From an uncultured Paracoccaceae bacterium (GTDB lineage Bacteria > Pseudomonadota > Alphaproteobacteria > Rhodobacterales > Rhodobacteraceae): a stretch of 64,000 nucleotides of DNA. The DNA lies in NCBI GenBank assembly GCA_947500055.1, contig CANMQO010000002.1, positions 62,001-126,000 of the forward strand, in the 5' to 3' direction. The notes under the pieces were generated by a model that was given only the letters and a program-made list of their open reading frames with translations, did not search any database and was not told where the DNA came from. Each line of letters opens with the position of its first letter. Within the stretch, counting starts at the first letter, position 1. Shown piece by piece: positions 1 through 64,000 of the stretch. Position numbers and translations under genes: made by a program.

Positions 1-822
1 CCCCCCGACGGTCGACATGGCGTCCGAGACCAGAAACAACCGATCCGGCACAGGGCGACCACGCAAGGCCAGTTGGATCATGCGGTCATCCACGTGATGA
101 CCGTCGCAAATGATGCCCGCGTAAATCTCGGCGTTCAGAACGGCACCGGCTGTTCCTGCGGCGCGGGTGGCCATCGGCGACATGGCATTGAACAGATGCG
201 TCGCGCAAGAGACACCGGCGGCAATGGCCGCTTCCACCTGTTCGGCTGTGGCGTCCGTATGACCGATGGAAACAACTGCGCCCAAGTCCGCCAGGGCAGT
301 GATTTTCTCAAGGCTGGCGGCCTCGGGCGCCAATGTAATCATCACCGGAACGCTTGCCCGGCGCAAACGGGCGACCACCTGCATGGTGCGGTCATCCAAG
401 GGGCGGATAAACGCGCCATCATGTGTCCCACGACGGACCTTCGCAATATGAGGTCCCTCAATATGCAGCCCGACAATCCCCCGATCCGCTTGGGCGGCAA
501 TCGCGGCATCTGCCGCATGATCCAACACATCCGGGTGATCGGTGATCACGGTGGGCATCACTGCCACGGTACCAAAACGCCTGTGCGCTGCGGCAATCTG
601 AGCCATACCATCGCGGGTGGGTGTAGTGTTCAACAAGACGCCGCCGCCACCATTGACCTGCAAATCAACATATCCTGGGGTCAGGCAACCCTTGATCCGG
701 GTCGCATCAGCAGGAACCGGGCCAATTTCAGTGACGATCCCATCAGCAATGCGCAAGGCCACGCCATCCAACAACGATTGGCCATCAAAAATGCGATCAG
801 CGGTGATCCAGAACTGGCTCAT
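1..822 (-). CDS. nagA: N-acetylglucosamine-6-phosphate deacetylase, partial (left edge)
   Basis: The first 274 codons of NagA are present; the gene runs off the left edge. The family removes acetate from GlcNAc-6-P to give glucosamine-6-P in the cytosol. Visible motifs: GLHIEGPH (118-125, metal ligand Glu122), SIGHTDA (185-191), CATHLFNAM (206-214), DGHHVD (240-245) and LVSDAM (264-269, with the catalytic Asp267). The ATG at 822 overlaps the stop of the upstream kinase gene by 4 nt, so the two are translationally coupled. It is the last visible gene of the minus-strand amino-sugar operon. Confidence 0.93.
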   Translation of the reverse strand, partial: MSQFWITADRIFDGQSLLDGVALRIADGIVTEIGPVPADATRIKGCLTPGYVDLQVNGGGGVLLNTTPTRDGMAQIAAAHRRFGTVAVMPTVITDHPDVLDHAADAAIAAQADRGIVGLHIEGPHIAKVRRGTHDGAFIRPLDDRTMQVVARLRRASVPVMITLAPEAASLEKITALADLGAVVSIGHTDATAEQVEAAIAAGVSCATHLFNAMSPMATRAAGTAGAVLNAEIYAGIICDGHHVDDRMIQLALRGRPVPDRLFLVSDAMSTVGG

Positions 823-1745
823 ATCTCATCCTTGGCAAATTTGCTGTGCGGGTTGTCGGACCAGGCCGCATAGGCCGCACCGCGGGCGCCGCTTGTGTCA
901 CCGCCTTGGGCCACTGCGATGGGAACCACACCAAAATCCCCGATCTGGGCGTCGCGCGCTGCTATGGTCAGATCAGCAACAACCGTATCGATCTGGCTCA
1001 AGCCGCCGCCCAAGACGATCAGATCAGGATCAACAGTCAAAGTCAGGCTATGCAACATATCAGCACATAATGCGCACCAGACCTGCCAGACCTTGGCCAT
1101 ATCTTCATGACGACGGGCCGCAATTTGCGGCGGGGTGACGGTCTGTCCCGTCATATGGGCCGCCAACCGGCTCAAACCGGGGCCGGCAACATAGGTCTCG
1201 ATACAGCCCAAGCGGCCACAACCGCAACGCCAGATCGGCAGGTCATGTTCGACAACCAGATGCGCCGGGGCCGATGTATGGCCAAATTCGCCCCCCGTCA
1301 GGGTTGGCCCCTGCAGAATGGATTTGTCCACCACGATGCCACCGCCGACACCGGTGCCCAACACCAGGGCCATGACCGTGCGGTGCCCTGCACCAAGACC
1401 AAACACCGCCTCGGACAGGGCCAGGGCGCGGCAGTCATTGACATATGTCACCGGTCTGCCAACCGCTGCAGCAAGATCCGCCGGAAAGGGCTTGCCGGTT
1501 GCTGCCAGATTGGCGGTCAGGGCGAGGCCCGTTTCCGGATTAACCAGACCCGCAGCACCAATTCCAACCGGCATCGGGCTACCAGCTTGTGCCTCGGCCC
1601 ATTTGATCTGATCGGCAATGGCAGCCACAAGGGCATCGTAGTTGCTTGGGGTATCCCGGCGCTGACGCATGACGGGGTGCCAGTCATCGTCAAACAACTG
1701 CACCTCAATCTTCGTCCCTCCCAGATCAATCCCAGCGGCCTTCAT
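819..1745 (-). CDS. ROK-family sugar kinase, probable N-acetylglucosamine kinase
   Basis: 308 residues. ROK kinases phosphorylate free hexoses with ATP; the place before nagA points to GlcNAc (or a related N-acetylhexosamine) giving the 6-phosphate. Seen: phosphate-binding DLGGTK (7-12), catalytic Asp in VNDCRA (102-107), GTGVGGG (130-136), GGEFGH (151-156) and the zinc motif C174-x-C176-x4-C181. There is no N-terminal winged helix, so it is a kinase and not a NagC/Mlc repressor. It overlaps the SIS gene upstream by 4 nt (1742-1745) and nagA downstream by 4 nt. The exact substrate cannot be read from sequence. Confidence 0.88.
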   Translation of the reverse strand: MKAAGIDLGGTKIEVQLFDDDWHPVMRQRRDTPSNYDALVAAIADQIKWAEAQAGSPMPVGIGAAGLVNPETGLALTANLAATGKPFPADLAAAVGRPVTYVNDCRALALSEAVFGLGAGHRTVMALVLGTGVGGGIVVDKSILQGPTLTGGEFGHTSAPAHLVVEHDLPIWRCGCGRLGCIETYVAGPGLSRLAAHMTGQTVTPPQIAARRHEDMAKVWQVWCALCADMLHSLTLTVDPDLIVLGGGLSQIDTVVADLTIAARDAQIGDFGVVPIAVAQGGDTSGARGAAYAAWSDNPHSKFAKDEI

Positions 1746-2794
1746 GACGCCACCGGATAAAGCTTCACACCCGCAACGACACGGCTGAGCGTACCTTTAC
1801 CCACAAAGGGATCATCCACATTCAGGCCCATCGCATCCGACCAGACGACGCCACTGACCTGCGCAATCGCAACACAAAGCGGGGCGGCCCAGGCCGGGCC
1901 GAATGGCATCGGAATGGCGATATCGGCGTCGGGACCTGCGGCTATGACACGGGCACCGGGAAACTGTGCACGCAACTCCGCCACCAGATCGGCGTCATAA
2001 TCGCTGGTCGGCGCGTCAGGACTGGTAAACACGGTCACCACCGTCTCATCGGTGACAAAGGATTTCGGACCATGGCGAAAGCCCAGGCTGCTGTCCCAAA
2101 GGGCCGGGATCTGGCCAGCGGACAGTTCCATCACCTTCAACGCGGCCTCGCGCGCGGCAAAGGCGAGTGGGCCGGAACCCACGTAAACCGCCCTGCCCGG
2201 CACTGGACCTGCCTGCAAATCAGGTAAAATCGCCTCCAGTTGGGCTGCCAATGCATCGCAAAGGGCCGCAAAATCGCAAGGCTCATCAAACAAGGCCAAC
2301 GCAGTCAGCAACATCGTCGAAAAGCTCGACGTCATCGCGAAACCCGCATCATGGGTGGCATCGGGCAAGATGATCACCTCGGTCGGCGCGGATGACGGGC
2401 GGGTTGCCAGCGCGCTATCCTTGTTGCAGGTGATGTTCAGGCGCGGGGCGTCCGGGGCAAGCGCATCCAGCGCATCCAGCGTGCCAATCGTCTCTGCACT
2501 ATTGCCAGAGCGACCAAAGCTGACGACCAGCGGACGCGTGCCTTTCAGCAAGCGGGCCGGATCAGCGACCAGATCGGTTGAGGGCACAGACCGGGCACCC
2601 GGCACCCAGGCGGCAACGATATCGCCGATATAGGCGCTTGTGCCCGCCCCGCAGAACCAGACGCAATCGACATCCTGTGCTGCAATCCAAGCGCGCAACC
2701 GGGCCACATCCAGCGCCTGCCCCCAGTCGCGCCAGATATCGGGTTGTTGGTTCAATTCTCGCCAAGTCGCCCATTTTGTGAGGTGATCGCTCAT
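1742..2794 (-). CDS. SIS-domain sugar isomerase, AgaS-like
   Basis: 350 residues resembling AgaS, a SIS-fold galactosamine-6-phosphate deaminase/isomerase. First SIS domain: CGAGTSAYIGD (48-58) and SFGRSGNSAET (92-102), followed by DAGFAMTSSF, which is characteristic of the AgaS branch. A second SIS domain occupies roughly residues 200-350 (ALWDSSLGFRHGPKSF region). In this operon it would deaminate and isomerise a hexosamine phosphate. A second SIS enzyme of a different branch lies directly upstream, so the two may serve different hexosamine phosphates. Starts and stops overlap by 4 nt on both sides. Confidence 0.8.
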   Translation of the reverse strand: MSDHLTKWATWRELNQQPDIWRDWGQALDVARLRAWIAAQDVDCVWFCGAGTSAYIGDIVAAWVPGARSVPSTDLVADPARLLKGTRPLVVSFGRSGNSAETIGTLDALDALAPDAPRLNITCNKDSALATRPSSAPTEVIILPDATHDAGFAMTSSFSTMLLTALALFDEPCDFAALCDALAAQLEAILPDLQAGPVPGRAVYVGSGPLAFAAREAALKVMELSAGQIPALWDSSLGFRHGPKSFVTDETVVTVFTSPDAPTSDYDADLVAELRAQFPGARVIAAGPDADIAIPMPFGPAWAAPLCVAIAQVSGVVWSDAMGLNVDDPFVGKGTLSRVVAGVKLYPVAS

Positions 2795-3795
2795 GTTGTC
2801 CGGGTCACTTTCGACAGGGTTTCAGGCTGATCGGGATTCAACCCCAAGGCCAACGCAGTGTTCAAGATGATCGGATACATCATCGCCAGTAAGACGGCCG
2901 CGGCCGCTGCAGGAACCAGATCAGCGGCACCAATATCCGCCGGGCGAATACGCTGCACATCACAATCAATCGCGCGAAAACGGGCCTCCGCCTGATCAAG
3001 GCTGTCCTGCACAACTTCCGACCCGGTATCCAGGATCAAAACCATCAGCGGATTTGTCGCCAATTGGACAGGGCCATGCAAAACCTCCGAGCTGGAATAG
3101 GCCTCCGCATGGATGGCGCAGCATTCCTTCAGCTTCAGCGCCACCTCCTGCGCTGCGCCATAGCCTGTATCACGCCCGATGACATAGACATTGCGCGCCC
3201 GCAACAGAGCCTGCTGGATCGCAGAAGCATCAGGATGTTGCATGGACAAACCATCCAGCGTCTTGGCCGCAGCAACAGCACCTTCACGATAAGCGGGTTG
3301 CACCGATGACAGCAGCGCCATACCGGCCGCAATGGCCCCGATGACCGTCTTCGTGGCGGGCACCGCAAGTTCTTCGCCAGCACCAATCGGGACCGTCAGT
3401 TCGGCAACCTGTTCAACCGGGCTGTCTGGTTGGTTGGTAATGGCGAATACGGTGCCACCCGCACCGACAGCACCTTTCGCGGATCGAACCAGATCATCGC
3501 TTGCGCCTGACTGGCTGACGACAAGGGCGGCGGCATCCTGCATCGCAACGCCCTGCCCCAGCGAAAAGACAGAAGGCGGCAGCGATGTCATCGGCACCTG
3601 CAGGGCACGCATGAATTCATAAGACAGGATATTCGCAGCAGCATCTGACGACCCACGTGCAATGGTATAAATCGCGCGCACTGCCGCTAGAGCCGCACCA
3701 TCAACATCCTGCTGCACGGCGCGGCAAAACACATCCATCGCGGCAGCAGATTCCGCAGCCATCAAACGTCCAGGGTGAGTGTCAGAAACTGTCAT
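2791..3795 (-). CDS. SIS-domain glucosamine-6-phosphate deaminase, NagB-II / GlmS-isomerase type
   Basis: 334 residues, two SIS domains like the isomerase half of GlmS but without the glutaminase half. Seen: ARGSSDAA (47-54), SQSGASDD (94-101) and AEAYSSSEVLHGPVQL, the equivalent of the GlmS catalytic segment. The NagB-II family converts glucosamine-6-P to fructose-6-P plus ammonia and replaces classical NagB in many proteobacteria. That fits here, because no classical NagB is visible, though the gene could also follow nagA off the left edge. It overlaps both neighbours by 4 nt. Confidence 0.82.
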   Translation of the reverse strand: MTVSDTHPGRLMAAESAAAMDVFCRAVQQDVDGAALAAVRAIYTIARGSSDAAANILSYEFMRALQVPMTSLPPSVFSLGQGVAMQDAAALVVSQSGASDDLVRSAKGAVGAGGTVFAITNQPDSPVEQVAELTVPIGAGEELAVPATKTVIGAIAAGMALLSSVQPAYREGAVAAAKTLDGLSMQHPDASAIQQALLRARNVYVIGRDTGYGAAQEVALKLKECCAIHAEAYSSSEVLHGPVQLATNPLMVLILDTGSEVVQDSLDQAEARFRAIDCDVQRIRPADIGAADLVPAAAAAVLLAMMYPIILNTALALGLNPDQPETLSKVTRTT

Positions 3796-4928
3796 GCGCG
3801 CAATCCATAGCTGTCAAATTCTTTCCACGTGTCCGTCAGATCAACGACACGCCCGGTGATCCTTGCCTCATCAATCGCCATGGCGGCCAGCCCGGCCTCC
3901 AAGGCGTCGGTAACACCCACGGGCAGACTGCCCGTCTCGCCCCGCAGATAGGCCGCGATATCACCCACCATCATGTGATCGGCACCATAATGGGCCGACG
4001 CCTTGCTGGCCTCCATCTTGGTATAATCATGGTCAGCCAATGTTGATCCATCGCGGGCCGTAACCTTCAGGAAGCCGCGCACGAAATCACCTTCGGCCAT
4101 GCCCAGCGCACCCATCACGCAAAACCGGCGATGCTCATCCGGGACGTTCAGATTGGTGTGAAAAGACAGGCTCGCCCCGTTTTCATATTGCAGGACCGCC
4201 GTCTGATAATCGATGATATCACCATCGGAGCGGAACGGATCATCCACGCTTTCCCACACGCTTGGCTTGCGGTGCATGATCTCATTCTCGGAATTCAGCG
4301 TGGGGGCAAACTCTGGCAGGAAGGACTTGCGCCCACCAAAGCTTGCCACCCGCCGCGGCCGTGAGTGGCAGACCATATTGTAGATATCGATGTCGTGGCA
4401 GCATTTTTCGAGCATGAAACCACCCGACCATTTGATCATGCGACGCCAGTCGCGCATGAAAAACGCGCCGTGATAAGGGGCGATATGTTCGTTGGCCTCA
4501 AGCGATGTAATCGGGCCAAGCTGATCCAGCACCTTGCGCAGATCCACCATATGCTGCGAATAGCGCAGAACAAGGCCGACCATCACACGGTCGGTGCCAT
4601 GTTCGGCCAGCAACGCGGCCAGCTCCATGGTATCTTCTTTGGTCGTCACAACGGGTTTCTCGGTGAACATCTGAACACCTGCGGCCAAACCCAGTTTGAT
4701 ATGTTCCAGGTGGAAACTGTTGGGCGAACCTACGAAAAACAGATCAGGTTTCGCATCAGCCAGCATGGTTGGCACATCAGCATAGCGCGGCGTATCGTCG
4801 CCAATCATATGCAGAAAGCTCGGCGCGGGGTCGTAATACCCAACGAACTCCACCTCTGGCATGGCCTCTTTCAGGATCGAAAGAACATGGCCCGCGCGCA
4901 GCCCGGCACCTGCTGTCACAACCCGCAT
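3792..4928 (-). CDS. Gfo/Idh/MocA-family oxidoreductase
   Basis: 378 residues from the ATG at 4928. The open frame extends upstream to 5015, but that part lies inside the ATPase gene, whose stop is at 4930, so the short start is chosen. The N-terminal Rossmann segment is VVTAGAGLRAGH; then FTEKPVVTT (family EKP motif) and EKCCHDID (about residue 175) at the sugar-binding face. Family members are NAD(P)-dependent sugar dehydrogenases, and some are NAD-dependent glycosidases. Its role in amino-sugar use is not evident: it may oxidise an uronate or modified hexosamine, or cleave a glycosidic bond. The 4-nt overlap with the SIS gene shows it belongs to the operon. Confidence 0.82.
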   Translation of the reverse strand: MRVVTAGAGLRAGHVLSILKEAMPEVEFVGYYDPAPSFLHMIGDDTPRYADVPTMLADAKPDLFFVGSPNSFHLEHIKLGLAAGVQMFTEKPVVTTKEDTMELAALLAEHGTDRVMVGLVLRYSQHMVDLRKVLDQLGPITSLEANEHIAPYHGAFFMRDWRRMIKWSGGFMLEKCCHDIDIYNMVCHSRPRRVASFGGRKSFLPEFAPTLNSENEIMHRKPSVWESVDDPFRSDGDIIDYQTAVLQYENGASLSFHTNLNVPDEHRRFCVMGALGMAEGDFVRGFLKVTARDGSTLADHDYTKMEASKASAHYGADHMMVGDIAAYLRGETGSLPVGVTDALEAGLAAMAIDEARITGRVVDLTDTWKEFDSYGLRA

Positions 4929-4929
4929 A

Positions 4930-6030
4930 TCAGGCAACCAAAGCAGGCGCAGATTGACGGCGCAAAACATCACCATTGGCGTCAAAAACGTGGCAGGCGG
5001 CTGGATCAACGGCAAGGGTCATATCCTTGCCTTCCTGCACCGGGGCGTTGCCCGGAAGCGATGCGCAGAACCGCGTGCCGTTCCCGATTGTGCCATAGGT
5101 GATCGACGCACCACCCAGCCGTTCCAGCACCCGGACACCAACACGCAGGCCCTCATCAGCCAATGAGACATCCTCGGGACGGATGCCAACCTCTACTTTG
5201 CTGCCGACAATGCCGCCCTGGGATTCGACCGGCAGGGTCATTTTCGCGCCGCCATCCAGTTCGACCGTTATGTCGCCTGCCCCCGCTTCAAGCACCTTGG
5301 CGGGAATCAGGTTCATATTTGGCTGGCCGATGAATGAGGCCACGAACTTCGTTGCCGGATGATGGTATAGTTCCATCGGCGTTCCGAACTGTTCAACCCG
5401 GCCACCGTTTAGAACAACAATACGGTCAGCCATTGTCATGGCTTCGACCTGGTCATGTGTGACGTAAACCATCGTTGCATTCAGTTGGCTGTGCAACTGG
5501 CTCAACTCGACGCGCATATCGCCACGCAACGCGGCGTCAAGGTTGGAAAGCGGTTCGTCAAAAAGGAAGACCTTGGGGTTGCGCACAATGCTGCGCCCGA
5601 TGGCAACACGCTGGCGCTGACCACCGGACAATTGCCCCGGCTTCAACTGCAACTTGTCGGTCAGCTGCAAAATCTCGGCGGCGCGACCAACACGTTCTTT
5701 CAACTCCGCGTCTGCAATCTTTTGCACCCGCAGTGGAAAGGCAATGTTCTCGAACACCGACAAATGTGGGTAAAGGGCATAGCTTTGGAACACCATCGAG
5801 ATACCACGGTCCACAGGATCCGCCCGGCTGACATCATTCCCGTCGATGATGATCTGACCGCCTGTGGCCTCTTCCAGGCCCGCGATGATCCGCAACAACG
5901 TGGACTTGCCGCAGCCAGACGGGCCAACAAATACCACAAACTCACGGTCATTAATGGCAAGGTTGATATCGTGCAGCACCTTGGCCGCACCGAAAGACTT
6001 TGAGATGTTATTGAGGTCAAGCGTCGCCAC
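4930..6030 (-). CDS. Sugar ABC transporter ATP-binding protein, UgpC/MsmK type
   Basis: 366 residues with a GTG start at 6030, preceded by AAAGGA. Seen: Walker A GPSGCGKST (about 37-45), signature LSGGQRQRVA, Walker B VFLFDEPLSNLD, and a C-terminal regulatory OB-like domain (about 240-360). This is the cytoplasmic ATPase that powers the two permeases at 7323-9099. The stop is 1 nt before the oxidoreductase start. ATPases of this class can be shared among sugar transporters. Confidence 0.92.
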   Translation of the reverse strand: MATLDLNNISKSFGAAKVLHDINLAINDREFVVFVGPSGCGKSTLLRIIAGLEEATGGQIIIDGNDVSRADPVDRGISMVFQSYALYPHLSVFENIAFPLRVQKIADAELKERVGRAAEILQLTDKLQLKPGQLSGGQRQRVAIGRSIVRNPKVFLFDEPLSNLDAALRGDMRVELSQLHSQLNATMVYVTHDQVEAMTMADRIVVLNGGRVEQFGTPMELYHHPATKFVASFIGQPNMNLIPAKVLEAGAGDITVELDGGAKMTLPVESQGGIVGSKVEVGIRPEDVSLADEGLRVGVRVLERLGGASITYGTIGNGTRFCASLPGNAPVQEGKDMTLAVDPAACHVFDANGDVLRRQSAPALVA

Positions 6031-6055
6031 GATACAAATCCTTTGATTGTGATAC

Positions 6056-6079
6056 GGGCGGCGGCCAAAACCGCCACCC
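6056..6079 (-). other. Stem-loop between binding-protein and ATPase genes
   Basis: An inverted repeat pairs 6056-6064 with 6071-6079 (GGGCGGCGG against CCGCCACCC; 8 of 9 pairs, loop of 6). It lies directly 3' of the solute-binding protein gene in transcription order and has no T-run. Such structures usually stabilise the upstream mRNA so that binding protein exceeds ATPase; that role is inferred. Confidence 0.5.
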
Positions 6080-6099
6080 GCCAGGGAGAACCCGTTCGC

Positions 6100-7299
6100 T
6101 TACAGTGCGTCTGCCAGCTCTTCGCCAGCGATCGTCACCAGGTTGTCGACAGTGTCATCCTCAAGCAGGATGCCCTGCACCATGTTGGTGAACACCGACT
6201 GCAGCGATTTGAAATCTTCAACCAGCGGCTCTGGACCACCTGTCGAGATTGTCGCTGTGAAGTTTGGCCAGATGCCGCTCTCATAGTAGAGGTCGGTTTT
6301 GCCCATCGCGGCGTAATCCAGAATTGGTGTCAGGCCCCAGCTGCTGTCCAGATCGTACTGGCTGTCACCAGATGTGATCCGCTGTGCCAGTTCCTGCGCC
6401 AGTTCTTCATGACCGGATCCCTTGAACACAACGATGCTGTCGGTGATCAGGATCGTGCCGCTTTCGCCAGATGGACCAGCAGGAACCGGTGCAACCAGCT
6501 GGTTGATGTCCTCGTTATGCTGACCATAGCCCCATGGGCCCTGCACATACATGGCAATCTGACCGTCGTTGAACAGGTCCTTCAGCTGGTCACGCTCCCA
6601 CGCGGTTGGGCCTTCCTGCGACACAGTCGCCAGCTTGCCATAGAATTCCAGCGTTTCGCGGGTCTGCTGGCTGTCCAGCATGTTTTCACCGGTTGCAGGA
6701 TCAATAACCGAACCACCATTGGAATACAGATAGTTCAGGAACTGGTGCATCGTGTTGTCAAAGTCTTTGCCCGAGAGGCCAACACCAGCAGCGTCTGTGT
6801 TGTCAACAACACCCTTGGCCATCGTGTACATGTCGTCCCAGGTGGCAGGCGCTTCGCATGCCTGACCGGAGGCTTCAACGATATCACAGTTGATATAAAG
6901 GGCCTTGGTCGAGAATGCGTGTGGATAACCCCATGCAGTGCCTTCAATCGTGACAGTGTTCAGCACGCCGGGCTGATAAGGCGTTTCGGGGTTGATATTG
7001 GCCGGTACGATCAAATCGTTATTGGCCAGCTGGCGCAATGTGCGGCTGCCCATATAGGCGATGGATGGGGGATCCCCGGCAGCAGCCAAAGTCAGCGATT
7101 TGTCCTGACATGTGCCCCACGGCACAGCTTCCAGATTGACAGTCACACCCTCATGGTCCGCTTCAAACTGGTCAACGACAGCCTGATCGGCCTCGCGCAC
7201 TTCGCCACCGCACATGATAAAGTGCAGCTCCTCGGCCTGAGCAGACATGGCTGTGCCAGAAAGCAGCAATGCGCCCATGGTAAGTTTCATAAGTTTCAT
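6100..7299 (-). CDS. ABC transporter sugar-binding protein (amino sugar / chito-oligosaccharide)
   Basis: 399 residues. A Sec signal peptide is clear, with cleavage after AMSAQA (about residue 22). The mature part begins EELHFIMCGGE and is a cluster D sugar-binding protein: EADHEGVTVNLEAVPWGT, LAAAGDPPSIAYMGS, and the GKLATVSQEGPTAWERDQLKDLFNDG region. It would deliver substrate to the permeases encoded next. Context (GH20, NagA, kinase, deaminases) suggests GlcNAc, chitobiose or short chito-oligosaccharides. A stem-loop follows the gene. Confidence 0.88.
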   Translation of the reverse strand: MKLMKLTMGALLLSGTAMSAQAEELHFIMCGGEVREADQAVVDQFEADHEGVTVNLEAVPWGTCQDKSLTLAAAGDPPSIAYMGSRTLRQLANNDLIVPANINPETPYQPGVLNTVTIEGTAWGYPHAFSTKALYINCDIVEASGQACEAPATWDDMYTMAKGVVDNTDAAGVGLSGKDFDNTMHQFLNYLYSNGGSVIDPATGENMLDSQQTRETLEFYGKLATVSQEGPTAWERDQLKDLFNDGQIAMYVQGPWGYGQHNEDINQLVAPVPAGPSGESGTILITDSIVVFKGSGHEELAQELAQRITSGDSQYDLDSSWGLTPILDYAAMGKTDLYYESGIWPNFTATISTGGPEPLVEDFKSLQSVFTNMVQGILLEDDTVDNLVTIAGEELADAL

Positions 7300-7322
7300 T
7301 TGGTCTTCTCCCTTGGTTGAAC

Positions 7323-8165
7323 TTATTCTTTGACCGCGCCCGCGGTGAGACCCGCGACGAGGTACTTCTGCAGGAACAAGAAGATGACCATGACCGGCAA
7401 CACGCCGACCAAAGCAGCAGCCATCATCTGGTTCCAGGTGACATCCTGATAGCCGATGAATTCATAAAGACCGGCAGGCAGGGGTTGCAGTTCGCGTTGT
7501 TGGTTGAATGTGATCGCAAACAGGAATTGCTGGGCATAAGCGCCGATAAAGACGGCAACGCCAACCACGATCAGACCAGGTACCGCCAGCGGCAGCACAA
7601 CACGGCGCAAGGTGTACATGCGGGTCGCACCATCAACAAAGGCGGCTTCTTCCAGCTCGCGCGGGATCTTTTCAAGATAGGACCGCAACAACCAGATACC
7701 CGTCGGGATCAGAAAGGCCACGCCGGGGATAATCATCGCCCAATATGTGTTCAGCAGGCCCATTGTACGCAAGACACGATAAAGCGGGATCAGCAGCACA
7801 GCACCGGTAAACATGTTCACGCCTAAAAAGATACCAAGGCTGATATTCTTGAACGGAAAGTCCAGCCGGGCATAAGCATAGGCCGCAGGCACCACAAAGA
7901 TCATCGTCAGTGCCGTCACCGAAAAGGCGATGAAGATTGAGTTCAGGATGTACCGGCCCAGCAAAGGCACAGTGACCCACATGTCCGAATAGGCCTGAAA
8001 GCTGAAGTCGCTTGACCAGAACTGGTAGGGGCTGCGGAACAGATGCTCCAGCGGGCGCAACGACGCCATGAACATCTCAAAGAACGGCAGCAGGATGAAG
8101 ATCAGGAAAACCGTGATCGCGGCATAGATGCCGACAATCTGCATCTTGGTGTAACGGTCCATCAT
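7323..8165 (-). CDS. Sugar ABC transporter permease, MalG type
   Basis: 280 residues with about six membrane segments, the first at about 12-34 (GIYAAITVFLIFILLPF). The cytoplasmic EAA loop that contacts the ATPase reads EEAAFVDGATRMYTLRRV followed by PLAVPGL. It is the second permease of the amino-sugar transporter, encoded 1 nt after the MalF-type gene and just before the binding protein gene. Confidence 0.92.
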   Translation of the reverse strand: MMDRYTKMQIVGIYAAITVFLIFILLPFFEMFMASLRPLEHLFRSPYQFWSSDFSFQAYSDMWVTVPLLGRYILNSIFIAFSVTALTMIFVVPAAYAYARLDFPFKNISLGIFLGVNMFTGAVLLIPLYRVLRTMGLLNTYWAMIIPGVAFLIPTGIWLLRSYLEKIPRELEEAAFVDGATRMYTLRRVVLPLAVPGLIVVGVAVFIGAYAQQFLFAITFNQQRELQPLPAGLYEFIGYQDVTWNQMMAAALVGVLPVMVIFLFLQKYLVAGLTAGAVKE

Positions 8166-8166
8166 C

Positions 8167-9099
8167 TCACTTCACCCCGTATTTGCGGTTCACCCGGTTC
8201 AGGAAGAACAGGTAAGCCAATGAGAACGCACCCAAGAGCAGGACAATAATCACCGCACGTGCCGACCCCTCACCGAATTTGTAGTTGCCGATGGCGGTCT
8301 TATAGGTGTCCACGATCAGGGTCGTTGTGGCGCCGCGTGGGCCGCCTTCGGTCAGGATCCAGATGATCTCGAAACTGTTAAAGGTGAAGATCGCGGATAA
8401 AAGCGACATCGACACAATCACCGGCATGATCTGCGGGATCGTGATGCGACGGAACCGATACCAGCGCCCCGCACCATCAACCCAGGCCGCCTCGTAAAGG
8501 TCACGGCTGACACCTTGCATGGCAGCCAGAAAGAACAGGGTGACCATCGGCACACCAACCCAGACATCGGTGACGATGGCGGAATAGAAAGCCGACTGTT
8601 TATGGGCGAGGAATTCGAATGGCCCATCTGTAATGCCCAGCTTCATCATGGTCCCGGACAGCACACCGAAATACCCGTTATAAAGCCACAGCCAGCCGAT
8701 ACAGCCGATCGCAATCGGAATGACCCATGGTGGCATGACCAACACCCGAAACAGGGCACGGCCCGGCACGGCAGCGTTCAGCAAAGTCGCCCCAATCAGC
8801 CCAAGGATCAGTTTCAGCGCAACCGAAAGGAACATCCAGTAAAACGTGCGAATGATCGTCTGATGAAACTTCCGGCTTTCCAGCAGCTCTTCGTAGTTGG
8901 CGAAACCTACATATGTCTCTCCGCCAAGCCCGGCATCCATAAAGGACAGCCGGATCGTTTCGGCCAGTGGCCACGCCACGATGACGGCAATGAACAGCAT
9001 GGCAGGACCAACGAGCAACCAGGCAAAAACGCTTTCAGAGACGACTTTTTTGCGTGTCGCCTCCGTTGCAATTTCGCCTGTGTACGAAACTTCTGCCAC
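8167..9099 (-). CDS. Sugar ABC transporter permease, MalF type
   Basis: 310 residues from the GTG at 9099, chosen because AAGGGGGG lies just upstream and the protein then begins VAEVSYTGEI before the first membrane segment (VFAWLLVGPAMLFIAVIVAW). The frame stays open to 9210, but that extension covers the operator region. EAA loop: YEAAWVDGAGRWYRFRR then ITIPQIMP. First gene of the operon that runs leftward to nagA. Confidence 0.9.
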   Translation of the reverse strand: MAEVSYTGEIATEATRKKVVSESVFAWLLVGPAMLFIAVIVAWPLAETIRLSFMDAGLGGETYVGFANYEELLESRKFHQTIIRTFYWMFLSVALKLILGLIGATLLNAAVPGRALFRVLVMPPWVIPIAIGCIGWLWLYNGYFGVLSGTMMKLGITDGPFEFLAHKQSAFYSAIVTDVWVGVPMVTLFFLAAMQGVSRDLYEAAWVDGAGRWYRFRRITIPQIMPVIVSMSLLSAIFTFNSFEIIWILTEGGPRGATTTLIVDTYKTAIGNYKFGEGSARAVIIVLLLGAFSLAYLFFLNRVNRKYGVK

Positions 9100-9143
9100 G
9101 CGCTTCCCCCCTTGTAGCGGTTTCACTGCCCTCGAATCAGGCC

Positions 9144-9299
9144 TTGGATAAATGATACCAAAAACACTTGATAAAGCTACCAATATAATACCAAAATGGA
9201 GAACTTCCATTTTACTGTTTATATTTCAATATCTTACAACTTTCTTTTAAATCACCCATTGCGATCATCCATCAAATTGGTGTTATAAAGTGATACCAA
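9144..9299. promoter_or_regulatory. Divergent regulatory region with TTGGTAT/ATACCAA half-sites
   Basis: Between the permease and GntR genes there are several copies of TACCAA or its complement. 9144-9161 is TTGGATAAATGATACCAA. 9178-9194 is a direct pair TACCAA...TACCAA. 9277-9299 is an imperfect inverted repeat with TTGGTGT and ATACCAA arms. A separate perfect repeat pairs AAAATGGA with TCCATTTT around 9193-9213. GntR/HutC regulators of GlcNAc genes bind inverted repeats of this size, so these are probable operators of the adjacent GntR protein for both directions. Binding is inferred. Confidence 0.55.
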
Positions 9300-9316
9300 A
9301 GATTCTCGGGGAAACC

Positions 9317-10072
9317 ATGCCTGTTGCCAAAGACATCTTCGCACCATCCGAATGGCTCCGCACCGGGCGGGGGCCGCGCTATGCCCAATTGCACCGCCAC
9401 ATTGCGGCGGCGATTCAGGCGGGCGATTTGGCCGCTGACGATCAACTGCCCCCCGAACGCGAAATGGCCGAACTGGCTGATGTCAGCCGCGTTACTGTCC
9501 GCAAGGCAGTGGCACTTCTGGTTGCAGACGGATTGATCGATCAACGGCATGGCGCCGGGTCATTTGTGCGGGGACAAGGCGCACGTTTCGAACAATCGCT
9601 TTCGTCCTTGGTATCATTCACTGAAAACTTGCAGGCCAGGGGCATCGCCTCAACCAGCCGCATCCTGCTTCATGGATTGTTCCGTCCAAGCCCGACCGAG
9701 GCGATCACGCTGGGGCTTTCCACCCATCATCAGGTGGCCCGCATTCATCGATTGCGGATCGGGGACGGGGCACCGATGGCGCTGGAATATTCCTCCTTGC
9801 CCGAAGACATATTACCGCGCCCCGACAAGGTTGGCGTTTCACTTTATGAGGTTTTGCGCAAACGCAACATGGCACCCAACCGGGCAATTCAGCGCGTAAC
9901 AGCGATCAACGCCACCGCCCATATTGCCGAACTGCTCGAACTCGCGGAAGGGACAGCCATCCTGCAGATCGAGCGAACCGGCTACCTCGCCTCCGGGCGA
10001 CCCATTGAATTCACCAGCGGGCTTTACCGCTCCGATATCTACGACTTCGTGTCTGAACTACGACTGGAATAA
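9317..10072 (+). CDS. GntR/HutC-family transcriptional regulator of the amino-sugar cluster
   Basis: 251 residues from the ATG at 9317, preceded by CTCGGGGAAA. An in-frame GTG at 9290 would lie inside the operator and is less likely. Residues about 20-75 form the winged helix (LPPEREMAELADVSRVTVRK, GLIDQRHGAGSFV); about 95-245 form a UTRA ligand domain (HRLRIGDGAPMALEYSSLPE). UTRA domains of NagR/DasR-type regulators sense amino-sugar phosphates. It diverges from the transporter operon and is followed 1 nt later by the hexosaminidase gene, so it very likely represses both. Confidence 0.88.
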   Translation: MPVAKDIFAPSEWLRTGRGPRYAQLHRHIAAAIQAGDLAADDQLPPEREMAELADVSRVTVRKAVALLVADGLIDQRHGAGSFVRGQGARFEQSLSSLVSFTENLQARGIASTSRILLHGLFRPSPTEAITLGLSTHHQVARIHRLRIGDGAPMALEYSSLPEDILPRPDKVGVSLYEVLRKRNMAPNRAIQRVTAINATAHIAELLELAEGTAILQIERTGYLASGRPIEFTSGLYRSDIYDFVSELRLE

Positions 10073-10073
10073 C

Positions 10074-11861
10074 ATGGACTATGACTGCGAAATCTCCGGC
10101 GACCTCCTGATCTGCCGGATCACGTCCGATCGGGATTTGCCCACCCCGATCTTCTGTTTTTCCGGGATGGCACCTCATGAACCGGTCACCGGCGGAACGC
10201 TGGTAAAAGCGGTCGGCAGCTACACCGAAATTAGCCTCCCCGATTTGCAGGCCGGCAACGTTCATACAATCAAGATCGGGTATAGCGGCGGCTTCACCCC
10301 GGCGAACCGGGCGTGGATGCCGCTTGGGCCGCACCTGCGGATCGGCAAAAATCTGATCCCGCTTCCACCAACAGCGGCCGGGCGGCGCGCGCAACCCATT
10401 GAAAAGCATGGTGCGTTTTCTGGTCTTCCCATCGTACCCCAGCCCGAAATCTGGCAGCCCTCAGGTACGCGCATGGCAATTGACGGCTTCGCAAGCGATG
10501 ACGATGCGCTATCTGCAGTTGCGGCCCTCGCCACCCGGCAGGGCATGGTGTTCAAAGGGCAGCACCCTGTCACGATGCAAACCGGCGATTTGGGCGTCGA
10601 CGCCTACACAATCGACATCACCTCGGATGGTGTCACAATCACCGCCAATTCCTATGGCGGGCGCTTCTATGCCGGGATCACGCTGCTGACACTGCTGCAA
10701 CAAGGGCCCTTGCCATGCGGTCGGATCAGTGACGCCCCGCGCTTCGGCTGGCGCGGCCAACATCTCGACACGGCGCGCCACTATTACGAACCGCAGACCA
10801 TCCTCGCGCTGCTTGATCTTATGGCGCTGCTGAAACTCAACCGGTTTCACTGGCATTTTGCAGATGATGAGGCATTCCGCCTCGAAATCGACAGCCACCC
10901 GGAGCTTTGGCAAAGGTCGGCAATGCGGGGCGAGGGGCATACACTCCCCGGAATCTTCGCCGGTGAAATCGAACAAGGCGGCAGCTACAGCAAGGATACC
11001 GCCAGCGGGATCATTGCCCACGCCAGAGCGCTCAACATCGAAATCATGCCTGAGATCGAAGCACCCGCCCACGCGCTTGCCATCACAAAAATCTACCCCG
11101 AAACACGCGACCCCGGCGATAATGGGCAGGAATGCTCCGTTCAGGGATATCGGGGCAACGCCCTCAACCCGGCTATGCCCAAAACATGGGAATTGCTGAA
11201 CGATATCGCAAAAGAAGTGGGCGAGGTCTTCCCATTTGAAATGCTGCATCTGGGCTGTGATGAACTGCCAGAGGATACCTGGATGGGCAGCCCGAAAGCC
11301 CGCGCACTTATGGCGACCGAAGGTCTGGAAACCACCAAGGATCTGCAAGGCTGGACCATCGCCCGGCTCGCCCAATCGGTCGTGCAAAACGGCAAACGCC
11401 CCGCCGCATGGGAAGAAGCGGCACAAGGCAGTCAAGGCGGCATCGGTAATGGCGCGGTCCTGTTTAGCTGGACAGGACAAGGGCCGGGACTTGATGCCGC
11501 GCGAGCCGGTTACGACGTGGTGATGACACCGGCGCAGCATGTGTATCTAGACATGGCACATAGCGACGACCCAGACGACTGGGGGGCAAGCTGGGCCGGT
11601 TTTGTCAGTCTGGAAGACACGATCAACTGGGATCCTGTACCCGATCAGACCCTGACCGACCGGATCATCGGTGTGCAGGGGACATTCTGGTCCGAATTCA
11701 CCACCCGCGACACCGAACTTTGGCCGATGCTGATGCCACGGCTTCTGGGGGTCAGCGCCAAGGCATGGCAATCAACCGACATGACACCATCCCAGCTTGT
11801 GACATTGGCTGGTTACTATCAGACTGATGATAGGGGGATCATCAGAATCTCACCCCCCTGA
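10074..11861 (+). CDS. Beta-N-acetylhexosaminidase, glycoside hydrolase family 20, cytosolic
   Basis: 595 residues from the ATG at 10074, one nt after the regulator's stop; the upstream open frame lies inside that gene and is not used. No signal peptide is seen, so it should release terminal GlcNAc from imported oligosaccharides in the cytosol. About 1-110 is a beta-sandwich-like part, about 130-210 the GH20 N-domain, and about 220-595 the barrel with GWRGQHLDTARHY, HWHFADDEAFRLE, MPEIEAPAHA and the catalytic pair in HLGCDELPED (Asp396, Glu397). The usual motif is HxGGDE; Cys replaces the second Gly. Translation is probably coupled to the regulator. Confidence 0.9.
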   Translation: MDYDCEISGDLLICRITSDRDLPTPIFCFSGMAPHEPVTGGTLVKAVGSYTEISLPDLQAGNVHTIKIGYSGGFTPANRAWMPLGPHLRIGKNLIPLPPTAAGRRAQPIEKHGAFSGLPIVPQPEIWQPSGTRMAIDGFASDDDALSAVAALATRQGMVFKGQHPVTMQTGDLGVDAYTIDITSDGVTITANSYGGRFYAGITLLTLLQQGPLPCGRISDAPRFGWRGQHLDTARHYYEPQTILALLDLMALLKLNRFHWHFADDEAFRLEIDSHPELWQRSAMRGEGHTLPGIFAGEIEQGGSYSKDTASGIIAHARALNIEIMPEIEAPAHALAITKIYPETRDPGDNGQECSVQGYRGNALNPAMPKTWELLNDIAKEVGEVFPFEMLHLGCDELPEDTWMGSPKARALMATEGLETTKDLQGWTIARLAQSVVQNGKRPAAWEEAAQGSQGGIGNGAVLFSWTGQGPGLDAARAGYDVVMTPAQHVYLDMAHSDDPDDWGASWAGFVSLEDTINWDPVPDQTLTDRIIGVQGTFWSEFTTRDTELWPMLMPRLLGVSAKAWQSTDMTPSQLVTLAGYYQTDDRGIIRISPP

Positions 11862-11911
11862 AACCGCCGGAGCCGCGCAAATCCAGATTTCGGAAATCTT
11901 GCGAAATAACT

Positions 11912-11926
11912 TGCGAGAATATCGAA
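11912..11926. promoter_or_regulatory. Putative LysR-regulator box upstream of the lysR-type gene
   Basis: TGCGAGAATATCGAA at 11912-11926 has the T(G/C)CGA-N5-TCG(G/A)A pattern that recurs twice in the mttB / flavoprotein promoter region (14531-14545 and 14553-14567). It lies about 40 nt before the lysR-type start, where an autoregulatory site is expected. The link is inferred from motif sharing only. Confidence 0.4.
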
Positions 11927-11967
11927 ACCTTCGCAGAATTCCGATCAATAGCCAAGATCGGACCGCC

Positions 11968-12942
11968 ATGTCGCGCGCTACATCCCGCAAAGAGCTCAGC
12001 CTCAAAGGGCTGGAACTGTTCCAGATCTGTGCCCGCGAAGGATCGCTGCAGGCAGCGGTCCGCGAAACCGGGCTAAGCGTCAGCACCGTGTCACACCATC
12101 TGCGCAATCTGGAGGACCATCTCGGCGTCGCCCTGCTGGATCACAGTCGAAGGCCCATGATGCTCACCCCCAAGGGGCAGGCGTTTCTGCGCAACATCGA
12201 CGACGCGCTTCATATCATCCGCATGGCCAAGGCCGAAGCGACCTCCGGTACGATCACCGAAACAAGCCATCTGCGGATCGGCACGATTGAGGATTTCGAC
12301 AGCGACATCCTCCCCGAACTGGCCGTTTTCCTGGCAAATCAAATGCCGCGCTGCGAGTTCCTCTATCAAACCGATACCAGCCACGCGATCATCGACATGC
12401 TGCGCAACCGGCATCTTGATCTTGGGGTAACGACCAGCCCGACGGAACGGATGCGCGATCTGCAGGAAACCCCGCTCTTGCGGGAACCGTTTGTTGTCGT
12501 GCTGCCAGCGTTGCACGATGACAGCGTCCAGGACATTGTGGCGGGCCGCAGCACCCTGCCTTTCCTACGGTATCCGGGCACCCAGATGATTGCCCGCCAG
12601 ATCGAACAGCAATTGCGGCGGACCGGGCTGTCGCTGCCGCACCGGGTTGCCTGCGGGAACAATCAAACACTGATGGGCATGGTGGCCGCAGGCGCAGGTT
12701 GGACAATCACAACACCGCTCCTCTTCTCACGGGCGCAACGGTTCCAGTCAAAACTGAAGATGCGCGCTTTTCCGGGCAAACGGTTCGCGCGCCAATTGGT
12801 CATCGTGACAACGCCGGACTGCTCGCGCTCCGTTCTGCGGATGGTGGATACGCATTTGCGGGCATTGATGACGCGTCACACCATAGATCCCCTGATAAAG
12901 CAGGCGCCATGGCTGTCAGGGGAATTCAGCCTGCTGTCATAA
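11968..12942 (+). CDS. LysR-family transcriptional regulator
   Basis: 324 residues from the ATG at 11968; the frame is open upstream, but the extension is not LysR-like and covers the leader. N-terminal winged HTH at about 15-75 (SLQAAVRETGLSVSTVSHHL, LEDHLGVALLDHSRRPMMLT). The effector domain from about 100 onward includes LRIGTIEDFDSDILPELAVFL and LGVTTSPTERM. It converges with the mttB-like gene (6-nt overlap of 3' ends). Shared palindromes suggest it controls the mttB / flavoprotein pair; the effector may be a methylated amine, which is inference. Confidence 0.87.
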   Translation: MSRATSRKELSLKGLELFQICAREGSLQAAVRETGLSVSTVSHHLRNLEDHLGVALLDHSRRPMMLTPKGQAFLRNIDDALHIIRMAKAEATSGTITETSHLRIGTIEDFDSDILPELAVFLANQMPRCEFLYQTDTSHAIIDMLRNRHLDLGVTTSPTERMRDLQETPLLREPFVVVLPALHDDSVQDIVAGRSTLPFLRYPGTQMIARQIEQQLRRTGLSLPHRVACGNNQTLMGMVAAGAGWTITTPLLFSRAQRFQSKLKMRAFPGKRFARQLVIVTTPDCSRSVLRMVDTHLRALMTRHTIDPLIKQAPWLSGEFSLLS

Positions 12943-14460
12943 GATGTTAAAAGTTGCCCGAATTTGGGCATCCTGCGCGTCGCTCAGATAGGTTGGGTGA
13001 TGGCCGTCCAACACCGCGCGCGCCTTGCGCTTTGCAACGGCCCAGGCATCCTTACCACCCTTTTGCGCCCATGTTCTGGGCTCATCCCGATCAGCTAATG
13101 TCGGATAGAAATAGTCGCGCTCCATCGATTGCAACGTATGCGACCCACCCAGAAAATGGCCGTCGCCCAGCACCGCCTCGAAAATCGCATCATATGCCAG
13201 ATTGGCGTCGTCAACCTCGACCCCACGCAACACGCGATAGGTATGGGAATGCATCTCATCGTCCAGAATGAAGGCCTCGAAACTCGCACCCAATAATGAT
13301 GCAGTCATGCCAGAGCTTTCATAAATCAGATTGCCACCGGCAAGGGCCGCAGCGAGTGAGGTCAGACCCTTCTCCATACCGTATTGGGCATCCAGCGCCT
13401 TGGCATCGGTCATCGCACAGGCAACGCCGGATGGCAGCCCCAGCCAGTTCGACAGCTGCGCCGACGCGGCATTCAACACGGCTGTTTCGCCACTGCCGCC
13501 CGCGAAGGCACCAGTGCGCAGATCAATAACCAGTGGCCAATTGGAAAACACCATGGGAAAGCCGGGCCTGATGGCATGCACCATGACAAGGCTGGCAAGC
13601 GTTTCGGCCAGTGATTGCGCCAAAAACCCGGCAAGGGTGGCAGGTGCAGTGGCCCCGGCCTGTGCGGCGGTAATGCATGAAATCGGGATGTTGTGGCGAA
13701 TGCAGGCATAAACGACCTCCACCGCGTCAGCGCCAAATCGCATCGGCGAAATCACCGGGCTGATATGTGCCTTCATGAACGGGCGCTTGGAAAACGCGCC
13801 CTCGCCCCCGGCGGCGACATCCAGCATCTGCACAATCGGGGCCACGTGATCGGCAATGGTAAAGGCGGTGGCGGTTGGCTTGGTCGTGTTCTTGATCAGC
13901 GCGTAGGCAGTGTTGACATCCAGCGCAAAAATGTCCGGCACATCCGTCGCGATGCAGCAGCGGGTAAACCAACTGACATTGGCCAGCGTGTCCTGAAGGC
14001 GGGCAAAATCGTGCAGATCTGCAAGGGTGGACGGGCGATATAGACCCGTGTCGAGATCAAGGGTCTGCACAGCGGCACCACCCGTGCCAAAATGCACGCG
14101 GTTGCCCCCGACCTCGATTGACCTGGCATCATCACGCCCATGCAATGTGAACGTTTTTGCAGCACCATCAATCGCATCCTCCACCAACGACGCAGGAAAC
14201 AGAACGCGGCCCGCGCCGTTCTCTCTGGCCCCGGCATGTAAAAGATCAGCCAGCAAAGGTGGCGGCACCTCTCCCATGCCAAGATTTTCCAACAAATCCA
14301 ATGCGGTGTGGTAAATCGCGCGAATCTCGGCATCGGTTAGCGGTTTGTATTGGCCACCAATCTGGCCGGGCGGGCAAGGATCAATGACAGGCTTGGCCGC
14401 CCGTTGCGCCAGCCGCCCGGCGCGCCCCGCTCCTTTTGTTCGCCGCCCCGCCATCTGCAC
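12937..14460 (-). CDS. MttB-family (trimethylamine/betaine) methyltransferase, non-pyrrolysine
   Basis: 507 residues, full length for the family, with no in-frame amber codon, so it is a non-pyrrolysine member. That branch includes glycine-betaine and related quaternary-amine:corrinoid methyltransferases. Family-like segments: LDLLENLGMGEVPP, RVHFGTGGAAVQTLDLDTG, KPFMKAHISPVISPM-like stretch at about 250 and GAFAGGSGETAVLNAASAQL at about 345. No cognate corrinoid protein or reductive activator is visible nearby. The start could be either ATG at 14460 or 14454. It diverges from the flavoprotein gene, with a 181-bp gap containing the putative LysR boxes. Confidence 0.85.
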   Translation of the reverse strand: MQMAGRRTKGAGRAGRLAQRAAKPVIDPCPPGQIGGQYKPLTDAEIRAIYHTALDLLENLGMGEVPPPLLADLLHAGARENGAGRVLFPASLVEDAIDGAAKTFTLHGRDDARSIEVGGNRVHFGTGGAAVQTLDLDTGLYRPSTLADLHDFARLQDTLANVSWFTRCCIATDVPDIFALDVNTAYALIKNTTKPTATAFTIADHVAPIVQMLDVAAGGEGAFSKRPFMKAHISPVISPMRFGADAVEVVYACIRHNIPISCITAAQAGATAPATLAGFLAQSLAETLASLVMVHAIRPGFPMVFSNWPLVIDLRTGAFAGGSGETAVLNAASAQLSNWLGLPSGVACAMTDAKALDAQYGMEKGLTSLAAALAGGNLIYESSGMTASLLGASFEAFILDDEMHSHTYRVLRGVEVDDANLAYDAIFEAVLGDGHFLGGSHTLQSMERDYFYPTLADRDEPRTWAQKGGKDAWAVAKRKARAVLDGHHPTYLSDAQDAQIRATFNIL

Positions 14461-14530
14461 TGATCACCCCTTTATCCGTGCGACAAAGTCAAAACCGCCT
14501 GCGCGGGTCTGGCAAAGGATTACGCATTAC

Positions 14531-14567
14531 TCCGAAATTATCGGAATTTAGCTGCGATAATATCGGA
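14531..14567. promoter_or_regulatory. Tandem palindromic operator in the mttB / flavoprotein promoter region
   Basis: Two related 15-mers, TCCGAAATTATCGGA (14531-14545, perfect 5-bp arms) and TGCGATAATATCGGA (14553-14567), are spaced 22 bp centre to centre, about two helical turns. They lie between the divergent genes, and a third copy precedes the LysR gene. This fits a LysR-type binding region; binding itself is inferred. Confidence 0.5.
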
Positions 14568-14641
14568 TACAAAAACTTAGCCGTGCCAATGACGGGGCGC
14601 ATGGTCTCTATTGGCGGCAATAGACCCTAGGGAATTGGCAA

Positions 14642-17077
14642 ATGAAGTCGCGGACAAAGGCAGTGGTAATTGGCGGCGGGATCGCCGGCTGTTCAACGCT
14701 CTATCACCTGACCCAGGAAGGCTGGCACGACATCGTACTGGTCGAGCGGGACGAACTGACCAGCGGAACCACCTGGCACTCTGCCGCGCAGGTGACCAAT
14801 TTCGGCATGAACCAAACCATGGTTGGGCTGAAAACTCATTCTATCAATCTCTATCACGAACTTGCGGCCGACCCGGAATACCCGATCAATTACCACCACG
14901 GCGACGGGGGCATCCGGCTCGCCAATACAGCCGCGCAAATGCAAGGGTATCAGCATTTCGCCTCCATGGCACGGGGCATGGATGTTCATTTTGAGGTGAT
15001 CGACGCCGCCGAATGCGCCCGCCGCCATCCGCTGATCTCAACAGACAACCTGCTTGGCGGGCTCTGGGATCCGCTGGACGGGGATATTGACCCGGCGCAA
15101 CTGTGTCAGGCGCTGGCCCGCAGGGCGCGTAAGGCAGGCGCTGAAATCTACCGACACACGCCCGTTACGGGCCTGACCCAACACAAGGATGACACCTGGA
15201 CGGTGCACACAACAAAAGGCGATATCGACTGCGACGTCGTGATCAACGCCTGCGGCTACCGCGTGAACGAGGTCGGCGCGATGATGGGGGTCCACCATCC
15301 CGTCGCCTCAATGGAACACCAGTATTTCCTGACCGAGGACATCCCCGCAATTCGTGACGCGGGGCACCGAATGCCGCTCTTGCGGTGCCCGATCAGCGAC
15401 TACTATTGCAGGCAGGAAAAGAACGGGCTGCTCCTGGGGTTCTACGAACAGGACTGCAAGACCTGGGGCATGGACGGCATAGACCCCCATTTTACAAACG
15501 CGCTTTGCCCGGATGATCTGGACCGTGTGACAGACGTGCTCGAAGGGGCTTTCGCCCGAATGCCCGCATTGACCGAAACCGGGATCCGCACAGTGGTCAA
15601 CGGGCCAATCACCTACACAATCGACGGGGCGCCTTTGGTCGGACCGATCCCGGGCAAACGCAACGCATTCTGCATCATCGGATTGCGGGCCGGCCTGGGC
15701 GAAGGCGGCGGGCATGGCTGGCTGCTGGCACAACAGATCGTGCACGGAGAGGCATGTTACGACACATGGGTGATCGATCCGCGCCGGTTCACCGGACATG
15801 CCAATGTGGAACTCACCGCGCGCAAGGCGATCGAGGATTACCAGAACGAGTTTCGCTTCCATTTCCCCCACGAACACCGGCCTGCGGGACGCCCTGCCAA
15901 AACAACGCCGCTGACACCGATCTTCGCGGCGGCTGGGGCTGCCTTTACCACAGTCAATGGATGGGAACGGGTCGACTACATCAAACCATCAACCGATTTT
16001 CATCCAACATTATCCTTCGATTTTGATGAGGCATGCGCCTGCGTCGCTGCCGAAGTCAAACAGGTCCAAAACAATGTGGGCCTGGCAGAGGTCAACGGGT
16101 TCAACCGGATCGAAATCACCGGAACGGACCGGCACAGGTTCCTCGACAGAATGCTGTGCGGAACCGTAACCAAACGGACGGGGCGGGTTGGGCTGGGCTA
16201 TTTGCTCAACCATCACGGCATGATCAAGGGCGAGGCAACAATTGCCAATCTGCCTGCCAGCGACCGGGGGCCGGAACGGGTCTGGTACGGGTCGGCGGCG
16301 GCGAGCGAGTACCACGATATGGATTGGCTCAGGCAGCATCTGCGCCCGGATGAAGATGTGCAAATCCGCAGCCTGACGAACGACCAGACAATCCTCGTCC
16401 TGGCCGGGCCAAAGGCGCGCGACACGCTGTCATCCTGCGCGCGTGGTGACTGGTCGAAAGAGGCATTTCCATGGCTCAGCCTGCGGGAATGCTTCATCGG
16501 ATTTGCCCCCGCCACGGTCATGAGCGTGAGCTTCTCGGGCGAACTGGCTTACGAAATCCACCTCCCAAACGCATCTCTCTACGCAGCCTATCTGGCGCTG
16601 CGGCAGGCCGGAGAGGCCTACGACATCGGGCTATTTGGCGCACGGGCAATCGAGTCCATGCGCATGGAAAAGGGGTTCCTGCATTGGAAGGCAGACCTGA
16701 TCACAGAGTTTGACCCCGACGAAACCGGGCTAAGCCGCTTCGTCAAAATGGACAAAGGGGATTTCATCGGCAAACAGGCCCTACAGGCGCGACGCGACAC
16801 CGGGCCGCGCAAAAAACTTGTGACGCTACAAATCGACACGATATCCGGACCAGCCCATGGCGGTGCATCGCTGATGGATCAAAGCCGCGTGGTAGGCACG
16901 ATCACATCCGGTGATTGGGGGTACAGAACAGGGCTCAATCTCGGCTATGCCTTTGTAGAGCCGGAATATGCACAGCAAGGGATCGTCATGGCGCTGGATC
17001 GCTGCGGCACAATGATCCCGGCCAAGGTCATCGCGGCATCACCCTATGATCCAACGCGTAGCCGCATGCGCGATTAG
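14642..17077 (+). CDS. FAD-dependent dimethylglycine/sarcosine dehydrogenase-like protein
   Basis: 811 residues. Order of parts: DAO-type FAD domain (about 5-370; VVIGGGIAGCSTLYHL, then LTSGTTWHSAAQV where family members attach FAD to His); a linker FAO-type domain (about 370-425); a GcvT folate-binding domain (about 430-700; VNGFNRIEITGTDRHRF, GELAYEIHLP); and a GcvT C-terminal barrel (about 720-805; SGDWGYRTGLNLGYAFVEPE). Such enzymes oxidatively demethylate N-methyl glycines and pass the one-carbon unit to tetrahydrofolate. Pairing with an MttB-type gene suggests stepwise demethylation of a betaine-like compound. It overlaps the convergent YcaQ-like gene by 4 nt. Confidence 0.88.
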   Translation: MKSRTKAVVIGGGIAGCSTLYHLTQEGWHDIVLVERDELTSGTTWHSAAQVTNFGMNQTMVGLKTHSINLYHELAADPEYPINYHHGDGGIRLANTAAQMQGYQHFASMARGMDVHFEVIDAAECARRHPLISTDNLLGGLWDPLDGDIDPAQLCQALARRARKAGAEIYRHTPVTGLTQHKDDTWTVHTTKGDIDCDVVINACGYRVNEVGAMMGVHHPVASMEHQYFLTEDIPAIRDAGHRMPLLRCPISDYYCRQEKNGLLLGFYEQDCKTWGMDGIDPHFTNALCPDDLDRVTDVLEGAFARMPALTETGIRTVVNGPITYTIDGAPLVGPIPGKRNAFCIIGLRAGLGEGGGHGWLLAQQIVHGEACYDTWVIDPRRFTGHANVELTARKAIEDYQNEFRFHFPHEHRPAGRPAKTTPLTPIFAAAGAAFTTVNGWERVDYIKPSTDFHPTLSFDFDEACACVAAEVKQVQNNVGLAEVNGFNRIEITGTDRHRFLDRMLCGTVTKRTGRVGLGYLLNHHGMIKGEATIANLPASDRGPERVWYGSAAASEYHDMDWLRQHLRPDEDVQIRSLTNDQTILVLAGPKARDTLSSCARGDWSKEAFPWLSLRECFIGFAPATVMSVSFSGELAYEIHLPNASLYAAYLALRQAGEAYDIGLFGARAIESMRMEKGFLHWKADLITEFDPDETGLSRFVKMDKGDFIGKQALQARRDTGPRKKLVTLQIDTISGPAHGGASLMDQSRVVGTITSGDWGYRTGLNLGYAFVEPEYAQQGIVMALDRCGTMIPAKVIAASPYDPTRSRMRD

Positions 17078-18264
17078 AGAGCAGCACACCAATCCGCGCC
17101 GTACCGCACCTCTTCGCAGCTTCCGAACATCGCGGCACGCTCCAATTCGGTCGCTAACGCCCGCACGCGGCCCGATCCCATCCGCACGCCCGGCTCGGGC
17201 CAGAATCGTCGTACCGCCAACACGCCACCCTCGCGCTTCATGTCGGTCCGGCCAATCATGCGGTCACCTTCCATGACCGGAAAAACGTAGTAACCGTATT
17301 TACGCTTTGGCTCCGGCACGAAAATCTCGATCCGATAGTGAAACCCGAAAAGGCGTTCGGCGCGCTTACGATCCCGCAGCGCAGGATCAAACGGTGACAA
17401 TATGCGCAGCCGGGGTACCGGGGCCACAACCGCCTCCATTACATCAGGCCAGGCAAGGCATCGGCGCAATTTGCCGTCAACACCCTCCACATCCACCTCG
17501 ATCACCCGGCCGTCAGCCAGGGCCGCAACACACCAGGCCTTCGCCTCTGCCGGGGTCAAATGGTCCCAGAACGCTGCCAATTCGCCACTTGTGGCGAAAC
17601 CCAACCGGTCCAGCGCACCGGCACAGCACCACTCAATCGTCTCGTCCGGATGGTGGCGGCGGTTCAGGTGATCTGCCGGAATGACCCGCTCTGTCAGATC
17701 ATAAACCTTGGTGAAACCATCCCGGCGAACAACGGAGACACGTCCGGATCGCCACAAATACTCCAGTGCAGTCTTGGATGGATGCCAATCCCACCAACCG
17801 CCAGAGCCACGCTCCTCCCCCTCGCCTACCTGCCCCGAGGTGCAACAGCCATGATCGGCGATGCGTTTCAGAACCGCATCAATTTTGGCCGTGAAATCAC
17901 CACGACGCCATTCCTTCCACCGGTCCTCCATACGAACGGCATCACGGGCAAAGCGCAAGCGCCAATGGGCGAAGCTTTCCATCGGAATGATGGCGGCATC
18001 ATGGGTCCAATGCTCAAATACCTGCCTGTCGCGATGCAGCAGATGCTGCAAGGCCTTGGGACGAAACTGCTGACGGCGGGACCAAAGGATCAGATCGTGG
18101 GCGCGGGCAAATGTATTGACGCTATCCAGTTGAACAAAACCAAGACCATCAATCACGGTCTTCAGGTCAACGCCCTTGCCCGGCCCCGACGGACGGCCAG
18201 CCAACCAATGACGGGCCAGAAACACATGGCGCGCCGCGCGGTTGGACAGGACAGGAACGCTCAT
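17074..18264 (-). CDS. YcaQ-like winged-helix DNA glycosylase family protein
   Basis: 396 residues of the HTH_42 / YcaQ (AlkX) family; characterised members are DNA glycosylases that unhook interstrand cross-links. The catalytic Q-hydrophobic-D motif is present as Q45-L46-D47 in GLGFVQLDSVN. Other matches: ILWSRRQQFRP, FEHWTHDAAIIPMESF, RILSPFDPALRDRKRAERLFGFHYRIEIF-like stretch near 300 and YGYYVFPVMEGDRMIGR near 335. The length is usual for the family. It overlaps the upstream ion-channel gene by 4 nt (18261-18264). Confidence 0.85.
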   Translation of the reverse strand: MSVPVLSNRAARHVFLARHWLAGRPSGPGKGVDLKTVIDGLGFVQLDSVNTFARAHDLILWSRRQQFRPKALQHLLHRDRQVFEHWTHDAAIIPMESFAHWRLRFARDAVRMEDRWKEWRRGDFTAKIDAVLKRIADHGCCTSGQVGEGEERGSGGWWDWHPSKTALEYLWRSGRVSVVRRDGFTKVYDLTERVIPADHLNRRHHPDETIEWCCAGALDRLGFATSGELAAFWDHLTPAEAKAWCVAALADGRVIEVDVEGVDGKLRRCLAWPDVMEAVVAPVPRLRILSPFDPALRDRKRAERLFGFHYRIEIFVPEPKRKYGYYVFPVMEGDRMIGRTDMKREGGVLAVRRFWPEPGVRMGSGRVRALATELERAAMFGSCEEVRYGADWCAAL

Positions 18265-18731
18265 CCTTCGCCCCGCAACATCTCAAGCTGTTGCAGGCGC
18301 ACCTGACGCAGTGCTTCAACAAGCAGCGCAGTCACCAACCCGATATTCAGCAGACCATTTGCGGCCGCCATGCCACCCAACAGCCGCCATTCAACAGGAA
18401 GCAGAACATCGCCGAAGCCCAATGTGGTAAACGCAACCAGCGAGAAATAGACCGACAGTTCAAGCGTGTCGAATACACCAAGCGCCATCATGGCCAACGC
18501 CCAGGCCCAGACACCCGCCGTCATCTGCGCCATGATCCAGATCGCGGCGATGCACAGAACAAGGATCAGCTTGGGCCGATGCGGGGCACGGGTCAGCCAA
18601 GGCCGATAACGCATCAGCCAGGTTTCCATCAGCCAAAAACTGATGCCCGCAATCAAGATCGACAGCAGCATCAACGCTGTTCCCAAAGCAATTTGAACGA
18701 ACATGATTATCGTGAATCTCCTTTGATCCAT
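18261..18731 (-). CDS. Two-transmembrane potassium-channel-like protein
   Basis: 156 residues with an N-terminal membrane segment (about 8-35), a second at about 52-82, and a pore module in which TTLGFGDVLLP (about 101-111) is a K+-channel-type selectivity filter, followed by a last segment (GGMAAANGLLNIGLVTALLV). No cytosolic RCK or cyclic-nucleotide domain is present, so it resembles the minimal ion-channel family. It is coupled to the YcaQ-like gene by a 4-nt overlap. Confidence 0.78.
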   Translation of the reverse strand: MDQRRFTIIMFVQIALGTALMLLSILIAGISFWLMETWLMRYRPWLTRAPHRPKLILVLCIAAIWIMAQMTAGVWAWALAMMALGVFDTLELSVYFSLVAFTTLGFGDVLLPVEWRLLGGMAAANGLLNIGLVTALLVEALRQVRLQQLEMLRGEG

Positions 18732-18803
18732 GTCACCTTATCTTTGCTTGTCTGTGCAAGCCACGGCCCGTAACCTCTGCGGAGCACAAAAAAGGACGTT
18801 CCC

Positions 18804-19826
18804 ATGGCCGCCACGCTGCACCTCAGACAACTCGCCCTTCCGCTGGCAATCATTGGCACTGTATTTGGGGTCGCCGCCGCACTGCTGCTAAGCCCGGCAA
18901 CCATTCACCACCCCGCATTGGCAAAGGCCGCATTGGCTGATCTGTTGGTCACCGGGCCGGTGCTGTTTCTGGTTTTTGCCTATCTGCGTAAATTGCCGCT
19001 CATCATCATCGTTCCTGTTGCCAATATCGGGCTGGAGCTGGCACTGCTGACCGCGCCTGCCGATCTGCATCCGATCATACGGAATGCGATGTGGATCACC
19101 TATCCCTTGCTTGCGGCAGTCGTCCTGCGCTTGGCCTACCTCACTTATCGACAACTTCGTTTGGCATATCCTTTGATCGCCGGTATTCCGGACGCCCGCG
19201 ACCGACTGCACGCGCTTCTGGACAAGGCGACCGGCACTGCACAGTCCGCTGCCATCATGACAAGCGATCTGGCGTTCCTACGCTACGCGATCTGGGCACC
19301 GAAACCCAGGTATCACGGTCCCGGAATTTTCAGCAGTCACAGGCAAAGTGGGCTGATCCCACTCCTTTGGGCTATCGTTGCGGTCGTGGTGCTGGAAACC
19401 GTAGTGCTTCATATTCTGGTACATCTCGTTTCGCCAGTTTTAGCCTGGGTTTTGTCAGCGCTCAGCCTTTACGGCCTGTTGTCGCTTGTCGGACACATCC
19501 GCGCCCTGCCACGGCGATACAGCACATTGGGCAACGACGGCGTCACGCTGCGGACAGGATTGTTCGGGCAATGCAATATCCTGTACCGACAGATCGCAGA
19601 AATTACCCCCATGGCGGCCGGCCGCGACGTCCCGCCCAATTCCTGGCAACTGGGAATATTGGGCGGCATGGAACCCCGAAACCTGCTGCTCGTCCTGCAT
19701 CACCCCGCCACAATCGAGATATCGCATGGAATGACACGCAGGACGCGCTACATTGCTATTCACATGGATGATCCGCAGGGCTTTGCCAATGCCGTCCTGC
19801 AAATGCGTGATCAGCACGCCGAATAG
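18804..19826 (+). CDS. Multi-pass membrane protein of unknown function
   Basis: 340 residues, family not recognised. About six hydrophobic segments are visible: about 10-32, 44-62, 66-84, 97-115, 185-207 and 215-232. A soluble C-terminal part (about 235-340) follows, containing LPRRYSTLGNDGVTLRTGLFGQ and MEPRNLLLVLHHPATIEI. The first half has alternating short loops with few charges; the C-terminal part looks like a PH-like or beta-rich domain. It lies between a divergent channel gene and smpB, with no operon partner that would give its job. Confidence 0.7.
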   Translation: MAATLHLRQLALPLAIIGTVFGVAAALLLSPATIHHPALAKAALADLLVTGPVLFLVFAYLRKLPLIIIVPVANIGLELALLTAPADLHPIIRNAMWITYPLLAAVVLRLAYLTYRQLRLAYPLIAGIPDARDRLHALLDKATGTAQSAAIMTSDLAFLRYAIWAPKPRYHGPGIFSSHRQSGLIPLLWAIVAVVVLETVVLHILVHLVSPVLAWVLSALSLYGLLSLVGHIRALPRRYSTLGNDGVTLRTGLFGQCNILYRQIAEITPMAAGRDVPPNSWQLGILGGMEPRNLLLVLHHPATIEISHGMTRRTRYIAIHMDDPQGFANAVLQMRDQHAE

Positions 19827-19874
19827 TCAGGAACGCTTGTACCATGACGCACCTTGGCCTATCTCGGCTGCATC

Positions 19875-20348
19875 ATGGCCAAGAAACCGGAAAACAAAAA
19901 CTACAAAGTCGTCGCCGAAAACCGGCGCGCGCGGTATGACTACGCGATTGAGGACGATCTGGAAGTCGGGATCATTCTGACCGGCTCGGAGGTCAAGTCG
20001 CTGCGCGTGGGCCAGTCGAATATTGCCGATAGCTATGCGTCTGTTGATGACGGCGAACTGTGGTTGACCAACGCCTATATTGCCCCTTACGACCGGGCGA
20101 TGTTCAGCCATGAAGAACGGCGCAAACGCAAGCTTCTGGCCAGTAAACGAGAGGTCGCAAGGCTTTGGAATGCGACCAAACGCGAGGGGATGACCCTTGT
20201 CCCTTTGGTGATGTATTTCAATGATCGCGGGTTGGTAAAGCTCAAGATCGCGACCGCCAAAGGCAAGAAGAATCATGACAAACGCGCAACCGAGGCCAAG
20301 CGTGACTGGGGCCGCCAAAAGCAGCGGCTCTTGCGGCACGGAGAATAA
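19875..20348 (+). CDS. smpB: SsrA-binding protein SmpB
   Basis: 157 residues from the ATG at 19875 ([20 protein letters not shown]). SmpB binds tmRNA and carries it into stalled ribosomes for trans-translation. Family signatures: [20 protein letters not shown] (about 27-46), [30 protein letters not shown], and a basic C-terminal tail [18 protein letters not shown] that enters the decoding site. An in-frame TTG 7 codons earlier is unlikely to be used. No tmRNA gene was found beside it. Confidence 0.95.
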
Positions 20349-20920
20349 ACCTCCCTGTGAATGACAGAGAGGTGGCAACAAAACCCGTGGCAACACTGAT
20401 ACGTTCCCTCTTCCCAAAATTTCGATAATATTATCTGCGCCCGACCCGTTGGATTTGATGTGGCGGATAAAGCCGTTGACAAGAAAATTCCCTTTTGACC
20501 AATCGCAGGTCATCTGACCTCTGACGGAATCAAACCAGCACCGGGTTCCCTGCTCCTGCCCATTGCGCAATCGAGCCTGTTCACCTCACAAATGACGACG
20601 ACTTCGCCATGATTGCAGTCTGGTTGAACTGACGGGGGCCGAAAAATGGTCTGGGGTACGTTCGGCAACGCCGCGATAGTGATGCGCGAGGATCCGGATA
20701 CGGCCATTTAGAGGGACAACCGGATCAGGATAGGCTTGCAGCAGTGTGCATTTAGCGTCTTTGATGCAAAAACAGGTCAGCAGTTCTGATTAATGTGGGG
20801 CATGGCAAGTCATTGCAGGGGATAAGACATGATTGGAAAACTGCGGGAACTGAAGCGGATCCCGACATCCGCGAAATGTCGAACACCTGAAATACAATGA
20901 CAGACTGAAGGCAATCAGCC
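20349..20920. other. 572-bp intergenic region, no gene recognised
   Basis: Between smpB and the TPP-enzyme gene there is no convincing coding sequence. A weak stem (20350-20358 with 20364-20372, 8 of 9 pairs) follows smpB and could act as its 3' end, but has no T-run. Several short open frames on both strands lack ribosome-binding sites and family likeness; the area may hold eroded gene remnants. The last 100 bp should contain the promoter of the downstream gene, but no clear -35/-10 pair was found. Confidence 0.5.
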
Positions 20921-23311
20921 ATGGCACTCAAACGCGAAGACCTGACCCATATTGAAAGTATCGAAGAGCGTTTGCGCTGGATCTCCTCATGGATGATCCA
21001 CAACGCCAATGCCCTACGCGACAGTCGCGATGGGCTAAAGGTCGGCGGGCATCAGGCCTCCTGCGCATCGCTGACAACAATCATGTCGGTCCTTTGGTTT
21101 CATACATTGCGCCCCGAGGATCGGGTGGCGGTCAAACCCCATGCCGGGCCCGTATTGCATGCCATCCAATACCTGATGGGGCGGCAAAGCCGCGACCAAT
21201 TGGAACGGTTCCGCGCCTATGGCGGCGCACAGGCCTATCCGTCCCGCACGAAGGACAAGATCGACGTGGATTTTTCAACCGGCTCTGTCGGGCTGGGTGT
21301 CGCCGTTACCGCATTTGCCGCAATGGTCCAGGATTACCTGCACGCCAAGGGGTTGGGCAAAACACCGGGCCGCATGATCGCCCTGGCCGGGGATGCGGAA
21401 TTTGACGAAGGCAATATTCAGGAAGCATTGCAGGAAGGGCGCAAACACGATTTGCGCAATTGCTGGTGGATCGTCGATTACAACCGGCAAAGCCTTGATG
21501 GGGTGATCTCCGAAGGGATCAGCACGCGGCTGAAAACCATGTTTGACACCTATGGCTGGGATGTCGTCGAACTGAAATACGGGCAAAAGCTGGAGGCAGC
21601 CTTCGCCGAACCTGGCGGGCAAAGGCTTCGCGATTGGATCGATGCCTGCCCGAATGATCTTTATTCATCACTGACCTTTCAGAAAGGCACCGGATGGCGC
21701 AGCCAGCTGGAAGCCGATTTCGCAGGCGACAACGAAATGCTGGCGCTGATCGGCGCACGGGATGATAACGCGCTCGCGGCATTGATGACGAACCTGGGTG
21801 GCCATGATGCCGCCCTGATCGCCAACACGTTTGATCACATCGACCACGACCGCCCGGTTGCCTTTATTGCCTATACGATCAAGGGATTTGGCCTACCGCT
21901 GGCAGGCCATAAGGATAACCATTCTGGGCAGTTGAACACGGCGCAGATGACCGAACTGCGTAACGGTTGCGGTGTGCGAGAGGGCCATGAATGGGACCCT
22001 TTCGAAGGGGTCGCGGACGCTGACACATTGCAAGACTTCGTTGAGAGGTCCGCAATGAACGGACCCGCCCGCCGCTTCAAATCAGACGCTGTGCCGGTGC
22101 CATCATCGCTGGCCGTTTCAACCCCGGCAGAGATTTCATCCCAGGCCGGGTTCGGGCGTATTCTGGCCGGACTGGCCAAGGGCGATCACGCGCTGGCGGA
22201 ACGTATCGTCACCATGTCGCCAGACGTCTCCGTGTCAACAAATCTGGGCGCGTGGATCAATGCGCGCGGTCTGTTCGGCCGCAACGAACAACGCGACATC
22301 TTTGCAGACCAAAAAGTCATGTCCGCGCAAAAATGGCACCGATCCAGCAAAGGACAGCATCTGGAACTGGGCATCGCCGAAAACAACCTGTTCACCCTTT
22401 TGGCTGCCGCCGGATTGTCGCATTCGCTGTTTGGTGAACGTTTGCTGCCGATTGGAACGCTCTATGATCCGTTCATCGCACGTGGCCTCGATGCATTGAA
22501 CTATGCCTGCTACCAAGGGGCGCGATTCATGCTGGTTTCTACACCGTCCGGCGTCACCCTTGCGCCCGAGGGCGGCGCGCACCAGTCGATCGGAACGCCT
22601 TTGATCGGTATCGCGCAAGATGGGCTTGCCTGCTTCGAACCAACTTATGTTGATGAGCTTGAGGTCATCATGCGTTGGGCGTTTGACTATATGCAGCGCG
22701 ACAACGCAGAGGCACATGGCGAGCAGAACTGGCTGCGGGATGAAACCGGCGGCTCGGTCTGTCTGCGGCTGTCGACGCTGACATTGGAACAACCATCCCG
22801 GTCGCTCAGCGCCGAACAGGAGCAGCACATTATCGACGGGGCCTATTGGTTGCGCCCACCTGGTCCCGCTTGCGAGTTGGCAATCGTCTATTCCGGCGTC
22901 ATCGGCCCCGAAGCCATCAAGGCTGCAGGCATACTGGCCGAGGCGCGCCACAACGTGGCTGTCCTTGCGGTCACATCTGCGGATCGGCTGACGGCGGGCT
23001 GGCATGCGGCAGAACGGGCGCGTCAGCGGGGTCACCATACCGCGCAATCACATATCGAAATGCTGCTTGAGGATCTGCCGCGTGATGCGGGGATCGTGAC
23101 CGTGCTTGACGGGCATCCAACGACACTCAGTTGGCTCGGCTCTATTCGCGGCCAGCGGGTGAAACCGCTGGGTGTTGAACATTTCGGTCAAAGCGGCGAC
23201 ACACAGGATCTCTACCACCATTTCGGCATCGATGCGAACGCGATTGCCCATGCCGCCCGGGCAGTGACGCCGGGCCGTCCGATCAACCAGCTACGCAGAC
23301 TTTCCGCGTAA
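20921..23311 (+). CDS. Thiamine-diphosphate enzyme, homodimeric pyruvate-dehydrogenase-E1 (AceE)-like
   Basis: 796 residues, related to AceE and transketolases. The TPP/Mg motif runs from GDAEFDEGNI (157-166) to NCWWIVDYNRQ (about 180-190), matching the AceE-type GDGEMDE...N arrangement. The pyrimidine domain has HLELGIAENNLFTLLAAAGL (about 483-502, with the catalytic Glu) and a C-terminal domain follows. It is shorter than enterobacterial AceE (about 890) and has no E2 or E3 genes beside it. The neighbour is a D-lyxose isomerase 19 nt downstream, so a sugar-related transketolase-like or decarboxylase role is possible; the reaction is not known. Confidence 0.8.
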   Translation: MALKREDLTHIESIEERLRWISSWMIHNANALRDSRDGLKVGGHQASCASLTTIMSVLWFHTLRPEDRVAVKPHAGPVLHAIQYLMGRQSRDQLERFRAYGGAQAYPSRTKDKIDVDFSTGSVGLGVAVTAFAAMVQDYLHAKGLGKTPGRMIALAGDAEFDEGNIQEALQEGRKHDLRNCWWIVDYNRQSLDGVISEGISTRLKTMFDTYGWDVVELKYGQKLEAAFAEPGGQRLRDWIDACPNDLYSSLTFQKGTGWRSQLEADFAGDNEMLALIGARDDNALAALMTNLGGHDAALIANTFDHIDHDRPVAFIAYTIKGFGLPLAGHKDNHSGQLNTAQMTELRNGCGVREGHEWDPFEGVADADTLQDFVERSAMNGPARRFKSDAVPVPSSLAVSTPAEISSQAGFGRILAGLAKGDHALAERIVTMSPDVSVSTNLGAWINARGLFGRNEQRDIFADQKVMSAQKWHRSSKGQHLELGIAENNLFTLLAAAGLSHSLFGERLLPIGTLYDPFIARGLDALNYACYQGARFMLVSTPSGVTLAPEGGAHQSIGTPLIGIAQDGLACFEPTYVDELEVIMRWAFDYMQRDNAEAHGEQNWLRDETGGSVCLRLSTLTLEQPSRSLSAEQEQHIIDGAYWLRPPGPACELAIVYSGVIGPEAIKAAGILAEARHNVAVLAVTSADRLTAGWHAAERARQRGHHTAQSHIEMLLEDLPRDAGIVTVLDGHPTTLSWLGSIRGQRVKPLGVEHFGQSGDTQDLYHHFGIDANAIAHAARAVTPGRPINQLRRLSA

Positions 23312-23330
23312 TGTTCAAAAGGTAAAACTG

Positions 23331-24011
23331 ATGCAACGCTCAACCGTAAATGAACTGATCCGCGAAGGGGATGCATTCCTGCAATCCTTTGGGTTCCGCC
23401 TTCCACCCTTTGCCTATTGGACACCGGAAGAGATGGCCGCGAATGACCACGATGTGATCGTGGAACGTGGCATGGGCTGGGATATCACGGATTACGGGCA
23501 AGGCAGATTTGATGAATTGGGTCTCTTCCTCTTTACCCTGCGCAACGGGCAGGTGCAGGACATCACCGCCGGGCGTGGCATGCTTTATGCCGAAAAACTG
23601 CTGATCAGCCGCAAGGATCAGCTCTCACCAATGCACCGCCATATGCTGAAGGCAGAAGACATCATCAACCGTGGTGGCGGTAAACTGGTGCTGGAACTGT
23701 TTGCAGGTCAGGAAGACGGATCCATTGATCGCCACGCGGATGTCCGCGTGCCCGTTGATGGGCAAATCAGAACACTGCCCGCAGGTGGTCGGCTTAGCCT
23801 TGATCCCGGCGAAAGCGTCACCCTGCTTCCCGGTGTCTGGCATGCGTTCTGGGGGGAAGGCGATGACGTTCTGATTGGCGAGGTCTCAACGGTCAACGAC
23901 GACAAGACCGACAATGAATTCGAAATGGATATCGGCAGGTTTGCCACCGTGGACGAGGACGAAACACCAATCCATCTTCTGGTGTCCGATTACGAAACCT
24001 ATCTGTCATGA
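23331..24011 (+). CDS. D-lyxose ketol-isomerase family protein
   Basis: 226 residues, cupin fold of the D-lyxose / D-mannose isomerase family (former DUF1498). The metal site is visible in KDQLSPMHRHMLKAEDIINRGGG (about 99-121; two His and a Glu/Lys pattern), and a second cupin His lies in LLPGVWHAFWGEG (about 166-178). Family members interconvert D-lyxose and D-xylulose. It starts 19 nt after the TPP-enzyme gene with AAAAGG upstream and is probably co-transcribed, suggesting pentulose metabolism. Confidence 0.85.
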   Translation: MQRSTVNELIREGDAFLQSFGFRLPPFAYWTPEEMAANDHDVIVERGMGWDITDYGQGRFDELGLFLFTLRNGQVQDITAGRGMLYAEKLLISRKDQLSPMHRHMLKAEDIINRGGGKLVLELFAGQEDGSIDRHADVRVPVDGQIRTLPAGGRLSLDPGESVTLLPGVWHAFWGEGDDVLIGEVSTVNDDKTDNEFEMDIGRFATVDEDETPIHLLVSDYETYLS

Positions 24012-24020
24012 TCCCCTTGA

Positions 24021-24300
24021 ACATCCCCTGAACCTGCCAGGCATGGGCAAAGGGAAATCGGTGCGGTCGCGATTGAGGCGTTGCTGAAGCACATCAACCA
24101 CATTGTCCATCTGGGCGGAATCGGGTCACTGGCACTCGGTTCAGATTGCGCTGGGGTCATGATGCCCGACGAAATCGGTGGCGTGACAGAGGCCAGTCAC
24201 CTATTCGACGCCTTGCATCACGCGGGTATGTCGCAGGACTTTAGCGAAACGCTCGCGATCAGGAACAGAATGTGCCTTCTGTTAGACACAATCGGCCAGA
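24021..24300 (+). pseudogene. Remnant of a membrane-dipeptidase (peptidase M19) gene
   Basis: An open stretch from 24021 reads AIEALLKHINHIVHLGG, then IGSLALGSDCAGVMMPDEI, then ASHLFDALHHAGMSQDF. This is the C-terminal portion of M19 renal-dipeptidase-like enzymes, which carry HIDHIVxLVG...LGSDFDG, the ALxxRGYS-type segment and a GN motif. Only about 85 codons remain; the N-terminal catalytic part and a start codon are absent and the end is eroded (frame closes at 24341). The typical Asp-Gly after GSD is Ala-Gly. A decayed gene is the simplest reading. Confidence 0.6.
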
Positions 24301-24549
24301 TCGCTCTCAATCCAAACAATAGCTTGCAGCTAACCGTCTGATTTTCATGAATAAACCATCTCAAATAAAATCAACAAAACGGAAACCGAACGCACGGTAA
24401 GCGACGCGAAGATCAGGCCAGTTGCGCGACAATACTCGCGAATTACCGCTATTTCGCCTCAATATGCGCATATTTCCTGCGAATACCTTGACGCGTCTAA
24501 TACTTCTAGAACCCGTACCCACCTACAATTTCCAAGAGAGGTCCCACAC

Positions 24550-26121
24550 ATGTTTCAGGGTGAAAAACGAAATTCAATTCTTGCGTTACTACTGGCAAGC
24601 AGTGCGCTTGTTCCCAGTGCTCTGACCGCGCAAGAAGTAACGCTGACGTCGAATGACGGCAGCATCAATATCGTTGGCGACTTTGTCGATCTCGTCGATG
24701 ACTACTACATCATCGAGTCTGCGCTGGGGCAACTCCGCGTCGAAGCAGGCCGCGTCAAATGTAATGGCGACGCATGCCCCAAAACAGACGTTCCAGCATC
24801 TGACGTTGTGGCCGTTGGTTCCGAAACCATCGGCGTTGGCCTGATGCCATTCCTGATTGACGGGTTCGCAACCGCCCAGGACGGCGTGATCGAATCGCAG
24901 ACCAAAAACGGCAATGTCATGACGTCCAACCTTGTCGGTGACGGCGGCTTTGGTGATCCGATCGGCACGTTCAGCGTGTCCTCCTCAACATCCATTGATG
25001 CCTTTTCCGGCTTGCGGGACGAAAACGTCAAACTCGGCATGTCATCGCGGCGTATTCTACCTGCCGAAGCACGGCAGTTGCGGAACTTCGGCGCCGGCAA
25101 CATGATCGATGTCAGCCAGGAACACGTTGTCGCGGTTGATAGTATCTCCGTTGTGGTCAACCAGAACAATCCGGTCGACACTATCTCACTCGAAGACCTT
25201 GACCGCATTTACAGCGGCGGCATCACAAATTGGTCCGAGATTGGTGGTCCAAACGCACCGATCCAGGTTTTCACCCGCGAAAACGGTTCAGGTGCAGAAT
25301 CAGTGTTCTCTGAGCGTGTGTTTGAACTGTCTGGTCGCGCGATCTCTGCGAATGCGGTCGAGCAGACATCAAGTGAAGCGATGGCATCTGCCGTGCGTGA
25401 AAACGCAAATGCGATTGGGTTTGTCGCTTCGGCATTCGAACGCGGAACAAAGCCGCTTTCACTTGCTGAATCATGTGGTCTGACCCATTCACCAACTGCA
25501 TTTAATGCAAAGACCGAGGAATACCCACTTCAGCGCCGTCTGTATCTCTACAACCGTGCAGACAATGTTGATCCGACAACACAGGCGTTTATTGATTACT
25601 CGCTGTCCGGCGCGGCAGACGAACTGATCGCCAAATCCGGTTTGGTGAACTTGTCAGTCAGCAAAGTGCCGCAGAACTTGCAGAACGGCCGGATGCGCGC
25701 CGTTTTGGAAAACGCGGTTGATCCTTTCGAATTCCGCCTTGCACGCGACATGCTGCTGGAGATGTTTGAATGGGATCGGTTGTCGACAACTTTCCGCTTC
25801 GCATCGGGTTCATCCCGGCTGGACGGTAAGGGCCAGGCCGACCTTGAGCGCCTGATCGACTTCCTCAAGACCCAACCTGCCGGAACACAGGTTTCCGTCG
25901 TTGGCTTTACCGACGCTGACGGTGCATTCGGGTCAAACCAGGAACTGTCACTCGGCCGCGCACAACAGGTGGCCAACGAATTGCTTGCCGCGGGCGGTAG
26001 TGAGCTGGCCAATATCGAGGTTTCGGTCAAAGGCTATGGTGAGCTTTCGCCATCCGCTTGCAACGACTCTCTGGAAGGTAAGCGCATTAACCGGCGTGTC
26101 GAAATCTGGATGCGGTCATAA
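24550..26121 (+). CDS. Periplasmic PstS-like binding domain fused to OmpA peptidoglycan-binding domain
   Basis: 523 residues. Signal peptide about 1-27 (ALLLASSALVPSALTAQ). About 28-85 is a small N-terminal module; about 90-385 is a phosphate-binding-protein-like fold (SGGITNWSEIGGPNAPIQVF, RENGSGAESVFSE, NANAIGFVASAF); about 405-523 is an OmpA C-terminal domain (FRFASGSSRLDGKGQADLER, GFTDADG, LSLGRAQQVANELL, KRINRRVEIWM). It likely binds a ligand while anchored non-covalently to peptidoglycan. No pst transporter genes adjoin. AGAGAGG precedes the ATG at 24550. The ligand may be phosphate or another oxyanion. Confidence 0.85.
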   Translation: MFQGEKRNSILALLLASSALVPSALTAQEVTLTSNDGSINIVGDFVDLVDDYYIIESALGQLRVEAGRVKCNGDACPKTDVPASDVVAVGSETIGVGLMPFLIDGFATAQDGVIESQTKNGNVMTSNLVGDGGFGDPIGTFSVSSSTSIDAFSGLRDENVKLGMSSRRILPAEARQLRNFGAGNMIDVSQEHVVAVDSISVVVNQNNPVDTISLEDLDRIYSGGITNWSEIGGPNAPIQVFTRENGSGAESVFSERVFELSGRAISANAVEQTSSEAMASAVRENANAIGFVASAFERGTKPLSLAESCGLTHSPTAFNAKTEEYPLQRRLYLYNRADNVDPTTQAFIDYSLSGAADELIAKSGLVNLSVSKVPQNLQNGRMRAVLENAVDPFEFRLARDMLLEMFEWDRLSTTFRFASGSSRLDGKGQADLERLIDFLKTQPAGTQVSVVGFTDADGAFGSNQELSLGRAQQVANELLAAGGSELANIEVSVKGYGELSPSACNDSLEGKRINRRVEIWMRS

Positions 26122-26245
26122 GCGCAATTCGCCTTCATTTGGTTGGCTGGGACAGGCATGCGCCAGATCCTGCCAACCAACCACACAACAAATGGACCGA
26201 GTCGTTACTTCTGGTTATTGGCGACGCGTGTCTTGGAGAGATAAT

Positions 26246-27388
26246 ATGCAACTGAAAGCCACCTTATTGGCGTCCTTGGCTGCCCTTGCCATCCCCCATA
26301 TGTCCATGGCGGAATCGGGCATCGACGACACCACAATTCACTTTGGACAGATCGCGGCACTTGACGGACCCGCAGCGCAGCTTGGACTGGGCATGCAAGC
26401 AGGCCTGCTCGCCGCGTTCGAAGAAGTCAACAAGGCGGGCGGTGTCAACGGCCGCATGCTGACCCTCGAAAGCCGGGATGACGGATACGAGCCTGACCGC
26501 TCTATTGAACAGCTCAACCGGATGATTGCCGAAGACAAGCACTTTGCCCTGATCGGCAGCGTCGGCACACCAACCAACCTCGTGCTGCAGCCTATTGCGA
26601 CCGACGCTGAGTTTCCGCTGATCGGGCCATTCACAGGCGCCGGTTTCCTGCGCAACCCATCCCTTGGTAACGTTTACAACGTGCGCGGCAGCTACGACGC
26701 GGAAACAGAACAGTGGATTGCCCATCTGGTCGACGAGCTGAACCTCAGCCGGATTGCGATCCTGTACCAGGATGACGGTTTTGGCCAAGCGGGCCTGAGC
26801 GGCGTGAACAAGGCCATGGATGCCCGCGGCATGTCACTCGTTGCCGAAGGCACATACACCCGGAACACGACCGACGTGAAAGACGCGCTGCTCAGCATCC
26901 GCGAGGCTGACCCGGAAGCCGTGGTGATGGTCGGGGCCTACAAGCCGATTGGCGAATTCATCAAACTGTCGCGCTCATATGAATTCACACCTGAATTCGT
27001 GACGATCTCCTTCGTGGGGTCACAAGCGCTGGCTGATGAACTCTGGCCAGAAGGCGCCGGCGTTGTGATCAGTCAGGTTGTACCATTCCCATGGGACAAC
27101 TCCTTACCAATCGTCGCCGACTATCAGGCCGCATTGCAGGCAAATGACGTGAACGCACTCTTCGGGTTCGTTTCACTGGAAGGCTACATGGTGGGCCGGG
27201 TTGCCATCGAAGCGCTGAAAAACGCAGGCGACAATCCAACCCGTGCGGACTTCCTCGAAGCCTTTGCAAATATCGGAACGCTGGATCTCGGCGGCATCGA
27301 AATCACACTGGGCCGCGAAGACAACCAGGGCATTGATGACATCTTCATGACCCGCCTGTTGCCCGATGGTTTCTTTGAACCCATGTAA
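26246..27388 (+). CDS. ABC transporter substrate-binding protein, branched-chain amino-acid (Leu/Ile/Val) type
   Basis: 380 residues from the ATG at 26246 after TTGGAGAGA; the frame upstream runs over the previous gene and is not used. Signal peptide about 1-22 (LASLAALAIPHMSMA). The type I periplasmic fold shows DDTTIHFGQIAALDGPAA, NKAGGVNGRMLTLESRDDGY, FALIGSVGTPT, SRIAILYQDDGFGQAG and LEGYMVGRVAIEAL. LivK-like proteins bind amino acids, amides or aromatic compounds. No permease or ATPase genes adjoin, so it is an orphan receptor or serves a transporter elsewhere. A strong terminator follows. Confidence 0.85.
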   Translation: MQLKATLLASLAALAIPHMSMAESGIDDTTIHFGQIAALDGPAAQLGLGMQAGLLAAFEEVNKAGGVNGRMLTLESRDDGYEPDRSIEQLNRMIAEDKHFALIGSVGTPTNLVLQPIATDAEFPLIGPFTGAGFLRNPSLGNVYNVRGSYDAETEQWIAHLVDELNLSRIAILYQDDGFGQAGLSGVNKAMDARGMSLVAEGTYTRNTTDVKDALLSIREADPEAVVMVGAYKPIGEFIKLSRSYEFTPEFVTISFVGSQALADELWPEGAGVVISQVVPFPWDNSLPIVADYQAALQANDVNALFGFVSLEGYMVGRVAIEALKNAGDNPTRADFLEAFANIGTLDLGGIEITLGREDNQGIDDIFMTRLLPDGFFEPM

Positions 27389-27405
27389 TCGGACTGACAT
27401 AATGG

Positions 27406-27437
27406 AAAAAGGCGCCCCAATCGGGCGCCTTTTTTTT
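27406..27437 (+). terminator. Rho-independent terminator after the LivK-like gene
   Basis: GGCGCCC (27411-27417) pairs with GGGCGCC (27423-27429) around a 5-nt loop, and the flanking A5 pairs with a run of eight T (27430-27437). It ends the + strand transcript; as the flanks are A-rich and T-rich it may also work for the convergent tctA message. Confidence 0.9.
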
Positions 27438-27501
27438 GTGCTATTGCATGTCTCGAACCGCCCGCAGGCAAACAGATGCCGCCCGCGTTATCGAAGGCGC
27501 T

Positions 27502-29013
27502 TCAGTCGCCCTCAGCCACACCGCCGGCACGATATTTCGCGCGCCTTGCGCGGTAGCTGGGCAAGACCACCAGAATGGCCGCAATGACCAGCAGACCCAA
27601 TGTCATGGGGCGCTGCCAGATGAACCCGATGCCATCATATAGCTGCATGGACCGGGCGAAATTGTCTTCCATCATACCGCCCAGAATGAACCCGATCAGC
27701 AATGGGGCCAGCGGATAGTCTGCGAATTTCAATGCCGTGGCACAGATGCCAAAACCAACCAGCAACAGCAGTTCGGTCGCATTGTTCTGCCCGATATAAG
27801 CACCCATCAATGTAAAAAATAAAATGAACGGGATCAGATAGTTACGTGGAACTGCCAGCACCTTGGCGATATATGGGATCAGCGGCAGATTGAGGATCAG
27901 CAAAACCAGATTGCCAATGAACATCGACATGATGACAGCCCAGAAAATCTGCGGCTCATCAATCATCAGACGCGGACCCGGGGTCACATTCAGGGCAATC
28001 AGCGCGCCCAGCAATATCGCCGTCGTACCGGACCCGGGAATACCAAGTGTCAGCAATGGCACGAATGATCCTGTGCAGGCCGCATTATTGGCGGTTTCCG
28101 GGGCAGCCAAACCCTTGATCGAGCCTTTGCCAAACTCCTCCTGTTCTTCCTTGGGGGCGATGTTACGCTCCACAGCATAACCAAGGAAGCTGGCAATCGT
28201 GGCCCCGGCGCCCGGAAGCACACCGATAAAGAACCCCTGCAACGACTGACGCCCGATGACCGGCGCAATCGCCCTGGCCTCGGCCCCAGTGATCCGCAGG
28301 TCCTTGATTTCACCATCGTCACCCTTCAGGTCCTTGGGCTTGAGCACAAGAAACAAAGCCTCTGGCAAGGCAAACATGGCCATGGCGAGCGTGATGAAGC
28401 CAAAGCCTGATTGCAGATCCATGATCCCCATGGTGAAACGCGGCAGGTTGAACAATGCCCCCTCGCCCACCGTGGCCATGATCAAGCCCAGAACGGTCAT
28501 GATCATCGCCTTGGCAACCTGACCGGTGCCAGCAAAGGCCGCAATGGCCGACAATCCAACAACCATCAGGGCGAAATACTCGGCCGAGTGGAATAATAGG
28601 GCCACCGAAGACAAGGCAGGCGCGAAGACCATCAACAGGATGGCGCCAATGGTGCCGCCGGCGAAGCTGGCAATCGCGGCGATGGTCAGCGCCTTGCCGG
28701 CCTTGCCCTGTTGGGCCATCGGATAGCCGTCAAAACTGGAGGCAACAGTGCCTGCGACCCCCGGCGCATTCAGCAGGATGGACGAGGTCGAACCACCAAA
28801 GATTGCGCCGTAATAGACGCCCGCCAGCAGGATAAGCGCGGCAGAGGGATCACCCATCGAAATCGCAACAGGGATCATGATCGCGATGATCGACATCGGC
28901 CCAAGTCCCGGAAGCATCCCGATAAACGTGCCAATCAGACAACCGCCGATCACCATCAACAGGTTCTGAACGGAAAATGCCGTTTGCAGGCCGATCAGTA
29001 ATCCTTCAAGCAT
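27502..29013 (-). CDS. tctA: Tripartite tricarboxylate transporter, large membrane subunit
   Basis: 503 residues from the ATG at 29013 (MLEGLLIGLQTAFSV), chosen because the frame further up lies inside tctB. About 11-12 membrane segments. TctA signatures: GMLPGLGPMSIIAIMIP (about 30-46), LLNAPGVAGTVASSFDGYPMA (about 80-100) and GVLPGAGATIASFLGYAVE (about 262-280). It is the main translocation subunit, using the ion gradient to import carboxylates delivered by TctC. The start is 1 nt after the tctB stop. Confidence 0.93.
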   Translation of the reverse strand: MLEGLLIGLQTAFSVQNLLMVIGGCLIGTFIGMLPGLGPMSIIAIMIPVAISMGDPSAALILLAGVYYGAIFGGSTSSILLNAPGVAGTVASSFDGYPMAQQGKAGKALTIAAIASFAGGTIGAILLMVFAPALSSVALLFHSAEYFALMVVGLSAIAAFAGTGQVAKAMIMTVLGLIMATVGEGALFNLPRFTMGIMDLQSGFGFITLAMAMFALPEALFLVLKPKDLKGDDGEIKDLRITGAEARAIAPVIGRQSLQGFFIGVLPGAGATIASFLGYAVERNIAPKEEQEEFGKGSIKGLAAPETANNAACTGSFVPLLTLGIPGSGTTAILLGALIALNVTPGPRLMIDEPQIFWAVIMSMFIGNLVLLILNLPLIPYIAKVLAVPRNYLIPFILFFTLMGAYIGQNNATELLLLVGFGICATALKFADYPLAPLLIGFILGGMMEDNFARSMQLYDGIGFIWQRPMTLGLLVIAAILVVLPSYRARRAKYRAGGVAEGD

Positions 29014-29014
29014 C

Positions 29015-29497
29015 TCAGCCTCCCAGAAAGCCCGGCAAGGGGCGCATATAGATGCCAAGCACCTGTTGAACGAGGTACCAGACGACGATGGTGGCAATCA
29101 GCGAAACCGGCAGCATGATATGCCATTTCCGCTCGCCCAGAATATAGGCGCCAATGATCAGAAAGGTCGATGTGGATACCAGAAAACCCATGGGGCGCAG
29201 GCAAAGCGCATAAACCACCATCAGGGCCAAAAGCATGAGGGCCTGGCCCAGATGATAGTCGCCCAACCGCCGGTAATCGATGTCGGCCTCCTTGGCCTCG
29301 GCCTTTTCAAACCCCAAAAGGATGATGCTGCACGCGATGATCCCAAGGATGGACAGGACCTTGGGAAAGGTGCTTGGCCAAATCGGGTTGCGCTTCATGA
29401 ACGGGGCAAGATTGCCATCCATGGTGAACCACGCTGCATATCCATAGGCCAGACAAATGCCCAACAGAACAAGTGCAATCCAGCGATCTAAAGCCAT
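29015..29497 (-). CDS. tctB: Tripartite tricarboxylate transporter, small membrane subunit
   Basis: 160 residues with four hydrophobic segments (about 8-25, 45-62, 82-100, 105-150 region), the usual TctB architecture, and a charged loop KAEAKEADIDYRRLGD between the second and third. It associates with TctA. It lies between tctC (286 bp upstream) and tctA (1 nt downstream). Confidence 0.88.
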   Translation of the reverse strand: MALDRWIALVLLGICLAYGYAAWFTMDGNLAPFMKRNPIWPSTFPKVLSILGIIACSIILLGFEKAEAKEADIDYRRLGDYHLGQALMLLALMVVYALCLRPMGFLVSTSTFLIIGAYILGERKWHIMLPVSLIATIVVWYLVQQVLGIYMRPLPGFLGG

Positions 29498-29535
29498 TGA
29501 AATCTCCTGACTGGCGGTTTGGGGCGATGCGAATT

Positions 29536-29593
29536 GGGGGCGCTGCCCCCGGCCCTGCGGGCCTCCCCCGAAGTATTTTTGGCAAGAGGAAAG
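29536..29593 (+). repeat. Rhodobacterales-type intergenic element, copy 1
   Basis: Reads GGGGGCGCTGCCCCC (hairpin), a GC-rich spacer, CTCCCCCGAAGTATTTTTGG and CAAGAGGAAAG. From general familiarity, elements with CCAAAAATACT next to a GGGGGC hairpin are frequent between genes in Rhodobacterales. A second copy lies inverted at 29711-29759, so the pair brackets the centre of the tctC-tctB gap. Confidence 0.6.
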
Positions 29594-29710
29594 AAAATTT
29601 TAATCAAATACCAGCTATCAATCGGACACGGTACAGGCGGAAGCGCCGATGACCGCGCAAGGGGAAGGTTCCTTGATCTTTTCCATAGGGGAGGGCAGAT
29701 TGCCTTCCCC

Positions 29711-29759
29711 TTCTTCTTGCCAAAAGTACTTTGGGGAGCGCGAGGGGCAAAGCCCCTCG
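29711..29759 (-). repeat. Rhodobacterales-type intergenic element, copy 2 (inverted)
   Basis: On the minus strand it reads AGGGGCTTTGCCCCT, then CTCCCCAAAGTACTTTTGG and CAAGAAGAAGG, matching copy 1 in order and spacing. In the space between the copies, GGGGAGGGCA pairs with TGCCTTCCCC (about 29688-29710) as another stem. The arrangement sits inside the tctCBA operon and could affect how much tctBA message follows tctC. Confidence 0.55.
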
Positions 29760-29783
29760 TACCATTTGCATTCGCGCGGCTTA

Positions 29784-30770
29784 TTAAAGGAAGCCGAGCT
29801 TTTTCATCAGATCACCGATCACGGTTTCCTGCGCTTCTAGGAATGCCCGAAAGTCATCACCGGAGTTGTGGATGTTGACCCATCCGTTCCGGGCGCGGAC
29901 CTCTTCCCATTCCGGTGTCTCATACATCTTGGCAATGGCGTCCTGATACATGGCCAGCTTGTCATCCGGCAGACCGGGTGCCGCGAAGAACCCGCGCCAG
30001 TTCACAAATGACGTATCAATGCCCTGCTCTTTCATGGTCATGGCATCCGGGGCCGCATCCACGCGTTCATCCGATGTCACACCGATGATCTTGACCTCAC
30101 CGGCATTTGCCAGATCGACAGCCTCTGAGAACCCGGTTGAAAGTGCCGCAATCTCGCCCGACAGCAGTGCCGCCATGGCTTTGCCGCCCGCGTCATAGGG
30201 AATGTATTTGACACCAAGAGCATCCTTGCCCGCCGCTTCCATCACCATCGCAGCCACCAGATGGTCCATGCCACCGGGCACCGAACCACCGCCGATTGCG
30301 GTCGCAGATGGATCTGCATCATAGGCAGCCACCAGATCAGCCATGGAGTTGATCGGGCTGTCCTTGCCAACGACGATCGCTGCGTAGTCACCGATGGTGC
30401 CGGACACCAAGGTCAGATCGCGGAAGTTATGCGGAAACACACCCGTCAACGACCGGATCACGATCGGGGTCGAATTGACCATCAATGTGCCGTGGTTGCT
30501 GTCGGCATTTTCGATCAGATAGCCGATAGCCTTACCACCGCCGCCGCCTGACATGTTTTCGTAAGACGCCGATCCCACCAGCCCAGCGCCGGTCAACGCC
30601 TCGCCAGTGCCGCGGGCGGTGCCATCCCATCCCCCACCGGCGCCGCCGGGGATCAGAAAGTGGATGCTGTCCATAACCTTGTGGCCATCAGCCAGTGCCG
30701 GGGTGGCAAATCCAAGTGCAGCCACAGCCGTTGCGATCAGGGCGCGACGGCCCAGTTTCAATGTCATCAT
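29784..30770 (-). CDS. tctC: Tripartite tricarboxylate transporter, periplasmic binding protein
   Basis: 328 residues. Signal peptide about 1-27 (RRALIATAVAALGFATPALA). The TctC fold shows FLIPGGAGGGWDGTAR (about 37-52, where the ligand carboxylate is bound), GDYAAIVVGKDSPI, GGGSVPGGMDHLVAAMV and a C-terminal KLGFL. It captures a carboxylate (citrate-like, unspecified) for TctAB. GGGAGGAAATA precedes the ATG. It diverges from the two-component genes that probably control it. Confidence 0.92.
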   Translation of the reverse strand: MMTLKLGRRALIATAVAALGFATPALADGHKVMDSIHFLIPGGAGGGWDGTARGTGEALTGAGLVGSASYENMSGGGGGKAIGYLIENADSNHGTLMVNSTPIVIRSLTGVFPHNFRDLTLVSGTIGDYAAIVVGKDSPINSMADLVAAYDADPSATAIGGGSVPGGMDHLVAAMVMEAAGKDALGVKYIPYDAGGKAMAALLSGEIAALSTGFSEAVDLANAGEVKIIGVTSDERVDAAPDAMTMKEQGIDTSFVNWRGFFAAPGLPDDKLAMYQDAIAKMYETPEWEEVRARNGWVNIHNSGDDFRAFLEAQETVIGDLMKKLGFL

Positions 30771-30875
30771 TATTTCCTCCCATTTGACAACTGTCCGCTT
30801 GGCGGCTCAGTTGAGCAATGAAAGCACGACAACCTGACACCGACCTGTCACAGCGCGAAATGGCGATTGCAGAAC

Positions 30876-31544
30876 ATGAAATTCCTTCTTGTCGAAGACA
30901 ATCAAGAGCTTGCCAACGCCGTTTCATCACGCATGCGTCTGGATGGGCATGTCATTGATCATGCAGCCAATTTAGGGGACGCGACCGCCTTTGTGGAAAC
31001 CGGCGATTACGATCTGATCCTTCTCGATATCATGCTACCAGATGGCGACGGGCGCAGCTTTCTCAAGGCGCACCGGGCCAGTGATCTGGACACCCCGGTG
31101 ATCATTCTGACCGCCCGCAGTCAGGTCTCTGATCGAATCGGTTCGCTTGATCTTGGGGCCGATGACTACGTCACGAAACCGTTTGACCATGCCGAGTTGG
31201 AGGCGCGATGTCGCGCCGTTTTGCGCCGCAAGGCGGGCAAGGCCCAGACCGTGATCGAAACGGGCGGTATCATCTTTGACCCTGTCGCCGGATCCATGTC
31301 TGTCCGGGGGACCAGTGTGACCTTGCGCAATCGCGAACTGCGCCTCCTGGAAGTTCTGATCAATGCCCCGGGTCAGATCTTTTCCAAGCAGAAGCTGGCC
31401 GACCGATTGTTTTCCTATGATGACGATGCTTCAGAAAACGCGATCGAGGTCTATATCGGCCGATTGCGCAAGCATCTGGAAAAATCCGACCTGCGGATCA
31501 CAACGCTTCGCGGGCTTGGATATCGGCTTGAATATGACACATAG
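30876..31544 (+). CDS. tctD: OmpR-family response regulator, TctD-like
   Basis: 222 residues from the ATG at 30876; a TTG three codons earlier is possible. Receiver domain about 1-115 with acidic EDN (7-9), phospho-acceptor Asp51 (LILLDIMLPDGDG), Thr in ILTARS and Lys in YVTKPF. The OmpR-type winged helix is at about 125-220 (RELRLLEVLINAPGQIFSKQ, AIEVYIGRLRKHLE, TTLRGLGYRLE). Facing tctCBA, it should activate that operon. It overlaps the kinase gene by 11 nt. Confidence 0.9.
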   Translation: MKFLLVEDNQELANAVSSRMRLDGHVIDHAANLGDATAFVETGDYDLILLDIMLPDGDGRSFLKAHRASDLDTPVIILTARSQVSDRIGSLDLGADDYVTKPFDHAELEARCRAVLRRKAGKAQTVIETGGIIFDPVAGSMSVRGTSVTLRNRELRLLEVLINAPGQIFSKQKLADRLFSYDDDASENAIEVYIGRLRKHLEKSDLRITTLRGLGYRLEYDT

Positions 31545-32895
31545 CCTGCCTGTTTCAGGATCACTGCGAAACCGACTTGTCGTCATCCTGATCGGGGGTG
31601 CGGCAATCCTCGCGTTCTTGTTGTTCTTTGCGGTCCGCAACTATGCAACCCAGGTGGCCCAACAAGGCCAGGACAATATCCTTGGTGCGTCGGTTGCATC
31701 AATTCTCGACGCCGCAACCATCAGGGACGGAGAGGTCGAGATTGACATCCCCTATGCATCATTCTCGATGCTCAGCACCCCATTTGACGACCGGGTATTT
31801 TACGCCATTTATCAAGATGATACCTTTCTGTCGGGTTACCCTGAATTGGCCGTCGCGGACCGTGCCGACCGTTTTCAGACCGTCACGTTCCGGGGTGAGG
31901 CTGTGCGGATGATCACGGCAGAGCGTATCTTGATTGGCATCGATCAGCGGACGCGGATCCGCGTGGCACTGGCCCAGACGCAAGACGCACTCTCTGGCAC
32001 GCTTGAGCAAATCTCACGGAACGCGGCCATTTTGGGTGGCGGTTTTTTCGCACTGGCTGCGCTTTTATCCTACTGGGCCACATCGACGACCATCGGTCAG
32101 CTACAGCGATTGACGGATTCAGTCACCAAACGCGGTCCGCAGGATCTCAGCCCATTCAAGAAACCCGTGCCCGCGGAAATGGCACCACTTGTGACCTCGC
32201 TCAATTCGCTGATGGGGCGATTGGACCAGTCGCTCAGCCAGTCAGAGGATTTCATTGCCGAGGCCGCGCATCGGGTCCGCACACCGCTGGCCACCGTCCG
32301 CTCCTACGCCGAAGCGACCTTGCAGCGGGTCGACAAGAAGGAAAATCGGCAAGCCATGCGGTCCATGGTGCGCGCGATCGATGAAAGTTCCCGCGCGGCC
32401 GGTCAGTTGCTGGATCACGCGATGATCACTTTCCGCGCCGACCACCTTGAACGGGAGGAGATTGATCTTGTTGATCTGGTTCATGATCTTGTGCTGCGTT
32501 TGACCCCCATCGCCGAGATGAAGGACCTCGAATTGCGCCTGCAAAGCGACGCACCTGTGGCTTATGCGGGTGATCCGATCCTGATCCAGAACGCCGTGCG
32601 AAACCTGATCGACAACGCCCTGAAATACGCGCCCAACGAAAGCGCGGTTGATATCGTTGTCACCGCCGCGCCCAACGTGCAGATCAAAGTCTGCGACAGC
32701 GGCCCGGGCTTCCCAAGCGAAGAGGTTGACACGCTGACCACACGTTTCAAACGCGGCAGGAACGCCGAAGGCACCATCGGCTCGGGCCTCGGGTTGACCA
32801 TCGCAATTGACGTGGCCAAGGCACATGGCGGTGATCTTGTCCTGTCAAACCGGAAGGAAGGCGGCGCATGCGCAGCATTATTGCTTTCATCCTGA
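31534..32895 (+). CDS. tctE: Membrane histidine kinase, TctE-like
   Basis: 453 residues from the ATG at 31534, within the end of the regulator gene. TM1 about 13-33; a short periplasmic sensor of the 2CSK_N type (about 34-162); TM2 about 164-184; a HAMP-like linker; HisKA with phospho-acceptor His246 (AEAAHRVRTPLATVRSYAEA); then HATPase with N-box NLIDNALKYAPNES and G-boxes CDSGPGFP and GSGLGLTI. It senses the substrate state outside and phosphorylates TctD. The gene end overlaps the next gene by 28 nt. Confidence 0.9.
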   Translation: MTHSLPVSGSLRNRLVVILIGGAAILAFLLFFAVRNYATQVAQQGQDNILGASVASILDAATIRDGEVEIDIPYASFSMLSTPFDDRVFYAIYQDDTFLSGYPELAVADRADRFQTVTFRGEAVRMITAERILIGIDQRTRIRVALAQTQDALSGTLEQISRNAAILGGGFFALAALLSYWATSTTIGQLQRLTDSVTKRGPQDLSPFKKPVPAEMAPLVTSLNSLMGRLDQSLSQSEDFIAEAAHRVRTPLATVRSYAEATLQRVDKKENRQAMRSMVRAIDESSRAAGQLLDHAMITFRADHLEREEIDLVDLVHDLVLRLTPIAEMKDLELRLQSDAPVAYAGDPILIQNAVRNLIDNALKYAPNESAVDIVVTAAPNVQIKVCDSGPGFPSEEVDTLTTRFKRGRNAEGTIGSGLGLTIAIDVAKAHGGDLVLSNRKEGGACAALLLSS

Positions 32896-33875
32896 TTGTC
32901 CTGCCGCAACTCATCCTTGCGCAGGAATGGGAGGACCAGCAGCTTTTTAATGCGGATGCACCAGCACAGCCGCTGCGGATCATTTCAAGCACGGACACAT
33001 CGCTTTTTGCCCCCATCATTGCGGATTTCGTGGCGCAAAACGCCGATATCTCGGTCGAATATCTGGTGACCGGCACAGCGGATATTGATCAGATTTTCCG
33101 GGCAAATCCGGAAGCTTTCGATCTGGTGATTTCCAGCGCGATGGACCTGCAGCTTAAGCTGGCAAATGATGGATTGGCGCAACGATTGCCCGACGTCACC
33201 CATCCTTCCTGGGCGCAATGGCGGCAAAGCCTGTTTGCCTTCACCTCCGAACCTGCGGCAATCGTGATCAACAGGCAGGCATTCGCAGGTCAGGCGATCC
33301 CCCGAACCCGCCAGGAATTGATCGAGGCGATGCGCGCCGCGCCCGAAACCTTCCGCGGGCGCGTTGGCACCTATGACATCCGGCAATCCGGCCTTGGCTA
33401 TTTGTTTGCAACCCAGGATGCGCGGGCATCCGAAACCTATTGGCGGCTGATGGAAGTGTTGGGCGCATTGGACGTGCGGCTTTATTGCTGCTCTGGTGAC
33501 ATGATCGACGATCTTGCCTCTGGCGATATCGTCGTGGCCTATAACGTCCTCGGCAGCTACGCGACTGCCCGGGTCGAAAGCAGGGACAGGCTCGAAATCG
33601 TCCTGCCATCAGATTTTCCGACAACAATGATGCGGACGGCCATGGTCTCGATTGAGGCCCCGCAGCCGAGCCCGGCAACCGCGTTCATCCGGCACCTGAT
33701 TGCCCTGCAATCGCGCACCGACACGGACGTTTTTCAACTGCCACCGCTCAACACCCAATCCAACGATATCGAACGGGCAACAATCGCATTGGAACCGGCA
33801 CTTATGACATTTCTGGATACGTTGAAACGGCGCAGGTTTCTGGCGGAATGGGAAAATGCGGTCATCCAGAAATAG
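32868..33875 (+). CDS. Periplasmic Fe3+/thiamine-type binding protein coupled to the sensor kinase
   Basis: 335 residues. Signal peptide about 1-18 (RSIIAFILIVLPQLILAQ). The mature part resembles AfuA/FutA/ThiB-type class II binding proteins: LRIISSTDTSLFAPIIADFV, EYLVTGTADIDQIFRANPEAFD, FTSEPAAIVINRQ, and SGDIVVAYNVLGSYAT. It overlaps the kinase gene by 28 nt and has no permease or ATPase beside it, so it probably presents ligand to the kinase sensor and does not serve import. A strong GGAAGGAAGG precedes the ATG. Confidence 0.82.
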   Translation: MRSIIAFILIVLPQLILAQEWEDQQLFNADAPAQPLRIISSTDTSLFAPIIADFVAQNADISVEYLVTGTADIDQIFRANPEAFDLVISSAMDLQLKLANDGLAQRLPDVTHPSWAQWRQSLFAFTSEPAAIVINRQAFAGQAIPRTRQELIEAMRAAPETFRGRVGTYDIRQSGLGYLFATQDARASETYWRLMEVLGALDVRLYCCSGDMIDDLASGDIVVAYNVLGSYATARVESRDRLEIVLPSDFPTTMMRTAMVSIEAPQPSPATAFIRHLIALQSRTDTDVFQLPPLNTQSNDIERATIALEPALMTFLDTLKRRRFLAEWENAVIQK

Positions 33876-33975
33876 GTGCGGGGCCGGCCCCTGCTACCCT
33901 GTGTTGATACAGATCATTTTCGTTGCGCATGTAACGGCTTAACCTCTGACGCCAGACGTATCAAGCGGGGCCGCC

Positions 33976-34410
33976 ATGAATCTCGACAGCTATTTTCCCT
34001 ACCAACTCGCCTCCACCGCAGAGGCGTTTTCGCGCAAACTGGTTAACGTCTATGGAAGCAGTTACGGGCTTTCCCGCGAAGAATGGCGGCTGCTCCTGCT
34101 TCTGGCCGACGCAAAATCGCTGACCTCGCTCGAACTGTCCCGCCGCACCACGCTCGACAAGGTGCAGGTCAGCAGAGCCGCGCAAAAGCTGGATGGAAAA
34201 GGTCTCATCCACAGGTCGATATCGAAGACTGACAAGCGGCTCAGGGTCTATGCCTGCACGGATGCGGGCCTTCAGCTATTTTCTGATCTGTTTCCAAAGG
34301 TTGATGCCATGGCCGACACCATCCTTGGCCACATGCGCCCAGAGGATCGGAACCATCTGGAACGCGGGCTGCACGCCCTGAAACAGGCAATCAGCCTATC
34401 CAGCAAATGA
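33976..34410 (+). CDS. MarR-family transcriptional regulator
   Basis: 144 residues. Winged HTH about 30-100: YGLSREEWRLLLLLADAKSL, TLDKVQVSRAAQKLDGKGLI and the wing KTDKRLRVYACTDAG. MarR proteins are dimeric repressors that often sense aromatic acids. It converges on maiA (10 nt between ends). A second MarR gene lies beyond maiA; the two share the N-terminal theme YFPYQLA / YLPYRFT and may be paralogues. Its own target is not evident. Confidence 0.85.
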   Translation: MNLDSYFPYQLASTAEAFSRKLVNVYGSSYGLSREEWRLLLLLADAKSLTSLELSRRTTLDKVQVSRAAQKLDGKGLIHRSISKTDKRLRVYACTDAGLQLFSDLFPKVDAMADTILGHMRPEDRNHLERGLHALKQAISLSSK

Positions 34411-34420
34411 CCCTTCAGGG

Positions 34421-35041
34421 TCACGTCTGTGGCGACATATCCGGATGGGCGGCCTGGAAGGCGGGAATTGCTTCAAGGGTGCCCTGAACGCGCATCGCCT
34501 TGGGGAATTGCGTCAACGCAACACCCCAACGCCGGGCATTGTAGATCTGCGGGGCCAGACAAATATCCGCAAGCGTCACGCCTTTCCCATATGAATAATC
34601 GCCGCCCTCCAGCATCTGTTCATATGCCGCAAGGCCCGATGTGATGAAACGCTGCATCCACGCCTCCATCGTGATCTTGCCGTCAGATTGCTGCGATGCC
34701 CATTTCGCGACACTCAGATTGCAGACCGGATGGATTTCCATCGCAATCGCATAGGCCAGGCAACGCACCTTCGCCTTGCCCAGCGCATCCTTTGGCAACA
34801 ACCCAAGCTTGCGGGTCTCGTCAAGATATTCGATGATCGCCAGCGACTGCGACAGGCATTGACCATCAATTTCCAGCACCGGTACCAACCCTTGCGGATT
34901 GCGGGCAAGGTGGGCAGGCGATTTATGGGATGCGTCCAGCAGGTTGACCACGTCGGTATCCCAGGCCTCACCCGAAAGGCCAAGGACAATCCGAACCCGG
35001 TAACTCGCCGAAGACCGCCAATAATCGTAAAGTTTGGTCAT
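34421..35041 (-). CDS. maiA: Maleylacetoacetate isomerase
   Basis: 206 residues, zeta-class glutathione-S-transferase fold. The SSASYRVRIVLGL motif (10-22) is the zeta-class glutathione site; LVPVLEIDGQCLSQSLAIIEYLDE follows as the thioredoxin-like part, and AIAMEIHPVCNLSV begins the helical domain. It isomerises maleylacetoacetate to fumarylacetoacetate between HmgA and FahA in tyrosine breakdown. It overlaps the marR gene by 4 nt and is co-transcribed with it, divergent from hmgA. Confidence 0.9.
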   Translation of the reverse strand: MTKLYDYWRSSASYRVRIVLGLSGEAWDTDVVNLLDASHKSPAHLARNPQGLVPVLEIDGQCLSQSLAIIEYLDETRKLGLLPKDALGKAKVRCLAYAIAMEIHPVCNLSVAKWASQQSDGKITMEAWMQRFITSGLAAYEQMLEGGDYSYGKGVTLADICLAPQIYNARRWGVALTQFPKAMRVQGTLEAIPAFQAAHPDMSPQT

Positions 35042-35481
35042 TCTTCCGGCTCCATCAAGATATCCAACGCCGCATTCATCGCGGGGGCGGCATCTGCCAG
35101 TTTGGCAATCAACTCGTCCTGCAAGGTTTGCGCAATCGGGATCAGCGCCCGCAGCAGCCGGGTGCCCTCATCGGTCAGCGTCAGTTTCAGCAACCGCCGG
35201 TCATCACTATCGGTCTGTTTGACCAGATAGCCCTTGGCTTCCAACTTCGATACCGCACGGCTGACCTTTGACTTTTCAAGGCTCACCCGTCGTTCAATAT
35301 CGCGAACCGACAGGTCTTCGGTATATCCGACATTCACCAACACCCGCCATTCGGGCATCGAAATCCCGAACCTGACCTTATAGGCCTTCGCCAGTTCAGC
35401 ACTCAACTTCCCTGCGATGACGGTAAACCGGTAAGGCAGGTAACGCTCCAAATCAAATTCAGGAAGGGGTGCCGTCATCAT
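35038..35481 (-). CDS. MarR-family repressor of homogentisate genes
   Basis: 147 residues from the ATG at 35481, preceded by AGAGGA. The same frame is open for about 800 nt further upstream across hmgA on the opposite strand, but that part is not coding. HTH: GISMPEWRVLVNVGYTEDLS, VRDIERRVSLEKSKVSRAVS, wing TDSDDRRLLKLTLTDEG. It sits between maiA and hmgA beside two GTTGCA-NN-TGCAAC palindromes, the expected operators, so it most likely represses both directions until an aromatic intermediate binds. Confidence 0.88.
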   Translation of the reverse strand: MMTAPLPEFDLERYLPYRFTVIAGKLSAELAKAYKVRFGISMPEWRVLVNVGYTEDLSVRDIERRVSLEKSKVSRAVSKLEAKGYLVKQTDSDDRRLLKLTLTDEGTRLLRALIPIAQTLQDELIAKLADAAPAMNAALDILMEPEE

Positions 35482-35517
35482 TCGATCCTCTTTGACAGGC
35501 AGTATGGGGCGACAATC

Positions 35518-35560
35518 GTTGCAAATGCAACAATTTAATTGACATCGTTGCAGATGCAAC
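35518..35560. promoter_or_regulatory. Twin palindromic operators in the hmgA/maiA divergent promoter
   Basis: Two perfect palindromic elements, GTTGCAAATGCAAC (35518-35531) and GTTGCAGATGCAAC (35547-35560), lie 29 bp apart centre to centre. The second falls between the -35 and -10 of the hmgA promoter, and the first covers the likely promoter of the marR-maiA unit on the minus strand (TTGCAT, 18 bp, CATACT). This layout fits repression by the adjacent MarR protein. Confidence 0.75.
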
Positions 35561-35567
35561 AAATACT
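35539..35567 (+). promoter_or_regulatory. Sigma-70-type promoter of hmgA
   Basis: TTGACA (35539-35544), a 17-bp spacer and AATACT (35562-35567) form a near-consensus promoter about 45 nt before the hmgA start. Operator 2 occupies the spacer. Confidence 0.7.
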
Positions 35568-35610
35568 GCCGGCAAGGATCATGATTCTTCGTCAGACATG
35601 GAGTAGTGAA

Positions 35611-36972
35611 ATGAACAAACACGCATCCCCCAGTGAAATGACGATTGCGCCAAATGGCGTCGGGACAACGGACGGCTATATGCCGGGCTTCGGCAATGAT
35701 TTCGAAACCGAGGCACTGCCCGGTGCCCTGCCCCAGGGCATGAACAGCCCGCAAAAGTGCAACTACGGGCTTTATGGCGAACAGCTTTCCGGCACGGCCT
35801 TCACCGCACCAAGCCATCAGAACGAACGGACCTGGTGCTATCGGATCAGGCCATCGGTCAAGCACAGCAAGCGGTATGAAAAAATTGACATGCCATATTG
35901 GAAATCCGCACCGAACGTGGACCCGGATGTCATCAGTCTGGGCCAGTACCGTTGGAACCCGGTGCCGCATTCCGATCAGGACCTGACATTTGTAACCGGT
36001 ATGCGCACGATGACAACGGCAGGTGACGTGAACACGCAGGTCGGCATGGCAACCCATGTCTATCTGGCAACGACGTCGATGGTGGATGATTACTTCTACT
36101 CGGCAGACTCCGAACTGCTCGTGGTGCCGCAGGAAGGCGTCATTCGGATCTGCACGGAACTTGGCATTATCGACCTTGAACCAAAGGAAATCGCAGTCAT
36201 CCCGCGCGGTCTTGTCTACCGGGTCGAAATTATCAAAGGGCCGGCGCGGGGCTTTGTATGTGAAAACTATGGGCAAAAGTTCGAACTGCCCGGTCGCGGG
36301 CCCATCGGGGCCAACTGCATGGCCAATCCGCGTGATTTCAAAACCCCCGTCGCCGCGTTCGAAGACCGCGAGGTGCCGTCAACCGTCACCATCAAATGGT
36401 GCGGTCAGTTCCACCAAACCAAGATCGGTCACTCTCCGCTGGATGTGGTCGCATGGCATGGCAATTACGCCCCGGTGAAATACGACCTGCGGACCTATTG
36501 TCCAGTCGGCGCGATTCTGTTCGACCACCCCGACCCGTCGATCTTCACCGTGCTGACGGCCCCCTCAGCCAGCCCCGGCACGGCCAATATCGACTTTGTC
36601 CTGTTCCGCGAACGCTGGATGGTGATGGAGGACACGTTCCGCCCGCCATGGTATCACAAGAACATCATGTCCGAACTGATGGGCAACATCTATGGTCAGT
36701 ATGACGCCAAGCCACAGGGCTTTGTGCCGGGCGGGATCAGCCTGCACAACATGATGCTGCCGCACGGGCCCGACAAGGAAGCCTTTGAAAAGGCATCCAA
36801 CGCAAATCTCGGCCCCGACAAGCTCGACAATACCATGTCGTTCATGTTCGAAACGCGGTTCCCCCAGCACCTGACGGCCTTCGCCGCGAATGAGGCCCCC
36901 TTGCAAGACGATTACATCGACTGCTGGGATGACATCGAAAAGAAATTTGACGGAACACCGGGCAAAAAGTAA
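35611..36972 (+). CDS. hmgA: Homogentisate 1,2-dioxygenase
   Basis: 453 residues from the ATG at 35611 (GGAGTAGTGAA upstream). The enzyme opens the ring of homogentisate with O2 and Fe(II) to form maleylacetoacetate. Seen: [19 protein letters not shown] near the N-terminus, [22 protein letters not shown] with [12 protein letters not shown], and the iron-ligand region [16 protein letters not shown] (His and Glu) plus [12 protein letters not shown] (His). The length matches the family (about 440). First gene of the hmgA-fahA transcript. Confidence 0.96.
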
Positions 36973-36990
36973 CCGCCGTAAGGATCAAAC

Positions 36991-38238
36991 ATGACGCTGA
37001 AACTCTCTTGGGTGGCGTCCGCCAATGCAGCGGACCACCCTTTCCCTCTGAACAATCTGCCTTACGGTGTGTTCTCAACCGATGGCAGCATGCCCCGCTG
37101 CGGTGTCGCGATCGGGGACATGATCTTTGATCTCTGCGCTGCCGAAGGGGACGATCTTGTCACCCCGGCAGGTACGCCGGTGTTCGATGTACCCTATTGG
37201 AACGATTTCATGGATCTCGGCCCCGCCGCATGGGCCGAGTTGCGCGCAACGCTGACCGATCTGCTGTCCGACGGCGCCAAACCCCGCCCCGAATATCTGG
37301 TGGCGCAGGCGGATGTTCAGATGCAGATGCCCTTTCAGGTCGCCGAATACACCGATTTCTACGCCGGTCGGCACCATGCCACGAATGTCGGCACCATGTT
37401 CCGGGGGGCCGAGAACGCCCTGCCGCCGAACTGGCTGCACATCCCCATCGGCTATAACGGTCGGGCATCATCCGTGGTCGCATCAGGCACCGATATCCGC
37501 CGCCCCTGGGGGCAGTTGAAGGGGCCAAATGATGTGCTGCCGCGCTTTGCACCATGCGCGCGTTTCGACATCGAGTTGGAGATGGGGGCCATTGTCGGAA
37601 CACCCAGCGACGGACCAATCACAGTGCAGGAAGCCTTCGACAATATCTTTGGCTACGTGTTGCTGAATGACTGGTCGGCGCGGGATATCCAGGCATGGGA
37701 ATACCAGCCACTTGGGCCGTTTCAGGCCAAATCCACCGCAACAACAATCAGCCCATGGATTGTAACAGCCGCTGCGCTCGCGCCTTTCCGGCGTGACACG
37801 CCAGCGCGGGAATTCGAACTGCTGGATCACCTCAAGGATTGCGGCCCAATGCTCTATGACATTGACCTGACCGCGACATTGACACCCGAAGGTGGGCAAA
37901 CCAGCACCATCGCGCGCACCAACTACACCCAGATGTACTATTCGGCTGCCCAGCAACTGGCACATCACACCAGCGCTGGCACACCGATGCGGGTGGGTGA
38001 TCTTTTGGGCTCCGGCACGATTTCCGGGGCTGAAAAGGATCAGCGGGGATCACTGCTGGAACTCAGCTGGGGGGGCAAGGAACCCATTACCCTGGATTGC
38101 GGCGCAACCCGTAGCTTTATCGAGGATGGGGATACATTGGGGCTGACCGGCAACGCCCATGGCGACGGCTTCACCATTGGATTTGGACCTTGCATCGGCA
38201 CGGTTCTCCCCGCGTTGAAAGACCCATTCGCCCGCTAA
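36991..38238 (+). CDS. fahA: Fumarylacetoacetase
   Basis: 415 residues, full length. It hydrolyses fumarylacetoacetate to fumarate and acetoacetate, the last step of tyrosine degradation. The N-terminal SH3-like part has NLPYGVFS; the catalytic domain has YTDFYAGRHHATNVGTMFRG (metal Asp and catalytic His), PIGYNGRASSVVASG, FDIELEMGAIVG (metal Glu pair), LNDWSARDIQAWEYQPLGPF and GSLLELSWGG. It begins 18 nt after hmgA. Confidence 0.95.
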   Translation: MTLKLSWVASANAADHPFPLNNLPYGVFSTDGSMPRCGVAIGDMIFDLCAAEGDDLVTPAGTPVFDVPYWNDFMDLGPAAWAELRATLTDLLSDGAKPRPEYLVAQADVQMQMPFQVAEYTDFYAGRHHATNVGTMFRGAENALPPNWLHIPIGYNGRASSVVASGTDIRRPWGQLKGPNDVLPRFAPCARFDIELEMGAIVGTPSDGPITVQEAFDNIFGYVLLNDWSARDIQAWEYQPLGPFQAKSTATTISPWIVTAAALAPFRRDTPAREFELLDHLKDCGPMLYDIDLTATLTPEGGQTSTIARTNYTQMYYSAAQQLAHHTSAGTPMRVGDLLGSGTISGAEKDQRGSLLELSWGGKEPITLDCGATRSFIEDGDTLGLTGNAHGDGFTIGFGPCIGTVLPALKDPFAR

Positions 38239-38272
38239 GGCGGCACACCCGATCACATCAAAGGAACACGTC

Positions 38273-39223
38273 ATGGCCAAAGCATTCGCATCTCAGGGCG
38301 ATATGACCGAAAAGAAGATCACCTTTGATGAGGTGGGCGAAGGGCTCTATGCCTTTACCGCCGAAGGCGACCCGAATTCAGGCGTGATCATCGGCGATGA
38401 CAGCGTCATGATCGTCGAGGCGCAGGCCACACCCCGGTTGGCCGACAAGGTCATCGAACGGGTGCGCAGCGTCACCGACAAACCGATTTCGCATGTTGTG
38501 CTCACCCATTATCACGCCGTGCGGGTCCTCGGGGCCTCCGCCTTCGGAGCCGACAACATCATCATGTCAGACGCCGCGCGGGCCATGGTTGTTGAGCGCG
38601 GACAAGAGGATTGGGACAGCGAATTCCAGCGCTTTCCCCGCCTTTTTGAAGGATACGAAAGCATCCCGGGTCTCACATGGCCGACAACCACCTTCAGCGA
38701 CAGCATGACCGTCTATCTGGGTAATCGACGCGTTGACATCAAACAGATCGGGCGGGCGCACACCGCCGGGGACGCAATCATCCACGTGCCCGACCAGAAC
38801 GTCATGTTCACAGGTGATATCGTCGAAGATCATTCCGCCTGCTATTGCGGGGATGGGCATTTCGCCGATTGGGGCAATACGCTCGATAACATCTTGGCCT
38901 ATGATGTTGACGCAATCGCGCCCGGTCGTGGCGGCGCACTTGTCGGAAAAGATGCGGTCAACCGCGCCATCGAAAGCACCCGTGATTTTGTCAACAGCAC
39001 CTACCAACCCGCAGCGCGCGTCGCCGCACGGGGTGGATCACTGAAAGAGGCATGGGACGCCGTGCGCGCTGCCTGTGATCCGAAATTCGCCGACTATGCG
39101 ATCTACGAACACTGCCTGCCATTCAACGTGGCCCGCGCCTATGACGAAGCACGCGGCATCGACACACCACGCATCTGGACCGACAAACGCGACCTGGAAA
39201 TGTGGGAACAACTGCAAGGCTAA
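38273..39223 (+). CDS. Metallo-beta-lactamase-fold hydrolase with an incomplete metal motif
   Basis: 316 residues. MBL fold: GVIIGDDSVMIVEAQATP, LTHYHAVRVLGASAF (78-91), IGRAHTAGDAIIH, FTGDIVEDH and a C-terminal helical extension. The usual HxHxDH is H79-Y-H81-A-V-R here: the two first His are kept, but the Asp-His that bind the second metal are replaced. Later ligands (His in GRAHTAGD, Asp in TGDI) are present, so a single-metal enzyme is possible. It lies between fahA and a flavin hydroxylase (34 and 37 nt gaps), so it belongs to the aromatic operon; its substrate is unknown. Confidence 0.82.
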   Translation: MAKAFASQGDMTEKKITFDEVGEGLYAFTAEGDPNSGVIIGDDSVMIVEAQATPRLADKVIERVRSVTDKPISHVVLTHYHAVRVLGASAFGADNIIMSDAARAMVVERGQEDWDSEFQRFPRLFEGYESIPGLTWPTTTFSDSMTVYLGNRRVDIKQIGRAHTAGDAIIHVPDQNVMFTGDIVEDHSACYCGDGHFADWGNTLDNILAYDVDAIAPGRGGALVGKDAVNRAIESTRDFVNSTYQPAARVAARGGSLKEAWDAVRAACDPKFADYAIYEHCLPFNVARAYDEARGIDTPRIWTDKRDLEMWEQLQG

Positions 39224-39260
39224 CGCAAATCCGGCGACCTTTTCTTTGGTGGGGGATCAC

Positions 39261-40886
39261 ATGATACAGGACAGATACGCGCTCGCGTTCAAACTCTACC
39301 CATACCGCAAAAGCCCCGATCAGGATGCCGGTTCGCCCGCGCGTCACCCGGTTGTGGTTGTCGGTTGCGGGCCAATCGGGCTGGCAACCGCACTTGATTT
39401 GGGGCGGCAGGGTATTCCGGTTGTTTTGCTCGACGATCACGAGGGCATCGGCATGGGCAGCCGCGCAATCTGTTTCTCCAAACGAACACTGGACATCGCC
39501 GACCGCTACGGTTGCGGCGCGCCGATGCTGGACAAGGGCGTCATCTGGAACGTCGGCAAAGTGTTTCAGGACGACCGGCAGGTATTCGAATTCAACCTGC
39601 TGCCCGAAAATGGGCATGCCAACCCGGCCTTTATCAACCTGCAACAGCCTTACTTTGAAAAATTCATCTTCGAACAGATCTGTCAGGAACAGGCCAATGG
39701 GGCGCCGATCGAAATCAGGGGCAAAAACCGGGTCGACGCGATCGAAACCTTTGACGACCACACGGTCCTGGATATCACCACACCGGATGGGCCTTACCAG
39801 CTAAAGGCCGATTGGGTCATTGCCTGCGACGGGGCGGGATCACCCTTGCGGGGGATGATGGGGCTCGCATTTGACGGGCGGGTCTTTCAGGACAGCTTTC
39901 TGATTGCCGATATCAAAATGGTCTCAGACAGCTTTCCGACCGAACGCTGGTTCTGGTTTGAACCCTATTTCAAATCCGGCGCGTCCACCCTGCTGCACAA
40001 GCAGCCCGATGATGTCTGGCGCGTGGATTTCCAGATCGGTTGGGATGTCGACCGCACCGAAGAACTGAAAGAGGAAAACATCCGCCGCAGGCTCGACGCA
40101 ATGTTGGGCAACGACGTGGAATACGAGATGGTGTGGTCCTCAATCTACACGTTCCAATGCCGCCGCATGCAGAAATTCCGGCATAACAGGGTGATCTTTG
40201 CAGGCGATTCCGCGCATCAGGTCTCGCCTTTTGGCGCGCGCGGGGCAAATTCCGGGATGCAGGATGTGGACAATCTGGGTTGGAAACTGGGGCTGGTCAT
40301 CAACGGACTGGCACCAGACAGTCTGCTCGACAGCTACGATGATGAACGCATCCATGGGGCCGATGAAAACATCCTCAATTCAACCCGGGCAACGGATTTC
40401 ATCACCCCAAAGTCAAAAGCAAGCCATACCTTCCGCAACGCCGTTCTGACCCTTGCGGAAAAACATGCTTTCGCGCGGCCTTTGGTGAATTCCGGCCGAC
40501 TTTCCGTGCCCTGCGTCTATGATACATCACCGCTCAACGGGCCAGATACACTGCCCGGCGGACCATCCCAAACACGCGCCGGCAGCGCCTGTACGGACGC
40601 CCCGCTCGGGCGTGATTACCTTTTGCGCCAGTTGGGCGACCAGTTTGTCCTTTTGGCCATCAACACAAACGCACCCGGCGGGCTTGAGGTAGACAATATC
40701 AAAATCCGGACCGTCGCGCTGTCCACCGCGGATGATCCCGGCGGGGCCTTGGCCGAACGATACCTCGGGACCGCAGACAGCGCGGTCTACCTGATCCGCC
40801 CCGACCAACATGTCGCTGCGCGCTGGCCATCATATGATGCCGCCAGCCTGCGCACTGCCCTGCGCAAAGCCTGCGGAAAGGATTGA
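39261..40886 (+). CDS. FAD-dependent aromatic hydroxylase, possible 3-hydroxyphenylacetate 6-hydroxylase
   Basis: 541 residues from the ATG at 39261 (GGTGGGGGATC upstream). Class A flavin monooxygenase: dinucleotide-binding VVVVGCGPIGLATALDLG (about 31-48), the DG region ACDGAGSPLRGMMG (about 189-202), and GDSAHQVSPFGARGANSGMQ (about 315-334), which binds FAD phosphate, then a thioredoxin-like C-terminal domain (from about 420). In Pseudomonas putida, MhaA makes homogentisate from 3-hydroxyphenylacetate with a small coupling protein MhaB. The position in a homogentisate operon with a 61-residue partner fits, but the substrate is inferred. Confidence 0.83.
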   Translation: MIQDRYALAFKLYPYRKSPDQDAGSPARHPVVVVGCGPIGLATALDLGRQGIPVVLLDDHEGIGMGSRAICFSKRTLDIADRYGCGAPMLDKGVIWNVGKVFQDDRQVFEFNLLPENGHANPAFINLQQPYFEKFIFEQICQEQANGAPIEIRGKNRVDAIETFDDHTVLDITTPDGPYQLKADWVIACDGAGSPLRGMMGLAFDGRVFQDSFLIADIKMVSDSFPTERWFWFEPYFKSGASTLLHKQPDDVWRVDFQIGWDVDRTEELKEENIRRRLDAMLGNDVEYEMVWSSIYTFQCRRMQKFRHNRVIFAGDSAHQVSPFGARGANSGMQDVDNLGWKLGLVINGLAPDSLLDSYDDERIHGADENILNSTRATDFITPKSKASHTFRNAVLTLAEKHAFARPLVNSGRLSVPCVYDTSPLNGPDTLPGGPSQTRAGSACTDAPLGRDYLLRQLGDQFVLLAINTNAPGGLEVDNIKIRTVALSTADDPGGALAERYLGTADSAVYLIRPDQHVAARWPSYDAASLRTALRKACGKD

Positions 40887-40889
40887 CCG

Positions 40890-41075
40890 ATGGGAAAACT
40901 CAACACCAAACCGAACATCGCGGCACCTGATGATTTCTACGCCGACCTGATCGCCGCGCATGACGGCAAATCAGACGCCGAAAGCGAAGCGTTCAACGCC
41001 CGGCTCATCCTCGTCCTTGCCAACCACATCGGCGACCGCGACATCCTGCAAGAGGCGCTCAACGTCGCACGGTAA
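40890..41075 (+). CDS. Small DUF2783-type protein, putative hydroxylase partner
   Basis: 61 residues (MGKLNTKPNIAAPDDFYADL, ending ILQEALNVAR), acidic and helical. It begins 3 nt after the hydroxylase stop and matches DUF2783-type proteins found beside flavin monooxygenases. By analogy with MhaB it could be a coupling or regulatory subunit. It ends 3 nt before the convergent permease gene. Confidence 0.72.
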   Translation: MGKLNTKPNIAAPDDFYADLIAAHDGKSDAESEAFNARLILVLANHIGDRDILQEALNVAR

Positions 41076-41078
41076 CAC

Positions 41079-41933
41079 TCACCGCTTGGCGTTCTGAAAC
41101 AGCAGCGACAGCAGCCCAAGCGCGGCCGAGACGATAATCAGCAACAGCGACACCGCATTCAGCACCGGCGTTGACCCTTGTTTGAGCTTGTCAAACATGG
41201 TGATCGTCAAAGGCGAGTCCGACCCCACAAGCATCAGCGTCGTGTTGAAGTTTTCAAAGCTCATCAGGACCGACACAACAGCAGAGGCGACAATCGCAGG
41301 CAACAGAAACGGCAATGTGATCTGCCGGATCGCGCCCAGCTTGCTGGCCCCAAGGTTCAGCGCCGCTTCCTCCAGACTTGGGTCGAACTTCTGTAGCCGC
41401 GCTGAAATCACCAGCGTCGCAAAGGTCGTGATAAAGGAAAACTGGCCCAGAATGACCAGTATCAGCCCCGGACGCAGACCATCGAACCACAGGCCGGTCG
41501 CATCCTCCAATGTGTTCGCGACAGAGCTTGAAAAGACAAGGATCGAAATCCCCAGAATCACGCCGGGAATGATCAGTGGCAACAGCATCAGCATGTATAG
41601 CAACGCCTTGCCCCGGAACTCATGCCGCACGAACAGGAACGCATTGCATGTGCCAACCGCAACGGCCAGCGCCGACACCCAGAAGGCGACAAATGCCGAC
41701 GTCCCGATGGACCGCATGATCGACCGCTCATTGAGCACCCCGATAAACGGCGCCTCGGTGCCAAAGAACCACGCCAGCGTAAAACCTTCCCATGGCAGGG
41801 ACGGAAACACACTGTTGTTGAAGGCAAAGACGCAAACAACCGTCAGCGGCAGCGCCAGATAGACAAAGAACACGGTCACATAGGCGCGATAGCACCATTT
41901 GGCAAAGACGGGCTGTGGAACGGTCGGTATCAT
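41079..41933 (-). CDS. Polyamine-type ABC transporter permease, PotC/PotI type
   Basis: 284 residues with six membrane segments (first at about 18-38). The EAA loop reads LEEAALNLGASKLGAIRQITLP. It pairs with the PotB-type permease, whose gene overlaps it by 4 nt (41930-41933). It is the last gene of the minus-strand transporter operon and converges with the aromatic operon. Confidence 0.9.
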   Translation of the reverse strand: MIPTVPQPVFAKWCYRAYVTVFFVYLALPLTVVCVFAFNNSVFPSLPWEGFTLAWFFGTEAPFIGVLNERSIMRSIGTSAFVAFWVSALAVAVGTCNAFLFVRHEFRGKALLYMLMLLPLIIPGVILGISILVFSSSVANTLEDATGLWFDGLRPGLILVILGQFSFITTFATLVISARLQKFDPSLEEAALNLGASKLGAIRQITLPFLLPAIVASAVVSVLMSFENFNTTLMLVGSDSPLTITMFDKLKQGSTPVLNAVSLLLIIVSAALGLLSLLFQNAKR

Positions 41934-42796
41934 GAGCGCCCCATCGTTTCAGATAGCGACTGACCTGAAAACTTCAGCCCAAGGAACACCACCAGCGACG
42001 ACAGCCCCAGCAGCAGAAAGCCGAAGGCCGATCCAAGCTCCCAGTTAAAGCGGGTAATGAACTGGGTATAGATCATGCCTGTAAACCACAGGCTATCCTT
42101 ACCACCCAGCAGGATCGGCGTCAGGTAATTGCCCAGCGACAGCATGAACACGACAATACAACCCGACACGATGCCGGGCATCGCATGGGGTATGACAATC
42201 TCGCGCATGATGGATGTGCTTGTGCCGCCCAAGTCATAGCCCGCCTCGATCAGACTATCGTCAAGGCTATCAAGGGTCGTGACCAGCGGCACAACCATGA
42301 ACAGGATCGAGGTATAGACAAGGCCCACCATGATCGCCGCATCATTATAAAGCAGCTCAATCGGGCCATTCACCAGCCCCAGATATTGCAGGGTGTTCGA
42401 GATCACGCCGGTTTCGCGCAGCAGGATCATCCAGCCGAATGTGCGCACCAGTTCCGACACCCAGAACGGAATCATGCACATCAGAAAAAGTGTGGTTTTG
42501 GTGCGCCCGCGAGTCAATTTCGCAATGTAATAGGCAATCGGAAACCCCAGGATCAGGGTCAACGCAGTAGCCATGATCGACATGATCGCCGTGCGCGCAA
42601 AGGTCCGCCAATAAAGCGGCTCGGAAAAGAATGCGGCGTAGTTATCAAACCCGGTTTCATATTCCCGTGGGCCGATCTTTTCGCTGATCGACACCAGAAA
42701 CAAGCCAACATGCGGCAGGATGATCAGCACAATCAGCCACAACAGGATCGGTGCCAGCAACAGGTAGAACCCCAATCGGGACCGGTCAGACCCCAT
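41930..42796 (-). CDS. Polyamine-type ABC transporter permease, PotB/PotH type
   Basis: 288 residues from the ATG at 42796, which overlaps the ATPase stop (TGATG arrangement). Six membrane segments; EAA loop LIEAGYDLGGTSTSIMREIVIP. It forms the channel with the downstream permease. The frame is open a little further upstream (GTG-like start at 42823), but the coupled start is preferred. Confidence 0.9.
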   Translation of the reverse strand: MGSDRSRLGFYLLLAPILLWLIVLIILPHVGLFLVSISEKIGPREYETGFDNYAAFFSEPLYWRTFARTAIMSIMATALTLILGFPIAYYIAKLTRGRTKTTLFLMCMIPFWVSELVRTFGWMILLRETGVISNTLQYLGLVNGPIELLYNDAAIMVGLVYTSILFMVVPLVTTLDSLDDSLIEAGYDLGGTSTSIMREIVIPHAMPGIVSGCIVVFMLSLGNYLTPILLGGKDSLWFTGMIYTQFITRFNWELGSAFGFLLLGLSSLVVFLGLKFSGQSLSETMGRS

Positions 42797-43905
42797 CACA
42801 CATCCCCCGAAACGGCATAGCAACGCGCCTGTTTGGGCAGCCAGCGGGTGCTGATCGCGTCACCCTTCCGCAGCGTTGCAAAATCGCCGGTCTGGGGCAT
42901 CGCGACTTTCACCAGATGCCCTGCCCCATCCTTGACGGTAACCGTGCTGTTGGCCCCGTTGAAAAACACGGTTTCGACAGTGCCATGGCTGATATTCGCA
43001 GCACTTTCGGCGGCCGCATCCGACGCGCCCAGCGCGATGGCCTCTGGCCGCAGAAAAACCTGCGCAGGCTGGCCAACAGACAGGCCCGCGCCCGCCGCCT
43101 CAACCTTCATTTCGCTGCCCATCTCGGTGGCCAGCGTCAGCATCGCGCCATTCACTTCCGTGACCTTGGCGTCGATCTTGTTGGCATCCCCCACAAACCC
43201 CGCAACGAATGCGGTGTCGGGGTGATGGTAAATCTCATGTGGCGAACCAATTTGTTCAAACCGGCCCTTATTCATCACCGCGATATTGTCACTCATCACC
43301 AGCGCCTCTGACTGGTCGTGGGTGATATAGACAAAAGTGGTGTTGAACGCATGTTGCAGCGATTTCAGCTCAATCTTCATATGTTCGCGCAGCTTCAGGT
43401 CAAGCGCGCCCAGCGGCTCATCCAGCAACAGCACATCGGGTTCCAGCACCATGCAACGGGCAATCGCCACACGCTGTTTTTGCCCCCCCGACAACTGATC
43501 GACCCGGCGCTCCGCCACATGCGGCAGGCCAACACGGTCCAGCACCTGCTCCACCCTGGCCCTGATCTCGGCCTTGCCGACACCGCGCTGACGCAAACCA
43601 AAGCCAACATTGTCGCCAATATTCATCGTTGGAAACAGGGCCAGATGCTGGAACACCATCGACACGGGCCGCTTGTTTGGGGGCACACCGATCATCGATT
43701 TGCCCTTGATCCGCAGATCACCGCTGGTCGGCGATTGAAAACCCGCAATCATCCGCAACAGTGTCGTTTTCCCGCAGCCCGACGGGCCCAGAATGGAAAA
43801 GAACGACCCTTGCGGAACGTCAAAGCTGACCTGATCGACAGCGCGGAACGCGTCAAAATTCTTGGTCAGATCACGGCATTCAAGATCAGGATGGGAGTTG
43901 GTCAA
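42796..43905 (-). CDS. Polyamine-type ABC transporter ATP-binding protein, PotA/PotG type
   Basis: 369 residues if the TTG at 43905 is used, which has GAGG 7 nt upstream. The frame continues to a GTG at 43935, but that codon lies inside the 3' arm of a stem-loop. Walker A GPSGCGKTTLLR, Q-loop VFQHLALFP, signature LSGGQKQRVAIARCM, Walker B DVLLLDEPLGALD, and a C-terminal TOBE domain (about 285-365). It energises the two permeases. Confidence 0.88.
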   Translation of the reverse strand: MTNSHPDLECRDLTKNFDAFRAVDQVSFDVPQGSFFSILGPSGCGKTTLLRMIAGFQSPTSGDLRIKGKSMIGVPPNKRPVSMVFQHLALFPTMNIGDNVGFGLRQRGVGKAEIRARVEQVLDRVGLPHVAERRVDQLSGGQKQRVAIARCMVLEPDVLLLDEPLGALDLKLREHMKIELKSLQHAFNTTFVYITHDQSEALVMSDNIAVMNKGRFEQIGSPHEIYHHPDTAFVAGFVGDANKIDAKVTEVNGAMLTLATEMGSEMKVEAAGAGLSVGQPAQVFLRPEAIALGASDAAAESAANISHGTVETVFFNGANSTVTVKDGAGHLVKVAMPQTGDFATLRKGDAISTRWLPKQARCYAVSGDV

Positions 43906-43928
43906 GTTGCAACCTCGCAAGAAGAAAA

Positions 43929-43948
43929 AGGGCACCCTGCGGTGCCCT
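43929..43948 (-). terminator. Terminator-like stem-loop between binding-protein and ATPase genes
   Basis: AGGGCACC (43929-43936) pairs with GGTGCCCT (43941-43948) around CTGC. In the direction of transcription the stem is followed by TTTTTCTTCTT. It has the form of a rho-independent terminator but is inside the operon, so it probably ends most transcripts after the binding-protein gene and lets a fraction through. Confidence 0.7.
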
Positions 43949-43968
43949 CATCATAGATTTTTCAGGGC

Positions 43969-45030
43969 TTAATTGGCCGCGTTGATCCGGTCAAGGGTTG
44001 CACCTTCCATCGCTTCCAAACCAGCAGGGACCGGCGGATACCACTTGATGTTATCAATGGCCTCCTGATCGAAGCTGCCCTGATAGCGCGCTTTCAGATC
44101 AGCGTTGACGCCGGCATCGCCGTCCACGGCGGCGGTAAAGTTACCGGCGGTGTTGGTGATCATCGCGGCAATCTCTGGCTGCATGACAAAGTTGATCCAG
44201 TCATAGGCGGCATCATCGGCACGACCACGGGCAGGCAGCACGAATGTGTCAATCCAGCCCAGCGCCCCGGCTTCGGGTGCGACAAAGGTGATATCGGGGT
44301 TGTCGGCATTCAACTGCCATCCGCCCGTATCCCACGCCATAGAGGCGATAACCTCACCCGAACGCAGCAGGTTCTTGATCTCGTCACCGCCACCCCAATA
44401 GGTTTTCACATTGGGTTTGCACTCGGTCAGTTTTGCCTCAACCTGATCAAGAATGGCCTGATAGGCATCTGCATCGGCATAGGCGGCAAACGGATCAAGA
44501 CCCATCGAATAGGCAAAGCCGATCAGCGTCGGGCGCTTCAGGCGATAGGACACTTTGCCAGCCACAGAGGCATCGCAAAGGTCGACATAATCCTGCACGT
44601 CACCGGCCATGGCGGTATTCACAACAAGGCCACTGGTGCCCCAGACATGCGGCAGGCCGTAAACCTCGCCGTCAAAAGTGGAATTTCCGGCAGTCGCGCT
44701 CAGCATGGACGGGATGAACAGATCGGCATTCACCCGCGACATATCAATCGGCTTGTAGATGCCGAATTCTTCCTGCGCGCTTGTGATCCGGTCCTGGCTC
44801 GGCTGGGCCAAATCAAAGCCGCCGCCATTGGTGGCGCGCAGTTTTGCGATCATCTCTTCATTGTTGGATGTGGTGACTTCGACGGTGTGGCCAGTCTCGG
44901 CCTCGAATTTGGCAATCACGTCTTCAGGCGCATAACCACCCCATGTCAACAGTCGAAGCGTCTCGGCATGCGCCGTCTGCGCAGTCAGCAGCGATGCAAC
45001 GACAAGCGTTGAAATCATTGAATATTTCAT
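43969..45030 (-). CDS. Polyamine-type ABC transporter substrate-binding protein, PotD/PotF type
   Basis: 353 residues from the ATG at 45030, preceded by AAGAGGGAAAAATTC; the upstream extension lacks a signal peptide. Signal peptide about 1-22 (MISTLVVASLLTAQTAHA). Mature fold: LRLLTWGGYAPEDVIAKFEA, FDLAQPSQDRITSAQ, LPHVWGTSGLVVNT, EIKNLLRSGEVIASMAWDTG. PotD-like proteins bind putrescine, spermidine or related cations. The neighbouring homogentisate genes raise the possibility of an aromatic amine, but the ligand is not shown. Confidence 0.87.
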   Translation of the reverse strand: MKYSMISTLVVASLLTAQTAHAETLRLLTWGGYAPEDVIAKFEAETGHTVEVTTSNNEEMIAKLRATNGGGFDLAQPSQDRITSAQEEFGIYKPIDMSRVNADLFIPSMLSATAGNSTFDGEVYGLPHVWGTSGLVVNTAMAGDVQDYVDLCDASVAGKVSYRLKRPTLIGFAYSMGLDPFAAYADADAYQAILDQVEAKLTECKPNVKTYWGGGDEIKNLLRSGEVIASMAWDTGGWQLNADNPDITFVAPEAGALGWIDTFVLPARGRADDAAYDWINFVMQPEIAAMITNTAGNFTAAVDGDAGVNADLKARYQGSFDQEAIDNIKWYPPVPAGLEAMEGATLDRINAAN

Positions 45031-45309
45031 GAATTTTTCCCTCTTGGATAGACAACCTGGCGTCATAGACCAGACTTTTGTAAAACAATTAAGTCAAACT
45101 ATTTGAGATATGTCCACGGCTGAAACATTCAGGAACATCGCCAACGGTTCATTCGACGCATTTTTTCCGCGTCAAATCGACAACTGCACTAAATCCACTC
45201 CAGCCCAATCGGTGCCAGCATCGCGACTGACTCACTGGCAGCAATGCGGGACTTTGCTGCCGTTCGATATGGACTGGCGATCAAGGCTTCAGGGCGGTAA
45301 TGATTATGA
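45031..45309. other. 279-bp intergenic region, AT-richer, no gene recognised
   Basis: Lies between divergent genes. It should hold the promoter of the polyamine-type operon (minus) and of the alpha/beta hydrolase (plus). Base composition is visibly lower in GC than the surroundings from here to about 46170. A 67-codon open frame at 45110-45313 overlaps the hydrolase start by 4 nt (ATGA) but has no family likeness and looks like decayed sequence. Confidence 0.45.
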
Positions 45310-45987
45310 ATGAAGATACTAATTTTGCCGGGCTTAGATGGTACTGGGACACTACTCTCTGAAGTCGCAGAACTGCTGACGTCTAAACATGAAGTGACCG
45401 TCGTTCGATACGCCCCAGACCTATATGCTTACCAAGACCTCAAAACGAAAGTGCAAACGGAATTACCTGCTGACGATTACATCATCGTCGCAGAATCTTT
45501 TTCTGGCCCTCTCGCTGTCATGATTGCTTCTGAAAACCCAACAGGACTGCAAGGTGTGGTGTTTGTTGCGACGTTTGCAAAGACACCTATCAAGGTTCCA
45601 AAATTCCTCACTTACCTTGTTGATATCACTCCAATTAGGTCGCGACTATTGTTGCGACTGGCACAACCATTTCTAATGGGAAGGTGGGCGACACCAGAGT
45701 TTACAACGAGGTTTAACCAAGTAATGCATGCCGTTCCAGCATCGACAATGGCAGGGCGATTACGAGAAGTTCTGAAGGTCGATGTTGTCCGGAAACTAAT
45801 GACTATTGGTATCCCGACTATCTATTTATCCGCACGAGATGATAGATTGGTCCCGTCGAGAATGGCATCGGATTTCGACCGTTTTCCTTCTAATATTCTT
45901 GAGATTGAGGGGCCGCATTTTCTACTTCAGGCAAACGCAACAGAATCGTCCAAACACATCTTAGATTTTGCTGCTGGTTTGGGCTGA
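45310..45987 (+). CDS. Alpha/beta hydrolase, probably acquired
   Basis: 225 residues. The N-terminal MKILILPGLDGTGTLL carries the oxyanion-hole region; the nucleophile elbow is AESFSGP (Ser at about 63); the acid is likely Asp in ARDDRLVP; and the catalytic His is in EGPHFLLQA. Small serine hydrolase, substrate unknown. Codon use is unlike the neighbours: many A/T-ending codons (for example AAA, GTT, TTA, TCT), which suggests recent transfer. No operon partner is visible. Confidence 0.82.
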   Translation: MKILILPGLDGTGTLLSEVAELLTSKHEVTVVRYAPDLYAYQDLKTKVQTELPADDYIIVAESFSGPLAVMIASENPTGLQGVVFVATFAKTPIKVPKFLTYLVDITPIRSRLLLRLAQPFLMGRWATPEFTTRFNQVMHAVPASTMAGRLREVLKVDVVRKLMTIGIPTIYLSARDDRLVPSRMASDFDRFPSNILEIEGPHFLLQANATESSKHILDFAAGLG

Positions 45988-46173
45988 ATCAACTTGAGCA
46001 AGTCTGGCAGGTTTGGGCTCAAATCCAGACCTTCGCCGCGGGCTGCGCTATGGTCTGTTCTCTCAATCTGGTTCGTTTCCGACGTAAGCGTCAACGAATC
46101 TGTTCGTCGCCGACGGCCCATTGATCAACGGCCCCGCAGCGTTTTCAGAAGACCTCGCTGCGGGCACGGTGAT

Positions 46174-48009
46174 TCAGACCGTATCCTTGGCCAGAAACCC
46201 GCCCGACTGCCGTTTCCACAGGTCTGCATACAGACCATCCAGCGTCAGCAACGCATCATGGGTGCCATCCTCGACAACGCGGCCCGCATCCAGAACGACA
46301 ATCCGATCCATCTGCGCGATGGTGGAAAGCCGGTGGGCAATCGCGATCACCGTCTTGCCTTCCATAACCCCGTAAAGGGTTTTCTGAATGGCGGCCTCGA
46401 CCTCACTATCGAGGGCAGATGTCGCCTCATCCAGAATCAGGATCGGGGCGTTCTTCAAGATCACCCGCGCAATGGCAATCCGCTGACGCTGACCGCCGGA
46501 CAGTTTCACGCCCCGCTCGCCGACCTGCGCATTGTAACCGACACGGCCCTCGGGGTCGCGCAGACCCTGAATGAATTCATGCGCCTCGGCCCGTTTGGCC
46601 GCCTTGATCATCTGCGCCTCGGTCGCGTCAGGATTGCCATACAGGATATTGGCCCGCACCGACCGGTGCAGCAGGGAACTGTCCTGCGTCACCATGCCGA
46701 TCTGCTGGCGCAGGCTGTCCTGGGTCACATCGGCAACAGACTGGCCGTCAATCACGATGCGCCCACCCTCGGCGTCCCGAAACCGCAACAGCAGGTTCAC
46801 CAGGCTTGATTTCCCCGCACCGGACCGACCGATCAGGCCCACCTTCTGACCCGCAGGGATCGACAGGTTGATACCGTCCAGACCACCATGCCCCTTGCCG
46901 TAATGATGGGTCAGGTTTTCGATCTCAACGGCGGCTTGTGTGATCGCAATAGGCGGGGCGCCGGGCCGGTCGACGACATCCTGACTGACCGCGATGGACC
47001 GCAGGCCCTCGCGGATCACACCTGCATGTTCGAACAGGCGGATCGTCACCCACATGATCCAGCCACTCATCCCATTGAGCCGGATCACCAGTGCGGCGGC
47101 GGCGGCAACTTCACCCACCGTGACCAGATCACGCATCCACAGCCAGACCGCGGGGCCAAGCACGCCCACCATCAGCAAACCATTCAGCGCGTTCAGGCCA
47201 AAGGACAACTCCGTCATCAGCCGCAGGAAACGCTGAAACCGCAGGCGCAACCGACGCATTGCCGACAGCGCATAGGCCTCTTCCCGGTCGCCATGGGCAA
47301 ACAGCTTGACCGTCTCAACATTGGCATAGGCATCCACAACACGGCCCGTCACCAATGACCGGGCATCCGACCACTTTTCAGAGGCGGAGGCGACGCGCAC
47401 CGCGATCCTTTTGACATAGGCCATGTAAAGCGTCAGCCAGATCATCATCGGAATGCCCAGACGATAATCAATCTGGGTCAGCACAATCGTGGCGCCAACA
47501 ACATAGGTGAACGCATACCAGATCCCCTCAAATGCCATATAGACACTGTCTTCAATGGCCGGTCCCATCTGCATGACCCGGTTGCTCAACCGACCGGCAA
47601 AATCATTCTGAAAGAACCCCGTGGACTGACCCAGCATATGCTTATGCGCGCGCCAACGGGCCTGCTCCTGCATGTTCGACGCCAGCGTCTGTTCCAGAAG
47701 CAGATGGTTGAAGGCAATGATAACCGGGCGCAGAAACAGGATGAACAAGGCCACAAAAATGACCTCGAACTGGTGCTGCTGCCAAAACGCTGCCGGGCCC
47801 GCATCGGTCATCATGTCGATCAGACGACCGGAATAAAACACCAGCCCGCTTTCCATCAGCGCGACAAGGAGCCCGGTCAGCGCCATCCATGGCAACCACT
47901 TCCGAAACGGCCTCAGCTGGGTACGGATATAGGCCCACAGCTCGGATGGCGGCGTGTCGTTGGGCACACGGGTAAACGGGTCGATAAGATTTTCGAAATT
48001 CCGAAACAT
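46174..48009 (-). CDS. ABC exporter, fused transmembrane and ATPase domains
   Basis: 611 residues from the ATG at 48009, with GGAGGGCAGC upstream. Transmembrane domain about 30-335 with six segments (LPWMALTGLLVALMESGLVF, FEVIFVALFILFLRPVIIAF and so on). ATPase domain about 360-600: Walker A GRSGAGKSSLV, signature LSGGQRQRIAIARVIL, Walker B PILILDEATSALD, H-loop AIAHRLSTI. It acts as a homodimer or pairs with another half-transporter and exports an unknown lipid, peptide or drug. No adjacent substrate gene gives a clue. Confidence 0.88.
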   Translation of the reverse strand: MFRNFENLIDPFTRVPNDTPPSELWAYIRTQLRPFRKWLPWMALTGLLVALMESGLVFYSGRLIDMMTDAGPAAFWQQHQFEVIFVALFILFLRPVIIAFNHLLLEQTLASNMQEQARWRAHKHMLGQSTGFFQNDFAGRLSNRVMQMGPAIEDSVYMAFEGIWYAFTYVVGATIVLTQIDYRLGIPMMIWLTLYMAYVKRIAVRVASASEKWSDARSLVTGRVVDAYANVETVKLFAHGDREEAYALSAMRRLRLRFQRFLRLMTELSFGLNALNGLLMVGVLGPAVWLWMRDLVTVGEVAAAAALVIRLNGMSGWIMWVTIRLFEHAGVIREGLRSIAVSQDVVDRPGAPPIAITQAAVEIENLTHHYGKGHGGLDGINLSIPAGQKVGLIGRSGAGKSSLVNLLLRFRDAEGGRIVIDGQSVADVTQDSLRQQIGMVTQDSSLLHRSVRANILYGNPDATEAQMIKAAKRAEAHEFIQGLRDPEGRVGYNAQVGERGVKLSGGQRQRIAIARVILKNAPILILDEATSALDSEVEAAIQKTLYGVMEGKTVIAIAHRLSTIAQMDRIVVLDAGRVVEDGTHDALLTLDGLYADLWKRQSGGFLAKDTV

Positions 48010-48209
48010 GCTGCCCTCCATAGGGCGAAAGAAAAACTGTAGAGAAGAGGGGAAGTTGGCGGCAAGCCAACCCAATCAGGACCGGCTTATGATCGCGGGA
48101 GCGGGAACCTGATATTCTGCATCTACGTTTCTCCAAACATGTGTCTGAGCCCGTTCGTACCCCAAGTCGGCGGCTTTGTCAGGCCCCTTTTTGAAATTTC
48201 CCCGGCAAC

Positions 48210-48242
48210 GAAAAAGGGCCGCGCCATCGGCACGACCCTTTC
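48210..48242 (-). terminator. Rho-independent terminator of rpmJ
   Basis: In transcription order AAAGGGTCGTGCC, GAT, then GGCGCGGCCCTTTTT forms a 13-bp stem with two G-U pairs, a 3-nt loop and a T-run. It lies 22 nt past the rpmJ stop. Confidence 0.85.
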
Positions 48243-48263
48243 AATCTGCTGCTTTCGCGTGGT

Positions 48264-48389
48264 TCAGCCCTGACGGGCCTTGAACCGGCGTTGCGTCTTG
48301 TTGATCACATAGACGCGGCCCTTACGGCGCACGACGCGGCAATCGCGATGGCGCTGCTTGAGCGAGCGGAGGGAGTTACGTACCTTCAT
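48264..48389 (-). CDS. rpmJ: 50S ribosomal protein L36
   Basis: 41 residues, beginning [20 protein letters not shown] and continuing [20 protein letters not shown] then Gly. It is the longer L36 form: the usual CxxC...H zinc ligands are mostly absent (one Cys in RDCRVV), as in zinc-independent type B paralogues. It is a component of the large ribosomal subunit. Monocistronic, with its own terminator, and downstream of tRNA-Val on the same strand. Confidence 0.93.
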
Positions 48390-48465
48390 GGGTCCGATCC
48401 TTCATGTCGCGGCGCGCGGATTGCGCCTTGGGTTACAGTTTCGGACCATTGGCCCGGTGAATTCA

Positions 48466-48540
48466 TGGTGGACGATACTGGGATCGAACCAGTGACCCCT
48501 TCGATGTCAACGAAGTGCTCTACCGCTGAGCTAATCATCC
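48466..48540 (-). tRNA. tRNA-Val (anticodon GAC)
   Basis: 75 nt on the minus strand with encoded CCA. Acceptor stem GGATGAT / ATCGTCC (one T-G pair), D-arm TAGCTCAGCGGTAGAGC, anticodon stem CTTCG/CGAAG with loop TTGACAT giving anticodon GAC, and T-arm CTGGTTCGATCCCAG. Confidence 0.96.
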
Positions 48541-48642
48541 ATGTCCAAAATGCGTGGCGCGTCTCATAACAAATGAGACGCGGGTGCCACCCACGTCAGT
48601 CGTGCGGTCTATAGAAGGAGTCGGAAGTGGGATCAAGGCCTT

Positions 48643-49554
48643 TTGGAAAATTCCAAAAACACGTTATCTAGGGCGGTGAAGGAACATGATTTGCCCGATT
48701 CCGCCTATCATCTTGCCCGCCCAAAGGTGCGTAGCACCTCTGTGGTATTCGCGTCACCCCATAGTGGGCGAAACTACCCCGATGCATTTCTGCAGCGGGC
48801 GGTTCTGGATGCGCGCGAAATCAGATCATCCGAGGATGCATTTGTCGATCGGCTCTATGCCAACGCCCCCGATCACGGGGCGCCGCTCCTGACAGCCATC
48901 GCACCCCGCGCCTATCTGGATCTGAACCGGGGGGCTGACGAGTTGGATTCGGCACTGATTGCAGGGGTCCGGCGCAACGCCCATAACCCGCGCATCGCCA
49001 GCGGTCTTGGGGTGATCCCCCGCGTGGTTGCCAACGGGCGTTATATCTACAAAGGCAAGCTCAGCCTTGAGGAGGCGCATACCCGCATCGCCACCTGCTG
49101 GCGGCCTTATCACGACCAACTGCAAACGCTGCTTGACGAAAGCAACAACATGTTCGGAGAGGCGATTTTGATCGATTGCCATTCCATGCCGCACGAGGCA
49201 CTGCAAAATGTCGGACCGCCCGGTGCGGTGCGGCCCGATGTTGTGCTGGGCGACAGGTTCGGGGCCACCGCCGCCGGTTCGGTGGTTGAACAGATCGAAG
49301 CGGCCTTTGCCAGTGCCGGTCTGCGGGTGGCGCGCAACATGCCCTTTGCCGGGGCGTTCATCACGCAGCATTACGGACGACCCGCGCGACAGCAACACGC
49401 GATTCAGGTCGAACTGGACCGCGCCCTTTACATGGACGAACAAACGCTGGAACCCCACGCGGATTTTGAGGCATTCAAGACCCTGTTGAACGGGGTGATC
49501 GCCGAACTGACCGATATCGGACGGCCAGAGGAACAGCGGGTCGCGGCAGAGTAA
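48643..49554 (+). CDS. N-formylglutamate amidohydrolase family protein
   Basis: 303 residues if the TTG at 48643 is used; a GTG at 48676 is an alternative and neither has a strong ribosome site. Family motifs: VVFASPHSGRNYPDAF (about 34-49, metal His), EDAFVDRLY, PRAYLDLNRGADELD, LIDCHSMP (about 175-182) and IQVELDRALYMDE. Members hydrolyse N-formyl-glutamate or similar formyl amino acids, often at the end of histidine degradation; no hut genes are near. Its stop overlaps the DUF1272 start by 1 nt. Confidence 0.85.
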   Translation: MENSKNTLSRAVKEHDLPDSAYHLARPKVRSTSVVFASPHSGRNYPDAFLQRAVLDAREIRSSEDAFVDRLYANAPDHGAPLLTAIAPRAYLDLNRGADELDSALIAGVRRNAHNPRIASGLGVIPRVVANGRYIYKGKLSLEEAHTRIATCWRPYHDQLQTLLDESNNMFGEAILIDCHSMPHEALQNVGPPGAVRPDVVLGDRFGATAAGSVVEQIEAAFASAGLRVARNMPFAGAFITQHYGRPARQQHAIQVELDRALYMDEQTLEPHADFEAFKTLLNGVIAELTDIGRPEEQRVAAE

Positions 49555-49868
49555 TGCTGGAACTGCGACCAAACTGCGAATGGTGCGACAAGGACCTGCC
49601 ACCGAATGCGGTAGATGCGCGGATCTGCAGCTATGAATGCACATATTGCGCCGATTGCGTGGAAACCGTCCTGCAAAATGTCTGCCCAACCTGCGGCGGC
49701 GGGTTTGCGCAGCGTCCGATCCGACCAACAAAAGCCTATCACCAGACGCCGCAATTGGGCTTGGGCAACCAACCCGCCAGCGCCAATCGGGTACACTCCC
49801 GCTGGTCGGATGAACAGGTCGCGGCAATGGTGGCACGGCTCAAGAGCATAGCGCCAACTGATCGCTAA
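49554..49868 (+). CDS. DUF1272-type cysteine-rich protein
   Basis: 104 residues. The N-terminal 60 residues carry eight Cys in pairs (NCEWCDKDLPP, ICSYECTYCADCVE, NVCPTCGGGF), which should bind two zinc ions, followed by QRPIRP, the DUF1272 signature. The C-terminal part is variable. Function unknown. Start and stop overlap (TAATG) with the amidohydrolase, so the two are co-translated. Ends overlap the convergent gene by 4 nt. Confidence 0.82.
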   Translation: MLELRPNCEWCDKDLPPNAVDARICSYECTYCADCVETVLQNVCPTCGGGFAQRPIRPTKAYHQTPQLGLGNQPASANRVHSRWSDEQVAAMVARLKSIAPTDR

Positions 49869-50830
49869 AAATCAAGACCAGATGAGGGATCGCTCAGGTC
49901 AAACTCCAGGGATGGCGGCGCACCACAAACCTCGGCCAGATTTGTGCGATAGGACGACTCCAGTGGCAGGGTCAGGCGGTCGCCATCCCCGACCTGCATA
50001 TGGATCGGCGTATGGGACATCGGCACATCATCATAGGGGTCCGGGTCGACCTCCCCGGCACGCATATCCCGATATGTATCGACCGGCCCCGTGGCGGTCT
50101 GCTGCACCTGATGCAAGCGGATTGGGTAATTCTGGATCATCCAACGCCGAAACGCAGCGGGAGAGCTGGCGCGGACATTGCGCAACTGAAACCTTGTCTG
50201 CGCCTGCCGTTGAAACCGGAACCCCACATGGCCGCCACCGCCCACCTGCCAGTGGTACCTGTTGGTTCCGCTGTAATGCGTGGCGTAGTCGTAATTGGGA
50301 TTGTTCGTATTGGCGTCGCAGGTCGTATAGGCGTTGTAGATGACAGGCGCCCCGACACAGCGGGCGCCAAAAAATCGCTGGATCGCCCGCATGGTCGGGA
50401 CTTCCGCCCCAACGCGACAGCCGCGAATTTCGACCCGGTCGAGCGATTTGGCCTGTGCGGCGCGCATCTTGCCGCGCAATCTGGCAATCGCAGCTTCGGG
50501 AACGGATAGCGGTTGCGCAATAGCAGCATCATCGTCCGTCCCGGACAACATATTCAGCGCCTGTGCGCTTGCCTTGCGGGCGTGGCGATGAACCAGCGGG
50601 AAAATCAGGCCACCCGTATTGCCGTGGCAGACAATCACAATTGTACCGCCCTCGCCGCTCGATTGACCCGCAATCTGGTCAAGAACAGCTTCCATCGTGA
50701 ATTGCGCAATGGGGAAGACGGACCCAAGCCCCAAGCGACCGCTTGCCCCTGTTTGTTCCCAACTGCACATGTTGTAATATCGGCCCGCCGCCGGATGGGC
50801 GTCATGATCTGTCACGACAATACTGGACAT
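49865..50830 (-). CDS. Unrecognised protein with caspase-like (clan CD) His-Gly and Gly-Cys motifs
   Basis: 321 residues from the ATG at 50830 (AGAGGAGAATTTCAATC upstream); the frame extends to 50950, but without a start of similar quality. I do not recognise the family. Two segments stand out: GGTIVIVCHGNTGG (61-74), a hydrophobic strand ending in His69-Gly, and DRVEIRGCRVGAEVP (131-145), a strand ending in Cys138. Caspase-fold peptidases (clan CD), CHAT and DUF4347 proteins have this order and spacing. The second half (180-321) is rich in Tyr, Asn and Gly and predicted irregular. No signal peptide and no target gene nearby. A peptidase role is a hypothesis. Confidence 0.6.
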   Translation of the reverse strand: MSSIVVTDHDAHPAAGRYYNMCSWEQTGASGRLGLGSVFPIAQFTMEAVLDQIAGQSSGEGGTIVIVCHGNTGGLIFPLVHRHARKASAQALNMLSGTDDDAAIAQPLSVPEAAIARLRGKMRAAQAKSLDRVEIRGCRVGAEVPTMRAIQRFFGARCVGAPVIYNAYTTCDANTNNPNYDYATHYSGTNRYHWQVGGGGHVGFRFQRQAQTRFQLRNVRASSPAAFRRWMIQNYPIRLHQVQQTATGPVDTYRDMRAGEVDPDPYDDVPMSHTPIHMQVGDGDRLTLPLESSYRTNLAEVCGAPPSLEFDLSDPSSGLDF

Positions 50831-50956
50831 GATTGAAATTCTCCTCTGGCTAAAATCAGGGCAGACGGCGTGTTTCAAAAAGTCGTTGCACAAATCAGCG
50901 CATGCCGCCGGTTGGGTAATATACCCCACCATAACACAAATCCGCCGCACGCCCTA

Positions 50957-51064
50957 TTAACCCCGCAAAATGCGGTCACAGGGTCCGACGTTTTGCCGAC
51001 GCCACGCCGACGCTTTGCCGACCGCAGATTTCCCAGAAAAAGAAGGCGTTAACCAATGATTCGC
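50957..51064 (+). repeat. Phased CCGAC intergenic element, copy A
   Basis: 108 bp starting TTAAC and ending ATGATTCGC. Four CCGAC cores begin at offsets 29, 40, 51 and 62 (exact 11-bp period; unit close to CCGACGYTTTG). It aligns without gaps to copy B at 61350-61457, sharing TTAAC, GGTCCGAC, the four cores, GATTT, CAG and the terminal TTAAC/ATGATTCGC block. It lies between the ABC-F 3' end and the start of the caspase-like gene (127 nt from that start). Function unknown. Confidence 0.7.
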
Positions 51065-51122
51065 AGTGAACGGCGAAAATCACCGCTCGGTGGGGGGCAC
51101 GCAACGCCACCGAACGGTCTTG

Positions 51123-52637
51123 TCAGCCGCTGATCTCGGCTTGCAAAAACGGCTCCGGATCATCGACCTCAACCAACCGCTTGCCCTTTATCTCCCAGAA
51201 CCGGTTACCCACATTGCGCAGAAAACTACGGTCATGGCTGACCAGCAAACAGGACGCACCATGGGCGATCAGCTCTTCCTCCAGCGCTTCTTGCCCTTCG
51301 ATATCCAGGTGGTTTGTCGGTTCATCCAGTAGGTAGAAATTCGGCGCCCGCAACCGCAGGATCAGCATCGCCAACCGGGCTTTCTGCCCGCCGGACAGGC
51401 CGCCGATTTTTGTGTCCTGCATCTGGATATTCACCCCCGCCCCCGCCAGCAGACCACGCGCCCTTTGGTCGCCCACATCAAACTGACCGGCCACCGCCGT
51501 CATTGGTGTATCATCATCCGACAACTGGCTAAGGTGTTGATCTGCATAGGCTTCAACAACGGTCGGGGCACATTTGATCGGGCTGTCCTGCGTGGCAATC
51601 GCCTGATGTATGGCCGTGACCAGCCGGGTTTTTCCGGTACCGTTTGTGCCCAGCAATACGATGCGATCCCCTTTGGTGATCCACTTCTTTCCAGTGTTAT
51701 ACAGCAACCTGCCATCAGGCGTGGTAACCGGCAGATCATCAAGCGTAATCAATGCCTTGGCATGGGTACCACTATTCGTCAGACGAATATCACCGGCGCC
51801 ACGTTCCTGATGGGCTGGCTTGGCGGCGGCCTCGATCTTGGCGGCCCGTTCGCTAAGCTGTTTGGTCTTGTTCACCAACAGATCAGAACCTGAATTGATC
51901 CCGATATTCTTCAGCTTGGCCGCCTGTTTGCGCAATTGCGCGGCCTTGTTGAGGTCATTGGCAAAGCGGCGTTCATCTGCGGCATCCGCCTCATCCAGCG
52001 CCGCCCGGGCCCGTGTAAAAGGCAACTGGAAAACGCGACTGCGCTCGGCCCGCAAAAACAGGGTGCGATTGGTCACCGCATCCAGAAATGCCCGATCATG
52101 ACTGATGATCATGGCGGGCACATCACGGGGCAATGCGGCCAGCCACTCCTGCAGCAACCCGATGCGATGCAGGTCCAGATGGTTGGTCGGTTCATCCAGC
52201 AACAAAAGGTCAGGCTCAGTGATCCATGCCGCCGCCAAAAGGGCGGTGCGCTGCCAACCGCCGCTCAGTTCCGACAGGGTTTTTTGTTGCAGGTCATAGG
52301 GCACCTTCAGATCATCCAGCACCACGTCAACGCGCCAGCTTTCATATTCTGCCTGCTCTTGCGGCAATGCATCCAACACCATGTCATAGAGCGTTTTTTG
52401 CAACGCATCTCCTGGCACATATTGGGCCACATGGCCCACGCGCAGCCCACGGGCCCGGGTCATTTCACCGGTTGTCTGTTCGAACGTCCCGGCAATACAG
52501 GCCAACAATGTCGACTTGCCACGACCATTGGCAGCGACCAGCCCAATGCGGTCGCCCTTGGAAATCGTGAGGTTCAAATCGGTGAAAAGCGGGTCGCCAA
52601 GGGTCACGCCCAAAGCATTGATATTGAGAATGGTCAT
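51123..52637 (-). CDS. ABC-F family ATPase (ribosome-associated type)
   Basis: 504 residues, two ABC domains and no membrane part. Domain 1: Walker A AANGRGKST (K41), signature LSGGWQRTAL, Walker B DLLLLDEPTNHLD. The linker with coiled-coil charge (about 225-285, NDLNKAAQLRKQAAKLKN) corresponds to the P-site tRNA interaction motif. Domain 2: Walker A GTNGTGKT, signature LSGGQKARLAML, Walker B NFYLLDEPTNHLD. ABC-F proteins act on ribosomes, some giving antibiotic protection. A leader peptide and alternative stems precede it, which is typical of inducible ABC-F or erm genes. Confidence 0.9.
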   Translation of the reverse strand: MTILNINALGVTLGDPLFTDLNLTISKGDRIGLVAANGRGKSTLLACIAGTFEQTTGEMTRARGLRVGHVAQYVPGDALQKTLYDMVLDALPQEQAEYESWRVDVVLDDLKVPYDLQQKTLSELSGGWQRTALLAAAWITEPDLLLLDEPTNHLDLHRIGLLQEWLAALPRDVPAMIISHDRAFLDAVTNRTLFLRAERSRVFQLPFTRARAALDEADAADERRFANDLNKAAQLRKQAAKLKNIGINSGSDLLVNKTKQLSERAAKIEAAAKPAHQERGAGDIRLTNSGTHAKALITLDDLPVTTPDGRLLYNTGKKWITKGDRIVLLGTNGTGKTRLVTAIHQAIATQDSPIKCAPTVVEAYADQHLSQLSDDDTPMTAVAGQFDVGDQRARGLLAGAGVNIQMQDTKIGGLSGGQKARLAMLILRLRAPNFYLLDEPTNHLDIEGQEALEEELIAHGASCLLVSHDRSFLRNVGNRFWEIKGKRLVEVDDPEPFLQAEISG

Positions 52638-52659
52638 GTCGGTCTCTGATCAGGAAATG

Positions 52660-52725
52660 GCCGCACAGGGGCGGCATGATGGGCAGACCGTTTGAGATCA
52701 TGCCCTGCAAACGGATTTACAGGGC
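52660..52725 (-). promoter_or_regulatory. Attenuator-like set of alternative RNA stems before the ABC-F gene
   Basis: Four exact stems are seen in transcription order. Stem 1 pairs GCCCTG (52725-52720) with CAGGGC (52707-52702). Stem 2 pairs CCGTTTG (52714-52708) with CAAACGG (52694-52688). Stem 3 pairs GGCATGAT (52704-52697) with ATCATGCC (52680-52673). Stem 4 pairs GCCGC with GCGGC (52660-52675). Stems 1 and 2 exclude each other, as do 2 and 3. The 5' arm of stem 1 is the last two sense codons of the leader peptide, so a ribosome there would decide which stems form. Confidence 0.7.
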
Positions 52726-52773
52726 AAAGCGGGGACCATGCTGAAGTCGGCGGATGATACGCATGTTCAGCAC
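52717..52773 (-). CDS. 18-residue leader peptide upstream of the ABC-F gene
   Basis: GTG at 52773 with AGGAGG three nt before it, then LNMRIIRRLQHGPRFAL and TAA (an in-frame ATG at 52764 gives 15 residues). It has the strongest ribosome site in the region, ends 79 nt before the ABC-F start, and its last codons form one arm of stem 1. Leader peptides of this kind control inducible ABC-F and erm genes through drug-stalled ribosomes. It is Arg-rich (four Arg in MRIIRRLQHGPR) but lacks an exact Arg/Lys-x-Arg/Lys stall motif. Confidence 0.65.
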   Translation of the reverse strand: MLNMRIIRRLQHGPRFAL

Positions 52774-52809
52774 TGTCCTCCTGTTGTTGGTGTGTGATCA
52801 GTCAAGCAG

Positions 52810-52837
52810 AGTTTATATGGCACGCCGTTCAGGTCAA
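52810..52837 (-). promoter_or_regulatory. Sigma-70-type promoter of the leader / ABC-F transcript
   Basis: On the minus strand: TTGACC (52837-52832), a 16-bp spacer and TAAACT (52815-52810). Transcription would start near 52803, giving a leader of about 165 nt that holds the 18-codon peptide and the stems. Confidence 0.6.
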
Positions 52838-52919
52838 GCGAGGATTGTCCGTGCTAAGTCAGCGCTCGGTCAGTCCTGACATAGGCGAGACCCGCGGGCC
52901 GGACCCGACATTCGAACAA

Positions 52920-53435
52920 CTATGTCTCGCCGTTGTTTGCATTTCGCATTTGTTCAGCCCTCAGGATTGCTTCGGCTTGAATCTGTATGGCTGCTTCGCG
53001 TTCCATTGCGGCTTGCTGCGCCGCTCCGTCCGCAACTGCGTTACTGAAACGTACCGACACATTGCGACGCCACAAAATCATGCAGATACCGACGATTGTT
53101 AGGACGGTCCCAGCTCCCATGCCGCCCATATTCAGGCCGCCTTGTGCATAATAGGTGCCGACAATGATGATGATACCGAACACAAGAAAGAACCATGTAT
53201 AAAGTATAAAAAACGCTGAGCCGAAGCCAGTCGCAAACTGCTTCCTGTAATGCAGGTAGCAAAGCAGTGCCGGTATCCCGATGTAGCTGAGGCCCACGAC
53301 GCCAATCGATTTCAAAGGTTCCGGCAGCGGCGACAACGCCACCTCGATGAGAAAAAACGGGACGATCATCGCAAGGATGACGGCGATACACCCGGCGACG
53401 AACGCGGCGGGTGAGACAAACACACCAAAAATCAT
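52920..53435 (-). CDS. Small membrane protein of unknown function
   Basis: 171 residues from the ATG at 53435, chosen for the ribosome site AAAGGAGATATCC; the upstream open frame is Arg/Cys-rich and unlikely. Four hydrophobic segments (about 2-28, 45-62, 70-92, 100-118), then a charged C-terminal helix (AQQAAMEREAAIQIQAEAIL) likely to be a cytosolic coiled coil. No recognised family; no operon partner. Confidence 0.7.
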   Translation of the reverse strand: MIFGVFVSPAAFVAGCIAVILAMIVPFFLIEVALSPLPEPLKSIGVVGLSYIGIPALLCYLHYRKQFATGFGSAFFILYTWFFLVFGIIIIVGTYYAQGGLNMGGMGAGTVLTIVGICMILWRRNVSVRFSNAVADGAAQQAAMEREAAIQIQAEAILRAEQMRNANNGET

Positions 53436-53645
53436 GGATATCTCCTTTGCCTGTTTCCCGCAGGTTATACTTGCGAGGACGGACACGCAAAGCGGAAAGG
53501 GTTTTCGGCCTTTTCCGTGTCTGCTGTGGCATCCTTTCCGTGCGCCAGTTACGCTCGGCACGCGCTTTCGGGTGCGTTTACAATACTGCCGCAGCCATTC
53601 GGGCAGGGGCGGAGCAGGCAGATGTGCGGCGGCTCGAAATCGGGC

Positions 53646-54899
53646 CTACCGCAACGCCCGCCCTTTGATGATCGCATCGGCACCAAACTTCTGCCGGATC
53701 AAATCCGCCGCCTTTTCCGCCTCTGCCCGTTTGCCCGCATCCGGGTCAAGCAGGTCACCTTCGCGGTCGGCCCCTTCGGCAGAGGTGATTTCAGACAGGC
53801 CAACACCGAGCAACCGGTAAGGTCCCTTGTCCCCCACCTGATCAAAGAGGCTGCGTGCGGTGCGATAGATCGTGTCGGCGATCTGGGTTGGGTGATGCAG
53901 GCTCAGCCGTTTGGTGATCCCTTTGAAATCATGGGTTTTCAGCTTCAGCGTCACAACCCGCCCTGCCTTATCCCTGGCTTTGGCGCGCGCACTGACTTTT
54001 TCTGACAATCGCCAGATATGGCCATCCAGAATATCAACATCACTGGTGTCATCGTTGAATGTGGTTTCATTCGACAATGTTTTCACCGGGCTATGCGATG
54101 AGATGCGGCGACCATCCGCACCCCGCGCCAGGGAATAAAGCCGCTCGCCCATGCCCCCGAACCGTTCGTGCAGATCACGCCGGTCCCAGCGCAGCAGATC
54201 ATCAAAGGTACGGATGCCCGCCTTTTCCAGGCTGGCCTGTGCCGCGGGACCGATCCCCCAAATCAGACGGACGGATTTCGGGCGCAGAAAGGCGGTCGTT
54301 TCCGCCTTGCCGATGATCGAATAGCCGCGCGGTTTATCAAGGTCAGAGGCCACTTTGGCCAAAAACTTGTTATGTGACAGTCCGATAGAACCGGTCAGCC
54401 CCAGCTCATCTTTCATCCGTTTGACCAGCCGCGCCAGCATCACTGCGGGCGGGGCGTGATGCAGGCGGGCAGTGCCGCTCAGGTCCATGAACGCCTCGTC
54501 CAGCGAAAGGGGCTCGACGACCGGGGTCAGCTCATCCATCATCGCGCGGATCGCCCGCGAGGCCTCGACATAAGCATCAAATCGGGGGCGGACAACAACC
54601 GCCTCGGGGCAGAGCTTCAGCGCCTTGAACATCGGCATGGCAGATTTCACGCCCTTGATCCGGGCGACATAGCAGGCGGTCGAGACCACTCCGCGCCTGC
54701 CGCCGCCGATAATGACAGGCTTGTCAGCCAGTTCGGGATTGTCGCGCTTTTCCACAGAGGCATAGAAGGCATCGCAATCCATATGGGCGATGCTAAGATC
54801 GAACAGTTCCGGATGCCGCGTGACCCTCGGGCTGCGGCATTTCGGACAGCGGCTTTCGCTGTCGAATGTGGTCAGGCAATCACGGCATAGGGCAGGCAT
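53646..54899 (-). CDS. dinB: DNA polymerase IV (Y-family), with N-terminal zinc ribbon
   Basis: 417 residues. N-terminal Cys5, Cys8, Cys18 and Cys21 form a small zinc ribbon (CRDC...CPKC) not found in E. coli DinB. The palm has AHMDCDAFYASVE (first catalytic Asp) and PLSLDEAFMDLS (Asp-Glu pair); then SIGLSHNKFLAKVASDLDKP, helix-hairpin-helix IWGIGPAAQASLEKAGI, and a little-finger domain (about 255-365). It performs error-prone lesion bypass. A divergent NUDIX gene starts 25 nt away. Confidence 0.93.
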   Translation of the reverse strand: MPALCRDCLTTFDSESRCPKCRSPRVTRHPELFDLSIAHMDCDAFYASVEKRDNPELADKPVIIGGGRRGVVSTACYVARIKGVKSAMPMFKALKLCPEAVVVRPRFDAYVEASRAIRAMMDELTPVVEPLSLDEAFMDLSGTARLHHAPPAVMLARLVKRMKDELGLTGSIGLSHNKFLAKVASDLDKPRGYSIIGKAETTAFLRPKSVRLIWGIGPAAQASLEKAGIRTFDDLLRWDRRDLHERFGGMGERLYSLARGADGRRISSHSPVKTLSNETTFNDDTSDVDILDGHIWRLSEKVSARAKARDKAGRVVTLKLKTHDFKGITKRLSLHHPTQIADTIYRTARSLFDQVGDKGPYRLLGVGLSEITSAEGADREGDLLDPDAGKRAEAEKAADLIRQKFGADAIIKGRALR

Positions 54900-54924
54900 G
54901 CTTGCAGTCTAAAGGGCGAACGAT

Positions 54925-55362
54925 ATGAGAACAACGGGGCATCACCAGGGGGCCAAGGTCGCATTGTTTCTTGGCGATCAACTGGTCAGCATCCTGCGCG
55001 ACGACTTTCCGCATATTCACTATCCAAACCTCTGGGATCTGCCCGGTGGCGGCCGCGAGGGGGAAGAGACAACCTTCGAAACCGTTGCCCGCGAGTTGGA
55101 AGAAGAGCTTGGGCTGATCATGCCGAAAACGGCGGTGCTGTGGGAAAGCGGTTTTCCATCCAGCACCGACCCGGAGAGATGGAACGCTTTTTTTGTTGCC
55201 CGGATGCCTGCCGCCTGCGTGCATGACATCGTGTTTGGCGATGAAGGGCAGCGTTGGAAAATGTTTGATATGAAAGCGTTTGTCAGCTTGCCCAATCGGG
55301 TGCCGTCCTACGGTGGGCGATTGGCGAAATGGATTGACGAAACCGGCGGGCTGACCCGCTGA
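54925..55362 (+). CDS. NUDIX hydrolase
   Basis: 145 residues. A complete Nudix box is present, from GGGREGEETTFETVARELEE to ELGL (about 41-64; G-x5-E-x7-RE-x2-EE-x-G-hydrophobic pattern). Members cleave nucleoside diphosphates linked to another group; some clean oxidised nucleotides. Divergent from dinB, which would fit a role in nucleotide damage, but the substrate is not visible. Confidence 0.88.
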   Translation: MRTTGHHQGAKVALFLGDQLVSILRDDFPHIHYPNLWDLPGGGREGEETTFETVARELEEELGLIMPKTAVLWESGFPSSTDPERWNAFFVARMPAACVHDIVFGDEGQRWKMFDMKAFVSLPNRVPSYGGRLAKWIDETGGLTR

Positions 55363-55557
55363 ACCAAACGGAGCCCGCGTAAAGGGCGGGTGAATTCGCA
55401 CCGCTCCGTCGGCACCCCATTCAACCTCAGGCTGCAGTACATTACCTCGGTTACGAAATCTGCCGTTCAACTCAAAAACCATAGTATGCGGCAGTATACA
55501 TTGAATCTGGCCCGCTCATTGCCTATCTGTCACCCATAATCAAAGAGGGATAAACAT

Positions 55558-56451
55558 ATGCGAATCGAAGACATGATCAGTGAATTCCTGGGCCAGAACA
55601 TACTTTACCTGCTGCTTGCGATATTCATCATCGTCTGCATTCTGGCCGGGGTTCGGATTGTGCCGCAGTCGGAAAAATATGTGGTCGAACGCCTTGGAAG
55701 GCTCCGCTGTGTTCTGGGGCCGGGGATCAACTTTATCGTGCCATTCCTGGACCGGGTACGGCACAAGGTGTCTATCCTCGAACGGCAGTTGCCGTCGATG
55801 ACGCAGGATGCGATTACCTCCGACAACGTGCTGGTGCAGGTGGAAACATCCGTCTTCTACCGGATCATTGAACCGGAAAAGACCGTTTACCGTATCCGTG
55901 ATGTGGATGGGGCGATTTCGACAACCGTTGCGGGCATCGTCCGGTCCGAGATTGGCCGCATGGAACTGGATCAGGTGCAGGCAAACCGGGCCAACCTGAT
56001 CGAGGCGGTGCGCGAGCAGGTTGCCCAACAGGTTGATGATTGGGGAATCGAAGTGACCCGCGCCGAAATCCTTGATGTGAACCTGGATCAGGCCACCCGT
56101 CAGGCGATGTTGCAGCAGTTGAACGCCGAACGCGCTCGCCGTGCCCAGGTGACAGAGGCCGAAGGCCAGAAACGCGCGGTTGAGCTTCAGTCGGATGCCG
56201 AGCTTTATGCCGCCGAACAGGATGCAAAGGCACGCCGCGTTCTGGCCGATGCAGAGGCTTACGCGACCCAGGTGGTTGCCGTTGCGATTGCCGAGAACGG
56301 GCTTGAGGCGGCACAGTATCAGGTGGCGCTCAAGCAAGTGGAAGCGTTGCAAAAACTGGGCGATGGCGCGGGCAGCCAGACGGTTGTTCTACCAGCGAAT
56401 GCGATTGACGCATTTACCGATGCATTCAAGATGCTGAAAGGACGTGGATAA
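55558..56451 (+). CDS. SPFH/stomatin-like membrane protein, QmcA type
   Basis: 297 residues. One N-terminal membrane segment (about 12-34), an SPFH/PHB domain (about 38-200; VRIVPQSEKYVVERLGRL, LGPGINFIVPFLDRVRH, LQVETSVFYRI-like stretch at about 90, MELDQVQANRANL) and a long Ala/Glu-rich coiled coil (about 185-265; ERARRAQVTEAEGQKRAVEL). Such proteins form membrane microdomain rings. The NfeD partner gene overlaps by 1 nt, the usual pairing. Confidence 0.92.
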   Translation: MRIEDMISEFLGQNILYLLLAIFIIVCILAGVRIVPQSEKYVVERLGRLRCVLGPGINFIVPFLDRVRHKVSILERQLPSMTQDAITSDNVLVQVETSVFYRIIEPEKTVYRIRDVDGAISTTVAGIVRSEIGRMELDQVQANRANLIEAVREQVAQQVDDWGIEVTRAEILDVNLDQATRQAMLQQLNAERARRAQVTEAEGQKRAVELQSDAELYAAEQDAKARRVLADAEAYATQVVAVAIAENGLEAAQYQVALKQVEALQKLGDGAGSQTVVLPANAIDAFTDAFKMLKGRG

Positions 56452-56723
56452 TGCCGCTTTGGACGGAATGGTGGGCGTGGATGTCAGGCGCGCTGATCCT
56501 TGCAACACTTGAGGTGCTGGTCCCGGGATATATTTTCCTGGGGTTTGCAATCGGCGCTGGGGTCATGGGTTTGCTGATCCTGTTGGGTGTGTCATCGACC
56601 GGTCTGGCGCTGACACTGGTGATCTTCGCGTCCTTGTCGCTGGTTTCCTATCTTGTGATGCGCAAGGTTTTTGGGTTGCGCACAGGGCAGGTGAAAATCT
56701 GGGATACTGACATCAACGACTGA
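56451..56723 (+). CDS. NfeD-like membrane protein
   Basis: 90 residues with about three hydrophobic segments (about 8-26, 28-50, 52-72), ending in a short soluble tail TGQVKIWDTDIND. It lacks most of the soluble OB-like domain of longer NfeD proteins (short NfeD1b-type). It starts on the last base of the SPFH gene (TAATG) and is co-translated; the pair acts together at the membrane. Confidence 0.8.
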   Translation: MPLWTEWWAWMSGALILATLEVLVPGYIFLGFAIGAGVMGLLILLGVSSTGLALTLVIFASLSLVSYLVMRKVFGLRTGQVKIWDTDIND

Positions 56724-56730
56724 CGCGGCG

Positions 56731-56753
56731 CAAAACTCTGTGACAGAGTTTTG
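56731..56753. terminator. Perfect 10-bp stem between convergent nfeD-like and pyrF genes
   Basis: CAAAACTCTG (56731-56740) pairs with CAGAGTTTTG (56744-56753) around TGA. It is followed by ATTAAAAAAATC and a second AT-rich stem (56758-56765 with 56769-56776). A run of T follows the stems on either strand, so it can end both convergent transcripts. Confidence 0.65.
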
Positions 56754-56787
56754 ATTAAAAAAATCTGCGATTTTTTGTCCCCCGACC

Positions 56788-57504
56788 CTAGCGGTTGGGG
56801 GTTTTTGCCTGGGGTGACGCAAGCTCGGCCTGAATGTCCAATGCAGCTTTGCGCGGATCGGCGGCCTGCCAGATCGGGCGCCCCACCACGACGTGGTCAG
56901 CGCCATTTGCGATGGCCTGCGCTGGTGTCATGACCCGTTTCTGGTCCCCCAGGGCCGCACCCGCCGGACGGACACCGGGGGTCACGATCAACTTCCCCTC
57001 CGCCTCGGGCAATGCACGGATCAGCGCCGCTTCTTGCGGGGATGCAATCACCCCGTCCGCCCCGTGCGACAGGGCTATCCCTGCGCGTTCCTGCACCAAA
57101 TCCGCAACCTCGCCGCCCTTCATGCAGGACGCGTCCAGATCATCGCGGTCCAGCGAGGTCAGGATCGTGACCGCAAGTATCTTCATATCCGATCCCCCCG
57201 CCCCTTCGCGGGCGGCGCGGACCACATGCGGGTCGCCATGGACGGTCAGGAAATCCAGATCAAACTGGGCGACACCACGCACCGCAGCCTCGACCGTGGC
57301 ACCGATATCAAAGAACTTCATGTCAAGAAAGATGCGCTTGCCATGGTCCTGCTTCAGCTCATTGGCAAGGGCAAGGCCGCCACCGGTCAGCATCCCCAGC
57401 CCGATCTTGTAGAAACTGACGGCATCGCCCAAACAATTGGCCAACTCCAGCCCGTCCAGCACATTGGGGACATCCATCGCGACAATCAGGCGGTCATCGG
57501 ACAT
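56788..57504 (-). CDS. pyrF: Orotidine 5'-phosphate decarboxylase
   Basis: 238 residues, full length. It converts OMP to UMP, the last step of pyrimidine synthesis. Seen: LIVAMDVPN (substrate Asp), YKIGLGMLT (Lys), the catalytic tetrad region IFLDMKFFDIGATVEAA (Asp-Lys-Asp), LTVHGDP, VTPGVRPAG (phosphate loop) and VVGRPIWQAADP. The motif FFDIGATV differs mildly from the common FHDIPNTV. Monocistronic, converging with the nfeD-like gene. Confidence 0.94.
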   Translation of the reverse strand: MSDDRLIVAMDVPNVLDGLELANCLGDAVSFYKIGLGMLTGGGLALANELKQDHGKRIFLDMKFFDIGATVEAAVRGVAQFDLDFLTVHGDPHVVRAAREGAGGSDMKILAVTILTSLDRDDLDASCMKGGEVADLVQERAGIALSHGADGVIASPQEAALIRALPEAEGKLIVTPGVRPAGAALGDQKRVMTPAQAIANGADHVVVGRPIWQAADPRKAALDIQAELASPQAKTPNR

Positions 57505-57582
57505 TGCTTTTCCTTTGTTCTATGGCTTGCGCGGGGTCTATCTGCTGGATTGTCCGGGTGCAATCGCGCTATGATCGGGCCT

Positions 57583-58032
57583 ATGGAAATCATCGCGGCG
57601 TTTCAGGATTGGGACGGCAAGACGACAGCATCGCTAAGGGCGGTGGCCGATCAATTGCGGCCCACCGATTATGATACCCTTTTGGCGGCCTGCCACAGTT
57701 CGGACGAAACAACAGCGCGCGCAGCGTCCTGGGTGTTGAAGGCAGCTTATGAAAATGGGGCGGAGATTCGGTACCCTGCCGACCTGCTATCCCGTGATCT
57801 TCATTGGGAAGTCGCTTTGCATCTCCTGCAATCGGTTCAACACGTCAGCGCAGATTTGCCGCCCGAGATGGTCGCACCCTATCTGACCCATAGCAAGGTT
57901 GTCGTGCGCGCCTGGGCACTTGATGCCTATGTCAGGCTGGATGGCCCTGATGCCGCAAATCTTTTGCGAATGGCCGCCAATGACCCTGCTGCCTCCATCC
58001 GGGCAAGAGCACGCAACCTGTCAAAAAAATAG
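57583..58032 (+). CDS. HEAT-like repeat protein of unknown function
   Basis: 149 residues from the ATG at 57583 (an in-frame ATG at 57571 is also possible). The frame is open far upstream over pyrF, but that part is antisense to it and not coding. It is all-helical: about three HEAT-like repeats (SSDETTARAASWVLKAAYEN, HWEVALHLLQSVQHV, SKVVVRAWALDAYVRL, DPAASIRARARNLSKK). Such proteins are binding scaffolds. Divergent from pyrF with a 66-78 nt gap; a terminator follows. Confidence 0.68.
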   Translation: MEIIAAFQDWDGKTTASLRAVADQLRPTDYDTLLAACHSSDETTARAASWVLKAAYENGAEIRYPADLLSRDLHWEVALHLLQSVQHVSADLPPEMVAPYLTHSKVVVRAWALDAYVRLDGPDAANLLRMAANDPAASIRARARNLSKK

Positions 58033-58033
58033 A

Positions 58034-58069
58034 AAAGGCGCAGCCCGTCCCTTGGCTGCGCCTTTGTCG
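58034..58069 (+). terminator. Rho-independent terminator after the HEAT-like gene
   Basis: AAAGGCGCAGCC (58034-58045) pairs perfectly with GGCTGCGCCTTT (58054-58065) around an 8-nt loop. The T-run is short (TTTG), so it relies on the 12-bp stem; the A-rich 5' flank lets it serve the minus strand too. Confidence 0.75.
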
Positions 58070-58119
58070 CCCGGTCTGATCGCGTCCGCGAGGCTAGCCG
58101 GACCATCCGTGAGTGGCCT

Positions 58120-58260
58120 TCATTCGTCTTTGGTTGGTATCGATGCTGCGGGTCGGGCCGCATCCTCTCGGTTCCGCAGCGCGCGCACAGCTTCCGGCGA
58201 AAGCGGAAACAATTGTGTCGCGCCGGGGGTCGTATCCGGCAGGATGGCTGGTCGTCGCAT
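58120..58260 (-). CDS. Possible small protein (46 residues)
   Basis: ATG at 58260 preceded by GGAAGGAACG at a good distance, then MRRPAILPDTTPGATQLFPL and a Pro/Ala-rich tail ending SIPTKDE. No family recognised. The terminator at 58034-58069 lies just past its end and would suit its transcript. The ribosome site and codon use argue for a real gene; the small size argues for caution. Confidence 0.4.
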   Translation of the reverse strand: MRRPAILPDTTPGATQLFPLSPEAVRALRNREDAARPAASIPTKDE

Positions 58261-58357
58261 CGTTCCTTCCATGTGTTTTATATGGCACCAAAGCGCTTTA
58301 AAAATAGCGGGGAAATGCCAAAAAACGCTCCCCCTATGGAATTCCATACCTTCTGGT

Positions 58358-58387
58358 CTTGCGACGCAACGTAACGAACCCCATCTA
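58358..58387 (+). promoter_or_regulatory. RpoH (heat-shock sigma) promoter of clpB
   Basis: CTTG (58358-58361) followed after a usual spacer by CCCCATCTA (58379-58387), the alphaproteobacterial RpoH pattern. It lies about 75 nt before the clpB start. Confidence 0.7.
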
Positions 58388-58464
58388 GGGTCCGAGGCCC
58401 AGAAATCCGGGTGTGCCGCCAAGCCGGGCACCTGAAAGCAGGGCGCTTAACAAAGGAGAGACCC

Positions 58465-61077
58465 ATGAACTTGGACAAGTTCACAGAGCGGTCGCGCGGA
58501 TTCGTACAAGCCGCCCAGACCATCGCAATGCGCGAGAACCACCAACGATTCGCCCCCGAACACCTGCTCAAGGCGCTCATGGATGACGAGGAAGGACTCG
58601 CATCCAACCTGATCACCCGCGCAGGCGGCAATGCCCCTGCTGTGATGGGCGCGGTAGAGGCCGCATTGGCCAAGCAGCCCAAAGTAACCGGCGACGCCGC
58701 CCAGGTCTATCTGGACAACACAACCGCCAAGGTCATCGATGAGGCCGAACAGATCGCCAAGAAGGCGGGCGACAGCTTTGTGCCGGTGGAACGGCTGCTG
58801 ACCGCATTGGCCGTGGTCAAATCCAAGGCCAAGGACGCGCTGGATGCAGGCGGCGTGACGGCCAAGGCGCTGAACGCCGCGATCAATGACATCCGCAAAG
58901 GCCGCACCGCCGATAGCGCGACGGCAGAGGATAGTTTTGAGGCGCTGGCTAAATATGCCCGCGACCTGACCGAAGCGGCCGAGCAAGGCAAGATCGACCC
59001 GATCATTGGCCGGGACGAGGAAATTCGTCGCGCCATGCAGGTGCTGTCCCGCCGGACCAAGAATAACCCGGTGCTGATTGGCGAACCCGGCGTGGGTAAA
59101 ACAGCCATCGCCGAAGGGCTGGCCCTGCGCATCGTCAATGGCGATGTGCCGGAATCCTTACGCAACAAAAAACTCATGTCGCTTGATATGGGGGCGATGA
59201 TTGCTGGCGCGAAATACCGCGGCGAGTTTGAGGAACGGTTGAAAGCTGTGCTCAAGGAAATCGAATCCGCCGCCGGTGAAATCATCATGTTCATCGACGA
59301 AATGCACACGCTGGTTGGCGCTGGCGCGTCCGAAGGCGCGATGGATGCGGCCAACTTGATCAAACCGGCACTGGCGCGGGGTGAGTTGCATTGCGTCGGG
59401 GCCACGACCCTGAACGAATACCGCAAATATGTGGAAAAAGACGCGGCCCTTGCCCGCCGGTTCCAACCGCTGATGGTTGAGGAACCAACCGTGACCGATA
59501 CGGTCAGCATCCTGCGCGGGATCAAGGAAAAATACGAACTGCACCACGGCGTGCGGATTTCCGACAGCGCCTTGGTCGCTGCGGCGACGCTCTCGCATCG
59601 CTACATCACAGACCGGTTCCTGCCCGACAAAGCCATCGACCTGATGGACGAGGCCGCCAGCCGTCTGCGCATGGAAGTCGACAGCAAGCCCGAAGAACTG
59701 GACGCGCTCGACCGTCAGATCCTGCAACTCCAGATCGAATCCGAGGCGCTGAAGAAAGAGGATGACAAAGCCTCCAAGGACCGGCTTGAAAAGCTGGAAA
59801 AGGAACTGGCCGACCTCAATGATCGCGCGTCCGAAATGGCGGCGAAATGGCAGGCCGAACGCGACAAGCTGGAAGGCACACGCGAGGTCAAGGAAAAGCT
59901 CGACCGCGCCCGCGCCGATCTGGATATCGCCAAGCGTGAGGGCAATCTGGCGAAAGCAGGGGAGCTGTCCTATGGCGTGATCCCTGAGCTTGAACGCAAG
60001 CTGGCCGAGGCCGAAGAAAACGACGACCTGATGGTTGAAGAGGCCGTGCGCCCCGAACAAATCGCCGAAGTGGTCGAACGCTGGACAGGCATCCCGACCT
60101 CCAAAATGCTGGAAGGGGAGCGTGAAAAGCTGCTGCGTATGGAAGATGAGCTTGGCAAGCGGGTGATCGGCCAGAAAACCGCCGTGACCTCAGTCGCCAA
60201 TGCCGTCCGCCGCGCCCGCGCGGGGCTGAATGACGAAAACCGGCCATTGGGTTCCTTCCTGTTTCTGGGGCCAACCGGTGTGGGTAAAACGGAACTGACC
60301 AAGGCGGTTGCCGAATACCTCTTTGATGATGACAACGCGATGGTCCGCATCGACATGTCGGAGTTTATGGAGAAACACGCGGTCGCCCGTCTGATCGGCG
60401 CGCCTCCAGGCTATGTCGGCTACGATGAAGGCGGCGTGCTGACGGAAGCTGTGCGGCGGCGCCCTTATCAGGTCGTCCTGTTCGACGAGGTCGAAAAGGC
60501 ACACCCGGATGTGTTCAACGTGCTGTTGCAGGTGCTTGATGATGGGGTGCTCACCGATGGTCAGGGCCGCACCGTGGACTTCAAGCAAACGCTGATCATC
60601 CTGACCAGCAACCTTGGGGCGCAGGCATTGAGCCAGCTGCCCGATGGGGCCGATGCGTCAGAGGCCAAGCGCGACGTGATGGATGCGGTCCGCGCCCATT
60701 TCCGGCCCGAATTCCTCAACCGGCTGGACGAAACCGTGATCTTCGACAGGCTTGCGCGCGAAGACATGGCCGGGATCGTCACGATCCAGCTCAAGCGGTT
60801 GGAAAAACGGTTGGCCGGGCGCAACATCCAGATCGATCTGGATGAGCCGGCGCTGAAATGGTTGGCCGATGAAGGCTACGATCCGGTCTTCGGGGCACGG
60901 CCGCTCAAGCGGGTGATCCAGCGGGCGTTGCAGGATCAACTGGCCGAAATGATCCTGGCCGGCGACGTGATGGACGGCGACACAATCACCGTCAGCGCTG
61001 GAGCCGACGGGCTGCTTGTGGGCGACAGGTTGTCAGCATCCAACAGACCAAGACCAGACGACGCGGTCGTACACTGA
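58465..61077 (+). CDS. clpB: ATP-dependent disaggregase ClpB
   Basis: 870 residues from the ATG at 58465 (AAAGGAGAG upstream). The hexameric AAA+ chaperone threads aggregated proteins together with DnaK. Clp-N domain about 1-150 ([20 protein letters not shown]); NBD1 with Walker [10 protein letters not shown] and [20 protein letters not shown]; a long M-domain coiled coil (about 405-525); NBD2 with Walker [14 protein letters not shown] and [21 protein letters not shown]-terminal domain to 870. No ClpP-loop (IGL) is evident. Heat-shock regulated by the RpoH promoter upstream. Confidence 0.97.
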
Positions 61078-61082
61078 TTGTG

Positions 61083-61105
61083 AGGGCGCCTGCGGGCGCC
61101 CTTTT
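61083..61105 (+). terminator. Rho-independent terminator of clpB
   Basis: GGGCGCC (61084-61090) pairs with GGCGCCC (61095-61101) around TGCG, then TTTT. It lies 6 nt after the clpB stop. Confidence 0.88.
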
Positions 61106-61603
61106 CGTTTCACGGATTTTGGACCGCCACCCCCGACCGGAAGGGTCCGGTTTCAGTTTGAACCGCCCGATGCGGCATTTTGGGCGCGCGACGAATGGGC
61201 GCGTGCGCAGCCTCCCGATTGCCCTTTTCCCAGAAATGCAGGCTCCACCCATCCGCCCGACAAAGCGTGGAATGCCTGCTGAGGGACCCGTTGTCCAAAC
61301 CATGGCTCAAAGGGTTAACGGCACATTCAGATTTGCAGCGCGCGCACCCTTAACGGGGGCGTTCCAAGGTTTGGGGTCCGACAAAAGGCCGACGTTTTGC
61401 CGACGCATTGCCGACAGCCGATTTTACAGGATTTCCTCATATTAACTTATGATTCGCGGGATTTTGCATTTATCCGCTGTTGCGCTGCCTTTCCCCGACC
61501 ACCGAACGTTGCGCTCTTGTACAGACCCCCGCTCACAATCATACCGCATTCAGGCCCCAAAATGATCGCATCACGCGGCTTATGTGGCGCATAAATAGAC
61601 CGG
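61106..61603. other. About 500-bp intergenic region holding phased element copy B
   Basis: No gene recognised on either strand between the clpB terminator and the DUF2585 gene. Open frames here have no ribosome sites or family likeness. The only structured part seen is the 108-bp CCGAC element (61350-61457). The promoter of the DUF2585 gene should lie in the final 150 bp, but no clear pair was found. Confidence 0.5.
61350..61457 (+). repeat. Phased CCGAC intergenic element, copy B
   Basis: 108 bp from TTAAC to ATGATTCGC, same length and same orientation on the + strand as copy A at 50957-51064. Four CCGAC cores at offsets 29, 40, 51 and 62 (units CCGACAAAAGG, CCGACGTTTTG, CCGACGCATTG, CCGAC). 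The end block TTAAC-xx-ATGATTCGC contains a GANTC site (CcrM type) and a TTAAC half-site like those of CtrA. It lies about 150 nt before the DUF2585 gene. Confidence 0.7.
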
Positions 61604-62194
61604 ATGCGATATATGAAGACCGATAGATTGCTTTACCTGTTTGCCCTTCTCGGCGTGCCGCTGATCGGCGGAACCCTTTATCTCTGGGGTCAGCCACTGA
61701 TCTGCACCTGCGGGAATGTGAAGCTTTGGGTCGGGTCGGTCTTTGACAGCGGCAATTCGCAACACATCGCCGACTGGTACACGCTCAGCCATATTCTGCA
61801 CGGTGTGTTGATCGCGCTTCTCGGACGGTTGCTGTTTCCCAAGGTCGGGTTTGGGGGGCTGTTTCTAGTCGCTATCGTTACCGGCATCGGATGGGAAATT
61901 ATCGAACATACGGATTTCGTCCTCAACGCGTTCCGCTCCACCACGATCAACGCAGGCTACCATGGTGATAGTGTGCTGAACGCTGTTGCCGACTATATCT
62001 GGATGATGGGCGGGTTTTTTGCGGCCTATGCAATGCGGACATTGCATGTGATTGGTGCCGTTGCTGTGCTGGAATTGTCTGCCGCTTTCATCGCCCGTGA
62101 CAGCCTCGCGCTCAGCACCTTGATGCTGCTTTATCCGGTTGACGCGGTGGAAGACTGGCAGCAGGAACTGAACCCCAACCGGGTCGACGCCTGA
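61604..62194 (+). CDS. DUF2585 (UPF0314-type) membrane protein
   Basis: 196 residues (or 193 from the ATG at 61613). Membrane segments about 10-28, 62-80, 84-102, 128-150 and 152-172. Family-type stretches: GQPLICTCGNVKLWVGSVFD, NSQHIADWYTLSHILHG, GIGWEIIEHTDFVLNAFR and YHGDSVLNAVADYIWM, with conserved His, Asp and Glu facing a likely active or metal site in the membrane. Function unknown. Monocistronic. Confidence 0.82.
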   Translation: MRYMKTDRLLYLFALLGVPLIGGTLYLWGQPLICTCGNVKLWVGSVFDSGNSQHIADWYTLSHILHGVLIALLGRLLFPKVGFGGLFLVAIVTGIGWEIIEHTDFVLNAFRSTTINAGYHGDSVLNAVADYIWMMGGFFAAYAMRTLHVIGAVAVLELSAAFIARDSLALSTLMLLYPVDAVEDWQQELNPNRVDA

Positions 62195-62325
62195 GCCGCG
62201 TTCAAACCATCGGCCAAAAAGCCACAACATGCTGCATCTGCGCCCCCTTTTTCTGGACAGATGAGTCCCCGTCAGGCTAGTTTGGGGCAAAGCGGGGCGA
62301 AATGATCCCGTAAGTTGAGGCAGTT

Positions 62326-63504
62326 ATGAACTTTCCCGAGCGGTTTTCGAACCTCCCGGTTGCGACGTGGCCACGCCTGCGTGCGTTATTGGACGCACCC
62401 AGCAAGTCCGCGGACGTGATCAATATGACAATTGGCGAACCGCGCCATGCGTTCCCGCCTTTCGTGGGCGATATTCTTGCGGCCAATCTGGACGGGTTCA
62501 ACAGCTATCCCAGCAATGAAGGACAAGCCGATCTGCTGACGGCGATGGGCGGTTTTCTGAACCGGCGCTATGGCTTGGACGTCCCAAATGACCAGATCAT
62601 CGCGCTCAATGGCACGCGCGAAGGTTTGTACAACGCGGCCATGGCGCTTTGCCCCGAAACGAAGAACGGCAAGCAACCTATCGTCTTGACACCAAACCCT
62701 TTTTACCCGGTATACGGGGTCGCCGCCCTGTCGGTCGGGGCAAAGCCCGTCTATGTGCCCGCCACGGCTGGCACCGGGCATTTGCCTGATCTGGACGGGG
62801 TGTCAGCGGATGTGCTGGATCAGACCGCACTGGCCTATATCTGCTCCCCCGCGAACCCACAGGGCGCGGTTGCGGATGAAAGCTATTGGCGGCGGATCAT
62901 CACCCTTGCCGAAAAGCATGATTTCAAGATCCTCGCCGATGAATGCTATTCCGAGATTTACCGGACCGATCCACCACCCGGCGCATTGCAAATCGCGCAT
63001 GCCATGGGTGCGGATACGGACCGGGTGATGATTTTTCAATCTTTGTCGAAGCGGTCCAACCTGCCCGGCCTACGCTGCGGCTTTGCCGCTGGCGGCGCTA
63101 AATCCATCGCGCGGTTGCGTCAGTTACGCGCTTTTGCAGGTGCGCCATTGCCCGGCCCACTGCAAACCGTTGCGACGAAGGTCTGGAATGATGAAGCCCA
63201 TGTTGTTGAAAACAGGGCGCTTTATCACCGCAAGTTTGACATTGCAGACGACATCTTTGGCCATGTCAAAGGCTATCAATCGCCACAGGCGGGTTTCTTT
63301 CTCTGGCTCCCGTCAGAGGATGGTGAGGCGGCATCGCTGAAGCTTTGGCAGGAAACCGGCGTGCGCACATTGCCCGGCGCGTATCTGAGCCAAGAGGTGG
63401 GCGGGGAAAACCCCGGCAAGTCCTATATCCGGGTGGCCCTTGTCGCCCCAACACAAGAAATGCAGCGTGGACTGACCCTGATCCGCGACTGTTTGTATGA
63501 CTGA
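62326..63504 (+). CDS. PLP-dependent aminotransferase, DapC-like
   Basis: 392 residues, class I/II fold. Substrate-side NMTIGEPRHAFPP and YPSNEGQADLLTAMGGFLNRRYG; PLP phosphate NGTREGLYNAAMAL; ICSPANPQGAV; DECYSEIYRTDPP (Asp and Tyr at PLP); Schiff-base Lys in FQSLSKRSNLPGLRCGF; and C-terminal Arg in SYIRVALVAP. It resembles N-succinyldiaminopimelate aminotransferase of lysine and peptidoglycan synthesis. ftsK follows 11 nt later. Confidence 0.86.
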   Translation: MNFPERFSNLPVATWPRLRALLDAPSKSADVINMTIGEPRHAFPPFVGDILAANLDGFNSYPSNEGQADLLTAMGGFLNRRYGLDVPNDQIIALNGTREGLYNAAMALCPETKNGKQPIVLTPNPFYPVYGVAALSVGAKPVYVPATAGTGHLPDLDGVSADVLDQTALAYICSPANPQGAVADESYWRRIITLAEKHDFKILADECYSEIYRTDPPPGALQIAHAMGADTDRVMIFQSLSKRSNLPGLRCGFAAGGAKSIARLRQLRAFAGAPLPGPLQTVATKVWNDEAHVVENRALYHRKFDIADDIFGHVKGYQSPQAGFFLWLPSEDGEAASLKLWQETGVRTLPGAYLSQEVGGENPGKSYIRVALVAPTQEMQRGLTLIRDCLYD

Positions 63505-63515
63505 GGAACGGTATC

Positions 63516-64000
63516 ATGGCATCATATCAGACACGGCAGCGCGATCCGCTCCTGGACAGTACAACACAGGCGGCGATTGAAAAGCGTAGCAAGGAATTGC
63601 TTGGGATCGGCCTGGTTCTGGCCGGATTGCTGATTGCGGCGCTGGTGGGCAGCTACAGCCCGGATGATCCAAGCTGGATATCGGCCACCGATGCGCCGGT
63701 GCAGAACTGGCTTGGACATGTCGGCGCCTCGGTTGCTGCACCGATCATGATGGTGATCGGCAACGGCGTTTGGGTTTTGCCGGTTGTTCTTATGGTGTGG
63801 GGTTTACGCTTCGTGATGCATCACGGACAGGAACGCGCGATTGGGCGCCTCATTTTCGCGCCCGTCGCTTTGGTTGTTGCCTCCGTCTATGCCGCCACGC
63901 TAACGCCGGGCGCCAATTGGCCAGCGAATTTTGGTCTGGGTGGCCTGTTCGGTGATACTGTGCTTGGCGTGATCCTGACAATCTTGCCGTTTGGCGCCAG
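63516..64000 (+). CDS. ftsK: DNA translocase FtsK, N-terminal part (right edge)
   Basis: The first 161 codons are present; the gene leaves the window. ATG at 63516 after TGAGGAACGG. The protein begins MASYQTRQRDPLLDSTTQAA and has the membrane anchor: segments at about 30-48, 73-95, 108-128 and 140 onward, with the family segment YSPDDPSW (about 51-58) in the first periplasmic loop. FtsK coordinates septum formation with chromosome segregation. The motor domain is not in the window, so the call rests on the anchor and on the usual neighbour. Confidence 0.87.
   Translation, partial: MASYQTRQRDPLLDSTTQAAIEKRSKELLGIGLVLAGLLIAALVGSYSPDDPSWISATDAPVQNWLGHVGASVAAPIMMVIGNGVWVLPVVLMVWGLRFVMHHGQERAIGRLIFAPVALVVASVYAATLTPGANWPANFGLGGLFGDTVLGVILTILPFGA

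Follow-up and report, generated by a model that had tools for sequence, protein, structure and literature searches.

An intergenic family of 11-bp-phased CCGAC arrays oriented with replication in Rhodobacteraceae: a candidate docking site for an oligomeric protein

Introduction

Two 108-bp intergenic elements in a 64,000-nucleotide stretch of DNA from an uncultured Paracoccaceae bacterium (the whole stretch analyzed here, called the window) each carry four CCGAC cores at an 11-bp period. What kind of element is this, and what could keep its cores in phase? The first-pass annotation proposed selection for protein binding on one DNA face, with conserved cores and drifted spacers. Here we follow the elements through their own genome, a congener, and other members of the family.

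Results

In both elements the cores lie in the phase first described, starting at 50985, 50996, 51007, and 51018 in element 1 and at 61378, 61389, 61400, and 61411 in element 2. The leading TTAAC (starts 50957 and 61350) and the trailing TTAAC-N2-ATGATTCGC (51049–51064 and 61442–61457) are likewise in place. The original coordinates and flank words are thus right, but the 108-bp limits are somewhat narrow, as conserved columns reach from roughly –63 to +40 relative to the array. The parts and neighbors of the two elements are as follows.

50945–50961, + strand: element 1, 5′ module CCGCACGC-N4-TTAAC (alignment of 58 elements of this genome)
50980–50984, + strand: element 1, array leader AGGGT (consensus GGGGT at –5 to –1, column information 0.65–2.0 bits)
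50985–51022, + strand: element 1, phased array of four CCGAC with spacers GTTTTG, GCCACG, and GCTTTG
51023–51064, + strand: element 1, 3′ module CGCAGATTT, TTAAC at 51049–51053, TGATTCGC, and GANTC at 51058–51062
49865–50950, – strand: neighbor of element 1, ORF without a Pfam family; its first start overlaps the element's edge, and a later start gives 277 aa
51123–52637, – strand: other neighbor of element 1, ABC-F-like protein (ORF) in which Pfam marks ABC_tran in two stretches, 3′ end towards the element
61315–61329, + strand: element 2, CtrA-like box TTAA-N7-TTCA at –63
61336–61354, + strand: element 2, 5′ module CAGCGCGCGC-N-TTAAC (alignment)
61373–61377, + strand: element 2, array leader GGGGT
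61378–61415, + strand: element 2, phased array of four CCGAC with spacers AAAAGG, GTTTTG, and GCATTG
61416–61457, + strand: element 2, 3′ module AGCCGATTTT, TTAAC at 61442–61446, TGATTCGC, and GANTC at 61451–61455
58411–61077, + strand: neighbor of element 2, presumably a ClpB-like ATPase, a label taken from the ORF translation
61604–62194, + strand: other neighbor of element 2, DUF2585 protein (ORF, Pfam)

Read from its sequence, the element 1 copy lacks the CtrA-like TTAA-N7-TTNA box. Separately, two ACCG-NN-CGGT palindromes (51082 and 51109) lie close behind element 1; the word has a density of about 94 per Mb across the window, versus 50–60 per Mb in two other sampled genera. Elsewhere in the window, Rfam gives a strong match to a Cis8 sRNA of the Ruegeria type (27851–27978, +) and one barely above threshold (42.3 versus 38 bits) to PYLIS_3, the pyrrolysine insertion element of mttB (13311–13413, –).

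Both copies are members of an intergenic, non-palindromic repeat-array family, about 70 strong, around the chromosome. Across the genome the four-core pattern gives 60 matches, two of which overlap, leaving 59 arrays; the reversed pattern gives none, and base composition predicts 4e-5. The pattern is thus far commoner than chance, and a longer ordinary duplication is ruled out by the flanks of the two copies, which align poorly outside the shared motifs. A sequence-only profile built from 58 elements finds 73 places in the genome at E ≤0.01, the last one weak. Within the window, the two elements are the only exact three-core matches; with up to three mismatches there are 11 matches versus 3.1 expected, a number reached by 0 of 100 shuffles. 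A scan of the window for exact 5-mers of any sequence that recur three times with a period of 8–14 gave the two elements as the only cases at period 11, and two further cases at period 12.

All 59 exact arrays, the two from the window among them, were aligned with their flanks, and column statistics were taken on 58. The alignment gives CACCGCGCGC-N-TTAA at about –40 to –25 (5′ module consensus CACCGCRCGC-N-TTAAY over the 58 elements), then GGGGT directly before the array, four CCGAC at 11 bp, and downstream AGC-N2-ATTT, AAA, TTAAC at about +27, and TGATTCG at about +36. The most frequent spacers are GTTTTG (38/58) at position 1, GCATCG (18/58) at position 2, and GCTTTG (34/58) at position 3; the second is the most variable. 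The notion of conserved cores amid drifted spacers therefore holds for the cores and their phase but not as simple drift, since the spacers are position-specific words. With spacers 1 and 3 alike and spacer 2 variable, the array has the look of two bound pairs of sites.

Motifs are enriched around the arrays, at fixed distances. TTAA occurs at –36 to –19 in 42/59 elements versus 0/59 far windows, and GANTC at +26 to +60 in 38/59 versus 5/59. The TTAA-N7-TTNA box, which resembles the CtrA consensus, lies within –110 to –20 in 22/59 elements (18 exactly at –63) versus 0/59 far windows, and in the congener in 18/60 versus 0/60. The outer flank modules are missing from several copies that sit in tight gene gaps and from another genus, G035, where the array is preceded by CACCGYGCGGAGGTGC or other leaders.

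Mapping against genes, as the first-pass annotation had suggested, places the arrays between genes and away from divergent gaps. None of the exact arrays falls within a gene as called by a simple codon-based ORF model. The array gaps divide into 21 and 17 co-directional, 16 convergent, and 6 divergent; a single gap is known to be assigned wrongly, as the model overlooked a gene for a REP-associated tyrosine transposase (RAYT). Set against element-free gaps of at least 150 bp in these loci, divergent gaps are under-represented (6/54 versus 26/64, p 4e-4), and the excess of convergent gaps is not significant (14/54 versus 8/64, p 0.10). The 20 proteins examined, which are encoded in the window or next to selected conserved sites, belong by Pfam to mixed families, including DprA, RecO, GyrB, YqeY, ETF-QO, Pth, and DUF2585; 3 of the 20 have no family.

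The wider search first envisaged in other Rhodobacteraceae found the four-core pattern in 25/295 genomes of the family. The three-core pattern occurs in 42/296, 20 of them with high copy (seven or more matches); one further genome with seven matches (G132) was set aside from this group, its matches being perfect tandem repeats. Most sampled genera of the family are without the motif. The reversed three-core control gives 0–3 matches per genome, except for 74 in genus G211, which has no CCGAC array and instead 33 matches of a CAGCC array in the same 11-bp phase (e.g. L361 and L363–L388). Across the Alphaproteobacteria, 4/241 genomes carry the four-core pattern, all four in Rhodobacteraceae, and none of 237 from other families does. 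A flank-anchored pattern in GTDB matched at least 111 stretches; among those listed, 108 are from Rhodobacteraceae, part of them presumably so, by genus or family name, and three are of Bacteroidetes type. Two genera without high copy were sampled over 300 kb: G010 has a single CCGAC triple, which lacks the flank motifs, and G003 has none.

Origin from a plasmid or phage was considered and rejected. An element of the source genome had no match in PLSDB, and a Roseobacter-type element gave 40 weak plasmid records, with no recognized Rhodobacteraceae genus by first word, and 10 weak phage records, in each case by BLAST, which is weak for such queries. Viral contigs contain at least 120 stretches with the array pattern; of 61 checked for flank motifs only, none has them. 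No description of the element was found in the open-access literature.

We took as polarity the sign of local GC skew on the CCGAC strand, scoring loci of the source genome with the element excluded. The CCGAC strand is the C-rich one (negative GC skew) in 43/59 of these loci (42/57 in a second count), at 49/60 congener sites, and in 86/108 listed GTDB Rhodobacteraceae loci, from which the three non-family loci were removed and in which some genomes are present several times. It is also C-rich in 19/20 twenty-kb windows of G035 (20 chosen of its 32 sites), 9/9 in Roseovarius CCMP836, and 8/8 in Salinihabitans, and the CAGCC variant of G211 lies on the C-rich strand at 22/27 loci (26 distinct arrays). 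The share expected from composition, through the element's own C excess, is 0.56–0.62. The share is 6/11 loci in CANKYO, and polarity is not clear in the sponge symbiont Ca. Rhodobacter lobularis (G325; 19/30 genome sites, 2/6 LFTY loci). The array strand shows no bias towards gene direction (29/57). At third codon positions, skew on the element strand is below zero whichever way the genes run (–0.076 and –0.059); it is thus replication, and not transcription, that the bias follows.

The first-pass annotation had also suggested mapping against origin and terminus. Orientation with replication is borne out through local skew, but two clean arcs are not seen in G035: its 32 arrays are spread over the chromosome, the best two-arc fit accounts for 25/32 (p 0.29), and there are 10 sign changes (p 0.06). 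Replication polarity in G035 thus rests on local skew.

Arrays in the source genome come about every 50 kb, with gaps more even than random (CV 0.71 versus 0.92 expected, p 0.007). The congener behaves likewise (CV 0.64 versus 0.95 expected, 0/3000 randomizations). In G035 the smallest gap, 22.6 kb, is unusually large (p 0.0016), and the CV is not significant (p 0.078); in G325 the arrays form tight clusters.

Position and polarity are conserved between congeners. Of the 59 loci, 38 align with a compared congener locus, and at least 37 sites, as curated pairs of filled sites, have a counterpart at the same junction with the same polarity, a lower bound because the 60 congener sites were drawn from 100 of 113 listed matches. 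The 37 do not include three secondary pairs, of which one has opposite polarity. Element 2 was missed in this set; its counterpart was later located at the same position before DUF2585 (L454), with one core reading CTGAC. Beyond the genus, DUF2585 was found in 7/30 genomes, and only the congener has an adjoining array in the compared stretch. Over all compared loci, matches on both flanks give 55 pairs of the same polarity and 0 inverted, and matches on one flank 84 and 16. Some junctions are common to genera with different spacer types, such as L063/L343 and L174 of Roseovarius.

At orthologous sites flank identity is 0.54–0.61, versus 0.31–0.39 at other places. For spacer 2 and core 4 taken together, likeness within species (0.65/0.62) exceeds that between species (0.53), a difference that 0/300 label swaps reach. 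To some degree, then, flanks appear to follow place, and spacer 2 and core 4 species. Species-typical words at fixed positions may be a sign that sites are copied from one another, something for which a static site has no need. Because the compared sites were selected by their cores, this set gives no measure of how well the cores are conserved between congeners. A compensating GTCTG/CAGAC pair considered in the congener was dropped, with only 7/14.

Discussion

We propose that the arrays are a replication-oriented docking site for a putative oligomeric protein with an architectural role, a reading to which we give a probability of roughly one half. The fixed 11-bp phase, kept with another core in G211, fits a protein lying along one DNA face, and the first-pass idea of such binding survives in this form: the phase of the 59 arrays and of the CAGCC genus agrees with it, binding itself is what we infer, and the drifted spacers once cited for it do not hold. 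A docking site is favored over a regulon, an RNA, or a mobile repeat by the combination of phased repeats that are dispersed, polar, evenly spaced, stable in position, and scarce in divergent gaps. Against it we count that no partner protein was found, the polarity and clusters of G325, the 6/11 of CANKYO, the arcs and CV of G035 and its missing modules, the patchy occurrence among genera, and the hint of copying given by spacer 2 and core 4.

Several other origins could be imagined. First, the arrays may belong to, or be left over from, a non-autonomous mobile repeat with a preference for inserting into one of the two template strands of the replication fork. The array would then consist of transposase sites, and the copies would have been fixed and partly homogenized after their spread. 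IS200/IS605 and Tn7-like elements insert with strand preference, which the bias here resembles; high copy in scattered genera, clusters in G325, and the fact that spacer 2 and core 4 are species-typical where sites are orthologous point the same way. We nevertheless regard this origin as doubtful, since position and polarity are kept in the curated congener pairs, at some junctions even between genera, and spacing is even. No inverted repeat of 10 or more bases was found in three elements examined, and neither, in those three, were MITE terminal inverted repeats; nor, with zero consensus pairs besides, was the 20–40-bp palindrome of the REP type.

Two RAYT genes do lie near elements of the source genome, at L051:1869–2351 (–) and L058:3003–3479 (+); the former is confirmed by NCBIfam NF047646 and kept in the congener (L335). 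Both are flanked by GTAG palindromes of their own, with a CCGAC element on one side only and not the same repeat inverted on both, and because of these palindromes REP/RAYT was rejected as the family of the arrays. A PF01797 search missed the congener's RAYT, being insensitive to the family, so absences by PF01797 mean little.

Second, the arrays could be bound by an OmpR/PhoB-type transcription regulator, as proteins of this type bind head-to-tail 11-bp repeats. The half-sites here are of that kind, a core plus 6 bp; spacers 1 and 3 are alike and spacer 2 varies, as if two dimers bound, and a CtrA-like box accompanies 22/59 elements. Yet divergent gaps are depleted, arrays often lie behind converging gene ends rather than in promoters of related genes, and polarity goes with replication and not with genes. 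Because of the divergent-gap depletion and the mixed functions of the 20 flanking proteins, a classical regulator is not supported, and we consider it improbable. Finally, a transcribed element (small RNA, terminator, or attenuator) would suit arrays near gene ends but was rejected and is very improbable, as RNAalifold predicts no base pair for the 58 sequences, neither strand folds better than shuffled sequence when taken singly (z 0.55 and –0.50), and Rfam has no match at the two elements.

Returning to the docking site, an oligomeric DNA-binding protein would bind three to five head-to-tail 11-bp sites, each a 5-bp core plus 6-bp spacer, along one helix face, and thereby form a directional nucleoprotein complex. 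With most arrays facing the same way relative to replication, such a complex could mark replichore direction and serve a process such as chromosome organization, segregation, or fork-coupled events. In this lineage, occupancy may depend on the cell cycle through the nearby CtrA-like and GANTC motifs, a putative link to CtrA and CcrM. A bolder version, which we think rather unlikely, is that of an undescribed class of one-way, evenly spaced signposts of replication direction, with occupancy timed by CtrA and GANTC (hemi)methylation and a core evolving with its putative partner (CCGAC in many genera, CAGCC in one).

If the docking site is real, marine Rhodobacteraceae would gain a chromosome-organizing system from evenly spaced, position-conserved, phased, and polar arrays. 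The array family would provide one clean bait with which to look for the protein, and its natural variants (the CAGCC core, genera without arrays) would allow tests of co-evolution between site and binder. Few lineages are known to have chromosomal sites that carry direction, and the known sites, KOPS among them, are short words.

The arrays share features with several known systems and match none in full. Like OmpR/PhoB-type sites they are 11-bp direct repeats with several half-sites on one face; unlike them they are dispersed, promoter-avoiding, and replication-oriented. REP/REPIN sequences with RAYT genes are similarly short, intergenic, high in copy, and patchy among genera (PMC2817692, PMC3733652), and RAYT genes are present in the source genome too; the arrays differ in being non-palindromic, without a GTAG/CGTC-tagged hairpin, the RAYT genes adjoining other (GTAG) palindromes. 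The TAACTGA repeats of Beggiatoaceae are also many intergenic sets of short direct repeats, patchy and with a putative binder, but these heptamers mostly lie just upstream of start codons, and the abstract of PMC4679880 describes no replication polarity. AIMS are strand-biased chromosomal octamers, and KOPS guide FtsK (PMC5993296); their abundance and bias rise towards the terminus, a rise not shown for the arrays, whose unit is no octamer but an 11-bp-phased set of four sites, about 38 bp with flank modules and some 70 per genome. The strand bias with replication is nevertheless common to both outside G325, and KOPS/AIMS resemble the arrays in being replication-oriented over the chromosome, read through their polarity, and clade-specific in sequence (PMC5993296).
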